Source: an uncultured Clostridia bacterium
GTDB lineage: Bacteria; Bacillota; Clostridia; Christensenellales; Aristaeellaceae
NCBI GenBank assembly: GCA_946538975.1
Contig: CAMNHF010000002.1
Span: forward strand, 1-64,000
Direction: 5' to 3'
Length of the DNA stretch: 64,000 nucleotides
The first letter of the stretch is position 1, and the number at the start of each line of letters is the position of its first letter. Below are positions 1 through 64,000 of this stretch, in pieces. Position numbers and translations under genes: made by a program. Below the pieces are notes generated by a model. That model was not told the DNA's origin and did not search any database. It saw only the letters and a list, made by a program, of their open reading frames with translations.

Positions 1-2
1 CG

Positions 3-806
3 GAGGACCACCTGAACCGCCACCACACGATGGCGGAATACACCCGGCTGAAGATGCGCGTCTTCGAGAATCAGGGCGCGGAGGACGCGGCCATCTTCAA
101 CGCCGATGATCCGGCGCTGCGGGGGCTGGACAGCCAGGTGCGCAGCCGCCGCATGTTCTTCTCCCGCCGGCGGGAGGTGGACGAGGGCGCCTGCGTGCGC
201 GGCGGTGTGCTGGTCTACCGGCAGGACGGCCATGAGACGGAGATCTGCCGGCCGGAGGAGATCCGCATTCCCGGCCCGCACAATCTCGAGAACGCGCTGG
301 CTGCGGTCTGCCTGGGCATGCGCATGGATGTGCCCGCGGAGGCGATCGCCAAGACGCTGCGCGATTTCCCCGGCGTGGAGCACCGCATTGAGTTCGTCCG
401 CGAGCTGGACGGCGTGCGCTACATCAACGACAGCAAGGGGACGAACGTGGATTCCACCGTCCGCGCGGTGCAGACGATGGATCGGCCGACGGTCATCATC
501 CTGGGCGGCTCGGACAAGGGCTGTGACTTTGTGCCGCTGATCCGCGAGATGCAGGCGAACCCGCTGATCCGCGAAGCCGTGCTGATCGGCGCCACCGCGG
601 AGAAGATCGAGGACGCCATGCGACGCTGCGGCTGGCAGGCGATCCATCACGCCGAGGACATGGGCGAGGCCGTCCGCATGGGGCGGTCGCTGAGCGCGGA
701 GGGCTGGAATGTGCTGCTCTCCCCGAGCTGCGCGTCCTTTGATATGTTTACGGATTTCGAGCACCGGGGCCGCGTTTTCAAGGAACAGGTCTGGCAGCTC
801 CATTAA
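3..806 (+). CDS. murD: UDP-N-acetylmuramoyl-L-alanine--D-glutamate ligase MurD, C-terminal part (5' end outside window)
   Basis: Frame is open from base 3 (EDHLNRHHTMAEY). Mur ligase motifs follow: HRIEFV...YINDSKGTNVDST and ILGGSDKG. Followed by ftsQ/ftsA/ftsZ. Confidence 0.93.
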   Translation, partial: EDHLNRHHTMAEYTRLKMRVFENQGAEDAAIFNADDPALRGLDSQVRSRRMFFSRRREVDEGACVRGGVLVYRQDGHETEICRPEEIRIPGPHNLENALAAVCLGMRMDVPAEAIAKTLRDFPGVEHRIEFVRELDGVRYINDSKGTNVDSTVRAVQTMDRPTVIILGGSDKGCDFVPLIREMQANPLIREAVLIGATAEKIEDAMRRCGWQAIHHAEDMGEAVRMGRSLSAEGWNVLLSPSCASFDMFTDFEHRGRVFKEQVWQLH

Positions 807-829
807 AAGGCAATTGGGGGAACCTCCGA

Positions 830-1848
830 TGGAAAAGGTGCGGCGGCGCTTTGAGCGGGCGCTGGAGGACACGGCCTGGCAGGCCAGGGGATATTATATG
901 GAACGCGTGGCCTGTGAGCGCTGCGCTGCGGTGAACGCCCAGACGGACACCGGTTTTGTCATCCCTGTGTTTGCGATGGCCGAGATGCCGCGGCTGGAGG
1001 AAACGCTGCCCCAGGAGGGCGGCGTGAGCGCGGAGCGCAGCCGGGAGATGCTGAACCACCGGGGCGGCTTCTGGGAGAACGAGAAGGGCCGCAACCGCTA
1101 CGACCGCCGTCCCCGCCGGATCTTTGCCGCGTGCACCGCGGCGGCGCTGCTGTTGACGGTGCTGGCACTGGGGTACTTCTTCCTCTTCCCGGTGCGGTCC
1201 GTAACGGTGGTGGGGAACTCCTACTACAGCGACCGGACGCTGACCGAGCTGGCCGGCATCGAGCGGGGCATGAGCATCTTCCGCGTCGATGACCGGGCCG
1301 TGGCGCGCCGCATCGCCTCCGGAAACCCCTTCTACATGGTCACGAGCATCGACAAGTCGCTGCTGACCGGCGGCGTCACGATCTATGTGATCGAGCGCAC
1401 CTGCGACGCCTACATCACCTACTGCGGCATCGATTACCTTATCGACAACCGCTTCAGGGTGCTGATGACGAACACGAGCGCCAATGTGGAGCTGGACTAC
1501 GTGCGCGTGGAAGGGCTGGAGATCAGCGGCTGCACCCTCGGCAAGGAGCTGACTGTCTACAATGACCGCCAGCTGCCCATCTGCCAGAATATCCTGCGCG
1601 AGATCAAGGCCATGGGGCTGGGGCAGTGGGTGCGGGTGCTCTACATGGGCGACCTGAACGACATCACGATGATCACCGAGGACGGCTATGCGGTCCGGAT
1701 CGGCGAAAGCCAGCGCGTGCATGAGAAGCTCCGCGCCATGCAGCTCACCTGCCAGTGGCTGAAGGAGAATGGCAAGACCGGCGGCACGGTGGACGTCTCC
1801 AACCCGGAAAAGCCCAGCTGGATCCCCGGAATTGAGACAGAAGTATAA
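830..1848 (+). CDS. ftsQ: FtsQ/DivIB-type cell division protein (single TM plus POTRA-like domain)
   Basis: The ORF track starts at 709, but ATG 830 (MEKVRRRFERALED) follows a GGGGGAA-type RBS. One TM (ACTAAALLLTVLALGYFFLFPV) is followed by VRSVTVVGNSYYSDRTL. Located between murD and ftsA. Confidence 0.8.
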
Positions 1849-1897
1849 AATTTCCGAGACAAAAGTGTTTTTCGGCTGTAATAGTTTTGAAAAATAC

Positions 1898-1926
1898 TTG
1901 CAATCTGCAGAAAAAGCGTCTATAAT
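1898..1926 (+). promoter_or_regulatory. sigma-A-like promoter for ftsA-ftsZ
   Basis: TTGCAA (1898-1903), 17 nt, TATAAT (1921-1926), upstream of ftsA. Confidence 0.75.
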
Positions 1927-2003
1927 AACCATGGTAAATTGGATGATGACCGCGTGAGCGAGATCAGAGCGCGGACATTGCTGGAATGGAGGTAAGGCGA
2001 GAC

Positions 2004-3200
2004 ATGAGTGCAAAGACCAAGGTTGCTGTGGTCGACTTTGGCACCAGCAAGATTGTCACCCTGGTCGCGGAAAACAGCAGCGCGGAACGCTGTAAGCTCA
2101 TTGGAATCGGCGTCGCCAACTATGCGGGTTATGTTCAGGAGGGCTGGAACGATCCGGAGCACCTGGACGAGCAGATTGAATCCTCTATCCGGGATGCAGA
2201 AAAGACCATGCGCGGCGCGGATGTGACGGAGCTGTATGTGGGCGTGCCGGCGATGTTCACGCAGGTGTACGCGTCGGAGACGACGATCACGCTCAAGGGC
2301 GCGGATCCGCGGGTGACGCAGCAGGACGTCATGAACGCCGTGAGCGAGGCGGAGGCCAAGGTCAAAAGCCGCCTGCCGCAGAATATGGGCTACATCGTCC
2401 ACTCCAGCCCGGCCTGGTACAGCCTGGACAGCGACCACAAGACGCTGGACGTCATCGGCAAGAAGGGCCGCGAGCTGACCGTGCTGATCTCCGTGGTGGT
2501 TGCGGACCGCGGCTTCGTGGACGAGGTGAACCACCGCCTGAGCGCCATGGATTACCACGTGCAGGGCTTCTATTCCTCCGCAGTGGGCGAGGCGCTGCTG
2601 TTCATCCCCGCGGAGGAGCGTGACCGCACCGCGGTGCTGATCGACGTGGGCTACCTGACCACCGACGTGATGATCGCCGAGGGCGACGCGCTGATCTATC
2701 TGCGGACGATCGACCTGGGCGGGGCCAGCCTGGCCGCCGATCTGGCGACGACGCTGGACATCGACATGACCGATGCGGAGGAAAAAATCAAGCGGAAATA
2801 CACCTTCGGCATCGATACCGGGGAGACCTATTCCGTGGGCCAGCCCGCGAAGACCTTCACCCGCGCCGAGGTGAGCGCCGTCATCGAACCCTTTGTCACC
2901 GAGCTGGCGGAGGAGGTCAACCGCGTGGTCGCGGAGAGCGGCGTGTCCCTGGGCAAGACCTCCGTCTTCTTCATGACGGGCGGCGGCCTGGGCGCGGACC
3001 GCGGCGGCCGTGACTTCTTCTCCGGCAAGATCGGCCGTCCCCTGCGCGAGACCCCGAAGCACACCTCCAGCCTGAACAACCACATCTACGCCAGCAGCCT
3101 GGGCGTGCTGGACCTGATCGTGGAGAAGCTGTCCACCGAGCGGCAGCAGGCCGCCGGCGGCAGGATGCGGCAGTTCTTTTATCAGCTGTTCCACGGCTGA
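2004..3200 (+). CDS. ftsA: Cell division protein FtsA (actin-like ATPase)
   Basis: [16 protein letters not shown]-terminus, actin-fold motifs, C-terminal amphipathic [21 protein letters not shown] precedes ATG 2004. Directly upstream of ftsZ. Confidence 0.88.
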
Positions 3201-3271
3201 TCGTCCGGATAAATGCGTGGATGAAATGCGTGCAAGAAGATTCGGCTGCGGCCGGGGACAGGAGGAACAAC

Positions 3272-4732
3272 ATGATCGAGTTCCAGCATGACGAACAGGA
3301 AGGATTCGCTTCCATTAAAGTTGTAGGTGTCGGCGGCGGCGGCGGCAACGCCGTCAACCGCATGGTGGAGGCCGGGCTGCGCGGGGTGGAGTTTATCGCG
3401 ATCAATACCGACCGGCAGGCGCTGGCCCAGTCCAACGCCCACACCAAGATCCAGATCGGCGAGAAGGCGACCCGCGGTCTGGGCGCCGGCGCTGTGCCTG
3501 CGGTGGGCAAGAATGCCGCCAATGAGAGCAAGGAAGACATCATGCGCGCGCTGGAAGGCGCCGATCTGGTGTTCATCACCTCCGGCATGGGCGGCGGCAC
3601 CGGCACCGGCGCTGCGCCTGTGGTGGCGGAGTGCGCCCGCAACATCGGCGCGCTGACCATCGCCGTGGTCACCAAACCCTTCTCCTTCGAGGGCCGCCAG
3701 CGCCAGAAGAACGCCGAGGCCGGCATCGCCGAGCTGAAGCAGCAGGTGGACACCCTGGTGGTCATCCCGAATGACCGGCTGCTGTCCGGCCCCAGCAAGG
3801 GCACCACGATGCTGGAAGCCTTCCGCATGGCCGACGACGTGCTGCGCCAGGGCATTCAGGGCATCAGCGACCTGATCGCCGTGCCCGCGCTGATCAACCT
3901 GGACTTCGCCGACGTGCGGACCGTGATGGAATCCGGCGGCATGGCGCATATGGGCATCGGCATCGGCAAGGGCGAGAACCGCATGGTCAACGCGGCCAAG
4001 GAGGCCATCTCCAGCCCGCTGCTGGAGACCAAGATCGACGGCGCGCGTTCGGTGCTGATCAACATTACCGGCGGCGCGGACATCAGCATCTCCGACATCA
4101 ACGAGGCGGCCAACATGATTACGCAGGCCGCCGATCCCGAGGCCAACATCATCTTTGGCGCGGGTATTGACGACAGCATGGAGGACGAGGTTCGCGTGAC
4201 GGTCATCGCCACCGGCTTCCAGAAGACCCAGTTCCCGCCCCGGGACAGCGGCAAGTCCGTGCGCGAGCAGACCCATGAGCGCCTCTATGGCACCTCCTAT
4301 CAGCGCACGCCCGCTCCGGAGTATGACTACAGCGCGCCCACGGAGCCCCAGCAGCCGGAGGCCGCGGCGGAGCCCGCCGCGCCCAGCATGCCGGTGGGCA
4401 TGGGCTATATGGCGGCCCGGCCCGTGATGGGCGTGCCCTCCGCGGCGATGCCCTATCAGGGCGGCTATCAGCCGCAGACCGCGTTCCCGCAGCAGACCGG
4501 CTTCCAGCAGGGCGGCTTCGGCACCCAGCCCCAGCAGCCGGTGCAGCCCCAGTACGGCCAGGGCCAGTATTTCCAGGGCCAGCAGCCCCAGACCGGCACC
4601 TACCAGCCCCAGTTCGGCGGCACCCAGCCGACCATGCCGGTGGAGCAGGAGCCCCGCCAGCCGGTCAATCAGGCGATGGTCACCGACAAGAACGGCGTGC
4701 CCGCCTTCGTGCGGCACCGCGGCAAGAAGTAA
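3272..4732 (+). CDS. ftsZ: Cell division protein FtsZ
   Basis: [17 protein letters not shown], tubulin signature [10 protein letters not shown], long Q/P-rich linker, C-terminal [20 protein letters not shown] precedes ATG 3272. Confidence 0.98.
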
Positions 4733-4746
4733 TCACAGGCAATCTG

Positions 4747-4777
4747 AGGGGGAGACACCGCGTCTCCTCCTTTTTTT
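4747..4777 (+). terminator. Rho-independent terminator after ftsZ
   Basis: GGGGGAGAC-ACCGC-GTCTCCTCC stem followed by TTTTTTT. Confidence 0.75.
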
Positions 4778-4880
4778 GCGGATCTGCTTTGGGGGAGGGG
4801 AACAGCGGCAGCCAGGTGCGATGTGAGCAGCCGTCCGCAGATCCTGCCGCCGCCGCTGAGCCGCAGCCCTTGTGCCCCGC

Positions 4881-4909
4881 TTGACAGTTCTGCGCGGCTC
4901 TGCTATGCT
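4881..4909 (+). promoter_or_regulatory. sigma-A-like promoter
   Basis: TTGACA (4881-4886), 17 nt, TATGCT (4904-4909), upstream of the small ORF at 4936. Confidence 0.7.
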
Positions 4910-4935
4910 TTGGACGGGGAAAGGAGGCTCCCTTG

Positions 4936-5388
4936 ATGGGCATTACGATCATCCTGATTGTTTTTTGTCTGCTGCTGCTGTGTGTGGGGCTGCTGTGGCT
5001 GACCCGGGCCCGGGAGCGCCGGGAAAAGCTGATGATGGAGCGGCTCCGCGGTGGCGTGCTCTATGCCAGCCTGCAGCCCATGCTGCTTGCGTGCGCCCGG
5101 CGGAAGCTGGGCCGCGTGGAGCTGCGGCGCGAGGTGGTGATCTTCTACATGCTGCAGCCCGTCGGCAGCGAGCAGGGCTTTGACTTCGTCCGCGAGGGCT
5201 TCGACATGCCCCGGCCGGAGGTGCTGCTGGCCATCGCCCAGGCGCTGGCGGAAGACCTGCCTGAGCTGGCCGATCCCCGCAAGTACGCCTTCCGCACCCA
5301 TCAGGACATGCTGCCCGATGGCAGCCGGATCCCCTGGTACGAGTATGAGATGCGGCCCGACTGGAAGGACTACCAGATGCGCGGCTGA
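4936..5388 (+). CDS. Hypothetical membrane-anchored protein (~150 aa)
   Basis: AAGGAGG RBS, N-terminal TM (GITIILIVFCLLLLCVGLLWL), own promoter and terminator. Confidence 0.7.
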   Translation: MGITIILIVFCLLLLCVGLLWLTRARERREKLMMERLRGGVLYASLQPMLLACARRKLGRVELRREVVIFYMLQPVGSEQGFDFVREGFDMPRPEVLLAIAQALAEDLPELADPRKYAFRTHQDMLPDGSRIPWYEYEMRPDWKDYQMRG

Positions 5389-5391
5389 TGA

Positions 5392-5444
5392 AAAACGGCT
5401 GCCGCTCGACGCCCGCCATGAGGCAGGGGAGCGGCAGCCGTTTT
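5392..5444. terminator. Bidirectional terminator between convergent genes
   Basis: Inverted repeat AAAACGGCTGCCGCTC ... GAGCGGCAGCCGTTTT (16-bp arms). Confidence 0.8.
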
Positions 5445-5467
5445 CCTGATGATTCGTTATGCTTTTG

Positions 5468-8400
5468 TTATTTTTCCACAAGGCGCACATTTTCCGCGCC
5501 GTATGCGGCGTTCAGCCGCCGGATGCAGGCCTCGCCGGCGTCCACCCAGTACAGGCGGGAGACCAGCAGGGTCACCTTTTCGTCGGGAATGTGCAGATAG
5601 ACCGGCACCGAGCCGGGGAAGAGCGTCAGCAGCTCCGCGCAGGCGTCCATCTGGGGACGGGCCAGGCGGATGTACAGCTTGCGGCGGCTTGCGGCAGCGT
5701 CCTCGGCGTCGCTGCGCGGCGGGGGCGGGCTGTGCTTTTTCTTTGCCTCCTTGGCCGGTGCGGGGCTGCGGCGCGCCTCCTGCCATTCCTCGATGGTCCG
5801 GATCTGGTCGACCAGCAGCTTCGGGCTCTCCTCCTCGCGGATGGACAGCTTGCCGTTGAGCACGACCACATCATCCGCCTGGAAGCGCCCCTGATAGCGC
5901 TCGTACACCTTCGGGAAGACCAGGCATTCGATCTGCCCGGTCAGATCTTCCATCGTCAGGAAGCCCATGAAGGCGCCCTTCTTGGTGGCCTTGCCCTTCA
6001 CCTCGGTCAGAATGCCGCCCATCTCCACGGCGCGGCCGTCCAGCTCCATGGCCCGCTCCGGCTGCTCGTCCAGGTCGCCCAGATCGGCGGTGGAGAACGA
6101 CATCTCGCTGAGCACGGGCCGGTATTCATCCAGCGGATGACCGGTGATGTACACGCCGGTGCTCTCGCGCTCCCAGGCCAGCTTCAGCCGCTGGGGGTAG
6201 TCCTGCAGCTCGGGCAGGCTGTGGGCATCGGGCAGGATGTCCACGCCCTCCATCGCCAGGTCGAACAGGGACAGCTGCCCCGCCACGCGGCCCTTGCGCT
6301 GCCGTGCGTTGGCGTCCATCGCGCCCTCGTAAACCGCGATCATCTGCGGGCGGTTCGCGCCGAGATTGTCGAAGGCTCCGGCGCGGATCAGGCTTTCGAC
6401 CACGCGCTTGCCGCACAGGCCGGTGTCGATGCGCTCGCAGAAGTCGAAGATGTCCCGGTAGGGGCCGCGGGCTTTCCGCTCCCGCACGATCTCCTCCACC
6501 GCGGCCTCGCCGACCGCCTTGACCGCGCCCAGGCCGAAGATGATTCCCAGCCGCCCGTCCTCCATCCTTTCCGCGGAGAACTTCCACACGGAGCGGTTGA
6601 TGTCCGGCGGCCGCACGTCGATGCCATGGGCCCGGCAGTAGGCGATATAGCCCGCCACCTTGCCGGAATTGCCGTACACACTGTTGATGATGGCCGCCAT
6701 GAAGGCCGCCGGGTAGTGATACTTCAGCCAGGCTGTCTGCATGGCGACGACGCCGTAGGCTGCCGCGTGGCTCTTGTTGAAGGCATAGGACGCGAAGGAG
6801 ATCATCTCGTCATAGATTTGGTTGGCGACGTCCTCGGGCACGCCGTTGCGGACGCAGCCGGGGATGATGACCTTGCCGTCCTTCACCAGGCCGTGGACGA
6901 AGTTCTCCCGCTCCTCCTGCATCACCTTGATCTTCTTTTTGGCCATGGCGCGGCGCACCAGATCGCTGCGGCCATAGCTGTAGCCCGCCAGATCGCGGAC
7001 GATCTGCATCACCTGCTCCTGGTAGACCATGCAGCCATAGGTGACGTCGAGGATCGGGCGCAACTTCTCCGTCTCGTAGTGGACGGTGGACGGGTCTTGC
7101 TTGCCGGCGATGTAGCGCGGGATGGATTCCATCGGGCCCGGGCGGTACAGGGAGATGGCGGCGATGATGTCCTCGAAGCAGGCCGGGCGCATGTTCATGA
7201 GGAAGCTGCGCATGCCGGCGCCTTCCAGCTGGAACACGCCGTCGGTCTCGCCCTCCGAGATCATTTCGTACAGGGCCGGTTCCTCGATGGGGATGTCCTC
7301 CGCCTTCATGTGCAGGCCTTCCGTGCGCTCCGCCATCTCCAGCGCGTCGCGGATCACGGTCAGCGTGCGCAGGCCCAGGAAGTCCATCTTGAGCAGGCCC
7401 AGATGCTCGATCGTATCCTTGCCGAACTGGGTCGTGATCACGTCGTCATTGCGCTGCAGGGGAACATAGTTGATCACGGGCTCGCCGGTGATGAGCACGC
7501 CCGCGGCATGGGTGGAAGCGTTGCGGGGCATGCCCTCCAGCGTCAGGGCGGTGTCGATCAGCCGCTTGATCTCGGGCTGCTCGTCGTACATCGTCCGCAG
7601 CTGGGGGTTCAGGTGCAGGGCCTTCTCCAGCGTCATGCCCAGCGCGAAGGGCACGGCCTTGGCCACCACGTCCGTCTCCTGATAGCTCATGCCCAGCACG
7701 CGGCCGACGTCGCGGATGACGCCCCGGGCCGCCATGGTGCCGAAGGTGATGATCTGGCTGACGTGATCCGCGCCGTACTTGCGCACCACGTAGTCGATGA
7801 CCTCCTGCCGGCGTTCGTAGCAGAAGTCGGTGTCGATGTCGGGCATGGAGACGCGCTCCGGGTTCAGCAGCCGCTCGAAGAGCAGGTTGTATTTCAGCGG
7901 ATCCACCATCGTGATGCCCAGCAGGTAGGCCACGATGGAGCCGACGCCGCTGCCGCGCCCCGGCCCGACCATGATGTTCTGGGATTTGGCGTAGTGGATG
8001 AAGTCCCACACGATGAGGAAGTAATCCACATAGCCCATGCCGTCGATGACGCCGATCTCATAGTGCATCCGGGTGAAGGGCTCGTCGCCCTCCTTCGCGC
8101 CGGGATAGAGCTTCGCCATGCCCTCCAGGCAGAGGCGGTTCAGCATTTCCAGCGCGGTCTCCCCGTTCTCTGTCGGGAAGTGCGGAATCTTCGTTACGCC
8201 GAACTCGAAGGTGACATTGCACCGCTGGGCGATGCGCTGCGTGTTGTCCAGCGCGTCGGGCACCATGTGGAACAGCTGCCGCATCTCCGCCTCGCTCTTC
8301 ACGTAGAGCTGACGGGTCTCCTGCCGCATGCGGTTCCGGTCCTCCAGCGTCTTGCCGGTCTGGATGCACATCAGCACTTCCTGGGCGTCGGCGTCCTTCT

Positions 8401-9019
8401 GCTCCAGATAGTGGCAGTCGTTGGTCGCCGCCAGGGGCACATCCATCTCCCGCGCCAGGGAGATCAGCCGGGGGATGACCGTCTTCTCGTCCGGGATGCC
8501 GTGATCCATCAGCTCGATAAAAAAACTGTCCCGTCCGAAAATCTCCTGCATCTGCCGCACATAGGCCCGCGCTCCGTCCCAGTCGCCCTGCAGCAGCAGC
8601 TTCGGCAGGTCGCCGGAGAGACAGGCGGACAGACAGATCAGTCCCTCGTGGTGGGTGCGGAGCATCTCGTAATCCATCCGCGGCCGGTAGTGGAAGCCGT
8701 TCACGAAGGCCTCGCTGTCAAGCCACATCAGGTTTTCATAGCCCTTGTTGTTCTCGCACAGCAGGATCAGATGGCTCATCTCGCGGCTGGTCTTGTCGCG
8801 GTGATCCGCGCAGACGTAGGCCTCGCAGCCGATGATGGGCTTCAGCCCCGCGTCCTTCATGGCGGTGTAAAAGTCGATCACGCCGTAGAGCACGCCGTGA
8901 TCGGTCACCGCGCAGGCGTCCATGCCCAGCTCCTTCAGCTTTCCCGGCAAGCGGCTGATGCGGCACGCGCCGTCCAGAAGGCTGTATTCCGTATGCAGAT
9001 GCAGATGGGTAAACGCCAC
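5468..9019 (-). CDS. dnaE: DNA polymerase III subunit alpha (DnaE)
   Basis: 1183 aa. PHP domain start (FTHLHLHTEYSLLDGACRI), PDIDTDFCYERR, clamp-binding-like QLSLFD near the C-terminal part. Confidence 0.97.
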   Translation of the reverse strand: MAFTHLHLHTEYSLLDGACRISRLPGKLKELGMDACAVTDHGVLYGVIDFYTAMKDAGLKPIIGCEAYVCADHRDKTSREMSHLILLCENNKGYENLMWLDSEAFVNGFHYRPRMDYEMLRTHHEGLICLSACLSGDLPKLLLQGDWDGARAYVRQMQEIFGRDSFFIELMDHGIPDEKTVIPRLISLAREMDVPLAATNDCHYLEQKDADAQEVLMCIQTGKTLEDRNRMRQETRQLYVKSEAEMRQLFHMVPDALDNTQRIAQRCNVTFEFGVTKIPHFPTENGETALEMLNRLCLEGMAKLYPGAKEGDEPFTRMHYEIGVIDGMGYVDYFLIVWDFIHYAKSQNIMVGPGRGSGVGSIVAYLLGITMVDPLKYNLLFERLLNPERVSMPDIDTDFCYERRQEVIDYVVRKYGADHVSQIITFGTMAARGVIRDVGRVLGMSYQETDVVAKAVPFALGMTLEKALHLNPQLRTMYDEQPEIKRLIDTALTLEGMPRNASTHAAGVLITGEPVINYVPLQRNDDVITTQFGKDTIEHLGLLKMDFLGLRTLTVIRDALEMAERTEGLHMKAEDIPIEEPALYEMISEGETDGVFQLEGAGMRSFLMNMRPACFEDIIAAISLYRPGPMESIPRYIAGKQDPSTVHYETEKLRPILDVTYGCMVYQEQVMQIVRDLAGYSYGRSDLVRRAMAKKKIKVMQEERENFVHGLVKDGKVIIPGCVRNGVPEDVANQIYDEMISFASYAFNKSHAAAYGVVAMQTAWLKYHYPAAFMAAIINSVYGNSGKVAGYIAYCRAHGIDVRPPDINRSVWKFSAERMEDGRLGIIFGLGAVKAVGEAAVEEIVRERKARGPYRDIFDFCERIDTGLCGKRVVESLIRAGAFDNLGANRPQMIAVYEGAMDANARQRKGRVAGQLSLFDLAMEGVDILPDAHSLPELQDYPQRLKLAWERESTGVYITGHPLDEYRPVLSEMSFSTADLGDLDEQPERAMELDGRAVEMGGILTEVKGKATKKGAFMGFLTMEDLTGQIECLVFPKVYERYQGRFQADDVVVLNGKLSIREEESPKLLVDQIRTIEEWQEARRSPAPAKEAKKKHSPPPPRSDAEDAAASRRKLYIRLARPQMDACAELLTLFPGSVPVYLHIPDEKVTLLVSRLYWVDAGEACIRRLNAAYGAENVRLVEK

Positions 9020-9064
9020 GTGTCCATCTCCTTCCGGATTCGCTTGTTGTTAGCTGCGCAGAGG

Positions 9065-9115
9065 CTGGGGGAAGGAAACCCTTTTCGGGGCCGAAAAGGG
9101 CTTTCCTTCCCCCAG
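9065..9115. repeat. Long near-perfect intergenic hairpin
   Basis: CTGGGGGAAGGAAACCCTTTTCGG-GG-CCGAAAAGGGCTTTCCTTCCCCCAG, ~24-bp stem with one bulge, between ABC-F and dnaE. Confidence 0.8.
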
Positions 9116-9210
9116 GCCCCCATCTTTCCCAAAAGGCCTTTCCTCCGGGGCAGGGGGTTATCTTTCATGCTCGTCCGCAGCTTGCCCCGTTGGTGGAGCA
9201 GCAGCTCCAT

Positions 9211-11115
9211 TTATTCCTCCGCCAGCTGCTCCCAGCGGGCATAGAGCTGTTCGATCTCCGCTTTTTTCTGCTGATAGCTGCGGGAGAGGGCAGCTGCGGC
9301 CGCGCTGTCCTGCCAGGTGGCGGGATCGGCGAGCCGCGCCTCCATCTCGGCGGCCTCCGCCTCGGCCTTCGTCACGGCGGCTTCGGCGTCCGCGAGGGCC
9401 TGCTTGCGATCCTTCTCGCGGAGCAGCTCCTCCCGACTGCGCTTCTTCGCCTTGTCCTGCGCGGTGCGGGTCTGCTGCGGCGCGTCGCCGTCCGGCGGCA
9501 GCTCGCGGGTAATCTTCTCGTAATAGTCGTCGTAATTGCCCAGGTATTCCCGGATGCCGCCCTCCTCCAGCACCATCACCTTCTCGGCGAAGCGGTTGAT
9601 GAAGTAGCGGTCGTGGCTGATCGCGAGGATCGTGCCGGGGAAGTCCATCAGCGCGCGCTCCAGCACCTCGCGGCTGTCCATGTCCAGGTGGTTTGTCGGC
9701 TCGTCCAGCAGCAGCAGATTGTCCCGCCGCAGCATCAGCTTGGTCAGCGCGACGCGGCCCTTCTCGCCGCCGGACAGGGTGGAAACCGGCATCAGCACGT
9801 CATCCCCGGTGAACAGGAACATCCCCAGCGCGCCGCGCACCTCCGTCTGATCCAGGCGGCGGAAGTCGTCCCAGACCTCGTCCAGGACAGTCTTGTCCGG
9901 GTGCAGATGGGCCTGATGCTGGTCGTAATAGCCGATGTCGACGCCGGTGCCCAGGCGGATGCTGCCGGCGTCCGGCCTTTCCTCGCCCACAATGCATTTG
10001 AGCAGGGTGGACTTGCCCACGCCGTTGTCGCCGATCAGGGCCACGCGGTCGCCGGCGCGCAGGTGCATCCGGATCTGGTCGAACAGCACGCGGCTGCCGT
10101 AGCCCTTCCGCAGGCCCTCCACCATCAGCACGTCGTCGCCGGTGCGCCGGCGCACGTCGAAGCGGAAGTGGATCGCCCGCTCGTCCGTGGGCTTCTCCAG
10201 ACGCTCCACCTTCTCCAGCCGTTTCTCCCGGCTCTCGGCGGCGCGGATGCTCTTCTCCCGGTTGAACATGCGGTAGCGGGCGATGATGGCCTCCTGCCGC
10301 GCGATCTCCCGCTGCTGCTGCTGCCAGGCCCGCATGCGGATCTCGTAGCGCTCGGCCCGCTCCTCCATGTAGGCGGTGTAGTTGCCGCTGTAGCACTCCA
10401 CGGTGCCGAAGAGCAATTCGCCCATGCGCCCGCAGACCGCGTCCATGAAGTAGCGGTCATGGCTGATGAGCAGCACTGCGCCCCGGTAGGTCTGCAGATA
10501 ATTCTCCAGCCAGGCGATGGATTTCAGGTCGAGATGGTTGGTCGGCTCGTCCAGCAGCAGCACGTCCGGCTCCGTCAGCAGCATGCGGCCCAGGCACAGC
10601 CGGGTGCGCTCGCCGCCGGAGAGCAGCCGCGCCGGCTGGCTCTGCTGCTCCTTCGTGAAGCCCAGGCCCGCCAGCACCCCCTGCACGGTGGAGCGCCAGC
10701 CGTAGCCGTTCGCCCGCTCGAAATCCCGCGTCAGCCGGTCGTACTCGCTGCCCAGCCGCCGCAGCATGTCCGGATCGTGGCCCTGCTCGGCCATCTCGCC
10801 CTCCAGGGCCCGCAGGCGCTGCTCCATCGCCACCACCGGGTCGAAGACGTGCTCCAGCTCTTCCAGCACGGTGCCGGTCTGGCTGACCTCGCCCTGCTGC
10901 GCCAGGTAGCCCAGCCGGAGGCCCTTCTGCATGGTCATGGTGCCGCCGTCGGCGCTCTCCAGCCCGGCGATGATCTTCATCAGCGTGGACTTGCCGCTGC
11001 CGTTGACGCCCACCAGGCCCATCCGTTCCCCGTCCTGCAGGGTAAACGAAACCTCCTTCAGCACTTCGTTGGTGCCGAAGCTCTTGCGGATCTCCTGCAG
11101 CGCCAGCAGAATCAT
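9211..11115 (-). CDS. ABC-F family ATP-binding protein (YdiF-like)
   Basis: Two ABC domains (GVNGSGKST, GDNGVGKST; LSGGERTRL, LSGGEKGRV), no TM, C-terminal coiled coil. Confidence 0.93.
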   Translation of the reverse strand: MILLALQEIRKSFGTNEVLKEVSFTLQDGERMGLVGVNGSGKSTLMKIIAGLESADGGTMTMQKGLRLGYLAQQGEVSQTGTVLEELEHVFDPVVAMEQRLRALEGEMAEQGHDPDMLRRLGSEYDRLTRDFERANGYGWRSTVQGVLAGLGFTKEQQSQPARLLSGGERTRLCLGRMLLTEPDVLLLDEPTNHLDLKSIAWLENYLQTYRGAVLLISHDRYFMDAVCGRMGELLFGTVECYSGNYTAYMEERAERYEIRMRAWQQQQREIARQEAIIARYRMFNREKSIRAAESREKRLEKVERLEKPTDERAIHFRFDVRRRTGDDVLMVEGLRKGYGSRVLFDQIRMHLRAGDRVALIGDNGVGKSTLLKCIVGEERPDAGSIRLGTGVDIGYYDQHQAHLHPDKTVLDEVWDDFRRLDQTEVRGALGMFLFTGDDVLMPVSTLSGGEKGRVALTKLMLRRDNLLLLDEPTNHLDMDSREVLERALMDFPGTILAISHDRYFINRFAEKVMVLEEGGIREYLGNYDDYYEKITRELPPDGDAPQQTRTAQDKAKKRSREELLREKDRKQALADAEAAVTKAEAEAAEMEARLADPATWQDSAAAAALSRSYQQKKAEIEQLYARWEQLAEE

Positions 11116-11145
11116 GGCAGCCTCCTGTGGTTGTGATGAATCGCG

Positions 11146-11952
11146 TCAGTCCCGCCGGATCGTGTAGACGCCGCCCACGCGGTCGCGCCAGGCCAGGTCG
11201 ATGCAGACGTCCTTCCCCAGCTCCATGCCCTCCAGCTCGGCCCGGCTCTCGCTGGTGTCCAGCGCCAGCTGCGGGGTATTGTTCTCGCCGGAGAGGTGGC
11301 CGAGGATGATGTTCTGCGTGCCGCGCTCCACCAGCGTGACCAGCGCCTCGGAGCAGGTCTCGTTGGACAGGTGGCCGTGATTGCCCAGGATGCGGCGCTT
11401 CAGCGCGGCGGAATAGTGATCGTTCCGCTTCAGCATGTCGGGGTCGTGATTGCTCTCCAGCAGCACCAGATCGCTGCCGGCGATGGCATCCCGCACACGC
11501 TCCGGGAAGCAGCCCAGATCCGTCGCGATGGACAGGCTGGCCCCGCCGCCCCACAGCCGGAAGCCGCAGGGCTCCGCCGCGTCGTGGGGGATGGCGAAGG
11601 GCGTCACGCCCAGATCGCCCACATAGAAGTCCGCGTCCCGGTCAAAGGTGCGCTTCATCCCGTCCGGCAGCTTGCCGATCTTGCTGCCGATGCCGCGCCA
11701 GGTGCCCGGCGTCGCGTAGACCGGCAGCTTCCAGCGGCGGGAGAGAACGCCAACGCCGGAGATGTGGTCGGAGTGCTCGTGGGTCAGGAGAATGCCGCTC
11801 AGGCTCTCCGGCTCCACCCCGATGAAGCGCAGGGCGTCCTCCACGGTGCGGCCCGGCTTTCCCGCGTCCACCAGCAGCCGGGTCCCGCCGTACTGCACAA
11901 AAAGCGCGTTGCCGCTGGAGCCGGAATAGAGCGGGCAGAATATCAGATCCAT
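11146..11952 (-). CDS. MBL-fold metallohydrolase, YycJ/WalJ-like
   Basis: SGSSGNALFV, LLTHEHSDHISGVG, later LGHLSGENN. Confidence 0.88.
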   Translation of the reverse strand: MDLIFCPLYSGSSGNALFVQYGGTRLLVDAGKPGRTVEDALRFIGVEPESLSGILLTHEHSDHISGVGVLSRRWKLPVYATPGTWRGIGSKIGKLPDGMKRTFDRDADFYVGDLGVTPFAIPHDAAEPCGFRLWGGGASLSIATDLGCFPERVRDAIAGSDLVLLESNHDPDMLKRNDHYSAALKRRILGNHGHLSNETCSEALVTLVERGTQNIILGHLSGENNTPQLALDTSESRAELEGMELGKDVCIDLAWRDRVGGVYTIRRD

Positions 11953-11964
11953 GCGTTTTGTTCC

Positions 11965-12705
11965 TTACACGTCCAGATGCTTGGCGACCCGCTCGCTCTC
12001 CGGCGGCGGCGTCATGTAGTCAGGCCCGAACAGCTCCGTGAGCACCTCGGCATAGCGCTTCGGGATCAGCACGGGGATGTCCTCAAAGGGCACGGTCTCC
12101 TTCTCCGCGAACTGCTCCGGATGCCAGATGTGCATCATCAGCTCAAAGGCGCCGTTGCTCATGGAGAGGTCGCTGCCGGTCTTCACCTCGGTGGACACCT
12201 TCTCATAGCGGCGAACCTTCCACTGGGTGGAGAAGGGCAGGCCCATCAGGTGGGTGGCGCGCAGCAGGATGCGGTTCTTCAGCGAGAAGCGGCTGTAGTC
12301 CACATTCCGCTTGAGCATTCCCTGCAGCAGATGCAGCCGCAGGAACCACCACTTGCGCTTCAGACCCTCCGGCGGCACCCGGTCCAGGATGAAGAAATCC
12401 GTCCAGGCCTCGGCCAGGGCAGGGTCGCTGTTCATCACACGCGGCGTCCAGGTGTTCAGGTAGGTCAGCTCAAAGCGCGGGTCGCGCTCCGAGGGATAGA
12501 CGCGGCGGAACTTCTCGAATTCCTCCCGCGTGAAGAGCAGATCCACGTCGTCATCCCACGGGATGAAGCCCTTGTGCCGCACCGCCCCCAGCAGGGAGCC
12601 GCACATCATGTTGTACTGGATGCCGTGCCGCGCGCAGACCGCGGTGATGTCCCGCAGCTGCTCCAGCAGCTCCGCGTGAATCTCTTCCAGGGTCAGCTTC
12701 GGCAT
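11965..12705 (-). CDS. LicD family phosphotransferase-like protein
   Basis: CGSLLGAVRHKGFIPWDDDVDLLF signature. RBS gaggagg before ATG at 12705. Confidence 0.88.
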   Translation of the reverse strand: MPKLTLEEIHAELLEQLRDITAVCARHGIQYNMMCGSLLGAVRHKGFIPWDDDVDLLFTREEFEKFRRVYPSERDPRFELTYLNTWTPRVMNSDPALAEAWTDFFILDRVPPEGLKRKWWFLRLHLLQGMLKRNVDYSRFSLKNRILLRATHLMGLPFSTQWKVRRYEKVSTEVKTGSDLSMSNGAFELMMHIWHPEQFAEKETVPFEDIPVLIPKRYAEVLTELFGPDYMTPPPESERVAKHLDV

Positions 12706-13640
12706 GTCGTTTCCTCCTCTTCGCGCACCAGCTGCCGGGCCAGCGCAGCCACCGCCGCGGCATCCATCCCGTAATGGGCGCGCAGGTACTGCTGATTGCC
12801 CACCACGGAGGAGTATACGTCGGGCATGCCGACGCGGTGCACCCGGCACGGCGCGCCGAGCCCCGCCACGACCTCGCAGACCGCGCTGCCGAAGCCGCCG
12901 ACCACGGTGTGCTCCTCCACAGTGATGAGATGGCGGAAGCGGCCGCTGAGCTCCGCCAGCTTCTTCTCGTCGATGGGCTTGATGCTGGGGAAGGAGACCA
13001 CCTCGGCGGAGATGCCCTCCGCGGCCAGCGCCTCCGCCGCTGCCATCGTCTGCGTCAGGATGCCGCCGGCCGACAGCAGGGCGATGTCGCTGCCGCGGCG
13101 CAGGGTGAAGGCCTCCGGCAGCTTCCACGACGTGATCGGCTCCGGATGCACCACCGGCTCGCCGCCCCGCCCCAGACGCAGATAGCAGGTGCCCTCTGTC
13201 CGCAGCATCACGGGGACGACGGCCTCCACCTCCGCCGGATCGCCGGGGGTGAACACGGTCACACCGGGGAGGGCCCGCATCACGGCCATGTCCTCGGTGG
13301 CGTGGTGGCTCATGCCCAGGCTGCCGTAGACGAAGCCGCCGCCCACGCAGACGATCTTGACATCCGCCCCGTGATAGGCGCAGTCGTTGCGAATCTGCTC
13401 CACGCAGCGCAGGGTCGGGAAATTGCCAATGGAATAGGTGAGCACCGTGCGCCCGGTCCGGGACAGGCCGGCAGCCAGGCCGGTCATGCCCTGCTCGGCG
13501 ATGCCCGCGTTGACGAACTGCTTCGGATAGGTCTCCCAGAAGGGCCGCAGCACGCCGAAGCCCAGGTCGCCGGTGATCAGCGTCAGCCGGCTGTCCTCCT
13601 TCGCGGCGCGCATCAGCGCCCGCACAAAAGCGTCTCTCAT
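12693..13640 (-). CDS. Transketolase, C-terminal subunit
   Basis: DLGFGVLRPFWETYPKQFVNAGIAEQGMTGLAAGL; pyrimidine-binding and C-terminal domains. 4-bp overlap with the N-subunit. Confidence 0.92.
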   Translation of the reverse strand: MRDAFVRALMRAAKEDSRLTLITGDLGFGVLRPFWETYPKQFVNAGIAEQGMTGLAAGLSRTGRTVLTYSIGNFPTLRCVEQIRNDCAYHGADVKIVCVGGGFVYGSLGMSHHATEDMAVMRALPGVTVFTPGDPAEVEAVVPVMLRTEGTCYLRLGRGGEPVVHPEPITSWKLPEAFTLRRGSDIALLSAGGILTQTMAAAEALAAEGISAEVVSFPSIKPIDEKKLAELSGRFRHLITVEEHTVVGGFGSAVCEVVAGLGAPCRVHRVGMPDVYSSVVGNQQYLRAHYGMDAAAVAALARQLVREEEETTCRS

Positions 13641-14503
13641 GGCCGCTGCGCCTCCAGTTCCTTCAGGGCCGCCTCGTATTCATCCCCCTGGGGCGTGCGG
13701 TAATGCCACAGGATGTCGTTCTCCATAAAGCTGACGCCCTTGCCCTTCACCGTCACCGCGATGATCACCTGGGGCTGGCCGCGGACCTCCTTCGCCTCGG
13801 CAAAGGCGCGCTCCAGGGCCGCCGGATCGTGGCCGTCCACCGTGCAGGCGTGCCAGCCGAAATCCCGCCACTTGGCCTCGAAGGGCTCCAGCCGCAGCGT
13901 GTTTTCCGTAAAGTCCAGGGACTGCATCCGGTTCCGGTCGACGACCACAGTCAGCCCGTCCAGGCCAAATTGCGCCGCCTGCAGGGCCGCCTCCCAGACG
14001 GAACCCTCGTCGCACTCACCGTCGCCCAGCACCGCATACACCCGCCACGTGGCGCCGTCCATGCGCGCGCCCAGCGCCAGGCCCGCCGCCACCGCCAGCC
14101 CGTGTCCCAGGGAGCCGGTGGAGAATTCCACGCCCGGCACGCCCTTGTGGCTGACATGGCCCGAAAGAATGGAGCCGTTGGCATAGTGCTCCTTCAGCTG
14201 CTCCACGGGGAAGAAGCCGCGCTCGGCCAGAGCGGCGTACACCGCGGCGCCCGCGTGGCCCTTGGAAAGGATCAGCCGGTCCCGGTCAGGCCAGAGCGGC
14301 TCCTCCGGCCGCACGCGCAGCACGCGGGTGTAGAGCACGGCCATGATCTCCGCCAGGGAGAAGATCGCGCCGATGTGGCTTCCGCGGCTCAGATGGGTCA
14401 TCTCCAGCCCGTGGCGGCGAATCAGCCACGCCAGCACCCGCGGATCCGACGTGTCGATTTCCGTGCCGCCAAAGGCACTGTGTGTCCATTCGGTATAATT
14501 CAT
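13637..14503 (-). CDS. Transketolase, N-terminal subunit (ThDP-binding)
   Basis: SKGHAGAAVYAALAERG, GDGECDEGSVWEAA...VVDRNRMQ ThDP motif. Confidence 0.93.
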   Translation of the reverse strand: MNYTEWTHSAFGGTEIDTSDPRVLAWLIRRHGLEMTHLSRGSHIGAIFSLAEIMAVLYTRVLRVRPEEPLWPDRDRLILSKGHAGAAVYAALAERGFFPVEQLKEHYANGSILSGHVSHKGVPGVEFSTGSLGHGLAVAAGLALGARMDGATWRVYAVLGDGECDEGSVWEAALQAAQFGLDGLTVVVDRNRMQSLDFTENTLRLEPFEAKWRDFGWHACTVDGHDPAALERAFAEAKEVRGQPQVIIAVTVKGKGVSFMENDILWHYRTPQGDEYEAALKELEAQRP

Positions 14504-15216
14504 CTGGCATTCCTTCCCGCGGCGGACTCCGCGCTGTGCTTTTTCCCCGCCTTGCCGGCCACGCCGGCCAGCGTCTCAAAGAACAGCCGCGCGTCCAGGC
14601 CGAAGCTCTGGTTCTTCGCGTACTCCACCCGCAGGCGGTTCTTCTCCGGCAGCACCAGCCGCTCGAAGTTCTCCACCGGGTTCTCCGTGCCGACGATCTC
14701 GTCCTGGGCGATGAACACGATGGAGGAGCGGTCGGTCACGCCGGGGCGCACCCACAGGATGCACTCCTGCTCCTTCGTGTACTGCATGGTGTATAGCAGC
14801 AGCTCCGGCCGGGGCCCGACAAAGGACATATCGCCCTTCAGGATGTTGAACAGCTGCGGAATCTCGTCCAGCTTCAGCCGCCGCATCACCCGTCCGGCCC
14901 GCGTCACGCGGCTGTCGCCCAGGGCCGTGCAGCCGCCGGTTTTGTCCGCGTCCACGACCATGGAGCGGAACTTCAGGATGTAGAACGGCTTGTTGTGGTA
15001 GCCGCCGCGCACCGCCCGGTAGAAGACGGGGCCGGGCGAGTCCAGCTTGACCCAGAGAGCCAGCGGCAGCATCAGCACCAGGCCGGGCACCAGCAGAATC
15101 AGCGCCAGCAGCAGATCCAGCGCGCGCTTTACGACATGCGAATAAAACGGGTGGGACAGCGGTCCATCCCACCTCGGCAGGTCCGGCAGTTTTTCACGGT
15201 CAGCCAATTGCGACAC
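14500..15216 (-). CDS. Bacterial sugar transferase (undecaprenyl-phosphate sugar phosphotransferase)
   Basis: KRALDLLLALILLVPGLVLMLPLALWVKLDSPGPVFYRAVRGG ... LPQLFNILKGDMSFVGPRPE-type motif (LDEIPQLFNILKGDMSFVGPRPE). Confidence 0.93.
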   Translation of the reverse strand: MSQLADREKLPDLPRWDGPLSHPFYSHVVKRALDLLLALILLVPGLVLMLPLALWVKLDSPGPVFYRAVRGGYHNKPFYILKFRSMVVDADKTGGCTALGDSRVTRAGRVMRRLKLDEIPQLFNILKGDMSFVGPRPELLLYTMQYTKEQECILWVRPGVTDRSSIVFIAQDEIVGTENPVENFERLVLPEKNRLRVEYAKNQSFGLDARLFFETLAGVAGKAGKKHSAESAAGRNAR

Positions 15217-15235
15217 TCCTTTGGTTGGCGCAGCC

Positions 15236-16096
15236 TCACGCCTGTTCCATTCTGTCCAGCAGCTCGCTCAGCCGCTCCAGCTCCTCGCGGGAGTAGTACT
15301 GCAGCACGATGCGCCCCTTCTTCTCCGTGCCGGTCAGCGTCGCCCGGACGCCCATGCATTCGCGGATGCGGCGCTCCAGCTCGCTCAGCTCCACGGGGAG
15401 CGCCTTCACCCGCTTCGGCGCGGGGGGCGGCGGCAGCTCGCGGCGGGCGGCGGCGACGGCCTCCAGCTGGCGGACACTCCAGCCCTCGGCGGCGCAGCTG
15501 CGGGCGAGGGAGATCTTCTCCTCGTCGCTGTCCAGACCGGCCAGCACCCGCGCATGTCCGGCGGAGAGCGTGCCGTCCTTCACCAGGGCCGCCACCTCCT
15601 CCGGCAGCGTCAGCAGGCGCAGCAGGTTGGCCACTGCCGGGCGGCTCTTGCCCAGGCGCTGCGCGGCCATTTCCTGGTTGTAGCCGTGCTGGTCCATCAG
15701 CTGACGGATGCCCAGCGCCGCCTCCATCGGGTTGAGATCCTCACGCTGCAGGTTCTCCACCAGCGCGATCTCCATCTGTGTCGGCACGCTCAGCTCCCGC
15801 ACCAGGCAGGGCACGCTCGCCAGCCCGGCCAGCCGCGCGGCCCGCCAGCGGCGCTCGCCCGCGACGATGCGGTAGCGGCCCGCGTTCTCCACCACCAGCA
15901 GGGGCTGCAGCACGCCCTGCTCCCGGATGGACTGCGCCAGCTGCGCCAGGTTCTCCTCCGGGAAGCTGCGCCGCGGCTGATCCGGGTTCGGATCAATGTC
16001 CCCGATGGCGATCTCCCGCAAATTGTCGCCGCCGGCATTCTCCTCCGGCAGCAGGACGTCCAGGCCCCGGCCCAGTCCGTGGATCTTCTTTGGCAT
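15236..16096 (-). CDS. parB: Chromosome partitioning protein ParB (Spo0J)
   Basis: GLGRGLDVLLPE N-terminus, QPRRSF, YRIVAGERRWRAA, ENLQREDLNPMEAA, LSAGHARVLAG. Confidence 0.96.
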   Translation of the reverse strand: MPKKIHGLGRGLDVLLPEENAGGDNLREIAIGDIDPNPDQPRRSFPEENLAQLAQSIREQGVLQPLLVVENAGRYRIVAGERRWRAARLAGLASVPCLVRELSVPTQMEIALVENLQREDLNPMEAALGIRQLMDQHGYNQEMAAQRLGKSRPAVANLLRLLTLPEEVAALVKDGTLSAGHARVLAGLDSDEEKISLARSCAAEGWSVRQLEAVAAARRELPPPPAPKRVKALPVELSELERRIRECMGVRATLTGTEKKGRIVLQYYSREELERLSELLDRMEQA

Positions 16097-16117
16097 GGTG
16101 CACCTCGTCCCTCAGTC

Positions 16118-16963
16118 TCACGCTTTGGCGGACTTTTTCTTTTTCTTCTTGTCCTTGGGCTTGTCTTTCTTTTTCTTCGGAGGCTCCGGCGGCGCGACCG
16201 CGGTGCGGCCGTTGCGGCGCAGCACCTCCTCCGCCAGCGCCCGGTAGGCCAGCGCGCCGGCCGACTTGCCGTCATAGATGTGGATCGGCTCGCCGTGGGA
16301 AGGCGCCTCGCCCAGGCGCACGCTGCGCGGGATCGTCACGCTGTAGACCTGCTGATGGAAGTGCTTCTTCACCTCGTCCACCACCTGCAGGCCCAGGTTG
16401 GTCCGCCCGTCCAGCATGGTCAGCAGCACGCCCTCCACGCCCAGGGCGGGGTTGATGCTCTTGCGGGCGCGGCTGATTGTGCTGACCAGGCTGGAGACGC
16501 CCTCCAGCGCGAAGTATTCGCACTGGATCGGGATCAGCACCGTGTCGGCGGCGGCCAGCGCGTTGATGGTCAGCAGCCCCAGGGACGGCGGGCAGTCAAT
16601 GAACACAAAGTCGTAGTCCGTCTTCACCGCGGCGAGGGCGTTCTTCAGCCGGTACTCGCGCTGCGGCACATCGACCAGCTCCAGCTCCGCGCCGGCCAGC
16701 CGGATGTCGCTGCAAACGATGTCCAGCCCCTTCCAGGGCGTCTTCTCCACACACTCCTGCATGGCCGCGCGTCCCAGCAGCGCCTCGTAGACGCTGCGCT
16801 CGCCGGCTTCCATGCCCAGCGCGCTGCTCGTGTTTCCCTGCGGGTCAAAATCGACAATCAAAACCCGGCTGCCCAGCTCTCCCAGCAGCGCGGAAAGGTT
16901 GACCGCCGTGGTCGTCTTGCCAACGCCGCCCTTCTGGTTCGTAACCGCTATCGTCTTTGCCAT
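16118..16963 (-). CDS. parA: ParA/Soj ATPase with lysine-rich C-terminal tail
   Basis: AKTIAVTNQKGGVGKTTTAVNLSA, DFDPQGNTSSALG, DCPPSLGLLT. Tail PPEPPKKKKDKPKDKKKKKKSAKA. Confidence 0.96.
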   Translation of the reverse strand: MAKTIAVTNQKGGVGKTTTAVNLSALLGELGSRVLIVDFDPQGNTSSALGMEAGERSVYEALLGRAAMQECVEKTPWKGLDIVCSDIRLAGAELELVDVPQREYRLKNALAAVKTDYDFVFIDCPPSLGLLTINALAAADTVLIPIQCEYFALEGVSSLVSTISRARKSINPALGVEGVLLTMLDGRTNLGLQVVDEVKKHFHQQVYSVTIPRSVRLGEAPSHGEPIHIYDGKSAGALAYRALAEEVLRRNGRTAVAPPEPPKKKKDKPKDKKKKKKSAKA

Positions 16964-17007
16964 TCGCTTCTCCCTTTCGGTTCGCGTGTACGCAGATACA
17001 ATTACAT

Positions 17008-17036
17008 ATTATAATGTTTCCCGCAGGAAATGTAAA
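17008..17036 (-). promoter_or_regulatory. parAB promoter with palindrome in spacer
   Basis: On - strand: TTTACA (17036-17031), 17 nt containing TTTCCTGCGGGAAA, TATAAT (17013-17008). Confidence 0.7.
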
Positions 17037-17203
17037 GCGCTGAATTTTGCATCGCGCGGGAGGCATTGCGCGGGAGACGGGCTGCGTCCGATGAGAAAGA
17101 GATAAGGAAGCCGCTGAAAGAGAGCCGGCGGTTTGGGCCGCGGAGAAAGAGCGGCGGATCCCGGGGCCATCGCGTCCGGGCCATCGCGTCTGGCGCAAAA
17201 ACC

Positions 17204-17232
17204 TTGACAAACCTGCCCGCCGGCTTTATATT
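17204..17232 (+). promoter_or_regulatory. sigma-A-like promoter for ACT/PFL operon
   Basis: TTGACA (17204-17209), 17 nt, TATATT (17227-17232). Confidence 0.75.
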
Positions 17233-17271
17233 GGTATTTGCGCCGATTGCGCGCATCGGGAGGAATTCACC

Positions 17272-17544
17272 ATGACAAAAGCTCTGATCTCCGTCACGGG
17301 CGCGGACGCCACCGGCATCATCGCGCGGGTGTCCACGAAGCTGTGGGAAATGAACATCAACATTCTCGACATCACCCAGACCATCCTCAGCGGGTACTTC
17401 ACGATGATGATGGTGGTGGATCTCGACGGCGCGCACAAAACCTTCGCGGAGATCGACGAGGCCTTCCAGCCCATCCGGGATGAGATGAAGATGACGATCC
17501 ACATGCAGCGGATGGACATTTTCGACGCCATGCACCGCGTCTGA
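17272..17544 (+). CDS. ACT domain-containing protein (UPF0237 type)
   Basis: 90 aa; [35 protein letters not shown]. Upstream of its usual partner, the PFL-family protein. Confidence 0.9.
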
Positions 17545-17560
17545 GCCGGGAGGGATGAGC

Positions 17561-18907
17561 ATGATCGAAACCGGTGAGATTCTGCAGACGCTGCGGATGA
17601 TCCAGGAGGAGAACTTCGACATCCGCACCATCACGCTGGGCATCAACCTGCTGGACTGCTCCGACCGCGACGCCCGGGTCTGCGCCGATCGGGTCTATGA
17701 GAAGATCTGCCGCATCGCCCGCAATCTGGTGAAGACCGGCGAGGACATTGAGCGCGAGCTGGGCATTCCGATTGTCAACAAGCGCATCTCCGTCACCCCG
17801 GTCAGCCTGATCTGCCAGGAGGATCCGCGGCCGATTGCCCACGCGCTGGACCGGGCCGCGAAGGAGATGGGCGTCAACTTCCTGGGCGGCTATTCCGCGC
17901 TGATGCACAAGGGCGCGACCCTGGCGGATGAGCGCCTGCTGGCCTCCATCCCGGAGGTGCTGGCGGAGACGGAGCGGCTGTGCTCCTCGGTCAACGTGGG
18001 CTCGACGCGCTCCGGCCTCAACATGAACGCCGTGCGCGAGATGGGCGAGGTCATCAAGAAGACCGCCGAGCTGACCTCGGACAGCGACGGGCTGGGCTGC
18101 GCGAAGCTGGTGGTGTTCGCCAACGCGGTGGAGGACAATCCCTTCATGGCGGGCGCCTTCTGTGGCATCGGCGAGCCGGAGTGCGCGATCAATGTGGGCG
18201 TGTCCGGCCCCGGTGTGGTGAAGCGGGCGCTGGAGGCCGTGCGCGGGGAGCCCTTCGACATCGTCGCGGAGACCATCAAGCGCACCGCCTTCAAGATCAC
18301 CCGCGTGGGCCAGCTGGTGGCGCGGGAGGCCTCCGAGCGGCTGAGCATCCCCTTCGGCATCGTGGATCTCTCCCTGGCGCCGACGCCCGCGCGGGGCGAC
18401 TCCGTGGCGCACATCCTGACCGAGATGGGCCTGGAGATGGCCGGCGCACCGGGCACAACGGCGGCCCTGGCCCTGCTGAACGACGCGGTCAAGAAGGGCG
18501 GCGTGATGGCCTCCAACCATGTGGGCGGGCTGTCGGGCGCCTTCATTCCCGTCAGCGAGGACATCGGCATGATTGAGGCGGCTTCGGCCGGCGCCCTGTC
18601 GCTGGAGAAGCTGGAGGCCATGACCTGTGTGTGCTCGGTTGGCCTGGACATGATCGCCATCCCCGGGGACACCTCCGCGGCGACGATCTCCGGCATCATC
18701 GCGGATGAGGCGGCCATCGGCATGGTCAACAACAAGACCACCGCCGTGCGCGTCATCCCCGCGGTGGGCAAGCAGGCCGGCGACCGGGTCGAGTTCGGCG
18801 GCCTGCTGGGCTTCGCGCCGGTGATGCCGGTGAACCGCTTCGGTTGCGATGACTTCATCGCCCGCGGTGGCCGCATTCCCGCGCCGCTGCACTCCCTGCG
18901 CAACTGA
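17561..18907 (+). CDS. PFL family protein (UPF0210/DUF711)
   Basis: Full-length DUF711-like sequence ([16 protein letters not shown]...). RBS gggaggg. ATG 17555 is an alternative start. Confidence 0.9.
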
Positions 18908-18964
18908 CAGACCGGACAGACTTTGGTCTGCTTTCGGCGCGCTGTATGAAAGACGAGGACGAGC

Positions 18965-20236
18965 ATGAGCAACTTTGTGGATCGCGCGAAAATCACCTGC
19001 AAGGCGGGCAACGGGGGCAACGGCAGCGTGTCGTTCCACCGGGAGAAATTCGTGCAGAACGGCGGGCCGGACGGCGGCGACGGCGGTACGGGCGGGGACA
19101 TTTCCTTCTATGCGGACCCGAACATGCACACGCTGCTGGACTTCCGCTTCAGGAGCAAGTACACCGCGGGCAACGGCGGCGACGGCGCGGCCGCGCGCTG
19201 CAAGGGCAAGCGCGGCGAAAGCGTGCTGATCAAGGTGCCCGTGGGGACCATCATCCGGAACGCGGAAACCGGCGCGGTGGCCGCGGACATGGACGTGCCG
19301 GGGGAGACCCGCGTGCTGCTGCGCGGCGGCCGCGGCGGCTGGGGCAACGCCCACTTTGCCACGCCCACCCGGCAGGCGCCGAACTTCGCCCGGCCCGGCA
19401 TCAAAACGGAGGTCTACACCCTGCAGCTGGAGCTGAAGACGATGGCGGACATCGGCCTGGTCGGCTATCCGAACGTGGGCAAGAGCACGATCCTCTCCGT
19501 GCTGACCGCGGCCCGGCCGAAGATCGCCAACTACCACTTCACCACCCTGTCGCCGAACCTGGGCATCCTGCGCCATCACGGGCAGGACATCGTGCTGGCG
19601 GACATCCCCGGCCTGGTGGAGGGCGCGGCGGACGGCGTGGGCCTGGGGCACGACTTCCTGCGGCACGTTGAGCGCACGCGCCTGCTGCTGCACGTGGTGG
19701 ACATCGCCGGCAGCGAGGGCCGCGACCCGGTGGCGGACTATGAGCAGATCAATCTGGAGCTGTCGCGCTACGGCGAGCTGGCCGAGCGGCCGCAGATCCT
19801 GGTGTGCAACAAGACCGACCTGGGCGGCTGGGAGGAGAACTTTGCCCGCCTGCAGGCAAAGGCCGAGGCCGCCGGCACGCCCGTGTTCTGCGTGAGCGCG
19901 GCGACGGGGAAGGGCTTCGAGCCCCTGCTGGACAAGGCGGCCGATCTGCTGGCCACCCTGCCGCCGATGCAGCACTTCGCCGAGGAGGAGCGGCTGGAGG
20001 ACGCGAACCAGCTGGACAACCGCTTCGAGATCAGCCGGGACGGCAAGGTCTTCGTCGTGACCGGCGGCGCGATGGATCACCTGATCGACAGCGTGAACTT
20101 CGATGACGAGGAGAGCGTGAACTGGTTCCACCGCACCCTGCGGCGGATCGGCGTCATCGACGAGCTGCGCCGCTGTGGCGCCCAGGAGGGCAGCACGGTG
20201 CGCATCGCGGACATGGAATTCGACTTTGTGGACTAA
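18965..20236 (+). CDS. obgE: GTPase ObgE/CgtA
   Basis: FVDRAKITCKAGNGGNGSVSFHREKF, GLVGYPNVGKST, DIPGLVEGA, C-terminal OCT-like domain. Confidence 0.97.
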   Translation: MSNFVDRAKITCKAGNGGNGSVSFHREKFVQNGGPDGGDGGTGGDISFYADPNMHTLLDFRFRSKYTAGNGGDGAAARCKGKRGESVLIKVPVGTIIRNAETGAVAADMDVPGETRVLLRGGRGGWGNAHFATPTRQAPNFARPGIKTEVYTLQLELKTMADIGLVGYPNVGKSTILSVLTAARPKIANYHFTTLSPNLGILRHHGQDIVLADIPGLVEGAADGVGLGHDFLRHVERTRLLLHVVDIAGSEGRDPVADYEQINLELSRYGELAERPQILVCNKTDLGGWEENFARLQAKAEAAGTPVFCVSAATGKGFEPLLDKAADLLATLPPMQHFAEEERLEDANQLDNRFEISRDGKVFVVTGGAMDHLIDSVNFDDEESVNWFHRTLRRIGVIDELRRCGAQEGSTVRIADMEFDFVD

Positions 20237-20277
20237 AAACAGACCGGATTCTCTATCGGTCTGCATCGGAGGAACAA

Positions 20278-20562
20278 ATGACAGGAAAGCAGCGCGCCAT
20301 GCTGCGGAGCATGGCCAACACCCTGGAACCCATTCTTTACATCGGCAAGGACGGCATCGTCCCCGGCACGATCCAGCAGGCGGACGACGACCTGGAGGCC
20401 CATGAGCTGATCAAGTGCTGCGTGCAGCAGGGCTGTCCCCTGAGCGCGCGGGAGGCCGTGCAGGCGCTGTGCGAGGAGCTGGGCGCGGAGCCGGTGCAGT
20501 GCATCGGGCGGCGCTTCGTGATGTACCGGGCCAGCCAGAAGAAGCCGCGCATCGAGCTGTGA
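20278..20562 (+). CDS. yhbY: YhbY-type (CRM domain) RNA-binding protein
   Basis: 94 aa; LEPILYIGKDGIVPGTIQQADDDLEAHELIK. Confidence 0.93.
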   Translation: MTGKQRAMLRSMANTLEPILYIGKDGIVPGTIQQADDDLEAHELIKCCVQQGCPLSAREAVQALCEELGAEPVQCIGRRFVMYRASQKKPRIEL

Positions 20563-20566
20563 CGGC

Positions 20567-21070
20567 ATGTATACCCATCTCGTTCATCCCTGGGGGCCGC
20601 TGGTGTCCCCGGACTGCCGGGTGCTGATTCTCGGCAGCTTTCCCTCGGTGAAGAGCCGCGCCGAGGGCTTTTTCTACGGGCATCCGCGGAACCGCTTCTG
20701 GCCGATGATCGCGGCGGTGTGCGGGGAGGAGCGCCCGTGGAGCATCGATGAGAAGCGGGAACTGGTGCTGCGCCACGGCATCGCGCTGTGGGACACCATC
20801 GGCGAATGCGACATCCACGCTTCCGAGGACGCCTCCGTGCGCAACGCGGTGCCGGTGGACATCGGGCGGGTGCTGTCCGTCGCGAGGATCGAGCAGGTGC
20901 TGTGCAACGGCGCGCTGTCCGGCCGGCTGTACCGCCGCCATCTGCTGCCCGTGACCGGCATGGACTGCCTCGTGATGCCCTCAACCAGCCCGGCGAATGC
21001 CGCCGTGCCGCTGGAGCAGCTGATCGCCGTCTGGGGCGATGCCCTGCGCGGGCATATGCGGACGCCGTGA
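20567..21070 (+). CDS. Uracil-DNA-glycosylase superfamily protein (DNA-deoxyinosine glycosylase type)
   Basis: VLILGSFPSVKSRAEGFFYGHPRNRFWPMIAAV ... MPSTSPANAA. Confidence 0.88.
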   Translation: MYTHLVHPWGPLVSPDCRVLILGSFPSVKSRAEGFFYGHPRNRFWPMIAAVCGEERPWSIDEKRELVLRHGIALWDTIGECDIHASEDASVRNAVPVDIGRVLSVARIEQVLCNGALSGRLYRRHLLPVTGMDCLVMPSTSPANAAVPLEQLIAVWGDALRGHMRTP

Positions 21071-21138
21071 TGAGGAGAGGCCGAGCGAGCTGCTCCCGGC
21101 ATGTGACGCTGATCCGGCCCGGCTCCGAAAGAATCCTC

Positions 21139-21168
21139 TTGCGCTCCTTTGGTTTGTTATGGTAGAAT
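21139..21168 (+). promoter_or_regulatory. Promoter of queT-like gene
   Basis: TTGCGC (21139-21144), 18 nt, TAGAAT (21163-21168). Confidence 0.5.
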
Positions 21169-21173
21169 GCCCA

Positions 21174-21217
21174 TTGGCCTTCGACTGTATTCGATGAGCC
21201 AAAAACGCAAAGGAGGC
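21174..21217 (+). promoter_or_regulatory. Compact structured 5' UTR, possible riboswitch
   Basis: TTGGC-CT-TCGA-CTGTAT-TCGA-TGA-GCCAA stem-loop followed by A-rich AAACGCAAAGGAGG, which ends in the RBS. Confidence 0.4.
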
Positions 21218-21223
21218 ATCTCT

Positions 21224-21742
21224 ATGTTCAAGGGATTGCTCACGACCCGTTCTCTTGCCACGGCAGGCATCATTGCTGCGCTGTACGTGGTGCTGACCTA
21301 CGTTGCCGACATGATGGGCCTGGCCAGTGGCGCGATCCAGGTGCGGCTGTCCGAGGCGCTGACGATTCTGCCGTGCCTGACGAACGCGGCGATTCCGGGC
21401 GTCACGATCGGCTGCCTGCTCGCCAACATCCTGACGGGCTGCGCGGCGCTGGACATCGCGCTCGGGCCGGTCGCGACGCTGATCGGCGCCGCCGGGACCT
21501 GGCTGCTGCGGAAGAACCCCTATGCGGCGTGGATTCCGCCGGTGCTCAGCAACGCCATCATCGTGCCCTTCGTGCTGATCAGCGCGTACGGTGTGGGGGA
21601 TACCTGGTGGTATCTCTTCCTGACCGTGGGCGCCGGCGAGGTCATCGCCTGTGGCGTGCTCGGCCTGCTGCTGTACAAGGCCATGCAGCGGGTGCCCCAT
21701 CTGTTCAGCGATCCGACGAACCGGCTCAGCCGGCAGCAATAA
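21224..21742 (+). CDS. QueT-family transporter
   Basis: ~172 aa, multi-TM; SLATAGIIAALYVVLTY...GAIQVRLSEALTILPC. AAAGGAGG RBS before ATG 21224. Confidence 0.85.
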   Translation: MFKGLLTTRSLATAGIIAALYVVLTYVADMMGLASGAIQVRLSEALTILPCLTNAAIPGVTIGCLLANILTGCAALDIALGPVATLIGAAGTWLLRKNPYAAWIPPVLSNAIIVPFVLISAYGVGDTWWYLFLTVGAGEVIACGVLGLLLYKAMQRVPHLFSDPTNRLSRQQ

Positions 21743-21745
21743 GAC

Positions 21746-21792
21746 GCATCCCCGGCGCGGTGTGGCTCTCATCGGCCGGGGATGCTTTGTTC
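21746..21792 (+). terminator. Rho-independent terminator after queT-like gene
   Basis: GCATCCCCGGC ... GCCGGGGATGC (11-bp arms) then TTTGTT. Confidence 0.7.
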
Positions 21793-21817
21793 TGGCATGA
21801 TTGAAGGAGGCGTGGCG

Positions 21818-22555
21818 ATGAGACACGTGCTGGATATCTTTGTGGCGATCTTCCTGATTGCGGCGGCAGTCCTGATTGCGGCCAATCTGCTGGTTTTCCT
21901 CGGCAGACGCCGCGACAGGGCCAGGCTGAAGGGCGCGGCCATCGCCGTGAGCCTTGCGGATGCCGTGGTGATCAGCCGGCTGGTGTTCCTCTGCTGCACC
22001 CGGGAACCCCGCTGGTACGCGGCGGCCGGCTGGATCCTGCTGGGGCTTGCGGCGGCGGGCCTGCTGACCGGCCTGCTGATCCGGCCGCAGAGGGGCTGGC
22101 GGCTGGCCGTGCTTTGCGGCTGCACAGCGGCGGCGGTGGCCGTACTGTGGGCCGTGGGCACCGCTCCCCGCGAGCGCTTCCTGGGCTCGTACACGGAGGA
22201 GAAGACCTGGAGTTATGACCGGAAGTATTACGCAGTGCAGACGGTTGTGCAGTCGGGGAGCCAGCCGGTGCGCATGGCCAGGACAACGGTGTATCTGGCG
22301 GAAACGGACGAGCCGGCGGACTGGTTCGATATGGAGCGCGCCTATGACTTCATCGGCATCTGCTGGGAGCGGGACAGCTACAACATCTGGTGCCAGTCAA
22401 ACGACGTCGGGATCTTCTGCTTTGAATACACGGGCAGCGGCTGGCAGCGCAATGAAGACCTGACCCCGCCGGACTACATCATCTCCCCGCACGACGAGCG
22501 CTATAAAGACAAGCCGGAGCTCTGGGACACGATCTACAAGAGCCCGGTCGACTGA
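21818..22555 (+). CDS. Hypothetical membrane protein
   Basis: GAAGGAGG RBS 7 nt before ATG 21818; several N-terminal TMs, soluble C-terminal part. Confidence 0.7.
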   Translation: MRHVLDIFVAIFLIAAAVLIAANLLVFLGRRRDRARLKGAAIAVSLADAVVISRLVFLCCTREPRWYAAAGWILLGLAAAGLLTGLLIRPQRGWRLAVLCGCTAAAVAVLWAVGTAPRERFLGSYTEEKTWSYDRKYYAVQTVVQSGSQPVRMARTTVYLAETDEPADWFDMERAYDFIGICWERDSYNIWCQSNDVGIFCFEYTGSGWQRNEDLTPPDYIISPHDERYKDKPELWDTIYKSPVD

Positions 22556-22637
22556 GGCGGCGGGGGAGCGTTCTGCGGGCGATCGGGGCTGCCGGGTGCC
22601 GCACGGCTGGGCCGGTCTCCGCTGGTGTCCGGAGCCG

Positions 22638-23984
22638 TCAGTTTTCCTCGTCCCACCGGATCACGGCGGCAGTGCAGCTTTCGGTCTGCGTGCGCTCGCC
22701 CGTCCAGGCTTCCCCTGTGCCAAGGAAGCGCACGGTGCTGTCCTTGAGCGTCAGGCCGTGCACATGGCGGGCGTACAGGGCCGGGATGCTGTGGGGATAG
22801 ATGTGGCGGCCCGAGGGCTGCTCGTCGAACAGGCCGCCCGGCTGTGTCCCCTGCCGCTCCAGGGTGAGATGGATTTCGCGCAGGCGCACCCGCTCAATGG
22901 GGCTGTTCTCCTCGCCGCCCAGGAAGATGCAGCTCTCGCATTTGATGTCCAGATCGGAGATGTGGATGTCCCGGATCGTGCCGGGAAAGCTGCCCTCCTG
23001 GCCCTGCCTGGGCGTCGCGCTGATGAAGACCGGCTCGCCCTTGCCCCACCAGCCCGGTGCGCCGGGCAGGTCGCAGGCGTCGGCATAGCGACGCACGGCG
23101 CCGGTCAGATGGTGCACATGGATATGCTCCACGGTTCCGCCGTCCCGCACCCAGATGCCGACGCCGCGGGAGCAGTCCTTGACCACGCAGTCCGACAGGA
23201 TCACATTGCGGATCGTGCCGTGGGTTTCGGTGCCGATCTTCAGCGCGGAATCGCGCGAGTGCAGGATGCAGCCGCTGATGACGACGTTCTCGCAGGGCCC
23301 GTAGCGCTTCGCCATGGGCGCGGTGGATTTCAGCACAATGGCGTCGTCGCCGGTATGCACGAGGCAGCCGCTGATCACCACATCCTGGCAGCAGTCCGGG
23401 TCAATGCCGTCGTTGTTGGCGCCGCGGTCATCGCCGAGAATCTGAATGCCCTGAATGCGCACACGGCGGCAGCCGGCCATATGCAGCGTCCAGAAGGCGG
23501 CGTCCCGGAGCGTCACATCGCGCACGGTCAGATTGTGCACATTTTCAAACAGAATCAGCCGCGGCCGGAAGGCAGCCACCCGCTTGGGGCACTCGTGAAA
23601 GCCGCTGTCCACGTCGGCGTCCTCGAACACCTTCCCGCCCTGGCCGTCGATAACGCCCTGGCCGGAGAGCGTGATGTTCTCCGCGTCCCGCGCACCCAGG
23701 AAGAAGCCGCCGTTCCAGCCGTCGACCGCTCCCTCCGACGGATCCGCCGGGAAGGGCAGGATGTCCGCCTCGTCGAGGCTGGAGATCAGCACAGCGCCGG
23801 TGTCCAGACGGAGCTCCACATGGCTCTTCAGCAGCACGGAGCCGCTGAGATACCGTCCCGCGGGCAGCAGCACGACGCCGCCGCCGGCCTGATGGGCTGC
23901 GTCCACGGTCGCCTGGATCGCCGCGGCGCAGTTGGTTTTTCCGTCGGCGACCGCGCCAAAGGCTGTCACGTCATAGATCTGCAT
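22638..23984 (-). CDS. Glycoside hydrolase family 28-like (polygalacturonase-type beta-helix)
   Basis: YDVTAFGAVADGKTNCAAAIQATVDAA, NNDGIDPDCCQDVVISGC, HTGDDAIVLKS. RBS aaggagg before ATG at 23984; the ORF-track start at 24242 is too long. Confidence 0.92.
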   Translation of the reverse strand: MQIYDVTAFGAVADGKTNCAAAIQATVDAAHQAGGGVVLLPAGRYLSGSVLLKSHVELRLDTGAVLISSLDEADILPFPADPSEGAVDGWNGGFFLGARDAENITLSGQGVIDGQGGKVFEDADVDSGFHECPKRVAAFRPRLILFENVHNLTVRDVTLRDAAFWTLHMAGCRRVRIQGIQILGDDRGANNDGIDPDCCQDVVISGCLVHTGDDAIVLKSTAPMAKRYGPCENVVISGCILHSRDSALKIGTETHGTIRNVILSDCVVKDCSRGVGIWVRDGGTVEHIHVHHLTGAVRRYADACDLPGAPGWWGKGEPVFISATPRQGQEGSFPGTIRDIHISDLDIKCESCIFLGGEENSPIERVRLREIHLTLERQGTQPGGLFDEQPSGRHIYPHSIPALYARHVHGLTLKDSTVRFLGTGEAWTGERTQTESCTAAVIRWDEEN

Positions 23985-24159
23985 GGTGATCCTCCTTGCA
24001 CTGATTTGCCGATGCGGCGATGACCGCCGTCTCTCTCCTGCGCAGCGCCTGCGTGCGGAGGGAGCGGACGATGCCCCGGCCCGGCGCCTCCGGCAGCACA
24101 AAGCTCCTCTGTCCGCAACGCAGCCAAAGCTGTTTCTGATTTGATTCTGCAGACACAGA

Positions 24160-24212
24160 AAAACTCCTTCCCGCAGCCGCCGATTGCCGCCCACTCTGCA
24201 GGAAGGAGTTTT
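24160..24212 (-). terminator. Terminator downstream of PAP2 gene
   Basis: AAAACTCCTTCC ... GGAAGGAGTTTT inverted repeat. Confidence 0.7.
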
Positions 24213-24238
24213 CATCTGTTCCGCCGGGACGCGCGCTT

Positions 24239-24889
24239 TCAATCCATCGCAAGCACAGCGGCCCGGTACAGGCTGTACAGGCCCGCGCTCAGCAGCATGG
24301 CGCCCGCGATGTCCGTCAGCCAGTGCACGCCGGCGGTCAGCCTGCCGATCACCATGAAGGCGGAGAACAGGATGACAAAGGCCGCTGTGAGCCGCCTGAC
24401 CGTTCCGGGGGCTGAGCGGCGCTTCACCTGAAACAGCAGCGTAGGCATCACGCTGAGCACCAGCAGGGTGGTGGAGGAGGGATAGGACGCCTCCATCGCG
24501 CCGTCGATCAGGATGGGGCGGTAGTTGACGGGGACCATCTCAAATACCAGATAGCCCAGGATGACCAGGATGTAATACCCGCCCAGCAGCAGGATGTCCC
24601 GGTCCACCTTCAGGAGGCTCTTCCTGCGGATCCACTGTGCGAGCCCCAGCACGGCGAAACAGACGCATACCGCGACGGGCACCAGGCCCAGCCAGTCCGT
24701 GACCGTGTAGACGGCCATGTGCACGCCCGTCAGCCGGTGAAACCAGGTGTTGACGGCGGCGAAGCCCACATTGGTCCCGTTTACGCCCACAGGCCGCACG
24801 TCGACAAAGCGAATGAGCAGTGTCCACAGCACAAAGGCCAGGAGCAGACCGCCGCCCCACAGAAAGCCGCGGCGCTTGCTGCGTTCCAT
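24239..24889 (-). CDS. PAP2 superfamily membrane phosphatase
   Basis: YPSSTTLLVLSVMPTL and GRLTAGVHWLTDIAGAMLL motifs, multi-TM. Confidence 0.88.
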   Translation of the reverse strand: MERSKRRGFLWGGGLLLAFVLWTLLIRFVDVRPVGVNGTNVGFAAVNTWFHRLTGVHMAVYTVTDWLGLVPVAVCVCFAVLGLAQWIRRKSLLKVDRDILLLGGYYILVILGYLVFEMVPVNYRPILIDGAMEASYPSSTTLLVLSVMPTLLFQVKRRSAPGTVRRLTAAFVILFSAFMVIGRLTAGVHWLTDIAGAMLLSAGLYSLYRAAVLAMD

Positions 24890-24906
24890 CTTTATCCCTC
24901 CGCCCG

Positions 24907-25530
24907 TCAGTCAAACAGCTGTCCCGGCAGCTTCTTTTTTTCCTTCGGCGGGAAGCGGCGGTCGAAGGCCTCCACGTCCGCGTCGTCCACATAGTAGCCC
25001 TTCGGCGTCTGATACACGCCGGTGATCCCGTGCAGCCAGCCCGGGATCAGCTCCCGGCACAGGAAGAAGGAATCGTCCGCGCCTTCCGGCAGATCGTGGT
25101 AACGGATGCCGAACCTGCGGGCATAGTCAAAGCCGCACTTGCCATAGAAGCCGATGTTTCCCTCAAACAGCACCGCGCCAAAACCCAGAGCCGCCGCCTT
25201 CTCCAGGCAGAAATCCAGCAGCTTCTTTCCATAGCCCCGGCGCTTCTTGGCCGGCGTGATGCAGATGGGACCCATGGTCAGCACCGGGATATCCCGTCCG
25301 TCGTCGGCGTTGATCACGGTGCGCATGAACATGTTCTGCCCGATCAGGCGGCCGTCCTGCTCCATGACAAAGTCCAGCTCTCCCACAAAGGCGGGATCGT
25401 CTCGCAGCACGTGCATCACATAGTGCTCGCTGCAGCCCGGGCGGTACACGTTCCAGAAGGCCTCGCGGATCAGGTTCTCCGTCTCGCCGTAGTCTTCCGG
25501 GCGTTCCGGCCGGATGATGAAGTTCTCCAT
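24907..25530 (-). CDS. GNAT family N-acetyltransferase
   Basis: FIIRPERPEDYGETENLIREAFW ... LTMGPICITPAKKRRGYGKKLLDFCLEKAAALG. Confidence 0.88.
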   Translation of the reverse strand: MENFIIRPERPEDYGETENLIREAFWNVYRPGCSEHYVMHVLRDDPAFVGELDFVMEQDGRLIGQNMFMRTVINADDGRDIPVLTMGPICITPAKKRRGYGKKLLDFCLEKAAALGFGAVLFEGNIGFYGKCGFDYARRFGIRYHDLPEGADDSFFLCRELIPGWLHGITGVYQTPKGYYVDDADVEAFDRRFPPKEKKKLPGQLFD

Positions 25531-25535
25531 GCGGA

Positions 25536-25973
25536 TCAGTCCTTTCGTGTGTTCCGGCTCAGCCGGTTATTCCGGATCTTCTCGTTGATCTGCGCCGCGG
25601 TCCGGACGTTCAGGCTGTAGTCCGCCAGATGCCACAGCACCTTGGCCAGCAGGATGAAGCCGGCGTATACCAGAATGTCGGTTCCGCCCTGCCAGAAACC
25701 CCAGTGATGCGCCAGCGGCAGCAGCGCCGCCTCCAGCACCAGCAGATGCAGCACGGTCCGCACCCACCAGGCCCGTGCCGACAGCTCCTCCTTCGCATGA
25801 TACACGGCCAGCGACAGGAGGGCGATCAGCGCGAACACCATGATCCGGCCGAAGAAGGCCACCACCGGCAGCTCGGCGGCCGGGTTGAACAGCAGGCACA
25901 TGAGGAAGGTGCACAGCATGATGATCCCATACACCATGATATAGCGGCGCACCCAGAGCGCGATGGTTTTCAT
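25536..25973 (-). CDS. DUF3021 family membrane protein
   Basis: ~145 aa with 4 TMs, 4-bp overlap with the LytTR gene (typical pairing). Confidence 0.82.
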   Translation of the reverse strand: MKTIALWVRRYIMVYGIIMLCTFLMCLLFNPAAELPVVAFFGRIMVFALIALLSLAVYHAKEELSARAWWVRTVLHLLVLEAALLPLAHHWGFWQGGTDILVYAGFILLAKVLWHLADYSLNVRTAAQINEKIRNNRLSRNTRKD

Positions 25974-26416
25974 GCTTCATGCACCCCCAGCATCCGCTTC
26001 AGATCGGCCACGTATTTCCGCGAGACGATGACCTTTTCCCCGTTGGACAGCACCGCCTCGAACCGGCCCGACAGGGAGGGGCGGACGTAGTCGATCCGGT
26101 CCGCGTTCAGGATCATGGACTTGCTGCAGCGGAACAGGGAGCTGCCCGCGCACAGCCGCTCGAACTCGTAGAGCTTCTCCTTCGCCTCGTAGACGGCCCC
26201 CTGTGTGTAGCAGAAGGAGCGGTCGTCAACCACCTCAAAGTAGAGGATCTCCGCCAGCCGCAGCCGGTGCATTCCGTCCTCCCGCCAGCCGCAGACCGTC
26301 CGCTGGCCGGAGGCTGCCTCCGCTACCTGCCCGACCCAGACCGCGCCCGGGTCATGGCAGCGCACGACGACCTCCTCCTCCTGCTCCCGGCCGATCTGCT
26401 CAACCGTCACCCTCAT
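25970..26416 (-). CDS. LytTR domain DNA-binding regulator
   Basis: LRLAEILYFEVVDDRSFCYT ... LFRCSKSMILNADRIDYVRP...VIVSRKYVADLKRML. Confidence 0.9.
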   Translation of the reverse strand: MRVTVEQIGREQEEEVVVRCHDPGAVWVGQVAEAASGQRTVCGWREDGMHRLRLAEILYFEVVDDRSFCYTQGAVYEAKEKLYEFERLCAGSSLFRCSKSMILNADRIDYVRPSLSGRFEAVLSNGEKVIVSRKYVADLKRMLGVHEA

Positions 26417-26608
26417 TGTGCCACCCCCGCGTCCATTCTACACGAAAAACCGTCCATGTCCACCCGCCGGCCTGTGACATGCAAAAAGCGGCGGGCAAGA
26501 TGCATCGCCGCATTTGGACAGTCAGCCGGTTCATCTCCGCACGCGGCGGCGCAGCTCATGCTTGCGATGTCCTGCCGGCAGCCGTGATCTCCGGGCCTGT
26601 GCATGCCC

Positions 26609-27664
26609 TCAGCTCTCCTCCAGCCTGCGCAGCGCTTCGCACCAGTCCTGGCCCAGGATCTCCTGCGCCTTTTCGAAATCGTACTTCGCGTGGAGGCGGC
26701 TCTGGAGCTGCAGGAAGGCTTTTTCGCCGTGCGCGCGGATGTAGAGCGCCTGGGCTCTGGCCGCGGCGGCGCCGTCGTTGGATGGGGTGTAAAAGCCCTT
26801 CTCGCAGCTTTCCAGCCGGTCGCAGCCCCAGCAGCCGACGATGCCCTTTGCCTGGCAGCAGGCCGCGTTGGGGCACTGGCCGTCCGGGGAAACCGTCGCG
26901 AAGGAGCAGGTGTTGTACACCGTCCGGCACGAGCCGCACCAGGCGCCCAGGAAGCAGTGATTGCAGGAAAGGCCGCAGTACGCGACGGGATTCACGCCCT
27001 TGCGCGCCAGCTTGCACAGCCGGTTCTTGATCCGCTGCATCGCCTCAACATGCATGATCCAGTGGCGGCTGAACGGCATCCGGATCAGCCCCAGCACATC
27101 CTTGCCACACCAGTAACCGATCAGCCAGGCCGCGCTCTCCGCTTCGCTGACGCAGCCGGTGCGGCGCAGCTTATCGGCCATGCCGCCGTCGAACCGACGC
27201 TTCAGATCGGCGGGGGAGAGCTGCCGCAGCATCTGGTCGGTGGACTCCTTCACCGCCTGGGCATAGCGGTACAGCGCCGGAATGTTCAGCTGCCGGGAGA
27301 ACGCAGCGATGGCCTCGCCGGAGAGCTCGTTGCCGGTGGTGATGAGCGGGGCGCCGACGGCCCCCTGAAAGCCCTGCGCGAACAGCACCTGCCGGTCCTC
27401 CGCGATCATCTCATGGGCCACAATATCCTCAATCCGGAAGATGTGCCAGATGGAGTAGGCCAGCGTCTTGCTGTGGTAGCCCTCCGCGCCGGCAAAGGGC
27501 ATCTGCGCGAACGCCTCCGCGGGGAAGGTCTGCACGATCTGCGTGACCTGCTCAAACAGGCTCTCCCGCAGCGCGAGGAGCTTGCCGATCCCGTCCGCGA
27601 AGGTGGCCTTCTTCGCCAGCAGGGCCTGCATCTCCCTGTTCATCTCAGACCAGCTTCTGTCCAT
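26609..27664 (-). CDS. DinB-like domain fused to Cys-rich DUF3795-like domain
   Basis: N-terminal helical HxxHI metal-site-like segment (YSIWHIFRIEDIVAHEM). C-terminal CGLSCNHCFLGAWCGSCRTVYNTCSFATVSPDGQCPNAACCQAKGIVGCWGCDRLESC. Confidence 0.72.
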   Translation of the reverse strand: MDRSWSEMNREMQALLAKKATFADGIGKLLALRESLFEQVTQIVQTFPAEAFAQMPFAGAEGYHSKTLAYSIWHIFRIEDIVAHEMIAEDRQVLFAQGFQGAVGAPLITTGNELSGEAIAAFSRQLNIPALYRYAQAVKESTDQMLRQLSPADLKRRFDGGMADKLRRTGCVSEAESAAWLIGYWCGKDVLGLIRMPFSRHWIMHVEAMQRIKNRLCKLARKGVNPVAYCGLSCNHCFLGAWCGSCRTVYNTCSFATVSPDGQCPNAACCQAKGIVGCWGCDRLESCEKGFYTPSNDGAAAARAQALYIRAHGEKAFLQLQSRLHAKYDFEKAQEILGQDWCEALRRLEES

Positions 27665-27688
27665 GTTCCGCTCCTTTCCGTAGGGCGC

Positions 27689-28390
27689 TCAGCCAATCAC
27701 CTGATAACGCAGCCGCACATAGGAAGCCTGCAGCGCGCGGGCCTCGATGAGCCGCAGCACGCCCAGCCTGGACAGCTCGTCCCGGGTCCGCAGGGAAGGC
27801 CCGTCGATCAGCGAGGCGGTGTCCCGGCCCCCGATCAGCACCGGCGCGACCACGATGTCCACGAAATCGAGCAGCTTTTCGCGCAGGAAGAGGGCGTTCA
27901 CCGTGCCGCCGGACTGCACGGTCAGCCGCTCGCAGCCGAAACGCGCTTTCAATTGGGTCAGCGCGTCCGAAAGCGACAGCGTTTCCTGATGCATGATGTG
28001 GAGATTGTCCGCGCGGACCCCGAAGGCCGGATGCGCCCGGTTTGTCGTGATCAGCACAAACTGCTCCGACTGGGCGCAGAAATACCGGACGCCCTGCTCC
28101 GTCAGATGATGAGTGTCCAGCAGGACGAAGGACACCGGCGTTCGCTCCGGTATTTCCCCGGTGTTGACGCCCATCTTCGCCTGCACGCGCCCTGTGTTGA
28201 AGGACCACAGGTCGGTGGTCTGCTCCAGCTCATAGTACTGGTGCAGGCCCTCTCTCAGCCCCGCGATCCGGGGGAAATCCCGGTCCACGTCCAGCTCGTC
28301 CGCCGCGCCGGTGCTGATCTTGCCGTCGACAGACATCAGCATGAACAGCGTGGTGACGGGGCGGCTCATCATCTCAGACGGCCCGTGCAT
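27689..28390 (-). CDS. RibD C-terminal/dihydrofolate reductase-like family protein
   Basis: RPVTTLFMLMSVDGKISTGAAD ... LTVQSGGTVNALFLREKLLDFVDIVVAPVLIGGRDTASL. aaggaggg RBS before ATG at 28390. Confidence 0.85.
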   Translation of the reverse strand: MHGPSEMMSRPVTTLFMLMSVDGKISTGAADELDVDRDFPRIAGLREGLHQYYELEQTTDLWSFNTGRVQAKMGVNTGEIPERTPVSFVLLDTHHLTEQGVRYFCAQSEQFVLITTNRAHPAFGVRADNLHIMHQETLSLSDALTQLKARFGCERLTVQSGGTVNALFLREKLLDFVDIVVAPVLIGGRDTASLIDGPSLRTRDELSRLGVLRLIEARALQASYVRLRYQVIG

Positions 28391-28479
28391 TGTCTTTCCC
28401 TCCTTGTGCCGCGGAAGCGCCGCTGCGGCATCGGCAGCTCTTTCGGAAGAAGCGGGGCAGCCGACCGGGAACGGCAGCC

Positions 28480-28986
28480 TCACGGCGCGCCGGACGCAAG
28501 GGCTTTCTCATAGCAGAGAAAATGCTGCTGATACAGCTCGCACTCGCCGGCCACGCGGAAGCCGATGTGGGCGTAGGAGCGGATGGCCTTGGCATTCTCC
28601 CGGTTCACGAGGATGTGCACGCTCCTGAAGCCCCGCGCCCGCAGCACGCCCAGCATGTGGGCAACCATCCGCTGCGCCAGCCCCTGATTCTGGCAGGCGG
28701 GTGTGACGGCCAGCCGCGCGAACTCGCCGCCGGGCTGCAGGGCGGGCGTCCAGCAGTCCAGCCGGTTGACATCCTCGTCCTCCTCCACGGAGATGGCCGC
28801 GATGATCCTGCCCGTCTCATCCTTCATCACGAAGAGCCCCTGCCGGGCCAGGTCGGCCGCAATCGTGTCCGGGCCGGGGTAGTCTTCGTTCCAGAAGCAG
28901 TGCTCCCGCCCGAGCTGCTCGCGGTACAGGCACAGCACGTCCTCCGCGTCCTGCGGCCCGGCCATCACGATTTGATACGCCATCAC
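28480..28986 (-). CDS. GNAT family N-acetyltransferase
   Basis: EFARLAVTPACQNQGLAQRMVAHMLGVLRARGFRSVHILVNRENAKAIRSYAHIGFR. Confidence 0.9.
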   Translation of the reverse strand: MMAYQIVMAGPQDAEDVLCLYREQLGREHCFWNEDYPGPDTIAADLARQGLFVMKDETGRIIAAISVEEDEDVNRLDCWTPALQPGGEFARLAVTPACQNQGLAQRMVAHMLGVLRARGFRSVHILVNRENAKAIRSYAHIGFRVAGECELYQQHFLCYEKALASGAP

Positions 28987-29104
28987 GACGCCCCTCCCTG
29001 ATCCGTCCTGACCAGGCTTGCCGCTGCGCGCCGGCAGGATTTCTTTCTAAATCTGCCCCGGGACTGGTGAGCCTCCCGAAAAACGAAGCCAACAACTGTT
29101 TTCC

Positions 29105-29133
29105 ATTATAAGGAACAGGGAGGCAGATGTCAA
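29105..29133 (-). promoter_or_regulatory. Consensus sigma-A promoter for GNAT gene
   Basis: - strand: TTGACA (29133-29128), 17 nt, TATAAT (29110-29105). Confidence 0.8.
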
Positions 29134-29281
29134 TCCGCTCACGGCGGCTGCGCTTCATTGTTCGTGCTCATCGTTGGCCGAGGGCTGGCTATGGGGCGGA
29201 CAGGGGAATGAGAAAAACGGGCTGCGCATCGGGCGGCGCCATGGGGGCGCGCTGATTCGCAGTCCGCTTTGCGTTTCGGGT

Positions 29282-31678
29282 TTATGCGGTTGTATCCGGC
29301 TCCGGAGCGGCGCTGATCTTCACTTCCGCCGCTCCGAACTCGGAATCGGCCTTCAGCGTGACATCGCCGTGCACCTCGATGATGGCCAGCGCCTCGCCAT
29401 AGTAGGTGTCGCAGATGCTGCCCAGATAGTCCAGCTCATAGTAGGGACAGGCGCTGCCGCAGGCGAGCAGCTTCCCGCCGTCGACGGTCAGGCTGATCCT
29501 GGCGCGCTCGGTCACCTTTGTGATGCCGCTGTCGTCGGTCAGCCGCAGCCGGACGAAGGCGAGATGGCCCTTTCCGACGGCAGGCGCCTCCGGCTCCAGA
29601 CGGAGACGGGTTTCGTTTGCGGCAGAGCACAGGCGGTCGCGGCCGATCTCCCTGCCGTCGGCGTCCAGGGCGGCGGCCTCCAGCACACCCGCCTCATAGG
29701 GGACGCGGAAGCGCCAGACGCAGTTCTTTTTGTCCTTCCGGCCCGCGATCGTGCGGCCGTTCAGCTTCAGCACCAGGGAGGCGCAGCGGGCGTAGACCTC
29801 TACGTCCGCCGTGCGGCCTTCGCAGCCTGGGTAGGACCAGCTGCGCATCGCGTTGGTCATCTTCCAGGCGGAGGGGCTGTGCTTGCCCTGATGGCAGAGG
29901 GGCCGCACGGCGATGAAGGGGCCGCTTTCCCGCTCCAGGGCCACCCGGGTATAATAGGCCTCGCCCAGCGGCTTGCCGGTGAGATCAATGCGGCCGCTGC
30001 CGGCGGTGATCCAGCCGGGGCCCTGGTCGAAGCTGGGGGCGTAGTCCGGGTACTCCCACGCGCCGATCATCACCTCGCCCAGGTAGTCGATGCCGGCCCA
30101 GACAAAGTCGCCGAGAATGCGCGGCTCCTTTTTCGCGATCTCCCAGAAGCGGAAGGCATCGGCACAGAAGGTCTCGGAGCCCAGGATCAGCCGGTCGGGA
30201 TAGCGCCGCAGATCCCGCTCGTAGCGCTTCTCGCCGTAATTGTAGCCGGCGATGTCCATGGCCGCGAAGGCGTCCCGGGTATGGACATCTGAGCCGTGCA
30301 GGGTCGCGCCGAACTTCATGAAGTCCGCGCCCAGCAGCCCAGCCAGATCGTTGAAGAACTTGGAGCCGGTCGACCGCTCCTTGGCTTTCTTGCCCGCGGC
30401 CTTCGCCTTCGCATTGCGGGCGGCTTCCTTTGCCGCCTTTTCGTCGGAATACTGGCCGAAGCCGATGGCATTCAGGAAATTGAAGAAGATGTTGATGCCG
30501 CAGGTGACGGGGCGGGTGGCGTCGAGGCTGTGCAGGTATTCGGTCATCTCGCGGGTGAGGGCGATGCCCCGCGCCTGCGCCGTCTCCGCCACCTCGTTGC
30601 CGGTGGAGTAGAGGATCACACAGGGATGGCAGTAGTCCTTGTCCACCAGATCGGCCAGATCCCGCTGCCACCACTGCGCGAAGTCATTGGCGTAGTCGTA
30701 CTGGGTCTTGTGGATGTACCACATATCCACATACTCATCCATGACCAGCATGCCGAGGCGGTCGCAGATCTCCAGGGCCGTCTTGGAGCAGGGGTTGTGG
30801 GCGGAGCGGATGGCGTTGTAGCCGTTTTCCATCAGCAGGCGAACCCGGCGCTCCACCGCGTCGGGATGGCAGGCGGCGCCCAGCAGGCCGTTGTCGTGGT
30901 GGATGCAGGCGCCGCGAAGGATCACCCGCTCGCCGTTGATCTTGAGGCCGTCCCGCCCCCAGCTGAGGGTGCGCGCGCCGAAGCGCTCCTCCGCCGTGTC
31001 ATCGGCATAGCGGACCCGGCAGGTGTACAGCTTCGGGGCCTCCGGGGACCAGGGGAGGGCACCGGGGAGCTCCAGCTCGAAGCTGCGTCCGTCCCCCGCT
31101 GCGCCGGCCAGCACCTTTCCGCCATCGCGGATCTCCACGGCGACCGGCCCGTCCCCGCTGGTTTTCACGTCCACGCGAATCTTCACGGGCCGCACGGAAA
31201 GGGTCGTGATCTTCACGCCGTTCAGCGCAATGTGCCGCTTTCCGCTGCGCCACAGCCGCACGGGGCGGTATATGCCCGCGCCGGAGTACCAGCGCGAGTT
31301 GGGCTGATCGGCGTTGCGGGCGATGACCTCCACCGTGTTTTCCCCCGCGTGGACAAAGGCACCGCAGTCCACATAAAAGTTCGTGTAGCCGTAGGGGCGG
31401 AAGCCGGCCTTCTGCCCGTTGATGCGCACCTCCGCGTTGCGGTAGACGCCCTCGAATTCCAGCACGAGGCAGCCGGCCAGATCCGCTTCGGAGAGGGTGA
31501 AGCGCTTCGCGTAGAGGTAATCGTGTCCCTCAAACCAGCTGCCGTTCAGGCCGCTCGCCGCCTCGTGCGTGCGCTTCTCCCGGAGCATGGCGTCATCGGG
31601 AATGGAGACAGGCCGGCCTTCGCCCGCTTCCTCCAGGTGACGGCAGGTCCAGCCGTCGTGAAACAGTTCGCTCAGCAT
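29282..31678 (-). CDS. Glycoside hydrolase family 2 (beta-galactosidase/glucuronidase-type)
   Basis: FEGVYRNAEVRINGQ, RSAHNPCSKTALEICDRLGMLVMDEY, ILYSTGNEVAE, SETFCADAF. Confidence 0.94.
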   Translation of the reverse strand: MLSELFHDGWTCRHLEEAGEGRPVSIPDDAMLREKRTHEAASGLNGSWFEGHDYLYAKRFTLSEADLAGCLVLEFEGVYRNAEVRINGQKAGFRPYGYTNFYVDCGAFVHAGENTVEVIARNADQPNSRWYSGAGIYRPVRLWRSGKRHIALNGVKITTLSVRPVKIRVDVKTSGDGPVAVEIRDGGKVLAGAAGDGRSFELELPGALPWSPEAPKLYTCRVRYADDTAEERFGARTLSWGRDGLKINGERVILRGACIHHDNGLLGAACHPDAVERRVRLLMENGYNAIRSAHNPCSKTALEICDRLGMLVMDEYVDMWYIHKTQYDYANDFAQWWQRDLADLVDKDYCHPCVILYSTGNEVAETAQARGIALTREMTEYLHSLDATRPVTCGINIFFNFLNAIGFGQYSDEKAAKEAARNAKAKAAGKKAKERSTGSKFFNDLAGLLGADFMKFGATLHGSDVHTRDAFAAMDIAGYNYGEKRYERDLRRYPDRLILGSETFCADAFRFWEIAKKEPRILGDFVWAGIDYLGEVMIGAWEYPDYAPSFDQGPGWITAGSGRIDLTGKPLGEAYYTRVALERESGPFIAVRPLCHQGKHSPSAWKMTNAMRSWSYPGCEGRTADVEVYARCASLVLKLNGRTIAGRKDKKNCVWRFRVPYEAGVLEAAALDADGREIGRDRLCSAANETRLRLEPEAPAVGKGHLAFVRLRLTDDSGITKVTERARISLTVDGGKLLACGSACPYYELDYLGSICDTYYGEALAIIEVHGDVTLKADSEFGAAEVKISAAPEPDTTA

Positions 31679-31820
31679 GGGTATGCCTCCTTGCGGCGTT
31701 TGAATCCGGCGCTTGAATCGCCCGTTCGGGGAACAGGCACTGTCAGGATCTTACGTCTGCGGCGCAGCCGGGGCAAGGCGGACAGCACAGATTGCCGCTT
31801 TCCCGGCGTATTCTGTGAGA

Positions 31821-31850
31821 AAGGGCGGCAGTCCGTGCAGACCGCCGCCC
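31821..31850 (-). terminator. Hairpin terminator between small membrane gene and GH2
   Basis: - strand GGGCGGCGGTC-TGCACG-GACTGCCGCCC then TTTCTC (11-bp stem with one G-U). Confidence 0.6.
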
Positions 31851-31871
31851 CGGGAAGCGTGCCGAATGGAA

Positions 31872-32267
31872 TCAGGCCTTGGATTTCTTCATGAAGCAGG
31901 CCGCGACGGCGGTGATGATGGCCGCGATGCTGACGCCGGCCAGGGTGTAGTTCAGCCCCGCCAGCTCCGGCAGGCCGACCATCTTGATGCCGTTCATGGA
32001 TTCCGCGATGTTCCAGATGCCGTCAGAGAACACGGTGATGCACACATAGGCCAGGGCTGCCGCGCCGAGAATGCCGGTGAAATCGGTCCAGGGCTTCTCG
32101 CCCAGGAGGGAGGCCGCCTCGCACAGGATCGCCACGACGGCCGCGGCCCACACCAGGCCCTGCACCACGCCGCCCTGGGCGCTGTAGACAATCAGCAGGA
32201 TGAAGGTCACCACCGCCAGCACGCAGGTGACGGCCGCGAAATAGAAGCCAGTGCTCTTGTTTTTCAT
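31872..32267 (-). CDS. Small membrane protein associated with GH3
   Basis: 4 predicted TMs, MKNKSTGFYFAAVTCVLAVVTFILLIVYSAQGG, ends FMKKSKA. RBS aaaggag upstream. Confidence 0.82.
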   Translation of the reverse strand: MKNKSTGFYFAAVTCVLAVVTFILLIVYSAQGGVVQGLVWAAAVVAILCEAASLLGEKPWTDFTGILGAAALAYVCITVFSDGIWNIAESMNGIKMVGLPELAGLNYTLAGVSIAAIITAVAACFMKKSKA

Positions 32268-32300
32268 GGTTGGATCTCCTTTCCTCATGTCGTCTCCGGG

Positions 32301-35300
32301 TCAGGCGCTCCGGCGGGTCTTCATCTTGGAGAAGATCAGCAGGGCCAGGCTCAGCAGGGCCAGAATGGCGGAGCAGATGATGGTGGCGTTGATGGCGGTC
32401 GCCCACCAGGGGGTGATGTGCTCAATCACGGAGGTGGAGGAGTAACCGTTGGCGATGACAGAGCGGCTGATGGCGTATTCCCAGCTGATGGCCGCCTCCT
32501 TCAGGAGGTTCAGCAGGTGGCCGTCGTCGGTCTCCCGGGCCTTGTTCAGAACCCAGGTGCCGTGGCCGCCCACGCCGTCCAGGCACCATTCCTGGGTGCC
32601 GGCCGCCAGGACTTCCGCCGCGTGATTCTTGTAGCCGCCGTCGGTGTATTCGCCGAAGCAGGGCGCTGCGTCCGTATCGATGGCGCCATACCAGCCCCAC
32701 TCGTTCCGGAGCACCTGGGTGTTCAGCGCGTAGCTGGCGGAGGACCACTTCAGGCCCAGCCGCTCGAAGGACTGCATGATGCCGCCGGCATTGGCCACGC
32801 GCACGGAGCCCTCAAAGGCGCGGAGGCTGCCCTCACGGAAGGCCTGCTCGTTGAAGAAGCAGGTGAGGCCTTCACGGTAGAATTCCTGATCGTTGCCCAC
32901 AAAATGCTTGGGAGCGGCATGGGAGCCGGTCTTCTCGGTGGCGATGACTTCCGCAGCGCCGGCCAGGTAGTTCAGGGTCGGGCACTCGGACATGTACTCG
33001 AAGTTGCGGCCGCCGAAGGGGGTGCGGTGCAGGTCGTTGCCCACGTTGTAGTTAATCATGAAGTTGGCCCACATGCCGTCCTCGCCCATCATCGTGCCGC
33101 GGCCTTCGATGATGTCATAGCTGAAGGAGCCCACCATGATCGGGTTGGAGCAGTAGCGGACGGTGGGCACGGTGGTTTCCTCGCCGTTCACCGTCACGGG
33201 GATGGGATAATTGCCGCCCACGGAGTCGCAGCCGTCGCCCACGGCGAAGGAGGGGGAGAGCTCGCCCACGGCGGGGCAGGAGAAGCTCTCGGCGGTGGCG
33301 TTGGGCAGATCCTCCACCTTCAGCTGGTGGATGAACAGGTTCCAGGTCTCGGTGTCGCTCAGGGGCACATCCTTCATATGGGCCAGGTTCAGGCCGCTGT
33401 TCACGCCGAAGCCGGCGGCGGCCTCCGCGAAGGTGGGTGCGTCCGCGGGCTTCTCATACCATTCGCCGTCCAGCACGTCCATCATTTCCTGGGTCGCGCT
33501 GACGACGGTCTGGCTGACGGGATAGGTGCCGGCCCAATCGCTGCGGCTCAGATAGGTGCCGGCGCCGGGAACCCAGTAGTTGAGATCGCAGTCCGCGAAC
33601 TGGTTGGTAACCGCCACGCCGTTGGCGCCGGTGCGGTACTTCTCGCTGTCGAAGCTCTGGCTCCACTTGTAGCTCCGGGCGCTGACACCCTCGGCGGTCA
33701 TGCCGTTTTCGACGGTGTAGCCCTGGGCCGCCAGGATGTTGTTCAGCGCGTCATGCACGTCGTCGCCGATGGCCAGGTAGTAGTCGCCCTCGGAGAGGAT
33801 GTAGCCGCCCTCGCCGCCGTTGGCCGTCACGTCGTAGCTGGCCAGCAGGTACTTGTCCACGGTGATCGTGATCGTCTCGGACGCGCCGGGCTGGAGCAGG
33901 GCGGTCTTGCCGAAGCCTGCCAGGGCGATGGCGGATTTCTCCACCTTGTGCTCCTTCTCATAGGCGCCGTAGGGCGTCTGCACGTAGAGCTGCACCACGC
34001 TCTTGCCGGCCGTGCTGCCGGTGTTCTTCACGGTCACCTTGGCAGTCAGCTGATCGTCCGCGACGGTTACGCTGTCCAGGGTCTGCTCGAAGGTGGTGTA
34101 GGAGAGACCGAAGCCGAAGGGATACTGCACCTCGGCCGCGTAGTCCCATTTCTCGGCGCCCGGGAGCGCGCCGGCCTTGTCGGCGGCGTTGCCCTGGCCC
34201 ATGACGGCGTCCGCATAGCGGGTCTCATAGTAGCGGTAGCCGATGTAGATGTTCTCCGCCTGGAAGGACATGTAGTCGGAGCTCTCGTCCTCGCCGATCG
34301 CGGCGTGGATCGCGTCCACATTCGCGAAGAGCGGGGAGTCCGTGCCCGAGTTCACGACGGCGGGCGCGGAGAGGGAATTGGTGGCGTAGGTGTCGGTCAG
34401 GCGGCCGGAGGGGTTCACGACGCCGCGGAGAATCTCCGCCACGCCCACGAAGCCCTGATGGCCGGGATAGCCGATGTACAGGATCGCGTCCGCGTACTGG
34501 GCGATCTCATGCACTTCCATCTGGTAGGGGCTGTTCAGCAGCACGATGACCTTGGAGAAGTTGGCCCGGGCCAGCTCCAGCAGATCGCGCTCGTTCTTAT
34601 GTAGGGCCAGGGCGCTGATGGGGCCCTCGGCGCCGCCCACGTCGTCCTTGTCCTTCATCAGGAGATCCGTGCCTTCCGCGCCTTCACGGGTGAAGACCAC
34701 GATGGCCGCGTCGCTGTAATCGGCGTAGGACGCAGCATACTGCTCATAATAGGCCCGGTTCTCCTCGGTGCCGGCGGCAGAGCCGTTCACCTGGATGGAC
34801 GAGCCGCCCCAGGGGGTCGTGCTCAGCACGCCGCGGGCCGCGGTGCCGCCCTGCAGGCCGGTCCACAGCGTACCGTTGACTTCGAAGCCCTGGCCTTCCA
34901 GCGCCGTCTTCAGGTCCACGGAGTTCACCGCGCCGTTCTTCACCTTGGTGCCGGCGGAGGAAGCCTGATAGGCCGGATCCACCGCGCCGTGACCGAAGAC
35001 GGAGACCTTCACCGCATCCGTGAGCGGCAGCACGCCGTCTTTGTTCATCAGCAGGGCCGCACCCTCGCGCATCTCGTTCCGGTTCTGCTCCAGGGCCGCC
35101 TCGATGGCCTTGGCCTGGGCCGCCGGATCGTCAAACGCGCCGAACTGGCTCTTGAAGTAGACCGTGTCCGCGGGCGCTTCGCCCTTTTCCACCACAACGG
35201 CGGTGTTGATGCCCAGCTGGGTGTTGATGTAGCTGCCGTTGGCCGTAGCCAGGGTGTTGCCCACCAGGGCAATCACCAGAATGACAGCGAAGAGCGCCGT

Positions 35301-35330
35301 CAGGCCGGACCACAGTTTCGAGTTCTTCAA
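32301..35330 (-). CDS. Glycoside hydrolase family 3, membrane anchored at both ends
   Basis: N- and C-terminal TMs; ALLMNKDGVLPLT, ILYIGYPGHQGFVGVAEILRGVVNPSGRLTDT, YPFGFGLSYTTF. Start is uncertain: TTG 35330 has GGGAGG 9 nt upstream; ATG 35357/35369 are alternatives. Confidence 0.9.
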   Translation of the reverse strand: MKNSKLWSGLTALFAVILVIALVGNTLATANGSYINTQLGINTAVVVEKGEAPADTVYFKSQFGAFDDPAAQAKAIEAALEQNRNEMREGAALLMNKDGVLPLTDAVKVSVFGHGAVDPAYQASSAGTKVKNGAVNSVDLKTALEGQGFEVNGTLWTGLQGGTAARGVLSTTPWGGSSIQVNGSAAGTEENRAYYEQYAASYADYSDAAIVVFTREGAEGTDLLMKDKDDVGGAEGPISALALHKNERDLLELARANFSKVIVLLNSPYQMEVHEIAQYADAILYIGYPGHQGFVGVAEILRGVVNPSGRLTDTYATNSLSAPAVVNSGTDSPLFANVDAIHAAIGEDESSDYMSFQAENIYIGYRYYETRYADAVMGQGNAADKAGALPGAEKWDYAAEVQYPFGFGLSYTTFEQTLDSVTVADDQLTAKVTVKNTGSTAGKSVVQLYVQTPYGAYEKEHKVEKSAIALAGFGKTALLQPGASETITITVDKYLLASYDVTANGGEGGYILSEGDYYLAIGDDVHDALNNILAAQGYTVENGMTAEGVSARSYKWSQSFDSEKYRTGANGVAVTNQFADCDLNYWVPGAGTYLSRSDWAGTYPVSQTVVSATQEMMDVLDGEWYEKPADAPTFAEAAAGFGVNSGLNLAHMKDVPLSDTETWNLFIHQLKVEDLPNATAESFSCPAVGELSPSFAVGDGCDSVGGNYPIPVTVNGEETTVPTVRYCSNPIMVGSFSYDIIEGRGTMMGEDGMWANFMINYNVGNDLHRTPFGGRNFEYMSECPTLNYLAGAAEVIATEKTGSHAAPKHFVGNDQEFYREGLTCFFNEQAFREGSLRAFEGSVRVANAGGIMQSFERLGLKWSSASYALNTQVLRNEWGWYGAIDTDAAPCFGEYTDGGYKNHAAEVLAAGTQEWCLDGVGGHGTWVLNKARETDDGHLLNLLKEAAISWEYAISRSVIANGYSSTSVIEHITPWWATAINATIICSAILALLSLALLIFSKMKTRRSA

Positions 35331-35431
35331 AACAGATCGCCTCCCTTTTCCGTCCATGGATGCATCCATCCATTTGCTGCCCCCAGTATAGGGCAGGCCG
35401 GGCGGAAAAGGAAGGCGAACTGCGCAAGTGG

Positions 35432-36712
35432 TCAATTCTGCGGCGCAGGTGGTCGGGGAAAGAGCATGTCCACGCTGAACATCTGTTCTGCCCAGCCGGT
35501 GGTGAACACGCCGCCGTATTTTTCGCACAGATAGCGCATGCTGCGGACGCCGTAGCCGTGATAATCCCGGTCCTGCTTGCTGGTGACCGGGATGCCGTCC
35601 ACGAACAGGGGCTCCTTCGCGCAGGGGTTTTCGATATGCACGCAGAAGAAGCTGCCGCGCGCCGCCGCGGAGAGCGTGATGACGCGCCGGGCCTCGTTTT
35701 CCTCCTGCCGGGTGCTCTCGATGGCGTTGTCCAGCGCGTTGCCCAGCAGGGAGTACAGATCCTCCACCGTCATGAAGGAGAAGCCGGCGCCGTCCACAAC
35801 GGAGCGGATGGAGATGTGCTCCCGCTCCGCCAGCAGGCTCTTCTTGGCCAGAATGATGTCCACGTCCGGATTGCCGGACTTGGGAAAGTGGTCGTAGATC
35901 AGCACGGCGTCCTCCAGGGCCGCGATGCTCTGCTCCCGCTGCTCCCGGTTCATGCTGCGCAGCGCGGCGATCTGATGCCGCAGGTCGTGGCATTTCCGGT
36001 TGATGACCTCCACCGTGGCCTTGCTCATGGCGTGCTGCTCCTGCTCCTGCCGGAGCATGCGCTGCATGATGAGCTGGTCGCGCTCGGCCTTCCGGATGCG
36101 GAAAACATCCATCAGAATGAAGAGCAGCAGCACGCAGGTGAAGGCATCGAAGGCCTGCACGCCCACGGTTTCGGTCTCCTGCGAGGTCGTCCAGTAGCTG
36201 AGCACATAGACAATCAGGCTGGAGACCACCGCGAAGCCCGCCAGATGGCCGCCGCGCATGTCCACCGTCTCGCTGACGCCGAAGCGATCCCGCAGGCGGC
36301 GCCAGACAAACAGGCAGGCCGCGCAGAGATAGATCAGCTGCAGCGTCTGCGCCCAGGGCTGGCTCAGATGGAAGGCCAGCTCCGAGATCCGGTAGCAGCA
36401 GTGCACCAGATGCTGGAGCGTATGCGCCACGCAGCAGTAGAAGACCACCTGCCGCGCGTTCATCCGGAAGCAAAAGCCCATCAGCAGCCCGGAGAGAACG
36501 AGGAAGAGCATGAAGCTGAAGGTGAACCAGCCGATGGTCAGGAATGGCGCAAAGTAGAAGTCCGGGATCAGCACCGGCAGCAGGACATACAGGGCGGCCG
36601 CCGGCAGAAAGCGCAGCCAGAAGGGCTCCCGGCGCTGCAGCCGCAGGCAGAAGATCAGCTCAATCGCCAGAATATGCAGATGAAATGAATTGACAAACCA
36701 CATCTGCGTCAC
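35432..36712 (-). CDS. Sensor histidine kinase, AgrC-like (multi-TM plus GHKL ATPase)
   Basis: CHDLRHQIAALR H-box, LGNALDNAIE N-box, GYGVRSMRYLCEKYGG G-box. GTG start overlaps the response regulator stop by 4 bp. Confidence 0.9.
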   Translation of the reverse strand: MTQMWFVNSFHLHILAIELIFCLRLQRREPFWLRFLPAAALYVLLPVLIPDFYFAPFLTIGWFTFSFMLFLVLSGLLMGFCFRMNARQVVFYCCVAHTLQHLVHCCYRISELAFHLSQPWAQTLQLIYLCAACLFVWRRLRDRFGVSETVDMRGGHLAGFAVVSSLIVYVLSYWTTSQETETVGVQAFDAFTCVLLLFILMDVFRIRKAERDQLIMQRMLRQEQEQHAMSKATVEVINRKCHDLRHQIAALRSMNREQREQSIAALEDAVLIYDHFPKSGNPDVDIILAKKSLLAEREHISIRSVVDGAGFSFMTVEDLYSLLGNALDNAIESTRQEENEARRVITLSAAARGSFFCVHIENPCAKEPLFVDGIPVTSKQDRDYHGYGVRSMRYLCEKYGGVFTTGWAEQMFSVDMLFPRPPAPQN

Positions 36713-37419
36713 CGTCCCACACCTCCCAATACCATGGCCAGCTTCTCCATGCACTCTTTCCGCCTGCGCCGGGAGAGGGGAATCACGGCGCCGTGCACGG
36801 TCAGGCTGTCCTCCGTCACCGATGAGACATAGGCGCAGTTTACCAGATGGCTGGGCGTGACGCGGAGGAAGCGCTGAAAGCGTTCGTCCTCCTCCAGGGC
36901 GGACAGCTTGCCGTAGGCCTCGAAGTCGCCCTCCGACGTGTGGAAGATCAGGCTGTGGCTGTAGACCTCCACATAGTACAGATCCCGCAGGTCGATCTTC
37001 CTCACCACGCTGCGGCTGTTGATCAGGTAGCTTCTCGCGCCTTGCCGCGCCAGCATGCGGCCGAGGCGGTCCAGCTTCATCGCAAATTCCTCATAGCTGA
37101 TCGGCTTGACCACGAAATCCAGCGCGCCGACCTCGTAGCCGTGGATGGCATACTGCGCCATGCTGGTGATGAAGCACAGCAGCACATTGCCGTCCGCCTC
37201 CCGGAGCTTCCGCGCGCAGGTCATGCCGTCCATCAGCGGCATCACGACGTCCATGAACACCACGTCATAATCGCCCCGGTACCCTTCCAGAAAGGCGATC
37301 GGGTTGTCATGCCAGACGAGGTCGATGTCCGCGTGCTTCTCCGCGCTGTATCGGCTGCAGTAGCGCTGGATCGTCCTCGCGTACGCCTCCTCGTCCTCCA
37401 CCATGGCGATGCGGATCAT
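36709..37419 (-). CDS. LytTR-family response regulator, AgrA-like
   Basis: MIRIAMVEDEEAY receiver, DVVFMDVVMPLMDG, C-terminal LytTR (YYVEVYSHSLIFHTSEG). Confidence 0.92.
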   Translation of the reverse strand: MIRIAMVEDEEAYARTIQRYCSRYSAEKHADIDLVWHDNPIAFLEGYRGDYDVVFMDVVMPLMDGMTCARKLREADGNVLLCFITSMAQYAIHGYEVGALDFVVKPISYEEFAMKLDRLGRMLARQGARSYLINSRSVVRKIDLRDLYYVEVYSHSLIFHTSEGDFEAYGKLSALEEDERFQRFLRVTPSHLVNCAYVSSVTEDSLTVHGAVIPLSRRRRKECMEKLAMVLGGVGR

Positions 37420-37469
37420 GAGCGCGCGCCTCCAAATTGTTGTTTTTGCATCGACGGATGCCTGCTGTC

Positions 37470-37499
37470 ATCATAGCACGGGGGCCGACATCGCGTCAA
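37470..37499 (-). promoter_or_regulatory. Promoter of response regulator/kinase operon
   Basis: - strand TTGACG (37499-37494), 18 nt, TATGAT (37475-37470). A GCATC-CGTC-GATGC hairpin lies in the leader. Confidence 0.6.
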
Positions 37500-37523
37500 G
37501 CCGCGGCGAGGGCTCCTCACGGC

Positions 37524-37985
37524 TCATCGGCCCCATGGCGGCTGGACGACGACCTGCCACAGCCGCACGGGGCGGTAGATGCCTGCGCCGGAGTACCAGC
37601 GCGAGTTGGGCTGATCCGCGTTGCGGGCGATGACCTCCACCGTGTTTTCCCCCGCGCGGACAAAGGCGCCGCAGTCCACATAAAAGTTCGTGTAGCCGTA
37701 GGGGCGGAAGCCGGCCTTCTGCCCGTTGATGCGCACCTCCGCGTTGCGGTAGACGCCCTCGAATTCCAGCACGAGGCAGCCGGCCAGATCCGCTTCGGAG
37801 AGGGTGAAGCGCTTCGCGTAGAGGTAATCGTGTCCCTCAAACCAGCTGCCGTTCAGGCCGCTCGCCGCCTCGTGCGTGCGCTTCTCCCGGAGCATGGCGT
37901 CATCGGGAATGGAGACAGGCCGGCCTTCGCCCGCTTCCTCCAGGTGACGGCAGGTCCAGCCGTCGTGAAACAGTTCGCTCAGCAT
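37524..37985 (-). pseudogene. Truncated second copy of the GH2 gene (N-terminal ~143 aa)
   Basis: DNA 37556-38251 aligns without indels to 31249-31944. Protein matches GH2 residues 1 to ~143 (MLSELFHDGW...YRPVRLW), then diverges (QVVVQPPWGR stop). Confidence 0.9.
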
Positions 37986-38330
37986 GGGTATGCCTCCTTG
38001 CGGCGTTTGAATCCGGCGCTTGAATCGCCCGTTCGGGGAACAGGCACTGTCAGGATCTTACGTCTGCGGCGCAGCCGGGGCAAGGCGGACAGCACAGATT
38101 GCCGCTTTCCCGGCGTATTCTGTGAGAAAGGGCGGCAGTCCGTGCAGACCGCCGCCCCGGGAAGCGTGCCGAATGGAATCAGGCCTTGGATTTCTTCATG
38201 AAGCAGGCCGCGACGGCGGTGATGATGGCCGCGATGTTGACGCCGGCCAGGACTTCCGCCGATTGATACTTGCAGCCGCCGTCGGTGTATTTGCCGAAGC
38301 AGGGCGCTGCGTCCGTATCGATGGCGCCAG
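37556..38330. repeat. Mosaic duplicate of GH2/small membrane/GH3 segments
   Basis: 37556-38251 matches 31249-31944 (constant offset 6307). 38247 to ~38330 matches 32606 to ~32689 inside GH3. The junction shares CCAGG. Confidence 0.92.
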
Positions 38331-38469
38331 GAGCGTTGCTCCTACTGCCGCAAGCAGTACAAGACCGACCAGACCCGGGCAGATGCATGCAAAAGCGCTC
38401 CTCACGGCGAGGACTGCTGTTTTGAATTGCTGCGTGAATCTCTTGATGTGCCCCGAAGAGGCCTTTCTG

Positions 38470-41400
38470 TCACCAGTCCAGCGTGAATTCGTCGATGTCG
38501 GCAAATTCGGGGAAGTGCTTCTTCTTGTATTCCAGCAGCAGGGCGGTGCAGCGGATCGCGCTATGGGAGACGGCCAGCTCCAGCAGGCCGGAGATCTGTG
38601 CAGCGGTGAAGCCGGAGAGGCTCTCCTCCGTCAGCGCCGGATCGTTGTCGCAGCTGACCTGATGTGCCATGGTCGCCTTGTCCAGCACCAGCAGGATGGC
38701 GTTCATCTCCCGCGGGCTGCCGTCATGGATGACGCTTTTCCCGAAGGTAACTGCGCCGGTCTTCTCATCCACGGTGTAGTGCAAACACAGGCTCCTGCCA
38801 AAGTACATATCATTCTCGTTAGAGAAAGCAAATTTGCCGGTGCTGTCATCATAATACCGGCGCATCTCTCCGGAATGCACATCGATGCCGCGCAGGGCCA
38901 GCGCTTTCTTCACCGCGCTGCGTTCTTCCTTGGACAACACGGCGCCAGCGTACCGTGTCTCCCTGATTTCACTGATCCTTCTCGCGTACAAAGGCTCCCA
39001 CACCTGTTCAAAGAGCTGCTTTTTGCCAGTCCGGGCGAAATACCGCTGCCAGGCCACCGTTTGAGCAGGATCCATCTCGATCACATGGGCGACGCGGATC
39101 TTGCCTTTCGGGTTGCAGGGCTGTCCTTTGCAGTCAACAAAACGGTCGCCTTCGATCACGAAGGTCGTTTTCCCTTCATCCTCCCATACCAGCAGATTGG
39201 TCAGATGACGGATGACCGGATGCCCCACGTACACCCTGCGCCACAGCTCGGGATTCAGCCATTCGCCGGACATATGCAGCTTGTGGAGCAGGGCTGTGCG
39301 CTCCTTCGCAAAGGTGAGAACTTCCTTTTTGAACGCAGCATACGCCTCCGCGCACGCCTCCGCTTTGGCCGGATCGCTGCCCTTCTTCGGGAAACTGCGA
39401 ATCTCCTTTTGCTTCGCAGTGTCGAAGAGCCTGAAGCCCAGTTCCGGCGTGATGCTGACCTCGATCACGGTATCGCCGGTGTCATAGCGCTTGATGCCGT
39501 CCGCGTCGAAATCAAACGCGGGCAGCATGACAGAATCCCGCATCTCCATTGCCGTCATGCCGCGCATCTCCGCGTATCGGTCGAGCTCTCCGATTCTTTC
39601 ATAGAACTGCATCGCCGCGGGCGTATCGTTGATCATCAGTGCATCACGGATGCATCTTGCCTTTTTATGATCCTCGTCCGCATCTCTCTTCCTGATCATC
39701 GTTTTGTATGTTGCGGTCATCCGTTCAATGCTCTCCTCGTCCGCAAAGCTTGCCCAGGCAATCAGCCATGGCCTGAAGCTGTAGCCGCTCACCAGGCTTT
39801 CGCAGAACAGAGAAAGAGAGGCTTGATCCAGCGCCTGTGCCACCGCATCTGCCTGCGGATGCCGTTTGATTTTTATTCCTCTCATCAGCACTGGCTCAGC
39901 CGAGGAAGTGGCACAGCGATTCCATTCCCGGGCATATTCGGACAGGATAAACGCCACGGCTTCCCGAGACGAAAGCGTCGTTGATCCGGCATAGGGAAGA
40001 CCTTTCTTCACTACGCTTAATGCTTCCGGGAGCAGAGGACTGTTCTTCATCCATTCCCGCACATGCGCCTCGATGGGATTCTCAATGACTTTTCCACCGG
40101 CAAGAATCATGGTGATCTCCGGATTCGTCTGAAGAATTGTTAAATCAGAATATTTCCGCTGCTCCAGCAGTTTCATCGCCGACACAAGCTGTTCTGGCAG
40201 CAGCTTCTGCAGATAAGCTAGAATATAGGCCCCGACAACCTTCGCCGGCGCTTTGTTGTCTTGTGCGAACTGCGCAAGCATATGATCGAAAACTGCCTTC
40301 TCCCTGCCGCTGATCTGCTCGTTGACACGTTTTGCCCACGCTACGCCTTTCTGATACAGCATGACAAAGGCGATTTCCCGGTCAGAAAAGCGAATCGGTA
40401 TCTTTGCGAATTCAGCGTACAGTTTTTCTTTAGTTGCGAAATAACCGTTAGAGATTACTTCCCTCAAGCTCTCACATTCGCGAAAAGCCGATTCACTGAT
40501 ACTGGTCACGCTGTCCGGGATTGTGATGCTCTCGAGGCTGCTACAGCCAGAGAAAGCCCATTCGCCAATGCTTGTTACGCTGTCTGGGATGGTGATGCTC
40601 GTGAGGCTGCTGCACTGATAGAAAGCGCGATCGCCAATGCTTGTTACGCTGGGCGGAATTGATACGCTTGTGATTTTGCCGCATCCCCCAAATGCTCTGT
40701 ATGGGATCTCCCTTGTTCCCTCTGGGATGACGATCTCATGTGTGATCACATCGTCCAGCACCAATTCTGTTGATCCACTGAATGGATTGTCTTCCCAGTA
40801 CTGCTTTTTCATCGAAAGCCACGAGGTCAGACTGGTACAACGGATCTCATGAATGCTGCAGCCTGAGAAAGCGTGCTTGCCAATGCTGGTCACACTATTC
40901 GGAATTGATACACTTGTGATTTTGCTGCATCCCCAAAATGCTCCGTATGGGATCTCCCTTGTTCCCTCTGGAATGACGATCTCATGTGTGATCACATCGT
41001 CCAGCACCAATTCTGTTGATCCACTGAATGGATTGTCTTTCCAGTACTGCTTTTTCATCGAAAACCACGAGGTCAGACTGGCACAACGGATCTCATGAAT
41101 GCTGCAGCCATCGAAAGCCCAATTGCCAATGCGGGTGACGCTGTCCGGGATGGTGATGCTCGTGAGGCTGCTGCAGCCAAAGAAAGCGCGATCGCCAATA
41201 CTGGTGACGCTGTCTGGGATGGTGATGCTCGTGAGGCTGCTGCAGCCTTCGAAAGCGCGATCGCCAATGCTGGTCACACTACTTGGAATTGATACGCTTG
41301 TGATTCTGCCACATCCCCAAAATGCTCCGCATGGGATCTCCCTTGTTCCCTCTGGGATGACGATCTCATGTACGCTCACATCATCCAGCACCAAATCTGT

Positions 41401-41673
41401 ATATTCTCTGAACGGATTATCGCACCAGTTTTCCTTTTTCATCGAAAGCCATGAAGCCAGACTCGCACAGCGGACTTCAAAAATGTTGCAGTGACTGAAA
41501 GCCCAGACGCCAATACTTGTGACGCTGTCCGGGATTGTGATGCTTGTGAGGCGTCCGCAGCCAGCGAAAGCCTTCTCGCCAATGCTGGTCACTCCATCTG
41601 GGATCACCACGTCTCCGCCAGATCCTTCGTATCTGACCAGGCATCCCTGCTTATCAATTACGAAATCACTCAT
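38470..41673 (-). CDS. BspA-type leucine-rich repeat protein with C-terminal DUF4132-like domain
   Basis: 1067 aa. N-terminal LRR_5 repeats (SLTSITIPDSVTSIGDRAFFGCS). C-terminal region with GKIRVAHVIEMDPAQTVAWQRYFARTGKKQLFEQVWEPLY and SPREMNAILLVLDKATMAHQ, recalling MolR/YehI DUF4132. Confidence 0.82.
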   Translation of the reverse strand: MSDFVIDKQGCLVRYEGSGGDVVIPDGVTSIGEKAFAGCGRLTSITIPDSVTSIGVWAFSHCNIFEVRCASLASWLSMKKENWCDNPFREYTDLVLDDVSVHEIVIPEGTREIPCGAFWGCGRITSVSIPSSVTSIGDRAFEGCSSLTSITIPDSVTSIGDRAFFGCSSLTSITIPDSVTRIGNWAFDGCSIHEIRCASLTSWFSMKKQYWKDNPFSGSTELVLDDVITHEIVIPEGTREIPYGAFWGCSKITSVSIPNSVTSIGKHAFSGCSIHEIRCTSLTSWLSMKKQYWEDNPFSGSTELVLDDVITHEIVIPEGTREIPYRAFGGCGKITSVSIPPSVTSIGDRAFYQCSSLTSITIPDSVTSIGEWAFSGCSSLESITIPDSVTSISESAFRECESLREVISNGYFATKEKLYAEFAKIPIRFSDREIAFVMLYQKGVAWAKRVNEQISGREKAVFDHMLAQFAQDNKAPAKVVGAYILAYLQKLLPEQLVSAMKLLEQRKYSDLTILQTNPEITMILAGGKVIENPIEAHVREWMKNSPLLPEALSVVKKGLPYAGSTTLSSREAVAFILSEYAREWNRCATSSAEPVLMRGIKIKRHPQADAVAQALDQASLSLFCESLVSGYSFRPWLIAWASFADEESIERMTATYKTMIRKRDADEDHKKARCIRDALMINDTPAAMQFYERIGELDRYAEMRGMTAMEMRDSVMLPAFDFDADGIKRYDTGDTVIEVSITPELGFRLFDTAKQKEIRSFPKKGSDPAKAEACAEAYAAFKKEVLTFAKERTALLHKLHMSGEWLNPELWRRVYVGHPVIRHLTNLLVWEDEGKTTFVIEGDRFVDCKGQPCNPKGKIRVAHVIEMDPAQTVAWQRYFARTGKKQLFEQVWEPLYARRISEIRETRYAGAVLSKEERSAVKKALALRGIDVHSGEMRRYYDDSTGKFAFSNENDMYFGRSLCLHYTVDEKTGAVTFGKSVIHDGSPREMNAILLVLDKATMAHQVSCDNDPALTEESLSGFTAAQISGLLELAVSHSAIRCTALLLEYKKKHFPEFADIDEFTLDW
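40701..41500 (-). repeat. Near-identical LRR super-repeats at DNA level
   Basis: Blocks at about 40701, 40947 and 41331 (offsets 246 and 384 bp), plus 69-bp LRR units. Confidence 0.8.
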
Positions 41674-42151
41674 GCTCCTGCACGCCCTTCCCTGTGCTTT
41701 TCTGTTTTTCCATCCGTTCCAGCATTCGCCGGTGCGAGGTTGCCTTGCTGCACATTTGCTTTGCGAGCGCCAGCCCGTCTTCCGCGACGGACAGCAGGTC
41801 TTCGGAGTGAAGCTCCTGCTTCAGCAGCGCGTGGATCAGCCCGTTGCGCCGGTTTTTCCACGCAAGAACGGCGTCAGTCAGGGCGGCGGGGAAATAACGG
41901 CGCGCGGGGTTTGTCTTCTCCTCCGCCAGCTTGACGACAAGCCGCACCTTTCGGTCGATGCTGACGTGTTCTCCTTCCTTCGGATGCCAGTGGTCTGCGT
42001 GCCGCAGCACGGCCTCCAGCCGGTCCTCCAGGATGGCGTATTCGATGAAGATCGCTTCCAGATAGAAATGCTCCTTCAGCGCCTTGCTCAGCCGTCCCAT
42101 CTGCTCCCGATAGTTCTCATACTTCTTCTGATTGGCAATCGGTTGATCCAA
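41666..42151 (-). CDS. HEPN-like domain protein (putative)
   Basis: All-helical ~161 aa protein: YLEAIFIEYAILEDRLEAVLRHA ... WKNRRNGLIHALLKQ, with RNGLIH fitting Rx4-6H. 8-bp overlap with the LRR gene. RBS AAGGAGG; start TTG 42151 (or 42160). Confidence 0.65.
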   Translation of the reverse strand: MDQPIANQKKYENYREQMGRLSKALKEHFYLEAIFIEYAILEDRLEAVLRHADHWHPKEGEHVSIDRKVRLVVKLAEEKTNPARRYFPAALTDAVLAWKNRRNGLIHALLKQELHSEDLLSVAEDGLALAKQMCSKATSHRRMLERMEKQKSTGKGVQEHE

Positions 42152-42270
42152 TGGTCTCAACCTCCTTGATCTGTCAGATTTGTTTGTTATCCGGGAGACT
42201 CTCTGACCGGCGCTCCAATTCCTGCCGGATGGTCATATACTGTCCTGAATATGCCGTTTCCGCAGACACC

Positions 42271-43788
42271 TCACTCCCCCAGCTCCAGCTCGTCGATGCT
42301 TTGGAAGAGCTGCATCTGGCGCTCGTGGAAGAGGAGATTCTTGTTGTGGCGGAAATAGCCCTCGCAGCCGTACTTGCCGATGAAGCGGGAGGCGGCGGGG
42401 CGCAGGGTGATCTCGGTCACGAGGATCAGCAGCTCGTGACCGTCGGGGAAGACCTTCTCGCAGAAGGCAAACATGTTTTCCAGCTTGTCGCGGGTGGCCG
42501 CGGCCTGCTTTTTCAGCTTGGCGTTCTCCGCGTCGAACATCCGCTTGATGATGGCGAAGGCGGCCAGGCCGGAGGCGGGATTCTCGCGGCGGATGGCCTC
42601 GGCAATGGCATTCATCGTCTGCGCGGCCAGGCGGCGGCTGCGGGCGTCCTTCTCGGACATGGAGTTCGCCTTGCGGCCCGTCTTCGCTTCCTTCTCCAGC
42701 TCTGCCGCGCGGCTGACCAGCAGCCCGGCCGCCGACTCCGCGTCCTTGCCGATCTTCACGCGCATCGTTTTCAGATCGTTCATCAGCAGGCGCATCATGT
42801 CCTCTGCCTCGCTGACGGCCTGCAGGTCGTTGTCCACGGCGTCCAGCAGCAGGCCCAGCAGGGCGATCCGCTCGTCAAACTTGGCCTTCATCGCGCGGTC
42901 ATGGATCGACAGCGACGCGCTGCCGGCGAGGATGGCGTCCACCTGATAGTCGCTGCGGTATTTGCGGAACAGGTCGTAATAGACCGCAAAGCTCCTGGCG
43001 ATCTTCGCGTCCTGCAGGTACTGGCGGATCAGCCGCTCGTTGACCGGGTAGCCCAGCTGCTCGTACAGCTTGATCATGTCCGAGAGGTCGACCCAGCCGC
43101 GGGCGGTGACGAAGCGCTTGCCGTCCACGGTCGTCTCCACCTTGTAGAAGTCGTCCTTGCGGATCTCCAGATAGGTGAGCACGGCCGCGTGCACGCCGTG
43201 GGCCGCGGCGTACTCCTTCCACACGGTGAAGTCCGGCTCCACATCGATGCGCTTCAGCCGGTCCCAGGTCACGATGTCGAACTCGCGGACGGAATCGTTG
43301 TACTCCGGCGGATTGCCCGCGGTGACCACGGTCCAGCCGTCCGGCACGCGGTGGCGGCCAAAGGTCTTGTACTGCAGGAACTGCAGCATGGAGGGCGCCA
43401 GCGTCTCGGAGACGCAGTTGATCTCATCGAGGAAGAGGATGCCCTCCTCCAGGCCGTCCTGCTCGATGCGGTCATACACGGAGGCGATGATCTCGCTCAT
43501 CGTGTATTCTGAGACATCGTACTCCTGATCCCGGTAGTTCTTGTGCACGATGAAGGGCAGGCCCAGCGCGCTCTGCCGGGTGTGGTGGGTCATCGAGTAG
43601 GACACCAGGCCGATGCCCAGCTCCTGCGCGATCTGCTCCATGATGGCCGTCTTGCCGATGCCGGGAGGGCCCATCAGGAACACCGGGCGCTGCCGCTCCA
43701 CGGGGATGGTCAGCTCGCCCAGGTCGTTCCGCATGCGGTACGCGGTGACCGCCTGCTGAATCTGCTGCTTGGCGTCTTTGATGTTCAT
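42271..43788 (-). CDS. MoxR-type AAA+ ATPase
   Basis: Walker A GPPGIGKTA, Walker B GILFLDEINCVSE, VVTAGNPPEYNDSVREFD sensor region. Confidence 0.92.
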   Translation of the reverse strand: MNIKDAKQQIQQAVTAYRMRNDLGELTIPVERQRPVFLMGPPGIGKTAIMEQIAQELGIGLVSYSMTHHTRQSALGLPFIVHKNYRDQEYDVSEYTMSEIIASVYDRIEQDGLEEGILFLDEINCVSETLAPSMLQFLQYKTFGRHRVPDGWTVVTAGNPPEYNDSVREFDIVTWDRLKRIDVEPDFTVWKEYAAAHGVHAAVLTYLEIRKDDFYKVETTVDGKRFVTARGWVDLSDMIKLYEQLGYPVNERLIRQYLQDAKIARSFAVYYDLFRKYRSDYQVDAILAGSASLSIHDRAMKAKFDERIALLGLLLDAVDNDLQAVSEAEDMMRLLMNDLKTMRVKIGKDAESAAGLLVSRAAELEKEAKTGRKANSMSEKDARSRRLAAQTMNAIAEAIRRENPASGLAAFAIIKRMFDAENAKLKKQAAATRDKLENMFAFCEKVFPDGHELLILVTEITLRPAASRFIGKYGCEGYFRHNKNLLFHERQMQLFQSIDELELGE

Positions 43789-43896
43789 GCAATCTCCTCC
43801 ATGCGCTGCTGTCGGGCTGTGCCAACGCTTATCGCAGCTTCACCCGTGCCGCGCCTCATCATTTCTGCTCTGTTCCGGTATTCCATCGCATGCGCA

Positions 43897-45729
43897 CTAT
43901 CGTTTCCGCTCCTCCAGGTCGGTGTCCTCCAGGATCAGCTTGATGGCCCAGGGCGGGACATCAGGGTTGTCGTACTCGCTGCGGAGGAAGACAAAGGCCG
44001 TGCTGTAGTCCGGCTTGCGCTCCGGGAAGGTGCCGTAGCCGTCGGTGAAGTAGATCAGCCCGCGGAAATTGCGGAACTCGTGCTGCCGGATCAGCTGATC
44101 CACATAGGCGAAGACCGGCCGGAAGTCCGTGCCGCCCAGACCCTTGATCGTCATGTGCTGCAGGTAAGCCTCGAATTCGTCCTGGCTGGTGAGCTTCACG
44201 GCCTCCTGGATCTCCGCGTCGCACTGGATGACGTGCACATTGACCCGCGAGAAGAAGCTCTCGGTGCTCATCAGAATGTTGAACGTCTTCTGCAGAAAGC
44301 GCTGCACCAGCTCGCCGCTGGTGGAGCCGGAGGTGTCGATGGCGATGACGAACTCGCGGATGCGCTTCACATCCTTGTACTCCAGCGGCTCGATCAGCGG
44401 CATGTTCCGGAACAGCTTCAGGCCGTAGGTGTAAAAGATGTAGTCGAACTCGTCGTCGTTGATCTTCATGGCCTCCCCGTGCACCGCGAACTTCTTCAGG
44501 AAGGCCTCGTAATTGTACCGCTCGCGGTTCAGCTCCATCAGCTGCTGCTGCATGCCGCCGGCCTGGAGGCCCATCTGCTTGCTGAAGGTCTCCAGATCCA
44601 TCGCCACGTGCTCGCTGATGTCCCGCCACTCATCCTCCAGCGCCTGCCGCGCCGCGGCCTCGCTCTGCTCCGGCCCGTACTCCGTCCCTGTATCGGGCGC
44701 GGCCTGCTGGGGGAACTGCATCTCCTGCGAGCCGCTGCCCGCGCCGCTGCCATGGCCCTGCCTGGGCTGCTGCTGGCCCGGCGCGCCGGCATCCTGTCCG
44801 GCTTGCTGCTGATTGCTCTGCTGGCTGTCCTGTGAACCGCCGCCGGAACCTTGGCCGGATTGCTGCTGATTGCCCTGCTGGCTGTCCTGCGATCCGCTGC
44901 CGGAGCCTTGCCCCGACTGCTGCTGGTCGCCCTGCGGTCCGCCGCCGGAACCCTGCCCGGCTTGCTGCTGATCCTGCTGGTCTCCCTGCGATTCGCCGCC
45001 GGCATCCTGCCCGGCTTGCTGCTGATCCTGCTGGTCTCCCTGCGAACCGCCGCCGGAGCCTTGCCCGGATTGCTGCTGATCCTGCTGGTCGTCCTGCGAT
45101 TCACCGCCGGAACCCTGTCCGGACTGCTGCTGATCCTGCGAATTGCCGCCGGAGCTCTGCCTGTTTTGCGGGCTGCGGCTGGGCTTGGACTGAGCCTGCT
45201 GCCGCATCTGCTGCGCCTGTGCCGGCTTGTGCCAGATGTCGTGCTCGTCCGCGCAGAAGAGGGCAGCCCAGTCTTTCCTCGGCGGATGGTCCAGGAAATA
45301 GTGATAGAGCTTCTCCGCGGTCAGCGGCTGCACTTTCCCTCGCAGAGCAGCCGTAACCTGCTGCTGCTTTGCCTCCACCGGCACGGTGAAGTGGGGGAGG
45401 TTCATCTCGGTGATCAGCGATTCCACCGCGATGTCACAGGCCAGATCCCACAGCTGGGCGTCCACCAGGCTGTTGACGAAGGGATGCCGGAACAGGCAGT
45501 GCAGCAGCACGTGCATGTAGGCTCGGTTCACCTGATTGACGTCCGCCCGGTAGCACCGCAGCAGCCACATCGGCGTGTAGAACAGATGCTCGCCGTCCGT
45601 GGCCAGCGTGACCTGCGCCACCTGCGGCTTCAGCCGGAACACCGCCATGTCCAGAAACCGCTGATTGACCAGAATGTTGGTGCGCACCTGACTGAGCACC
45701 TCTCTGGCGAGTTCTTCGGGCTGTACCAT
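43897..45729 (-). CDS. VWA-like protein with degenerate metallopeptidase-like N-domain (DUF2201/COG3864-type)
   Basis: AYMHVLLHCLFRHPFVN (HxxxH), repeat linker, C-terminal VIAIDTSGSTSGE MIDAS and GLGGTDFRPVFAYVDQL. AGGAGG RBS before ATG at 45729. Confidence 0.87.
   Translation of the reverse strand: MVQPEELAREVLSQVRTNILVNQRFLDMAVFRLKPQVAQVTLATDGEHLFYTPMWLLRCYRADVNQVNRAYMHVLLHCLFRHPFVNSLVDAQLWDLACDIAVESLITEMNLPHFTVPVEAKQQQVTAALRGKVQPLTAEKLYHYFLDHPPRKDWAALFCADEHDIWHKPAQAQQMRQQAQSKPSRSPQNRQSSGGNSQDQQQSGQGSGGESQDDQQDQQQSGQGSGGGSQGDQQDQQQAGQDAGGESQGDQQDQQQAGQGSGGGPQGDQQQSGQGSGSGSQDSQQGNQQQSGQGSGGGSQDSQQSNQQQAGQDAGAPGQQQPRQGHGSGAGSGSQEMQFPQQAAPDTGTEYGPEQSEAAARQALEDEWRDISEHVAMDLETFSKQMGLQAGGMQQQLMELNRERYNYEAFLKKFAVHGEAMKINDDEFDYIFYTYGLKLFRNMPLIEPLEYKDVKRIREFVIAIDTSGSTSGELVQRFLQKTFNILMSTESFFSRVNVHVIQCDAEIQEAVKLTSQDEFEAYLQHMTIKGLGGTDFRPVFAYVDQLIRQHEFRNFRGLIYFTDGYGTFPERKPDYSTAFVFLRSEYDNPDVPPWAIKLILEDTDLEERKR
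44790..45160 (-). repeat. In-frame tandem repeats encoding Q/S/G-rich linker in vWA protein
   Basis: About 7 units of ~45-60 bp encoding variants of DQQQSGQGSGGGSQGDQ. Confidence 0.88.
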
Positions 45730-46131
45730 GCGCTCCTCCTGCCGCCCAGGCGGGAACGCTTCCCCCGGCCTGCGCGGATCCATTGAAAAAACTGCACCGA
45801 ATCCTGATACGGTGATGATACCACATTTTTTGCGATTTGGGAAGATTGTGATGCCCCTTTGTTGGATCGATTCTGTGGCTCTGCTGCCTGAGCGCTTTCA
45901 TGAAATGCCCGGCAGGCGCTGCGTTGGGAAAGGTTTGGCGCTGATTCAGCGGGACATGCATTGCGGCTGAATGAATATGTGGAATGGACGGAATTCAGCA
46001 TGTTCGACATGAGCCGGCTGTAACAGACACAGGGCGATTGAGCCTTCGCGATCAGCAAAGCCGCCGCACCCTCACAGGCAATGCGCTGTGGGGTGCGGCG
46101 GCCTTTGGCTTTGCGGGGCGGCGCCCGGGCT

Positions 46132-46764
46132 TCACTTTTTCCGGATGGGGTGGCGGATGACGGTCCTCCATTTTTCGGGCGGAACCCGGCGGGCGTCGGA
46201 CAGATAGATCTCGTGGTGGCGGCGGGTTTCGCTGAAGTCGTTCACATAACCGTTCGCCGTCAGGTATTCGTCCATCAGGGCGACCGTGGCCGGCTCGTCG
46301 TCGAAGGGCCCCATGTGCATGATCTGCACGCACAGGCCCTCGTCCACGGTCAGGAATTCGGCCGCAGAGCAGTCCACCTTCTTCTTCCGGGACGCCTCGT
46401 CCACCGCCCACCGGAAATCCTCGCGGGCAATGAAGTCCGGCAGACGGATCACGGAGATCCAGCGGAAGACCTCCTTGCGCGTGTAGTCAACGCCGTCGAC
46501 CCCGTCCTGCTGCCAGAAGCCCTCCAGCGGCGGGACCACGTAGTCAAAGAAGCCCTCGATGCGGTGATCTGCCTTGCGGCTCATCCGCAGCGTATAGGCG
46601 ACGGCGTAGAGAATGCCGACGGCCTTCTGATAGGCCCCGCCCTCCTCGTTGGGGTCGCCGCTGCCCCGGACGGCGATGAAGCTGGCGGGCGGCACCGTGA
46701 CGATTTCCGGCTTGTTTCCGGGCAGGTAAAACGCTCTGTATTCCTTCTTGAAATCAAAAGCCAT
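46132..46764 (-). CDS. GyrI-like small-molecule-binding domain protein
   Basis: FDFKKEYRAFYLPGNKPEIVTVPPASFIAVRGSGDPNEEGGAYQKAVGILYAVAYTLRMS. Confidence 0.9.
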   Translation of the reverse strand: MAFDFKKEYRAFYLPGNKPEIVTVPPASFIAVRGSGDPNEEGGAYQKAVGILYAVAYTLRMSRKADHRIEGFFDYVVPPLEGFWQQDGVDGVDYTRKEVFRWISVIRLPDFIAREDFRWAVDEASRKKKVDCSAAEFLTVDEGLCVQIMHMGPFDDEPATVALMDEYLTANGYVNDFSETRRHHEIYLSDARRVPPEKWRTVIRHPIRKK

Positions 46765-46783
46765 GCCCTGTGCTCCTCTTTCC

Positions 46784-47197
46784 TCACTTCAGATCCTTGA
46801 CCTCATAGGGCTTGTTCCAGGAGCCGATCTCGATCAGATTGCCCTCCGGATCGGCGATATAGCAGGTGCGCTGGCCCCAGGGCTCGGTCTCCGGCGCCAG
46901 CACGGGCGTGGCGCCCTGTTCCACCGTGCGGCGGAAGGCCTCGTCCACCTCCGCGAAGGTGTCCACATAGAGCGCGATCTCCGCGTGGCCGTTGAGCCCC
47001 TTCACGTACTCGTAGCGGCGGTGCGTCATCTGCTCGAAGTCGCTCCGGCCATACAGTAGGAACAGAGTGCCGTCCTTCACGAGATATACATTGCTCGTGT
47101 CCTCCGCTTCCCGGATCTCAAAGCCCAGCACATCCCGGTAGAAGCGGATCATCTTTGCCATATCCCCGACAAGCAGCCCAAATCCGTCCAGTCTCAC
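46784..47197 (-). CDS. VOC (glyoxalase-like) family protein
   Basis: VGDMAKMIRFYRDVLGFEIREAEDTSNVYLV ... CYIADPEGNLIEIGSW. Confidence 0.92.
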   Translation of the reverse strand: MRLDGFGLLVGDMAKMIRFYRDVLGFEIREAEDTSNVYLVKDGTLFLLYGRSDFEQMTHRRYEYVKGLNGHAEIALYVDTFAEVDEAFRRTVEQGATPVLAPETEPWGQRTCYIADPEGNLIEIGSWNKPYEVKDLK

Positions 47198-47529
47198 AGC
47201 TCTTTCCCGCCTTTCGATGCTTTCTTTTTCGGCGCCGGCAGCTCGTCGGCCATCGCCGTCACCAGCGCGGTCAGGAACTCCCGGCTGTCCACGTTGTCCA
47301 CCAGCAGCATTTCCTTTGCGCCCTCATAGGGCAGTTCCCGTTCCGCGTCCGGCATCATCTCCAGGGCGGCTTTCGTCGGCTTCACCAGGAAGCGGTCGTC
47401 ATAGAGGCCGCCGAGGATCCGCCCGCGGTGGTAGAGGATGTATTCCCCCATCATTGCCCGCCAGGTGATGCCCTCCACCCCGGAGAGCTGTTCCAGAATG
47501 AAATCCAGGTATTCTCTGCTCGACGCCAT
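47194..47529 (-). CDS. TfoX/Sxy N-terminal domain family protein
   Basis: GITWRAMMGEYILYHRGRILGGLYDDRFLVKPT. Confidence 0.85.
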   Translation of the reverse strand: MASSREYLDFILEQLSGVEGITWRAMMGEYILYHRGRILGGLYDDRFLVKPTKAALEMMPDAERELPYEGAKEMLLVDNVDSREFLTALVTAMADELPAPKKKASKGGKEL

Positions 47530-47554
47530 GGCGATCCCTCCGATCCGGCGAAGC

Positions 47555-48310
47555 TCATTTGCGGAGCTCCCAGTACAGGTACAGCGGTATTTTCTGCAGC
47601 CAGGCCATGGCCGTGGAGATCTTCGCCTGCTCGTCCGTGGCCCGCGGCTCGTTCAGGTCCGCGATGATGAAGCCGGCGCGGAGGAAGCCCTTGACATAAT
47701 CCTCCATGGTCCGGTGCCGCCAGATCACCGGGATGGTGCCGCCCCAGAGCGGCGCTTCCCACTCTTTCGGCTCGAAGTAGTTCATCACCACAACCTGCCG
47801 GTCAAGCCCCTCGCCCTGCCGCCCGATGCCGACGTCATGGTTCCCGTCGAAGCAGGGATGCAGCACGCTGGCGAACAGCCGCCCGCCCGGCTTCAGCACG
47901 CGGTACGCCTCGCGCAGCGTGCCGTCGAAGTCCTCGCAGTCCATCAGCATCATGGAGCACAGCACGATGTCGAACTGCGCGGAGGCAATGTCGAACAGGT
48001 CGCTGCTGTTGCGGACAAGGTGCTCAATAGCCAGCTGCTCCTTCTCGGCCAGGGCGGCGGCGTACTCGATGGCCCGGCGAGAGCAGTCCACGGCGGTCAG
48101 CTGTGCGCCGCGCCGGGTCAGCTCCCGGGCATAGCCGCCCTCGCCGCAGCCCAGATCGAGGATGCGCTTTCCGCGCACGTCGCCCATCAACCGCAGCATG
48201 TTGGGCATGATGAAGCAGTTCCGGGATTCGCCCTTCTGCGCCAGCGCGAACCATTCGTCGCCCATGGCGTTCCACGCAATCGTGGAGCTGTCCTGCTTGA
48301 TTTCCTTCAA
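47555..48310 (-). CDS. Class I SAM-dependent methyltransferase
   Basis: GKRILDLGCGEGGYARELTRRGAQLTAVDCSRRAIEYA. Confidence 0.92.
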   Translation of the reverse strand: MKEIKQDSSTIAWNAMGDEWFALAQKGESRNCFIMPNMLRLMGDVRGKRILDLGCGEGGYARELTRRGAQLTAVDCSRRAIEYAAALAEKEQLAIEHLVRNSSDLFDIASAQFDIVLCSMMLMDCEDFDGTLREAYRVLKPGGRLFASVLHPCFDGNHDVGIGRQGEGLDRQVVVMNYFEPKEWEAPLWGGTIPVIWRHRTMEDYVKGFLRAGFIIADLNEPRATDEQAKISTAMAWLQKIPLYLYWELRK

Positions 48311-48422
48311 GGCTGCCGCCTCCCTTTCTCACGCCGCCCGGAGCTCCATGGCGCCGCCGCGCAGCCAGCCGCCGTCCTTCGTCCGTTTCGTGGCCGGCGT
48401 GATCGCCCTGACTGCGTGATGC

Positions 48423-48977
48423 TCATGCGTCGTTCTCTCTCCAGCCGGGCATGGTGCCGAAGAAGAAGGCGCTCACTTCCTCCGGCGCGTATTGGGTGTG
48501 CTTTGTCCACCAGCGGACGGTCTCGCAGAAGCTGCAGACCAGGTGGTTCAGCAGATAATCATCCGGCACGCCGGTGCCGGACGGGATGGAAGGAGCGAAC
48601 AGCTCCGCCAGCTTCTCCCGGAAAAAGCTCATGAACACCGCGCCGCTCTCGCCGGAAAGAATCCCGTTCAGGGCGTCGAGATGCTCCTGCAGATGGCAGA
48701 GTATGTGCGTAATCCTGGCCCTTGTGCCGTGGTCGTGCGAGAAATCGTGGGCGCTCTCCCGATCCAGCTCCGCCGAAAACACATGGTCGAAGATGTCCGC
48801 ACACAGCGACTTCAGCAGGGCATCCTTCGTATCGAAATGGCTGTAAAAGGTTGTCCGGCCAATGTCCGCCCGGTCAATGATCTGCTGGACGGTGATCCGG
48901 TCGCAGCGTTCCTCCCTGAGCAATGCCGTGAATGCCCGGAAAATGGCTTCCCGGGTTTTGCGCTGCCTGCGATCCAT
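48423..48977 (-). CDS. TetR family transcriptional regulator
   Basis: TREAIFRAFTALLREERCDRITVQQIIDRADIGRTTFYSHFDTKDALL. Start at 48977 with gagggcg RBS; the upstream extension in the ORF track is unlikely. Confidence 0.9.
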   Translation of the reverse strand: MDRRQRKTREAIFRAFTALLREERCDRITVQQIIDRADIGRTTFYSHFDTKDALLKSLCADIFDHVFSAELDRESAHDFSHDHGTRARITHILCHLQEHLDALNGILSGESGAVFMSFFREKLAELFAPSIPSGTGVPDDYLLNHLVCSFCETVRWWTKHTQYAPEEVSAFFFGTMPGWRENDA

Positions 48978-49220
48978 GACGCCCTCCTGAACAGTTTCGC
49001 TTTTTTGTTCCGTAACGAATGAATCGGACAATCTGCTTCTTGAAGGCAGAAGGCCGGCGGGTGTATGATCCTGCTGAACATGGTGTTCGGTATCGTGGAT
49101 ATTATACCTGCGCGCCGAAGGCATGTCAAGGAGGATGAATGCCTTTCCATCCAAAAGACCGTGCGCAGGGCACGGCCTTTTGGGTGTCGATGGATTTGGA
49201 GAAGCGGCCCGGAAATGCCG

Positions 49221-49532
49221 TCAGCAGCCCTTCCGGCCGCTCCGGTGGTCTTCCAGGGAGCAGGCGTTTGGCGTGCCGTATTCGATCAGGCCCGCGTCCG
49301 CCGGGTCAATGGAAACCCGCCCGTCCTCGAACACGAAGGCCGGGATGCCGACGTCCCCGATCACCTTCATGCGGTCGAAAGCGGGATCGGTGTCCCGCAG
49401 GCGCATGAAGGCGCTCAGGCTGCGGATGTTCTCGCCGATGTTGATGTATTCAAACTCGTCCTCCCGTCCCGCGATCTGCTCGTGGATGTAATCGCAGTAA
49501 GGGCAGGTGGGCATTCCGTAGATTCTGATCAT
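49221..49532 (-). CDS. Glutaredoxin-like protein
   Basis: MIRIYGMPTCPYCDYIHEQI ... VGIPAFVFEDG. Confidence 0.88.
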   Translation of the reverse strand: MIRIYGMPTCPYCDYIHEQIAGREDEFEYINIGENIRSLSAFMRLRDTDPAFDRMKVIGDVGIPAFVFEDGRVSIDPADAGLIEYGTPNACSLEDHRSGRKGC

Positions 49533-49806
49533 GGGCGGTTCCTCCCTTTCGCCGGTGGTGATTCCGGAAGCCGGATTGCGGATGCACAGCCTGCTTCCGG
49601 CTTCTGCTTGTCACAAGCATACCACATTCACCGCGGATTTGCCACCCGCAGCAGCGGCTCTTTTTCGCAGGCCACGGACGATTTGTGCAAGGCAGCATGC
49701 TCCACGGATGATCTGTGTGCGTCAAAACAGCGCAGCAGCCGCTCCTCTGCTGATGAAGCGAAGCCGTTTGCCCTCTCCGCAGCCGGACGCAGGGCAGGGG
49801 AGGCGT

Positions 49807-50877
49807 TCAGAAGGCGGCGGCCGGCTCCATGATGTCCCAGAGATCGTCGAGCCTTGCCGTGGCCAGGGCTATCACGCGGTCGGCGCCGCCGTAATACATG
49901 CGAATGGCATCGCCCTCCGCCAGCGCGCCGCAGCTGAACACGACATTGGGATAGAAGCCCTCTGTCTCGTAGGGGGCTTCCGGGGCGAGCACGGGCTCCC
50001 GGCTCACGGCGAGCACCCGCGACGGGTCGGCGATGTCCAGCAGGGCCGCGCCCATGCTGTAGCGGTTGTCCACAGGGCTTGCGCCGTGATATAGAATCAG
50101 CCAGCCCCGATCGGTGCACAGGGGAGGCGCGCCGCCGCCGCTCCGTCCCCGGCTCCACGGGAGATCCGGCAGCGCCAAAGGGGCGAATTCGCCCCAGTGG
50201 AGCAGGTCCTCCGACGCGGCCAGCCAGATGCGGGCCTGCCCGATCTGCCGGGGCACAGGGCGGATCAGGGCGCGGTATTTCCCGGCGATCTTCTCCGGGA
50301 AGATGCACACATCCCGGTTCTCGGTCACGAAGATCACGCCGCGCTTGCGGACGCTCCGGAAGTCCGCGGTCTCCGCCAGCGCGGTGGTGATGCCGAAGGG
50401 GGACACGGCGGTGTAGTTGATCAGGAAGGTGTCCCTGATCCGCGTGATCCGGGCGTCCTCGGTGCCAAAGGCCTCCAGCGGCTGATCCGGCAGGAGAAAG
50501 GGCTGATCCTCTACGGTGAAGCGGATTCCGTCCCGGCTGCGGGCCAGGCGCAGGTGCGACATGCTGGTCAGGAAGGCATAGCTGCCCGTTTCCCGGTCGA
50601 AAACCTTGCGCGGGTCGGAGAAGTCCCAGCGCGGATCGTCCAGCCGCAGCGCCCGAACCGCCACACGGTCCTCCTCCAGGATGGGGACGTGCAGGAAGCC
50701 GGCGGGCGCGGCCGGCGGCTTTTCCGCCACGCGCAGGAGCAGCAGCGTCTCCTCCCCGCAGCGGCAGACGCCGGCATTGAACACACAGGTGACCTGGAAG
50801 CCGGGCAGCCACGGGCGGACCTGCTCCGGCGTGATCAGCGGATTGGCCGCCGCGCGGACAAAGGGTGCTTTGTTCAT
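49807..50877 (-). CDS. GH130-type beta-mannoside phosphorylase/hydrolase family protein
   Basis: GTEDARITRIRDTFLINYTAVSPFG, GWLILYHGAS, EGFYPNVVFSCGAL, YYGGADRVIALA. ATGA overlap with DUF1861 gene; ORF-track starts further upstream are spurious. Confidence 0.9.
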   Translation of the reverse strand: MNKAPFVRAAANPLITPEQVRPWLPGFQVTCVFNAGVCRCGEETLLLLRVAEKPPAAPAGFLHVPILEEDRVAVRALRLDDPRWDFSDPRKVFDRETGSYAFLTSMSHLRLARSRDGIRFTVEDQPFLLPDQPLEAFGTEDARITRIRDTFLINYTAVSPFGITTALAETADFRSVRKRGVIFVTENRDVCIFPEKIAGKYRALIRPVPRQIGQARIWLAASEDLLHWGEFAPLALPDLPWSRGRSGGGAPPLCTDRGWLILYHGASPVDNRYSMGAALLDIADPSRVLAVSREPVLAPEAPYETEGFYPNVVFSCGALAEGDAIRMYYGGADRVIALATARLDDLWDIMEPAAAF

Positions 50878-51824
50878 TGCATCAGCTCTCCAAAGGGCGG
50901 TTCGATGACGATGCGGCCTTCGGCAACGTCGCCCAGACCGCTGTAGAGGTCGGCCATGCCGTCCGGACGCAGGACAATGCCGGAGGTGAAGGCGCAGTCC
51001 GCGAGGTAGGGCAGCATGCACGGGGTGGGCGGATAGCTGGCCTTCTCGCCGATCATCTGCATGCCGCTGACGGAGAAGGTCTCCGGGTCAAAGATGAACG
51101 AGATGTTGACATAGACGTGCTGCACGCATCCGCCGGCTTCCTCCCGGAAGCAGCGGTGGCCGATGACGCCGATGCGCCCGTCGCGCAGCAGGCAGCACTG
51201 GTTGCAGCCGCCCCATTCGCCCTCGGCGAACAGCCCCTCGATGATCCTGGCCCCGGTGACCACATTTTCGTCCAGCTCGTCCACGCTGTCGATCACCGCA
51301 AAGCCCACAACGGCCTCGCTGCCGTAGCGGTCGACGATTTCCGGGCTGCGGGGGCGGCTGAACACGCCGACGCGGCCGTCCTGCAGCTGCACCAGGCGGA
51401 TGTCCTTCATGTTCGCGGGGCCGCAGGTAAAGTGATCCAGGAATTTCAGGTCGCGGCCCCGGTAGAAGTACCCGTACAGGGTGTCGATCTGGCCGCGGCG
51501 CTTCCGGACATGGGTGCCGCCGAGGATGAGCTCGCCGCCGATCAGGGCCACATGCGGATCCTCCAGCGGATAGATCACGGCGCCGGGCACCGGGGCGAAG
51601 TGATCCGGGCCGGTCTCTTCAAACAGGACGGTGACCGAGTTGGCGTAGTCCTCGCGGCGCTCCACGCGGCCGAACAGGTACCGCCGGCCCTGCCACAGGA
51701 AGGGGACGGAGCAGTTGTAGACGTCATAGCCCTCCATCCCGTCAAAGCGCAGCAGGGCTCCGCCGCGGTCCTTCCGGGCGGCGCGGTACAGGGCTCTCAG
51801 TTCTCTTGTGTTCATGATGCGCAT
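50874..51824 (-). CDS. DUF1861 family (beta-propeller glycosidase-like) protein
   Basis: EDPHVALIGGELILGGTHV..., GGCNQCCLLRDGRIGVIGH. Adjacent to GH130. Confidence 0.82.
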   Translation of the reverse strand: MRIMNTRELRALYRAARKDRGGALLRFDGMEGYDVYNCSVPFLWQGRRYLFGRVERREDYANSVTVLFEETGPDHFAPVPGAVIYPLEDPHVALIGGELILGGTHVRKRRGQIDTLYGYFYRGRDLKFLDHFTCGPANMKDIRLVQLQDGRVGVFSRPRSPEIVDRYGSEAVVGFAVIDSVDELDENVVTGARIIEGLFAEGEWGGCNQCCLLRDGRIGVIGHRCFREEAGGCVQHVYVNISFIFDPETFSVSGMQMIGEKASYPPTPCMLPYLADCAFTSGIVLRPDGMADLYSGLGDVAEGRIVIEPPFGELMQ

Positions 51825-51830
51825 CCCTTC

Positions 51831-52781
51831 TTATTCGACGATGCCCGTGCGCTCAATGCTCTCGGTGAAGTTCTTCTGCGTGAAGAGGTAGATGACCAGC
51901 ATGGGGAGGACGAAGATCAGCGCCGCCGCCATCTTCACGGCCATGATCGTCATGGAGTAGTCGTTCTCCGGCAGCTTGATCGCGTTCAGGGCGGTGGCCA
52001 GGGTACCGATGCGGGTGTAGAACAGGCCGGTCAGGTAGGTCTCGTTCCAGTGCCAGACCATGGAGAACAGGAAAACGGTGATCTTCGCGGGCTTGGCCAG
52101 GGGCAGCATGACCTTCACGAACACCTTGTAGGTGGAGGCGCCGTCGATGTAGGCAGCCTCCTCCAGCTGGGCCGGCAGCTTTTTGAAAAACTGCATATAG
52201 ATGATGATGAACAGGCTGCCCTTGAGGCCGGTGCCGAAAAGGGCGGGCAGGATGAAGGACATGGGACTGTTGATGACGCCCAGGGCCCGGAATACCCAGG
52301 TCAGCGGCATGAACACCGTCTGCGGCGGCACGATATAGCTCATCAAAAGGAGCACGAACAGCAGCCGCTTGCACGGGAAGTTCAGCCGGGCGAAGGCGTA
52401 GCCCGCGATTGCGCAGGTGTAGACCTGGATGAGCGCCGGCAGGAATGTGGTCAGGAGGGAGACGAACAGGTTGGAGCGCATCAGGTTGTCCCAGAGGCTC
52501 CGGTCGTCCAGAAACACCGGCCAGACGTTCATCGCGTCGAAGGCGTACCGGACGCTGGTCAGCGTGGGCTGGCGCGGGATCCATTTGGCGGTGGTGTCGG
52601 TGATGTCGGTGGCGCTCTTGAAGGACATGGACACCATGTACAGCACCGGCTCCAGATAGAGCAGGGCGAAGGCCGTCAGGATGATGTAGAGCGGCAGCTT
52701 GCGCAGGACGGTCATCCATGCCGACTGCGGGCCGAGGGACTCGCGGGAGAGACGCAGCGAGGGGAACGGCAGCTTCTTCAT
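51831..52781 (-). CDS. Carbohydrate ABC transporter permease (MalG-type)
   Basis: EEAAYIDGASTYKVFVKVMLPLAKPA EAA motif, 6 TMs. Confidence 0.93.
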   Translation of the reverse strand: MKKLPFPSLRLSRESLGPQSAWMTVLRKLPLYIILTAFALLYLEPVLYMVSMSFKSATDITDTTAKWIPRQPTLTSVRYAFDAMNVWPVFLDDRSLWDNLMRSNLFVSLLTTFLPALIQVYTCAIAGYAFARLNFPCKRLLFVLLLMSYIVPPQTVFMPLTWVFRALGVINSPMSFILPALFGTGLKGSLFIIIYMQFFKKLPAQLEEAAYIDGASTYKVFVKVMLPLAKPAKITVFLFSMVWHWNETYLTGLFYTRIGTLATALNAIKLPENDYSMTIMAVKMAAALIFVLPMLVIYLFTQKNFTESIERTGIVE

Positions 52782-53662
52782 GCGCGCTTCTCCTTTCTGT
52801 TCACGGCCAGCCCCAGGGACTTCCGGAAGATCAGGATCACCACCAGCAGCACCAGCAGAATCACCAGGAAGTACAGCCACGCGATGGCGCTGGCATAGCC
52901 ATAGCCGGTGGAGATGTTGATGGAGTGGTGGGTGATCACCTCCAGGATCGGGTTGAAGGAGGCGGTGAACTGGTCCACAATCGTGTAGATGACGCAGATG
53001 AACAGGAAGGGCATCAGCCCGGGCAGCGTGATGGTCCACAGGATCTCCCACTGGCCGGCTCCGTCGATGCGCGCCGCCTCATAGGTGCTGGGGTTGATGG
53101 ACTGCATGCCGGCGATGAGCAGCAGCATCTGCACGCCGGAATACCAGAGGATCACCAGGAAGTTGTCCAGCACCACCTGCAGCGTCTCGCCCAGGGTGCC
53201 GCCGATGCCCGCCACCAGCGCCGCGGCCGTGCCGGACTGCAGCGCGTCGATGGAGCCCTGGCCCTGGCTGGTCAATGTGGCAATCAGGTTGCCGCAGGTC
53301 AGCATCACCGGCAGGAAGAACACAGCCCGGTAGAAGGAGCGCCCCTTGAACTTGCTGTTCAGCATCAGCGCCATGATCAGCGCGAACACGACGATCAGCG
53401 GCACGATCAGCAGGGACTGCTGGAAGGTCTGCATCAGCTTGTTCGGGATTTCCGCGTCCTCATACAGCGCCCGGCGGAAGTTGGCGAAGCCCAGAAAGGA
53501 CATCTCCAGGTGGTCGGTGACGAAGTTCACCTTGTTGAGCGCCATATACAGGCAGTACAGCAGCGGAAACGCCGTGAACACCCCGAAGCCGATGATCCAG
53601 GGCAGAATGAAGGAAAAACCAACCAGCTTCTGCTTTTTCTCATAGCTCCACTTTCCCCGCAT
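52778..53662 (-). CDS. Sugar ABC transporter permease (MalF-type)
   Basis: YEAARIDGAGQWEILWTITLPGLMP EAA motif. Confidence 0.92.
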   Translation of the reverse strand: MRGKWSYEKKQKLVGFSFILPWIIGFGVFTAFPLLYCLYMALNKVNFVTDHLEMSFLGFANFRRALYEDAEIPNKLMQTFQQSLLIVPLIVVFALIMALMLNSKFKGRSFYRAVFFLPVMLTCGNLIATLTSQGQGSIDALQSGTAAALVAGIGGTLGETLQVVLDNFLVILWYSGVQMLLLIAGMQSINPSTYEAARIDGAGQWEILWTITLPGLMPFLFICVIYTIVDQFTASFNPILEVITHHSINISTGYGYASAIAWLYFLVILLVLLVVILIFRKSLGLAVNRKEKRA

Positions 53663-53669
53663 GCCGGTC

Positions 53670-55940
53670 TCATCTCCTTTCCAGCAGCCGGAAGCTCCGC
53701 GCGGCGACGGCCTCGCCGTTCAGGAGGTATTCCCGGTCTGTGTTATTCACGAGCACCTGCACGCCATTGCCGTAGCCCGTCAGGGTCACGCCGGGCGCCA
53801 GGGTCTCATAGGCCACGATCGCCTGCCCGCGGGTCGCCGCCAGGTAGGGCACCAGCTCCTGCCAGACGCGCAGCACATCCTCCCGCCACAGCGCAAAGGC
53901 GGTGGAATAGTAGGCCGCCGTGTCGGCGTAGGCGAGCTTTTCCGTGCCCTCCCAGCTCAGCGTGAAGGAGACGCTGCCGCCCAGCGCCACCGCCTGCAGG
54001 AGCTGGCTGCGCTGCTCATAGAAGTCCATATAGTCCCCGCACAGGTATTCGACCAGCCCGTGCAGCGCCAGCGGATAGAAGGGAACCTGCTCATCCAGCA
54101 TGGTCAGCCAGCTGGAGCCCGGCATCTCCGTCAGCGTTGCGCCGCTCACCAGGGCGTAGGCGCTGCCCGAGGCCAGACGCAGGGAGCCGAAATCCTGCGC
54201 CATGCGCTGAAGAAGCGCCCGCTGGGCCTCGCAGACATCCCGGCGGCTCATGGCGCTGTCCGCCGCGTAGTCGGTCATTGCCAGCGCGCCCACGCCCTCC
54301 TCCTGCAATCCGGCGATCCCGAGGGAGCGGTATTCGGAGAGGCTCCGCTCATAGCCGGACGCCATGAAGGCGCTGTTCGCGAAGGCGCCGTCGAAGAGGG
54401 GATAGCCCTGAATGTTGTGCACGGTGTCGCCGCCGATGGACAGCCCCTGTGTCCGCTGAATGCGCAGATGGTTGTCCCGCAGGTAGATTCGGGCGCCGAG
54501 GGACGCCGCCTTCTCCGTCAGCGCCCGGAGGCCGCCGCTGCCGCCCAGCTCGCCGGCCGGCGGAAAGCGGTCGGGATACTCCACGGATTCGCCGCGCTTC
54601 GCCCAGCCGGAATAGGTCACGTCCATGGCGCCCGCGCCGTTTTCGTGGAACCAGGCGAGGATGTCGCCGGCCTGGCGGAAAGTGGTCATGGGGATGAAGG
54701 CGTCGCCCAGCATGCCGCTTTCCCTGTCGCCGCCGATCAGGTTCAGCTGCAGCGCGGGGGTGCCGTCCTGCGGCAGCGGCGTGAGGCCGGCCGTGGCGCG
54801 CAGGTATTCCCGGTACTGGCCGGCCATCTCCACATAGGAGCCGGTGCCGAAGCGGTACAGCACCTGCCGGGGCTCGGACACCGCGAAGGAGGTGTAGCGC
54901 AGGTAGCCGTCGCCGGTGGAGGAGTTGGTGATGACCTTGTATTTCGCGCGGTAGGTGTAGCGGACGCCGACCGTGTTGAAGCCGGTCTGCACGCCGGCGC
55001 GGGAAGCGACGATGTCCGCCTGGGTTTCGCCCGCGTCCAGAATGGCCAGCAGGGTGTTCCCCTCGCGGATCACGCCGTAGGCGGGGAAGGCGACCCGCGT
55101 CTTGTTCATTTCGGCGCGCAGCGTGCTGTCATAGCCGTTGCTGAGCGAGAGATCCGGCCCGTAGACCGAGGCCACGTACTGGCTGTTCACATACTTCTTC
55201 GAGGAGAAGTCGATCAGCGCGCCGTTGCCGTCGGGCACCAGCAGCGCGCCCTGCAGGCCCATATCGCTGCGGGTGGCGCCGAAATTCGGGAACAGGTAGA
55301 ACTCCGCCATCACGCAGGAAGCGTCCTTGTCCAGGGAGACGCGGCCGGAGGAGGAGGTCTTGTAGACCTCGCCGGGATCGGTGACCAGCCCGGCCGGCAC
55401 GGAGACCCGCAGGCTGCTGCCGTCCAGACAGGCCTCGTAGGCGAAGGTCAGACGGTGCACCTGCAGGTCGAAGAAGACCCGCACGCCCTTTTCCAGCTGA
55501 TAGACCGTGACGGCGGCCTCCTCGGTCAGCGTGTTGGAGTATTTCGTATTGGCGGCGGAGGCCTCCTGAACATAGGTGAACATGATCGGCGCGCGCAGAT
55601 TGTTCATCCACAGCTTGTTGCTCTTTTCGAGGGCCATCTCCTCCTCGGTGGGAGCGGACCGCCAGACGTAGCCGGTTTCCCGGTTCACCACCTGGAGATT
55701 GCCGTCGTCAAAGTTCACCCACAGCTGCAGCGCGTCGTTCTCGTCCACCAGCTGCAGGCCCTCGCCCTGCAGGGCGGTCAGCGCCTCGTTGGGGACCGTG
55801 CCCTCGTCCGCCTGGTACAGGTTGATGTCCACGTTGCGGCCGCGGTTGAGGAAGCGGATGCCCAGCACGATTCCCGCCACCGCCGCCAGCACCGCCACGG
55901 TCAGCAGCACCTTCAACAGCTTCTTCTTAAACATAGCCAA
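53670..55940 (-). CDS. DUF5696-like membrane-anchored extracellular protein
   Basis: N-terminal signal anchor, 756 aa, large extracytoplasmic region (GAMDVTYSGWAKRGESVEYPDRFPPAGELGG...). Placed in a sugar ABC operon. Confidence 0.72.
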   Translation of the reverse strand: MAMFKKKLLKVLLTVAVLAAVAGIVLGIRFLNRGRNVDINLYQADEGTVPNEALTALQGEGLQLVDENDALQLWVNFDDGNLQVVNRETGYVWRSAPTEEEMALEKSNKLWMNNLRAPIMFTYVQEASAANTKYSNTLTEEAAVTVYQLEKGVRVFFDLQVHRLTFAYEACLDGSSLRVSVPAGLVTDPGEVYKTSSSGRVSLDKDASCVMAEFYLFPNFGATRSDMGLQGALLVPDGNGALIDFSSKKYVNSQYVASVYGPDLSLSNGYDSTLRAEMNKTRVAFPAYGVIREGNTLLAILDAGETQADIVASRAGVQTGFNTVGVRYTYRAKYKVITNSSTGDGYLRYTSFAVSEPRQVLYRFGTGSYVEMAGQYREYLRATAGLTPLPQDGTPALQLNLIGGDRESGMLGDAFIPMTTFRQAGDILAWFHENGAGAMDVTYSGWAKRGESVEYPDRFPPAGELGGSGGLRALTEKAASLGARIYLRDNHLRIQRTQGLSIGGDTVHNIQGYPLFDGAFANSAFMASGYERSLSEYRSLGIAGLQEEGVGALAMTDYAADSAMSRRDVCEAQRALLQRMAQDFGSLRLASGSAYALVSGATLTEMPGSSWLTMLDEQVPFYPLALHGLVEYLCGDYMDFYEQRSQLLQAVALGGSVSFTLSWEGTEKLAYADTAAYYSTAFALWREDVLRVWQELVPYLAATRGQAIVAYETLAPGVTLTGYGNGVQVLVNNTDREYLLNGEAVAARSFRLLERR

Positions 55941-58041
55941 GCAGCTCCCTAAAGAATTCGTTGATGAAGTTCCAGCCCTGAATCAGGATGCCGGACACGG
56001 CCAGCACGGCCACGACGATCATGGCCGCCACAAACAGCACCCAGAGGATGTTCTTCACGGTCTCGCCGATGCCGTAGCCATGGATTTCCTTGACCTGCAC
56101 AAACAGGAGCACCGCGGTCCACAGGAAGATCAGCACCTGGGTCAGGTGGTAGATGCTGCCCTCGGCCAGCGTGAGGACGTTGCTGAGCAGCGCCAGGGGC
56201 AGGCTCAGCACGATCAGGGGCATCAGGGCATAGACGGTGCCGATGATGATGCCCTTCAGCGTGCCCTGTCCCTTGGTGATCGCGCCGACGAGGTAATTGC
56301 CCATGATCCACAGGATGACCGGCGCCACGTACAGCAGCAGGAAGGACACAACGCTCAGCCCGCGCAGACCCTCCATGTCGAACACAAAGCTCGTCGCCGC
56401 GCGGGAGGTCACCATGAGGACCAGGAAGGACAGGTAGACGATGGCGGCGGAAAGCAGGCTGCCCTTGCCGCGGCGGGTCGCCTCATAGTAGGTGTCCACC
56501 GGGTGGCGCAGCACCTTGGGCGCATAGCGCAGCTGCTCCCAAAGGCGGCCCAGGGCGGGGAAGCGCCTGAACAGGGTCTCGGCCGCAATGCGGCCCAGGG
56601 CCTGCAAGCCCCGCTTCCCAAGGACGATGAGGTCGATCCTGAAGAGCTTTTTCAGCAGCGCAAGCACCAGCCACACCGCGACGAGGATCAGGATCACGCG
56701 GGCGGCGTTCTTCTGCACGAGCTCGGCGCGGTATTTCCACATCGCGTCGGAGTAGTACTCCTGGTTTTCCGCGAGCACCATCCGCTCCATGGAGGTGCGC
56801 CAGTCGCCCTCCATGTAGGCGATGCGGCCCAGACCCAGGTTCGCCCAGTAGTAGCTGCTGTTGGCCTTGAGGATGCCGCGCCAGGTCTCCTCCTGCTCCG
56901 CGTAGCGGCCGTCGTTATACAGGGAGACCGCCTGCAGGATGTTCGAGGTCAGGGTGGTGGGGGAGAACACATGGATGCCGTTGCAGGCCCGGTCGAGCAC
57001 CAGCAGCCGCCCGTCCGGCAAGACCGCGATCGCGGCGGGATCGGTGAAGAAGCCGACCCGGCGGTCGTTGCCCGCCAGCTTCTCGCCGAACATCAGCAGC
57101 GGCTTGCCGTTCGCGTCGTAGAGGATGACCGCGCCGTTGGCGGCGTCGACGCTGTAGATCAGCCCGTCCTCGCCCACGAACAGCGAGGAGACGGCGGACA
57201 CGGTTTCCGTCCGCCGGTCCACGACCACCAGCGTCTCCACATTCGCGAACAGGTTGTCGCCGTTGGCGTTGAACTTCTTGATCTGCAGGCTCTTGAGGTT
57301 GCTGGTGGCCGTGTAGATAAAGCCGTTGCGGCTCACGCACATGCCCGTGATGGAGGGCGCCACCGCGTTGGAATTGGTCTCGATCTGCTCGTCGGTGTAC
57401 ACCAGCCGCTTGATCCGCTCGCCCAGGCTGAGCTGGGTGGCGTTGCGGCCGAAGTAGCCCTGAAAGCGGCCCTGCGGGTTCATGACCATCAGACCCTCGT
57501 TGCTGCCCTTGAGCAGGGCGTAGATGCAGCCGCGGTCATCGACCATGACCTTCATCGGGGTGAACATCATGCCGGTGAGGCGCACATCCTCCGGGGCGGA
57601 GAGCGTGGCGCGCAGGCTGCCGTCCTCATTGAAGACGACGATCGTGGAATGGCCCGTGTCGGCCACATACACCGTGCCGTCGTGGTCGACGAACACGCCC
57701 TCGGGCCCCTTGAGCACATCCGCGCCGTATTCCCGCAGCAGCGTGCCTTCCGGCGTGATCTGCACCACGCGGTTGTTCCCGCGGTCGGCAATCAGCAGCG
57801 TGCCGTCCGCCTTCAGGCTCAGATCGGAGGGCGCGTTCAGGCCGGGAATCTGCTCGCCGTCCGGCCCGTAGAGGTACTGCCCCACGATGCCCACGGGCTC
57901 ATAGGGCGTCTGCATATAGAAAGGCCGTCCGTCCGTCGTATACGCATAGGAACGGTAGAGCGGCGTGTCTGCCTGCGCTGCGCACATCCCCGTCGCGAGA
58001 AGGAGGAGCAGTGCAAGCAGCCGTACGAGTCTCTTTGTCAT
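55927..58041 (-). CDS. NHL-repeat/TPR protein fused to C-terminal YIP1-family membrane domain
   Basis: Signal peptide, NAPSDLSLKADGTLLIADRGNNRVVQITPEG NHL repeats, C-terminal 5-TM YIP1-like segment. Confidence 0.82.
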   Translation of the reverse strand: MTKRLVRLLALLLLLATGMCAAQADTPLYRSYAYTTDGRPFYMQTPYEPVGIVGQYLYGPDGEQIPGLNAPSDLSLKADGTLLIADRGNNRVVQITPEGTLLREYGADVLKGPEGVFVDHDGTVYVADTGHSTIVVFNEDGSLRATLSAPEDVRLTGMMFTPMKVMVDDRGCIYALLKGSNEGLMVMNPQGRFQGYFGRNATQLSLGERIKRLVYTDEQIETNSNAVAPSITGMCVSRNGFIYTATSNLKSLQIKKFNANGDNLFANVETLVVVDRRTETVSAVSSLFVGEDGLIYSVDAANGAVILYDANGKPLLMFGEKLAGNDRRVGFFTDPAAIAVLPDGRLLVLDRACNGIHVFSPTTLTSNILQAVSLYNDGRYAEQEETWRGILKANSSYYWANLGLGRIAYMEGDWRTSMERMVLAENQEYYSDAMWKYRAELVQKNAARVILILVAVWLVLALLKKLFRIDLIVLGKRGLQALGRIAAETLFRRFPALGRLWEQLRYAPKVLRHPVDTYYEATRRGKGSLLSAAIVYLSFLVLMVTSRAATSFVFDMEGLRGLSVVSFLLLYVAPVILWIMGNYLVGAITKGQGTLKGIIIGTVYALMPLIVLSLPLALLSNVLTLAEGSIYHLTQVLIFLWTAVLLFVQVKEIHGYGIGETVKNILWVLFVAAMIVVAVLAVSGILIQGWNFINEFFRELLGYV

Positions 58042-58062
58042 ACCGGCACACTCCTTTCCCGC

Positions 58063-58974
58063 TTACTTGATGCCGGAGGTCACCATGGTCTCGATCATGG
58101 ATTTCTGCAGCACGGCGAAGATGATGAAATTGGGCAGCAGCATCAGCAGGCCCGCGGCGGCTGTGGCGCCCTTGCGGGCCACGGAGGAGGCCGTGAGGCC
58201 GGAGGTCAGGGAGTTGATGAAGTAGGGGAGGGCCTTCATGGATTCGCTGACGGTGTAGAGATTGGAGGTGGTGATGTCGCCCCAGACGTTCTGGAAGGCG
58301 ATGATGAGCACCGCGCCAACCGCCGGCAGCACCGCCGGGGTGATGATGCTCCAGAGGATGCGGATCTCGTTGGCGCCGTCGATCTTGGCGGCCTCGCACA
58401 GGGAATCGGGCACCTGATCCATGAACTGCTTGATCAGGAACACGCCCATGGGCAGCGCCAGATGCGGCAGGATGTGCGCCCAGAAGGTGTCGATGATGTG
58501 CAGCTCGTTCACGATCAGGTAGCGGGTGATCACCACCGCCTCGGGGGAGAACATGAGGGCGATCGTGATCAGGTCGAACAGGGCGCGCTGCCCCGGGAAG
58601 CGCAGCTTGGAGAAGGCGTAGGCGCAGCACAGGGAGAACACGATCGTCAGGGCGGTGGTGGTCAGGGTGACGGTGACGCTGTTGAACAGGTAGCGCGAGA
58701 AGGGCACGGTGGAGACATCCGTGGCGTACATGAAGTCCGTGAAGTTCTGCATGGTGGGGTTGCGCACGAAGAACTGCGGCGGATAGACAAACAGCTCCTC
58801 CAGCGGCTTGAACGCATTGCAGATCACGTAGACGATGGGCAGCAGCGACACCAGCGCCACCGCGGTCAGGAGGATCAGGATGATGACGGTGCTCAGCCGG
58901 GTGTGCCGCAGGCTGTACAGCATATGGCGGAAGCCCAGATGGAGCTTGCGCCGGAGGGGAATCTTCGCCTGCAT
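58063..58974 (-). CDS. Carbohydrate ABC transporter permease (MalG-type)
   Basis: CEAAKIDGANEIRILWSIITPAVLPA EAA motif. Confidence 0.93.
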   Translation of the reverse strand: MQAKIPLRRKLHLGFRHMLYSLRHTRLSTVIILILLTAVALVSLLPIVYVICNAFKPLEELFVYPPQFFVRNPTMQNFTDFMYATDVSTVPFSRYLFNSVTVTLTTTALTIVFSLCCAYAFSKLRFPGQRALFDLITIALMFSPEAVVITRYLIVNELHIIDTFWAHILPHLALPMGVFLIKQFMDQVPDSLCEAAKIDGANEIRILWSIITPAVLPAVGAVLIIAFQNVWGDITTSNLYTVSESMKALPYFINSLTSGLTASSVARKGATAAAGLLMLLPNFIIFAVLQKSMIETMVTSGIK

Positions 58975-58975
58975 C

Positions 58976-59926
58976 TCACTCGCCCTCCTTTGTGCCCAGG
59001 AAGCGGAAGCAGACTCTGGACAGAATGTAGGTCACGACCAGCAGCATGAAGGACAGGGAGGTCGCGTAGCCCAGGTCGAAGCGGGCGAAGCCGTAATCCT
59101 CGATGTGGCTCTGGATCAGCTGGCCGGCGTAGTTTGGCGTGGGATTCTGCCCGGAGAGCTGCACGCCGATGGAGCCGGATTTGAGCGCGTTGACAATGGC
59201 CATCACCGCGGAGAAGAGCATCTGCGGCTTCATGGAGGGGATCGTGATGTAGAACAGCTCCAGCAGCGGGCTCTGGATGCCGTCGATCTTGCCGGCCTCG
59301 TAGAGCTGCTCGTCCACGTTCTGCATGCCCGCGAACAGCGAGAGGAAGCCCACGCCCATGCTGGACCACAGCGTGACCATCATCATGATGGGCAGCAGCC
59401 AGTTCTTGTCCTGCGTCCAGGCGACCGGCGTGTTGATGAAGCCCAGGTTCAGCAGGATGTCGTTCAGGTAGCCCAGGCGGTCGGAGGAGAAGAACACCTG
59501 CCACACCACGCTGATGAGCACGCCGCCGGCGATGGAAGGCGCGTAGATCGCCATGATGTAGGGCTTCTTCAGCTTCTTGGGGGCCTTGTTGATCATCCAG
59601 GCCAGGCCGAACTGCAGCGCGTAGCCCACCGGGCCCACGACCACGGCGAACAGCAGGGTGTTCGGGATGACGTATTTCATCAGGACGACGTCCTTGGTCA
59701 GCATCTTGGTGAAATTGTCCAGCCCCGTGAACACCGGCGGCTGAATGGAGTCATAGGAGGTGAAGGACAGCACCGTGGCGGACAGGACGGGCCCGACGAT
59801 GAAGATGCAGAAGCAGATCATGAAGGGGGCGATCAGCACATAGGCAATCCAGCTCTCTTTCATCTGCTTCCAGGTTTCCCGGGCTTTGGCGCCCCGCGGG
59901 AGGCGTTCCGGTTTCTGCACGGTCAT
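58976..59926 (-). CDS. Sugar ABC transporter permease (MalF-type)
   Basis: YEAGKIDGIQSPLLELFYITIPSMKPQ EAA motif. Start MTVQKPERL at 59926; the longer ORF-track start is not supported. Confidence 0.9.
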   Translation of the reverse strand: MTVQKPERLPRGAKARETWKQMKESWIAYVLIAPFMICFCIFIVGPVLSATVLSFTSYDSIQPPVFTGLDNFTKMLTKDVVLMKYVIPNTLLFAVVVGPVGYALQFGLAWMINKAPKKLKKPYIMAIYAPSIAGGVLISVVWQVFFSSDRLGYLNDILLNLGFINTPVAWTQDKNWLLPIMMMVTLWSSMGVGFLSLFAGMQNVDEQLYEAGKIDGIQSPLLELFYITIPSMKPQMLFSAVMAIVNALKSGSIGVQLSGQNPTPNYAGQLIQSHIEDYGFARFDLGYATSLSFMLLVVTYILSRVCFRFLGTKEGE

Positions 59927-62754
59927 TCCTCCTTCCCGGCAGGACGGCCAATCTGCATCAGCGACATGGGAATCAGGGGCTTCCCCGCCTCGTCGATGTA
60001 GCCCATTTCCTGCTGCTTGATGCCGATCTCCAGCGTGATGTCCTCCACCGCGGTCTCGATCTCCTCGCGGTAATTGCCCTTGTCCACGACGATCCGCGTC
60101 CAGGCGTTCCACAGCTCGCGGCTGGTCATGTAGGAGCCGCCGGGCACCATGGGCAGCTGCTTGTACCAGGACATCTGCTCCAGCAGCACCCGCTTCGTGT
60201 CCTCGGGCCAGTTCTGCATGCCGACCACATCGCGGTTCGCGGAGAACCAGCGGAAGGCCTCGCCGTAATTGTTCTCCATGCTCTCGGCGAAGAGATACTG
60301 CGTATCGGTGGAGAGCCACCACCGCATGAATTCCCAGGCGCGGCTCTGGCGCTCCTCATTGGTCTTGAACATCACCGCGGAGGTCTGGGAGCCGGCCTGC
60401 CAGCGCTGCAGCACGCCGTCCTCCGCATAGGTGCCGGGCACCGGCGCGATGGCCCAGTCGCCGGAGATGTCCGGCGCGGCCATGTCGAACTGGATGTACT
60501 GGTCGATGTCCGCGATGCCCATGGGCACGTCACCGATGCGGAAATGCTGATAGAAGCTGCTCATCTGCGGCTGCAGGCCGTATTTGACATACAGCTCGGT
60601 CCATTGCCGGTAGGCGGCGTAGCCCTTCGGATTCGTGAAGGCCAGGCCCAGGCCGTCCGGCGTGTACACGTCCACGTCATTCTGGAAGAAGAAGGTCAGG
60701 TAGTCGCCGTAGGGATAGTAGAAGGCGTAATTCTGCTGCAGCAGCGTGGAGAGCACATGGGTCGCGTCCTCCCAGGTGACGGGCACCGCCAGCCCGAGGG
60801 CCTCCGTCACATCCGTGCGGTAGAAGAGCACCTTCACGCGGATCTCCTCCGCGATGCCGTACTCCGCCCCGCTGAAGTAGTTCGGGATGCGGCTGCCCGG
60901 CGGCAGGGGAGCCACCAGCTCCTCAAAGCCGTCCAGGCTGCTCAGGTCGACCAGCGCGCCGCGGATGCCGAACTCAAAGGGCAGGGCGATGTCCACGCCG
61001 GTGACCACGTCGGGCTGCTCGCCGGCCGCCTTGGCCAGGATCAGCAGCTGCGTGCCGGGCGGGCAGTAGCTCACCTTCACAGGGATGCCGGTCTGCGGCG
61101 TAAAGTACTCGTCGGCCAGCAGCTGCATCATGTCCACATAGTCCCGGTTGCGCTGCACCCAGACGGTGACGGTCTCGCCGCCGCTGCCCAGCTTCGTGTC
61201 GTCACGGGAGAAGAAGGAGCTGACGAAGTTGCTGAAATCGTACTGCAGATTCTGGAAGAAGCCGGTCCTGCCGTCGGGAATCTGCGCCGCGTCCCCGGCC
61301 AGGGTGATGCGGTTGAGCGCCAGCGGCTGCGACATCATGCTGTCCTCCCAGTTGGACAGCGTCGTGTAGATGCTGGAGAGGGCGTCGCTGCGCTTGGCGA
61401 TGCGGTTGTGATCCTCCGCGATGCGGTACAGGTCGGTGATCGCCGCGTCGAAGGTGCCCAGGCTGCCCTCCGTGTGGAGCACGCCCTGCAGGCCGTCGCG
61501 GATCGCCTCCAGCTCGGCGGCCATGCGCGTCAGATCCTCCGCGATGGTGGGGATGTACCGCTCGAGCTTCCAGATGCGGTACACATCGCTGTCCGAGCCG
61601 ATGATCTCCGTCACGTAGAGATCCAGCGCCTTCATCTCATCGACCACCGCGCCCAGCCGCCGCCACCACTGGGCATAGGGCGCACTGGTGACGGTCAGGC
61701 GCAGGGTGTGGACGCCCCTGGTCAGGTATACCTTCTGCGCCTCCTCGCCGCCCGGCACCAGCAGGCTCCAGCCGGACACGAAGGGGAAGCCCATGGTCTC
61801 CCACTCGGCAAAGGGAACCTCCCCGTCGATGGTGAGCGTGCGGAAGGAGGTCAGGGGCATGTTGTAGTTCTGCGTATAGTGGAAGCCCAGGGTATACAGC
61901 CCGTCCTCCGGCACTTCCACAGTCCATTCCAGATAGTCGTGGCCCGTGTTCCAGGAGGAGCCGCCGATCGCGTTGAGCATCTTCCTGCCGGGCTCGGCGG
62001 GGGTGACGCCGGGGTTCGAGAAGGTCAGGTTCTGGATGCTCTTGGACGAGCGGAGAGACAGCTGCTCGGCTTCCAGGGAGACCACCGCGGAGGCCGCCGG
62101 CGCTTCCGCGTGGGCGGCGGAATAGGCGGCGTAGTCCGGCGGCGTGACCGGAGCGCGCAGGGTGATCCCCAGAAGGGCCAGGCTGCCCTTGACGCCGGTC
62201 AGCGTCAGCGTGTTCTCGCCCTTCTCCAGCAGGAAAAGCAGGGGCCGCGCATCCAGGGCGCTGCGCTCCATGAGCAGGATCTCCCGCCCGGTCATGACGC
62301 CCTCCTGATGCGGGCGGATCTCATTGCCGTATTCGTTCCGCCGGAAGGGATACGCCGCGTCCCGGAATTCCTTGGGGAACAGATAAGCGCCGCTCTCGCG
62401 GAAGGGCAGCGCGCCGTTGACCATGAGGCCGCGCTCAATCTGTCCGCTGCTGCTGTCCAGCTGGGCATAGCGGACCGAAACCCAATATAGCGCCCGTTCC
62501 GGCACCGTGACGAAAAAGGTGACGCTGCCCAGCCCGGTGCGCCAGCACAGCGCGTCCCCGCCGTCCACGCTCTCCCTTGTGAGGCCGACATCCTCGGCCT
62601 CATAGCGGTCCAGCGGTACGGTCACATCCCCGCCGGCGCAGGGCACATCCGCCCACGCCGTCAGGGCCTCCGCGTAGGAGGGCTCCTCGCCCGCTGCCGG
62701 CAGGCAGGCGACCAGCGCCAGCAGCAGCACGATCCATCCTGTCAATCTGCGCAT
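59923..62754 (-). CDS. Large extracellular solute-binding protein with N-terminal carbohydrate-binding-like domains
   Basis: Signal peptide MRRLTGWIVLLLALVACLPAAG, ~943 aa; C-terminal half SBP-like (VWVQRNRDYVDMMQLLADEYFTPQTGIPVKVSYCPPGTQLL). Confidence 0.85.
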   Translation of the reverse strand: MRRLTGWIVLLLALVACLPAAGEEPSYAEALTAWADVPCAGGDVTVPLDRYEAEDVGLTRESVDGGDALCWRTGLGSVTFFVTVPERALYWVSVRYAQLDSSSGQIERGLMVNGALPFRESGAYLFPKEFRDAAYPFRRNEYGNEIRPHQEGVMTGREILLMERSALDARPLLFLLEKGENTLTLTGVKGSLALLGITLRAPVTPPDYAAYSAAHAEAPAASAVVSLEAEQLSLRSSKSIQNLTFSNPGVTPAEPGRKMLNAIGGSSWNTGHDYLEWTVEVPEDGLYTLGFHYTQNYNMPLTSFRTLTIDGEVPFAEWETMGFPFVSGWSLLVPGGEEAQKVYLTRGVHTLRLTVTSAPYAQWWRRLGAVVDEMKALDLYVTEIIGSDSDVYRIWKLERYIPTIAEDLTRMAAELEAIRDGLQGVLHTEGSLGTFDAAITDLYRIAEDHNRIAKRSDALSSIYTTLSNWEDSMMSQPLALNRITLAGDAAQIPDGRTGFFQNLQYDFSNFVSSFFSRDDTKLGSGGETVTVWVQRNRDYVDMMQLLADEYFTPQTGIPVKVSYCPPGTQLLILAKAAGEQPDVVTGVDIALPFEFGIRGALVDLSSLDGFEELVAPLPPGSRIPNYFSGAEYGIAEEIRVKVLFYRTDVTEALGLAVPVTWEDATHVLSTLLQQNYAFYYPYGDYLTFFFQNDVDVYTPDGLGLAFTNPKGYAAYRQWTELYVKYGLQPQMSSFYQHFRIGDVPMGIADIDQYIQFDMAAPDISGDWAIAPVPGTYAEDGVLQRWQAGSQTSAVMFKTNEERQSRAWEFMRWWLSTDTQYLFAESMENNYGEAFRWFSANRDVVGMQNWPEDTKRVLLEQMSWYKQLPMVPGGSYMTSRELWNAWTRIVVDKGNYREEIETAVEDITLEIGIKQQEMGYIDEAGKPLIPMSLMQIGRPAGKEE

Positions 62755-62768
62755 GGTAGCCTCTTTCC

Positions 62769-63902
62769 TCACTTGATTCGCTCCGAGGTGTTCACGTTGA
62801 AGAACAGGAACATGCTCATGTCGGCTGCAATCCACAGCCGCGTTCCCGCCGGATAGCGGTCCCGGACCGAGCCCCGCACGATCACGGGCGGCACGAGGGC
62901 GTCCGTGTGGTCATAGCGCAGGTGGAGGAAGCGGTCTGCGCCCACCAGCTCGGAGAGCTCCAGCGTCCCCGCGAAGTGGTTGTCCGGCCGCGGCTCGCCC
63001 TCCACGATCGGGCGGACCGACATGTATTCCGGCCGGATGCCGCCGACCAGGTCATGCCCCTCGTAGATTTCCAGCCCGGGCGTGATCTTCTCGGCGGGCA
63101 CGGCGATGGAGAACACCTTCGTCGAGAAGGCCCAGGCGCCGTCCCGCTTTTCCAGGCGGCCGGGGATGAAGTTCATGGGCGGCGTGCCGATGAAACCGGC
63201 CACATAGCGGTTGGCAGGCTCGTTGTAGATTTCCTCCGGGGTGCCCACCTGCTGCATGATGCCGCCGTTCATGACCACAATCCGGTCACCCATGGTCATG
63301 GCCTCGGTCTGGTCGTGCGTGACGTATACGGTCGTCGTGCCCAGCTCGCGGTGCAGGCGGATGATCTCCGAGCGCATCTGCACGCGCATCTTGGCGTCCA
63401 GGTTGCTCAGCGGCTCATCCATCAGGAAGACCGACGGATCCCGGACGATGGCGCGGCCCAGAGCGACGCGCTGGCGCTGGCCGCCGGAGACGTCCTTCGG
63501 CAGGCGCTCCAGCAGGTGGTCGATCTCCAGCTTCCGCGCCTTCTGGTTGACCAGCTCGTTGATCTTGTATTTCTCCATCTTCCGCAGCCGCAGCCCGAAG
63601 GCCATGTTCTCGAACAGCGAAAGATTCGGATACAGCGCGTAGTTCTGGAACACCATGGCGATGTTCCGCTGGCGGGGAGAGAGCTTGTTGACCACCTTCC
63701 CGTCGATCAGGATCTCGCCCCGGGTGATGCTCTCCAGGCCCGCGATCATGCGCAGCGTGGTGGTCTTGCCGCAGCCGGAGGCACCGACAAAGACCATGAA
63801 TTCCCCGTCGCCGATGTCCAGGTTGAAATCCTGCACGGCCGGCGCGACCGTTTTGGCCCCGGGGTAGATTTTCCATACATGCCGAAGTGATACCTTGTCC
63901 AT
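62769..63902 (-). CDS. ABC transporter ATP-binding protein, UgpC/MsmK type
   Basis: GASGCGKTTTLRMIAGLE, VSGGQRQRVALGRAIVRDPSVFLMDEPLSNLDAKMR. Confidence 0.96.
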   Translation of the reverse strand: MDKVSLRHVWKIYPGAKTVAPAVQDFNLDIGDGEFMVFVGASGCGKTTTLRMIAGLESITRGEILIDGKVVNKLSPRQRNIAMVFQNYALYPNLSLFENMAFGLRLRKMEKYKINELVNQKARKLEIDHLLERLPKDVSGGQRQRVALGRAIVRDPSVFLMDEPLSNLDAKMRVQMRSEIIRLHRELGTTTVYVTHDQTEAMTMGDRIVVMNGGIMQQVGTPEEIYNEPANRYVAGFIGTPPMNFIPGRLEKRDGAWAFSTKVFSIAVPAEKITPGLEIYEGHDLVGGIRPEYMSVRPIVEGEPRPDNHFAGTLELSELVGADRFLHLRYDHTDALVPPVIVRGSVRDRYPAGTRLWIAADMSMFLFFNVNTSERIK

Positions 63903-64000
63903 GTGATCCTCACCCTGCTTCGTTGTTCGTTTGGGGCAGCCCGCCGGGAGAGGGCCCCCGGCACGGCTGACAGAAAAAAGGGCAGGAGAGCTTTGCTGAC

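Follow-up and report, generated by a model that had tools for sequence, protein, structure and literature searches.

What is the short stretch of operon sequence that lies directly upstream of an intact glycoside hydrolase operon in an uncultured gut or rumen Clostridia bacterium, and how did it come to be there? This segment, referred to here as the scar, was examined within a 64,000-nucleotide stretch of contig CAMNHF010000002.1 (the window). The operon occupies the minus strand in the order RR (37419-36709), HK (36754-35432), GH3 (35378-32301), MP (32288-31872) and GH2 (31678-29282). RR is a response regulator with receiver and LytTR domains (Pfam), for which same-order orthologues (84-88%) are present in the two closest relatives, and a consensus scan places a minus-strand promoter-like site, TTGACG-18-TATGAT with a TG before the -10, at 37470-37499; the same motif is present in the relative G004. 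HK is a sensor kinase with a GHKL ATPase domain (PF14501, E = 1.7e-19). The GH3 glycoside hydrolase is an intact 1,025-residue frame, the small membrane protein MP an intact frame of 138 residues, and the GH2 glycoside hydrolase, the last gene of the operon, an intact frame of 798 residues with GH2 N-terminal, middle and C-terminal Pfam domains (E down to 9e-22). The Pfam domain order of GH3 (GH3_C, Fn3, GH3_N) is the reverse of the usual one; GH3 enzymes with this reversed order are known in rumen bacteria. Additionally, a smaller, partly palindromic repeated element spans the 3' end of GH2 (29214-29292) and is also found on contigs C136 and C11 at 77-80% identity.

Self-BLASTN of the window, a check that an initial sequence-only reading had proposed, returned two matches between the operon and the scar, and both are far beyond chance. 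The first, piece A, aligns 37556-38251 with 31249-31944 over 696 bp at 99.1% identity (E = 0), with six mismatches (37578, 37584, 37617, 37657, 37668 and 38237) and no gaps, exactly the gap-free collinearity that had been described. It lies on the minus strand and comprises the first ~430 bp of GH2, the GH2 promoter and MP terminator region, and the 3' end of MP. The second match aligns 38242-38329 with 32602-32688 (93%, E = 8e-30 over 88 bp); the part beyond piece A is piece B (38252-38328, minus strand), an internal GH3 fragment with five mismatches, at 38262, 38263, 38268, 38273 and 38292. At the A-B junction exactly 666 bp of the operon are skipped, which bears out the size of the internal deletion first proposed. 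The jump into GH3 had been placed at a shared CCAGG, and the jump itself stands; the shared sequence is one base longer, a 6-bp GCCAGG present at 31939-31944 and at 32605-32610, of which the scar retains a single copy (38246-38251). Both pieces keep the orientation and gene order of the intact operon.

The reading frames of the scar are truncated or fused. The copied segment derives in part from the first part of the intact GH2, and the corresponding scar frame (37524-37985, minus strand) encodes 153 of the 798 residues: the sugar-binding domain (Glyco_hydro_2_N, E = 1.6e-14) and about 10 unrelated residues. MP and GH3 are present as fragments only. Pieces A and B share one open frame of 96 codons; an in-frame join of this kind has a one in three chance of occurring. 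A short filler (37507-37555) separates the RR promoter from the scar; it has no counterpart in the relatives beyond 37506 or in the operon left of 31249.

Comparison with related genomes indicates where this arrangement originated. The same five genes occur in the same order, once each, in at least five relatives: G003, G004, G008, L039 and L045 (contigs CAMVAJ010000004.1 for G003, JAFWSH010000006.1 for G004, CAMJPQ010000001.1 for G008, CADAKE010000033.1 and ONVN01000012.1). The intact operon is thus an orthologue of the GH2-GH3 and LytTR/GHKL operons of these five Clostridia metagenome-assembled genomes, with identical gene order, and MP is kept between GH3 and GH2 in all five. Unlike the present genome, none of the five operon-bearing relatives has a copy of the scar upstream of RR, and an origin of the scar within this lineage is therefore the simplest reading. 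The two-component system, which had initially been thought to have come to lie between the two copies, is therefore part of the conserved RR-HK-GH3-MP-GH2 unit, and no separate event is needed to place it there; it and the enzymes beside the scar are intact.

Homology to G003 extends from 29295 to 37435 and homology to G004 from 29322 to 37506, the latter limit being just outside the RR promoter. The scar begins about 50 bp beyond the RR promoter-like site, outside the conserved region. The genes flanking the operon on either side differ among all genomes compared, and because those flanks are unrelated to the ones in relatives, the operon ends are breakpoints. Insertion of the operon into a previously intact locus was considered and rejected: no relative has both flanks adjacent, RibD and the MoxR-like ATPase are found in unrelated places, and an empty site in which the flanks are joined without the operon was not found among the relatives compared. 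The suggestion that relatives might retain an intact second operon was not borne out either. Each of the five has one operon, and the only paralogues nearby, a GH2 at 50% in G004 and a GH3 at 33% in L039, are too distant to have given rise to a 99% copy; neither an intact second copy nor an intermediate was found in any genome. The G004 paralogue (L037:2840-4983; 50% protein identity) is situated some 3 kb upstream of RR and shares its orientation; the diverged GH3 of L039 has the corresponding position. The window gave no Rfam or tRNA matches, and thus no tRNA integration site is present. No paper specific to this case was found in the literature.

The differences between the two copies were polarised using G003 and G004. 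At four of the six piece A mismatches (37578, 37617, 37668 and 38237) both relatives share the base of the scar, and the working operon is derived; at the other two (37584 and 37657) the derived base is that of the scar. Because the scar keeps the ancestral base at these four sites, the copies must have split before the corresponding changes in the operon. Within the GH2 part, four of the five differences are silent, three of them derived in the working operon, and only two changes are derived in the scar, one of which is silent. In piece B, all five changes alter the amino acid, which fits with loss of function.

The mismatches are unevenly distributed. All 11 differences over 773 bp fall within the 205 bp outside a 568-bp mismatch-free stretch (37669-38236), a clustering with P of about 3.5e-6 under an even spread, or 2.7e-4 for piece A alone, in which every mismatch is within 113 bp of one repeat edge or 15 bp of the other. 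This identical core takes in all of the MP-GH2 intergenic region, a sequence with little conservation between species. Because the copies split before the operon changes and yet are identical over 568 bp, the core was homogenised after the split. Either gene conversion between the direct repeats, which are 6.3 kb apart, or collapse during short-read assembly could account for this, and collapse is a serious candidate given that the genome is a 214-contig draft. Since either explains the identity, the identical core says nothing on selection.

The far side of the scar does not derive from the operon. The sequence-only reading had described a mosaic of operon pieces, which holds for pieces A and B and overlooks a third piece, C (38325-38381, plus strand). 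This is similar to the 3' terminus of a gene that lies on contig C8 of this genome (C8:11078-11137), in opposite orientation, at 86% over 43 bp (E of about 1e-7) or 78% over 60 columns. The C8 gene carries an AAA_31 domain and follows a Wzz-like reading frame, and for these reasons is read as a putative CpsD/CapB-type tyrosine kinase gene. No other close copy occurs in this genome. In the alignment the differences respect codons (one codon missing and several third-position changes), and thus piece C probably came from a diverged homologue of the C8 gene. As the CpsD-like fragment is not from the operon, at least one further event is needed. A zinc-finger-like protein was also considered for piece C and was rejected, with no Pfam matches and no relatives in 60 genomes. 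Just downstream of the CpsD-like gene on C8 lies a palindromic, REP-like repeat of about 120 bp; it also occurs at 9050-9170 in the window, and the draft genome has at least 40 such places (79 matches when both palindrome strands are counted; 40 of 143 candidates scored).

The remainder (38382-38469), up to the stop codon of the neighbouring LRR/DUF4132 gene, gave no hit below E = 0.7 in the rest of the genome. A hairpin at about 38398-38420 was rejected as a terminator, being no better than shuffled sequence (z = -0.57). The junction sequence had no matches among viral contigs, where one GH2 relative was found at 52% identity. The adjoining cluster (38470-45783) encodes a BspA-type LRR/DUF4132 protein, a MoxR-like AAA ATPase and another large protein, whose repeats are rich in Q, G and S. 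For the last two, diverged paralogues occur on contig C5, and relatives are present in G001 and G036.

Overall, the scar is probably a decayed partial tandem duplicate, what remains of an additional GH3-MP-GH2 end of the five-gene operon. This explanation draws on the observed pieces, their order and orientation, the microhomology, the absence from relatives and the polarity of the changes. A head-to-tail duplication would have placed a second GH3-MP-GH2 upstream of RR. The extra copy would then have lost 666 bp between two GCCAGG sites through a micro- or short-homology deletion, and rearrangements would have truncated it on both sides and left the end of a CpsD-like gene on its far side. Afterwards, gene conversion may have restored the identity of the 568-bp core with the operon, or assembly collapse may make the two appear identical. 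The initial proposal, a degenerate duplicate that underwent a microhomology deletion and was truncated on either side, therefore fits the sequence, except that the scar cannot be read as just a recent copy, given the ancestral bases at four of six sites and the homogenised core.

Pseudogenes formed by partial tandem duplication and micro- or short-homology deletions are a known kind in bacterial genomes. The scar shares with them the order and orientation of the intact genes, the truncated ends, the deletion between short direct repeats and, in its GH3 piece, amino-acid-changing drift. Unlike them, it is joined to a CpsD-like fragment and has an identical core with diverged ends. The latter pattern recalls the known process of gene conversion, or concerted evolution, acting on direct repeats that lie close together, since the repeats are 6.3 kb apart in the same orientation; assembler collapse would give the same picture.

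It is possible, if unlikely, that a short-read metagenome assembler joined or collapsed two loci or strain variants, such that the scar or its 568-bp core is not as drawn. The genome is a draft of 214 contigs (87.7% completeness, 2.2% contamination), and the exact repeat is longer than usual k-mers. A de Bruijn graph separates copies near repeat edges, where k-mers overlap unique sequence, and the confinement of the piece A mismatches to those edges is what such an artefact would be expected to give. However, the repeat is on no other contig, and the A-B join consists of a 6-bp microhomology and an exact skip into sequence 6% different from the operon, rather than an exact repeat of k-mer size. 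Additionally, the piece A mismatches are often ancestral bases and hence not read errors. The scar is regarded as real in the assembled sequence and as ordinary genomic debris beside an intact operon, which short-read assembly could have partly blurred.

The pieces could alternatively be filler DNA, copied from the operon and the CpsD locus by template switching in a single event when the operon met the LRR/DUF4132 gene. The operon edge is a breakpoint, as the unrelated flanks on both sides indicate, and the pieces come from more than one locus. This scenario is nevertheless improbable: A and B retain the operon order and orientation, and divergence differs by piece (99%, 93% and 78-86%), which one recent event would not produce unless the sources differed.

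The scar is likely to be without function. Piece A does carry the putative GH2 promoter without any change (TTGCCC-17-TAAGAT, 38055-38083, minus strand; also at 31748-31776, with a similar element in G004), and it was considered whether this promoter and the open 153-residue frame, directed toward RR, might raise expression of the two-component system or yield a small sugar-binding protein; no terminator-like site was found between the promoter copy and RR on that strand. There is no sign that selection maintains the promoter copy, the 153-residue frame or the 96-codon frame. Such a role is very doubtful, because RR has its own promoter-like site, kept in G004, the scar is absent from relatives, and piece B shows no constraint. 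It would be just as surprising if the scar were kept as a dosage or loss switch, in which a direct repeat of at least 568 bp would delete or amplify the 6.3-kb MP-GH3-HK-RR segment while the copied GH2 promoter would feed the two-component system.

The main consequence is for annotation: the truncated GH2 frame is not to be called a second enzyme, and the operon comprises five genes, its own two-component system among them. Should the identical core prove real, the locus would be a modest case in which recombination keeps a dead copy matched to its neighbour. The operon would then also be prone to deletion, as the direct repeats are predicted to let the MP-GH3-HK-RR segment be lost or amplified.
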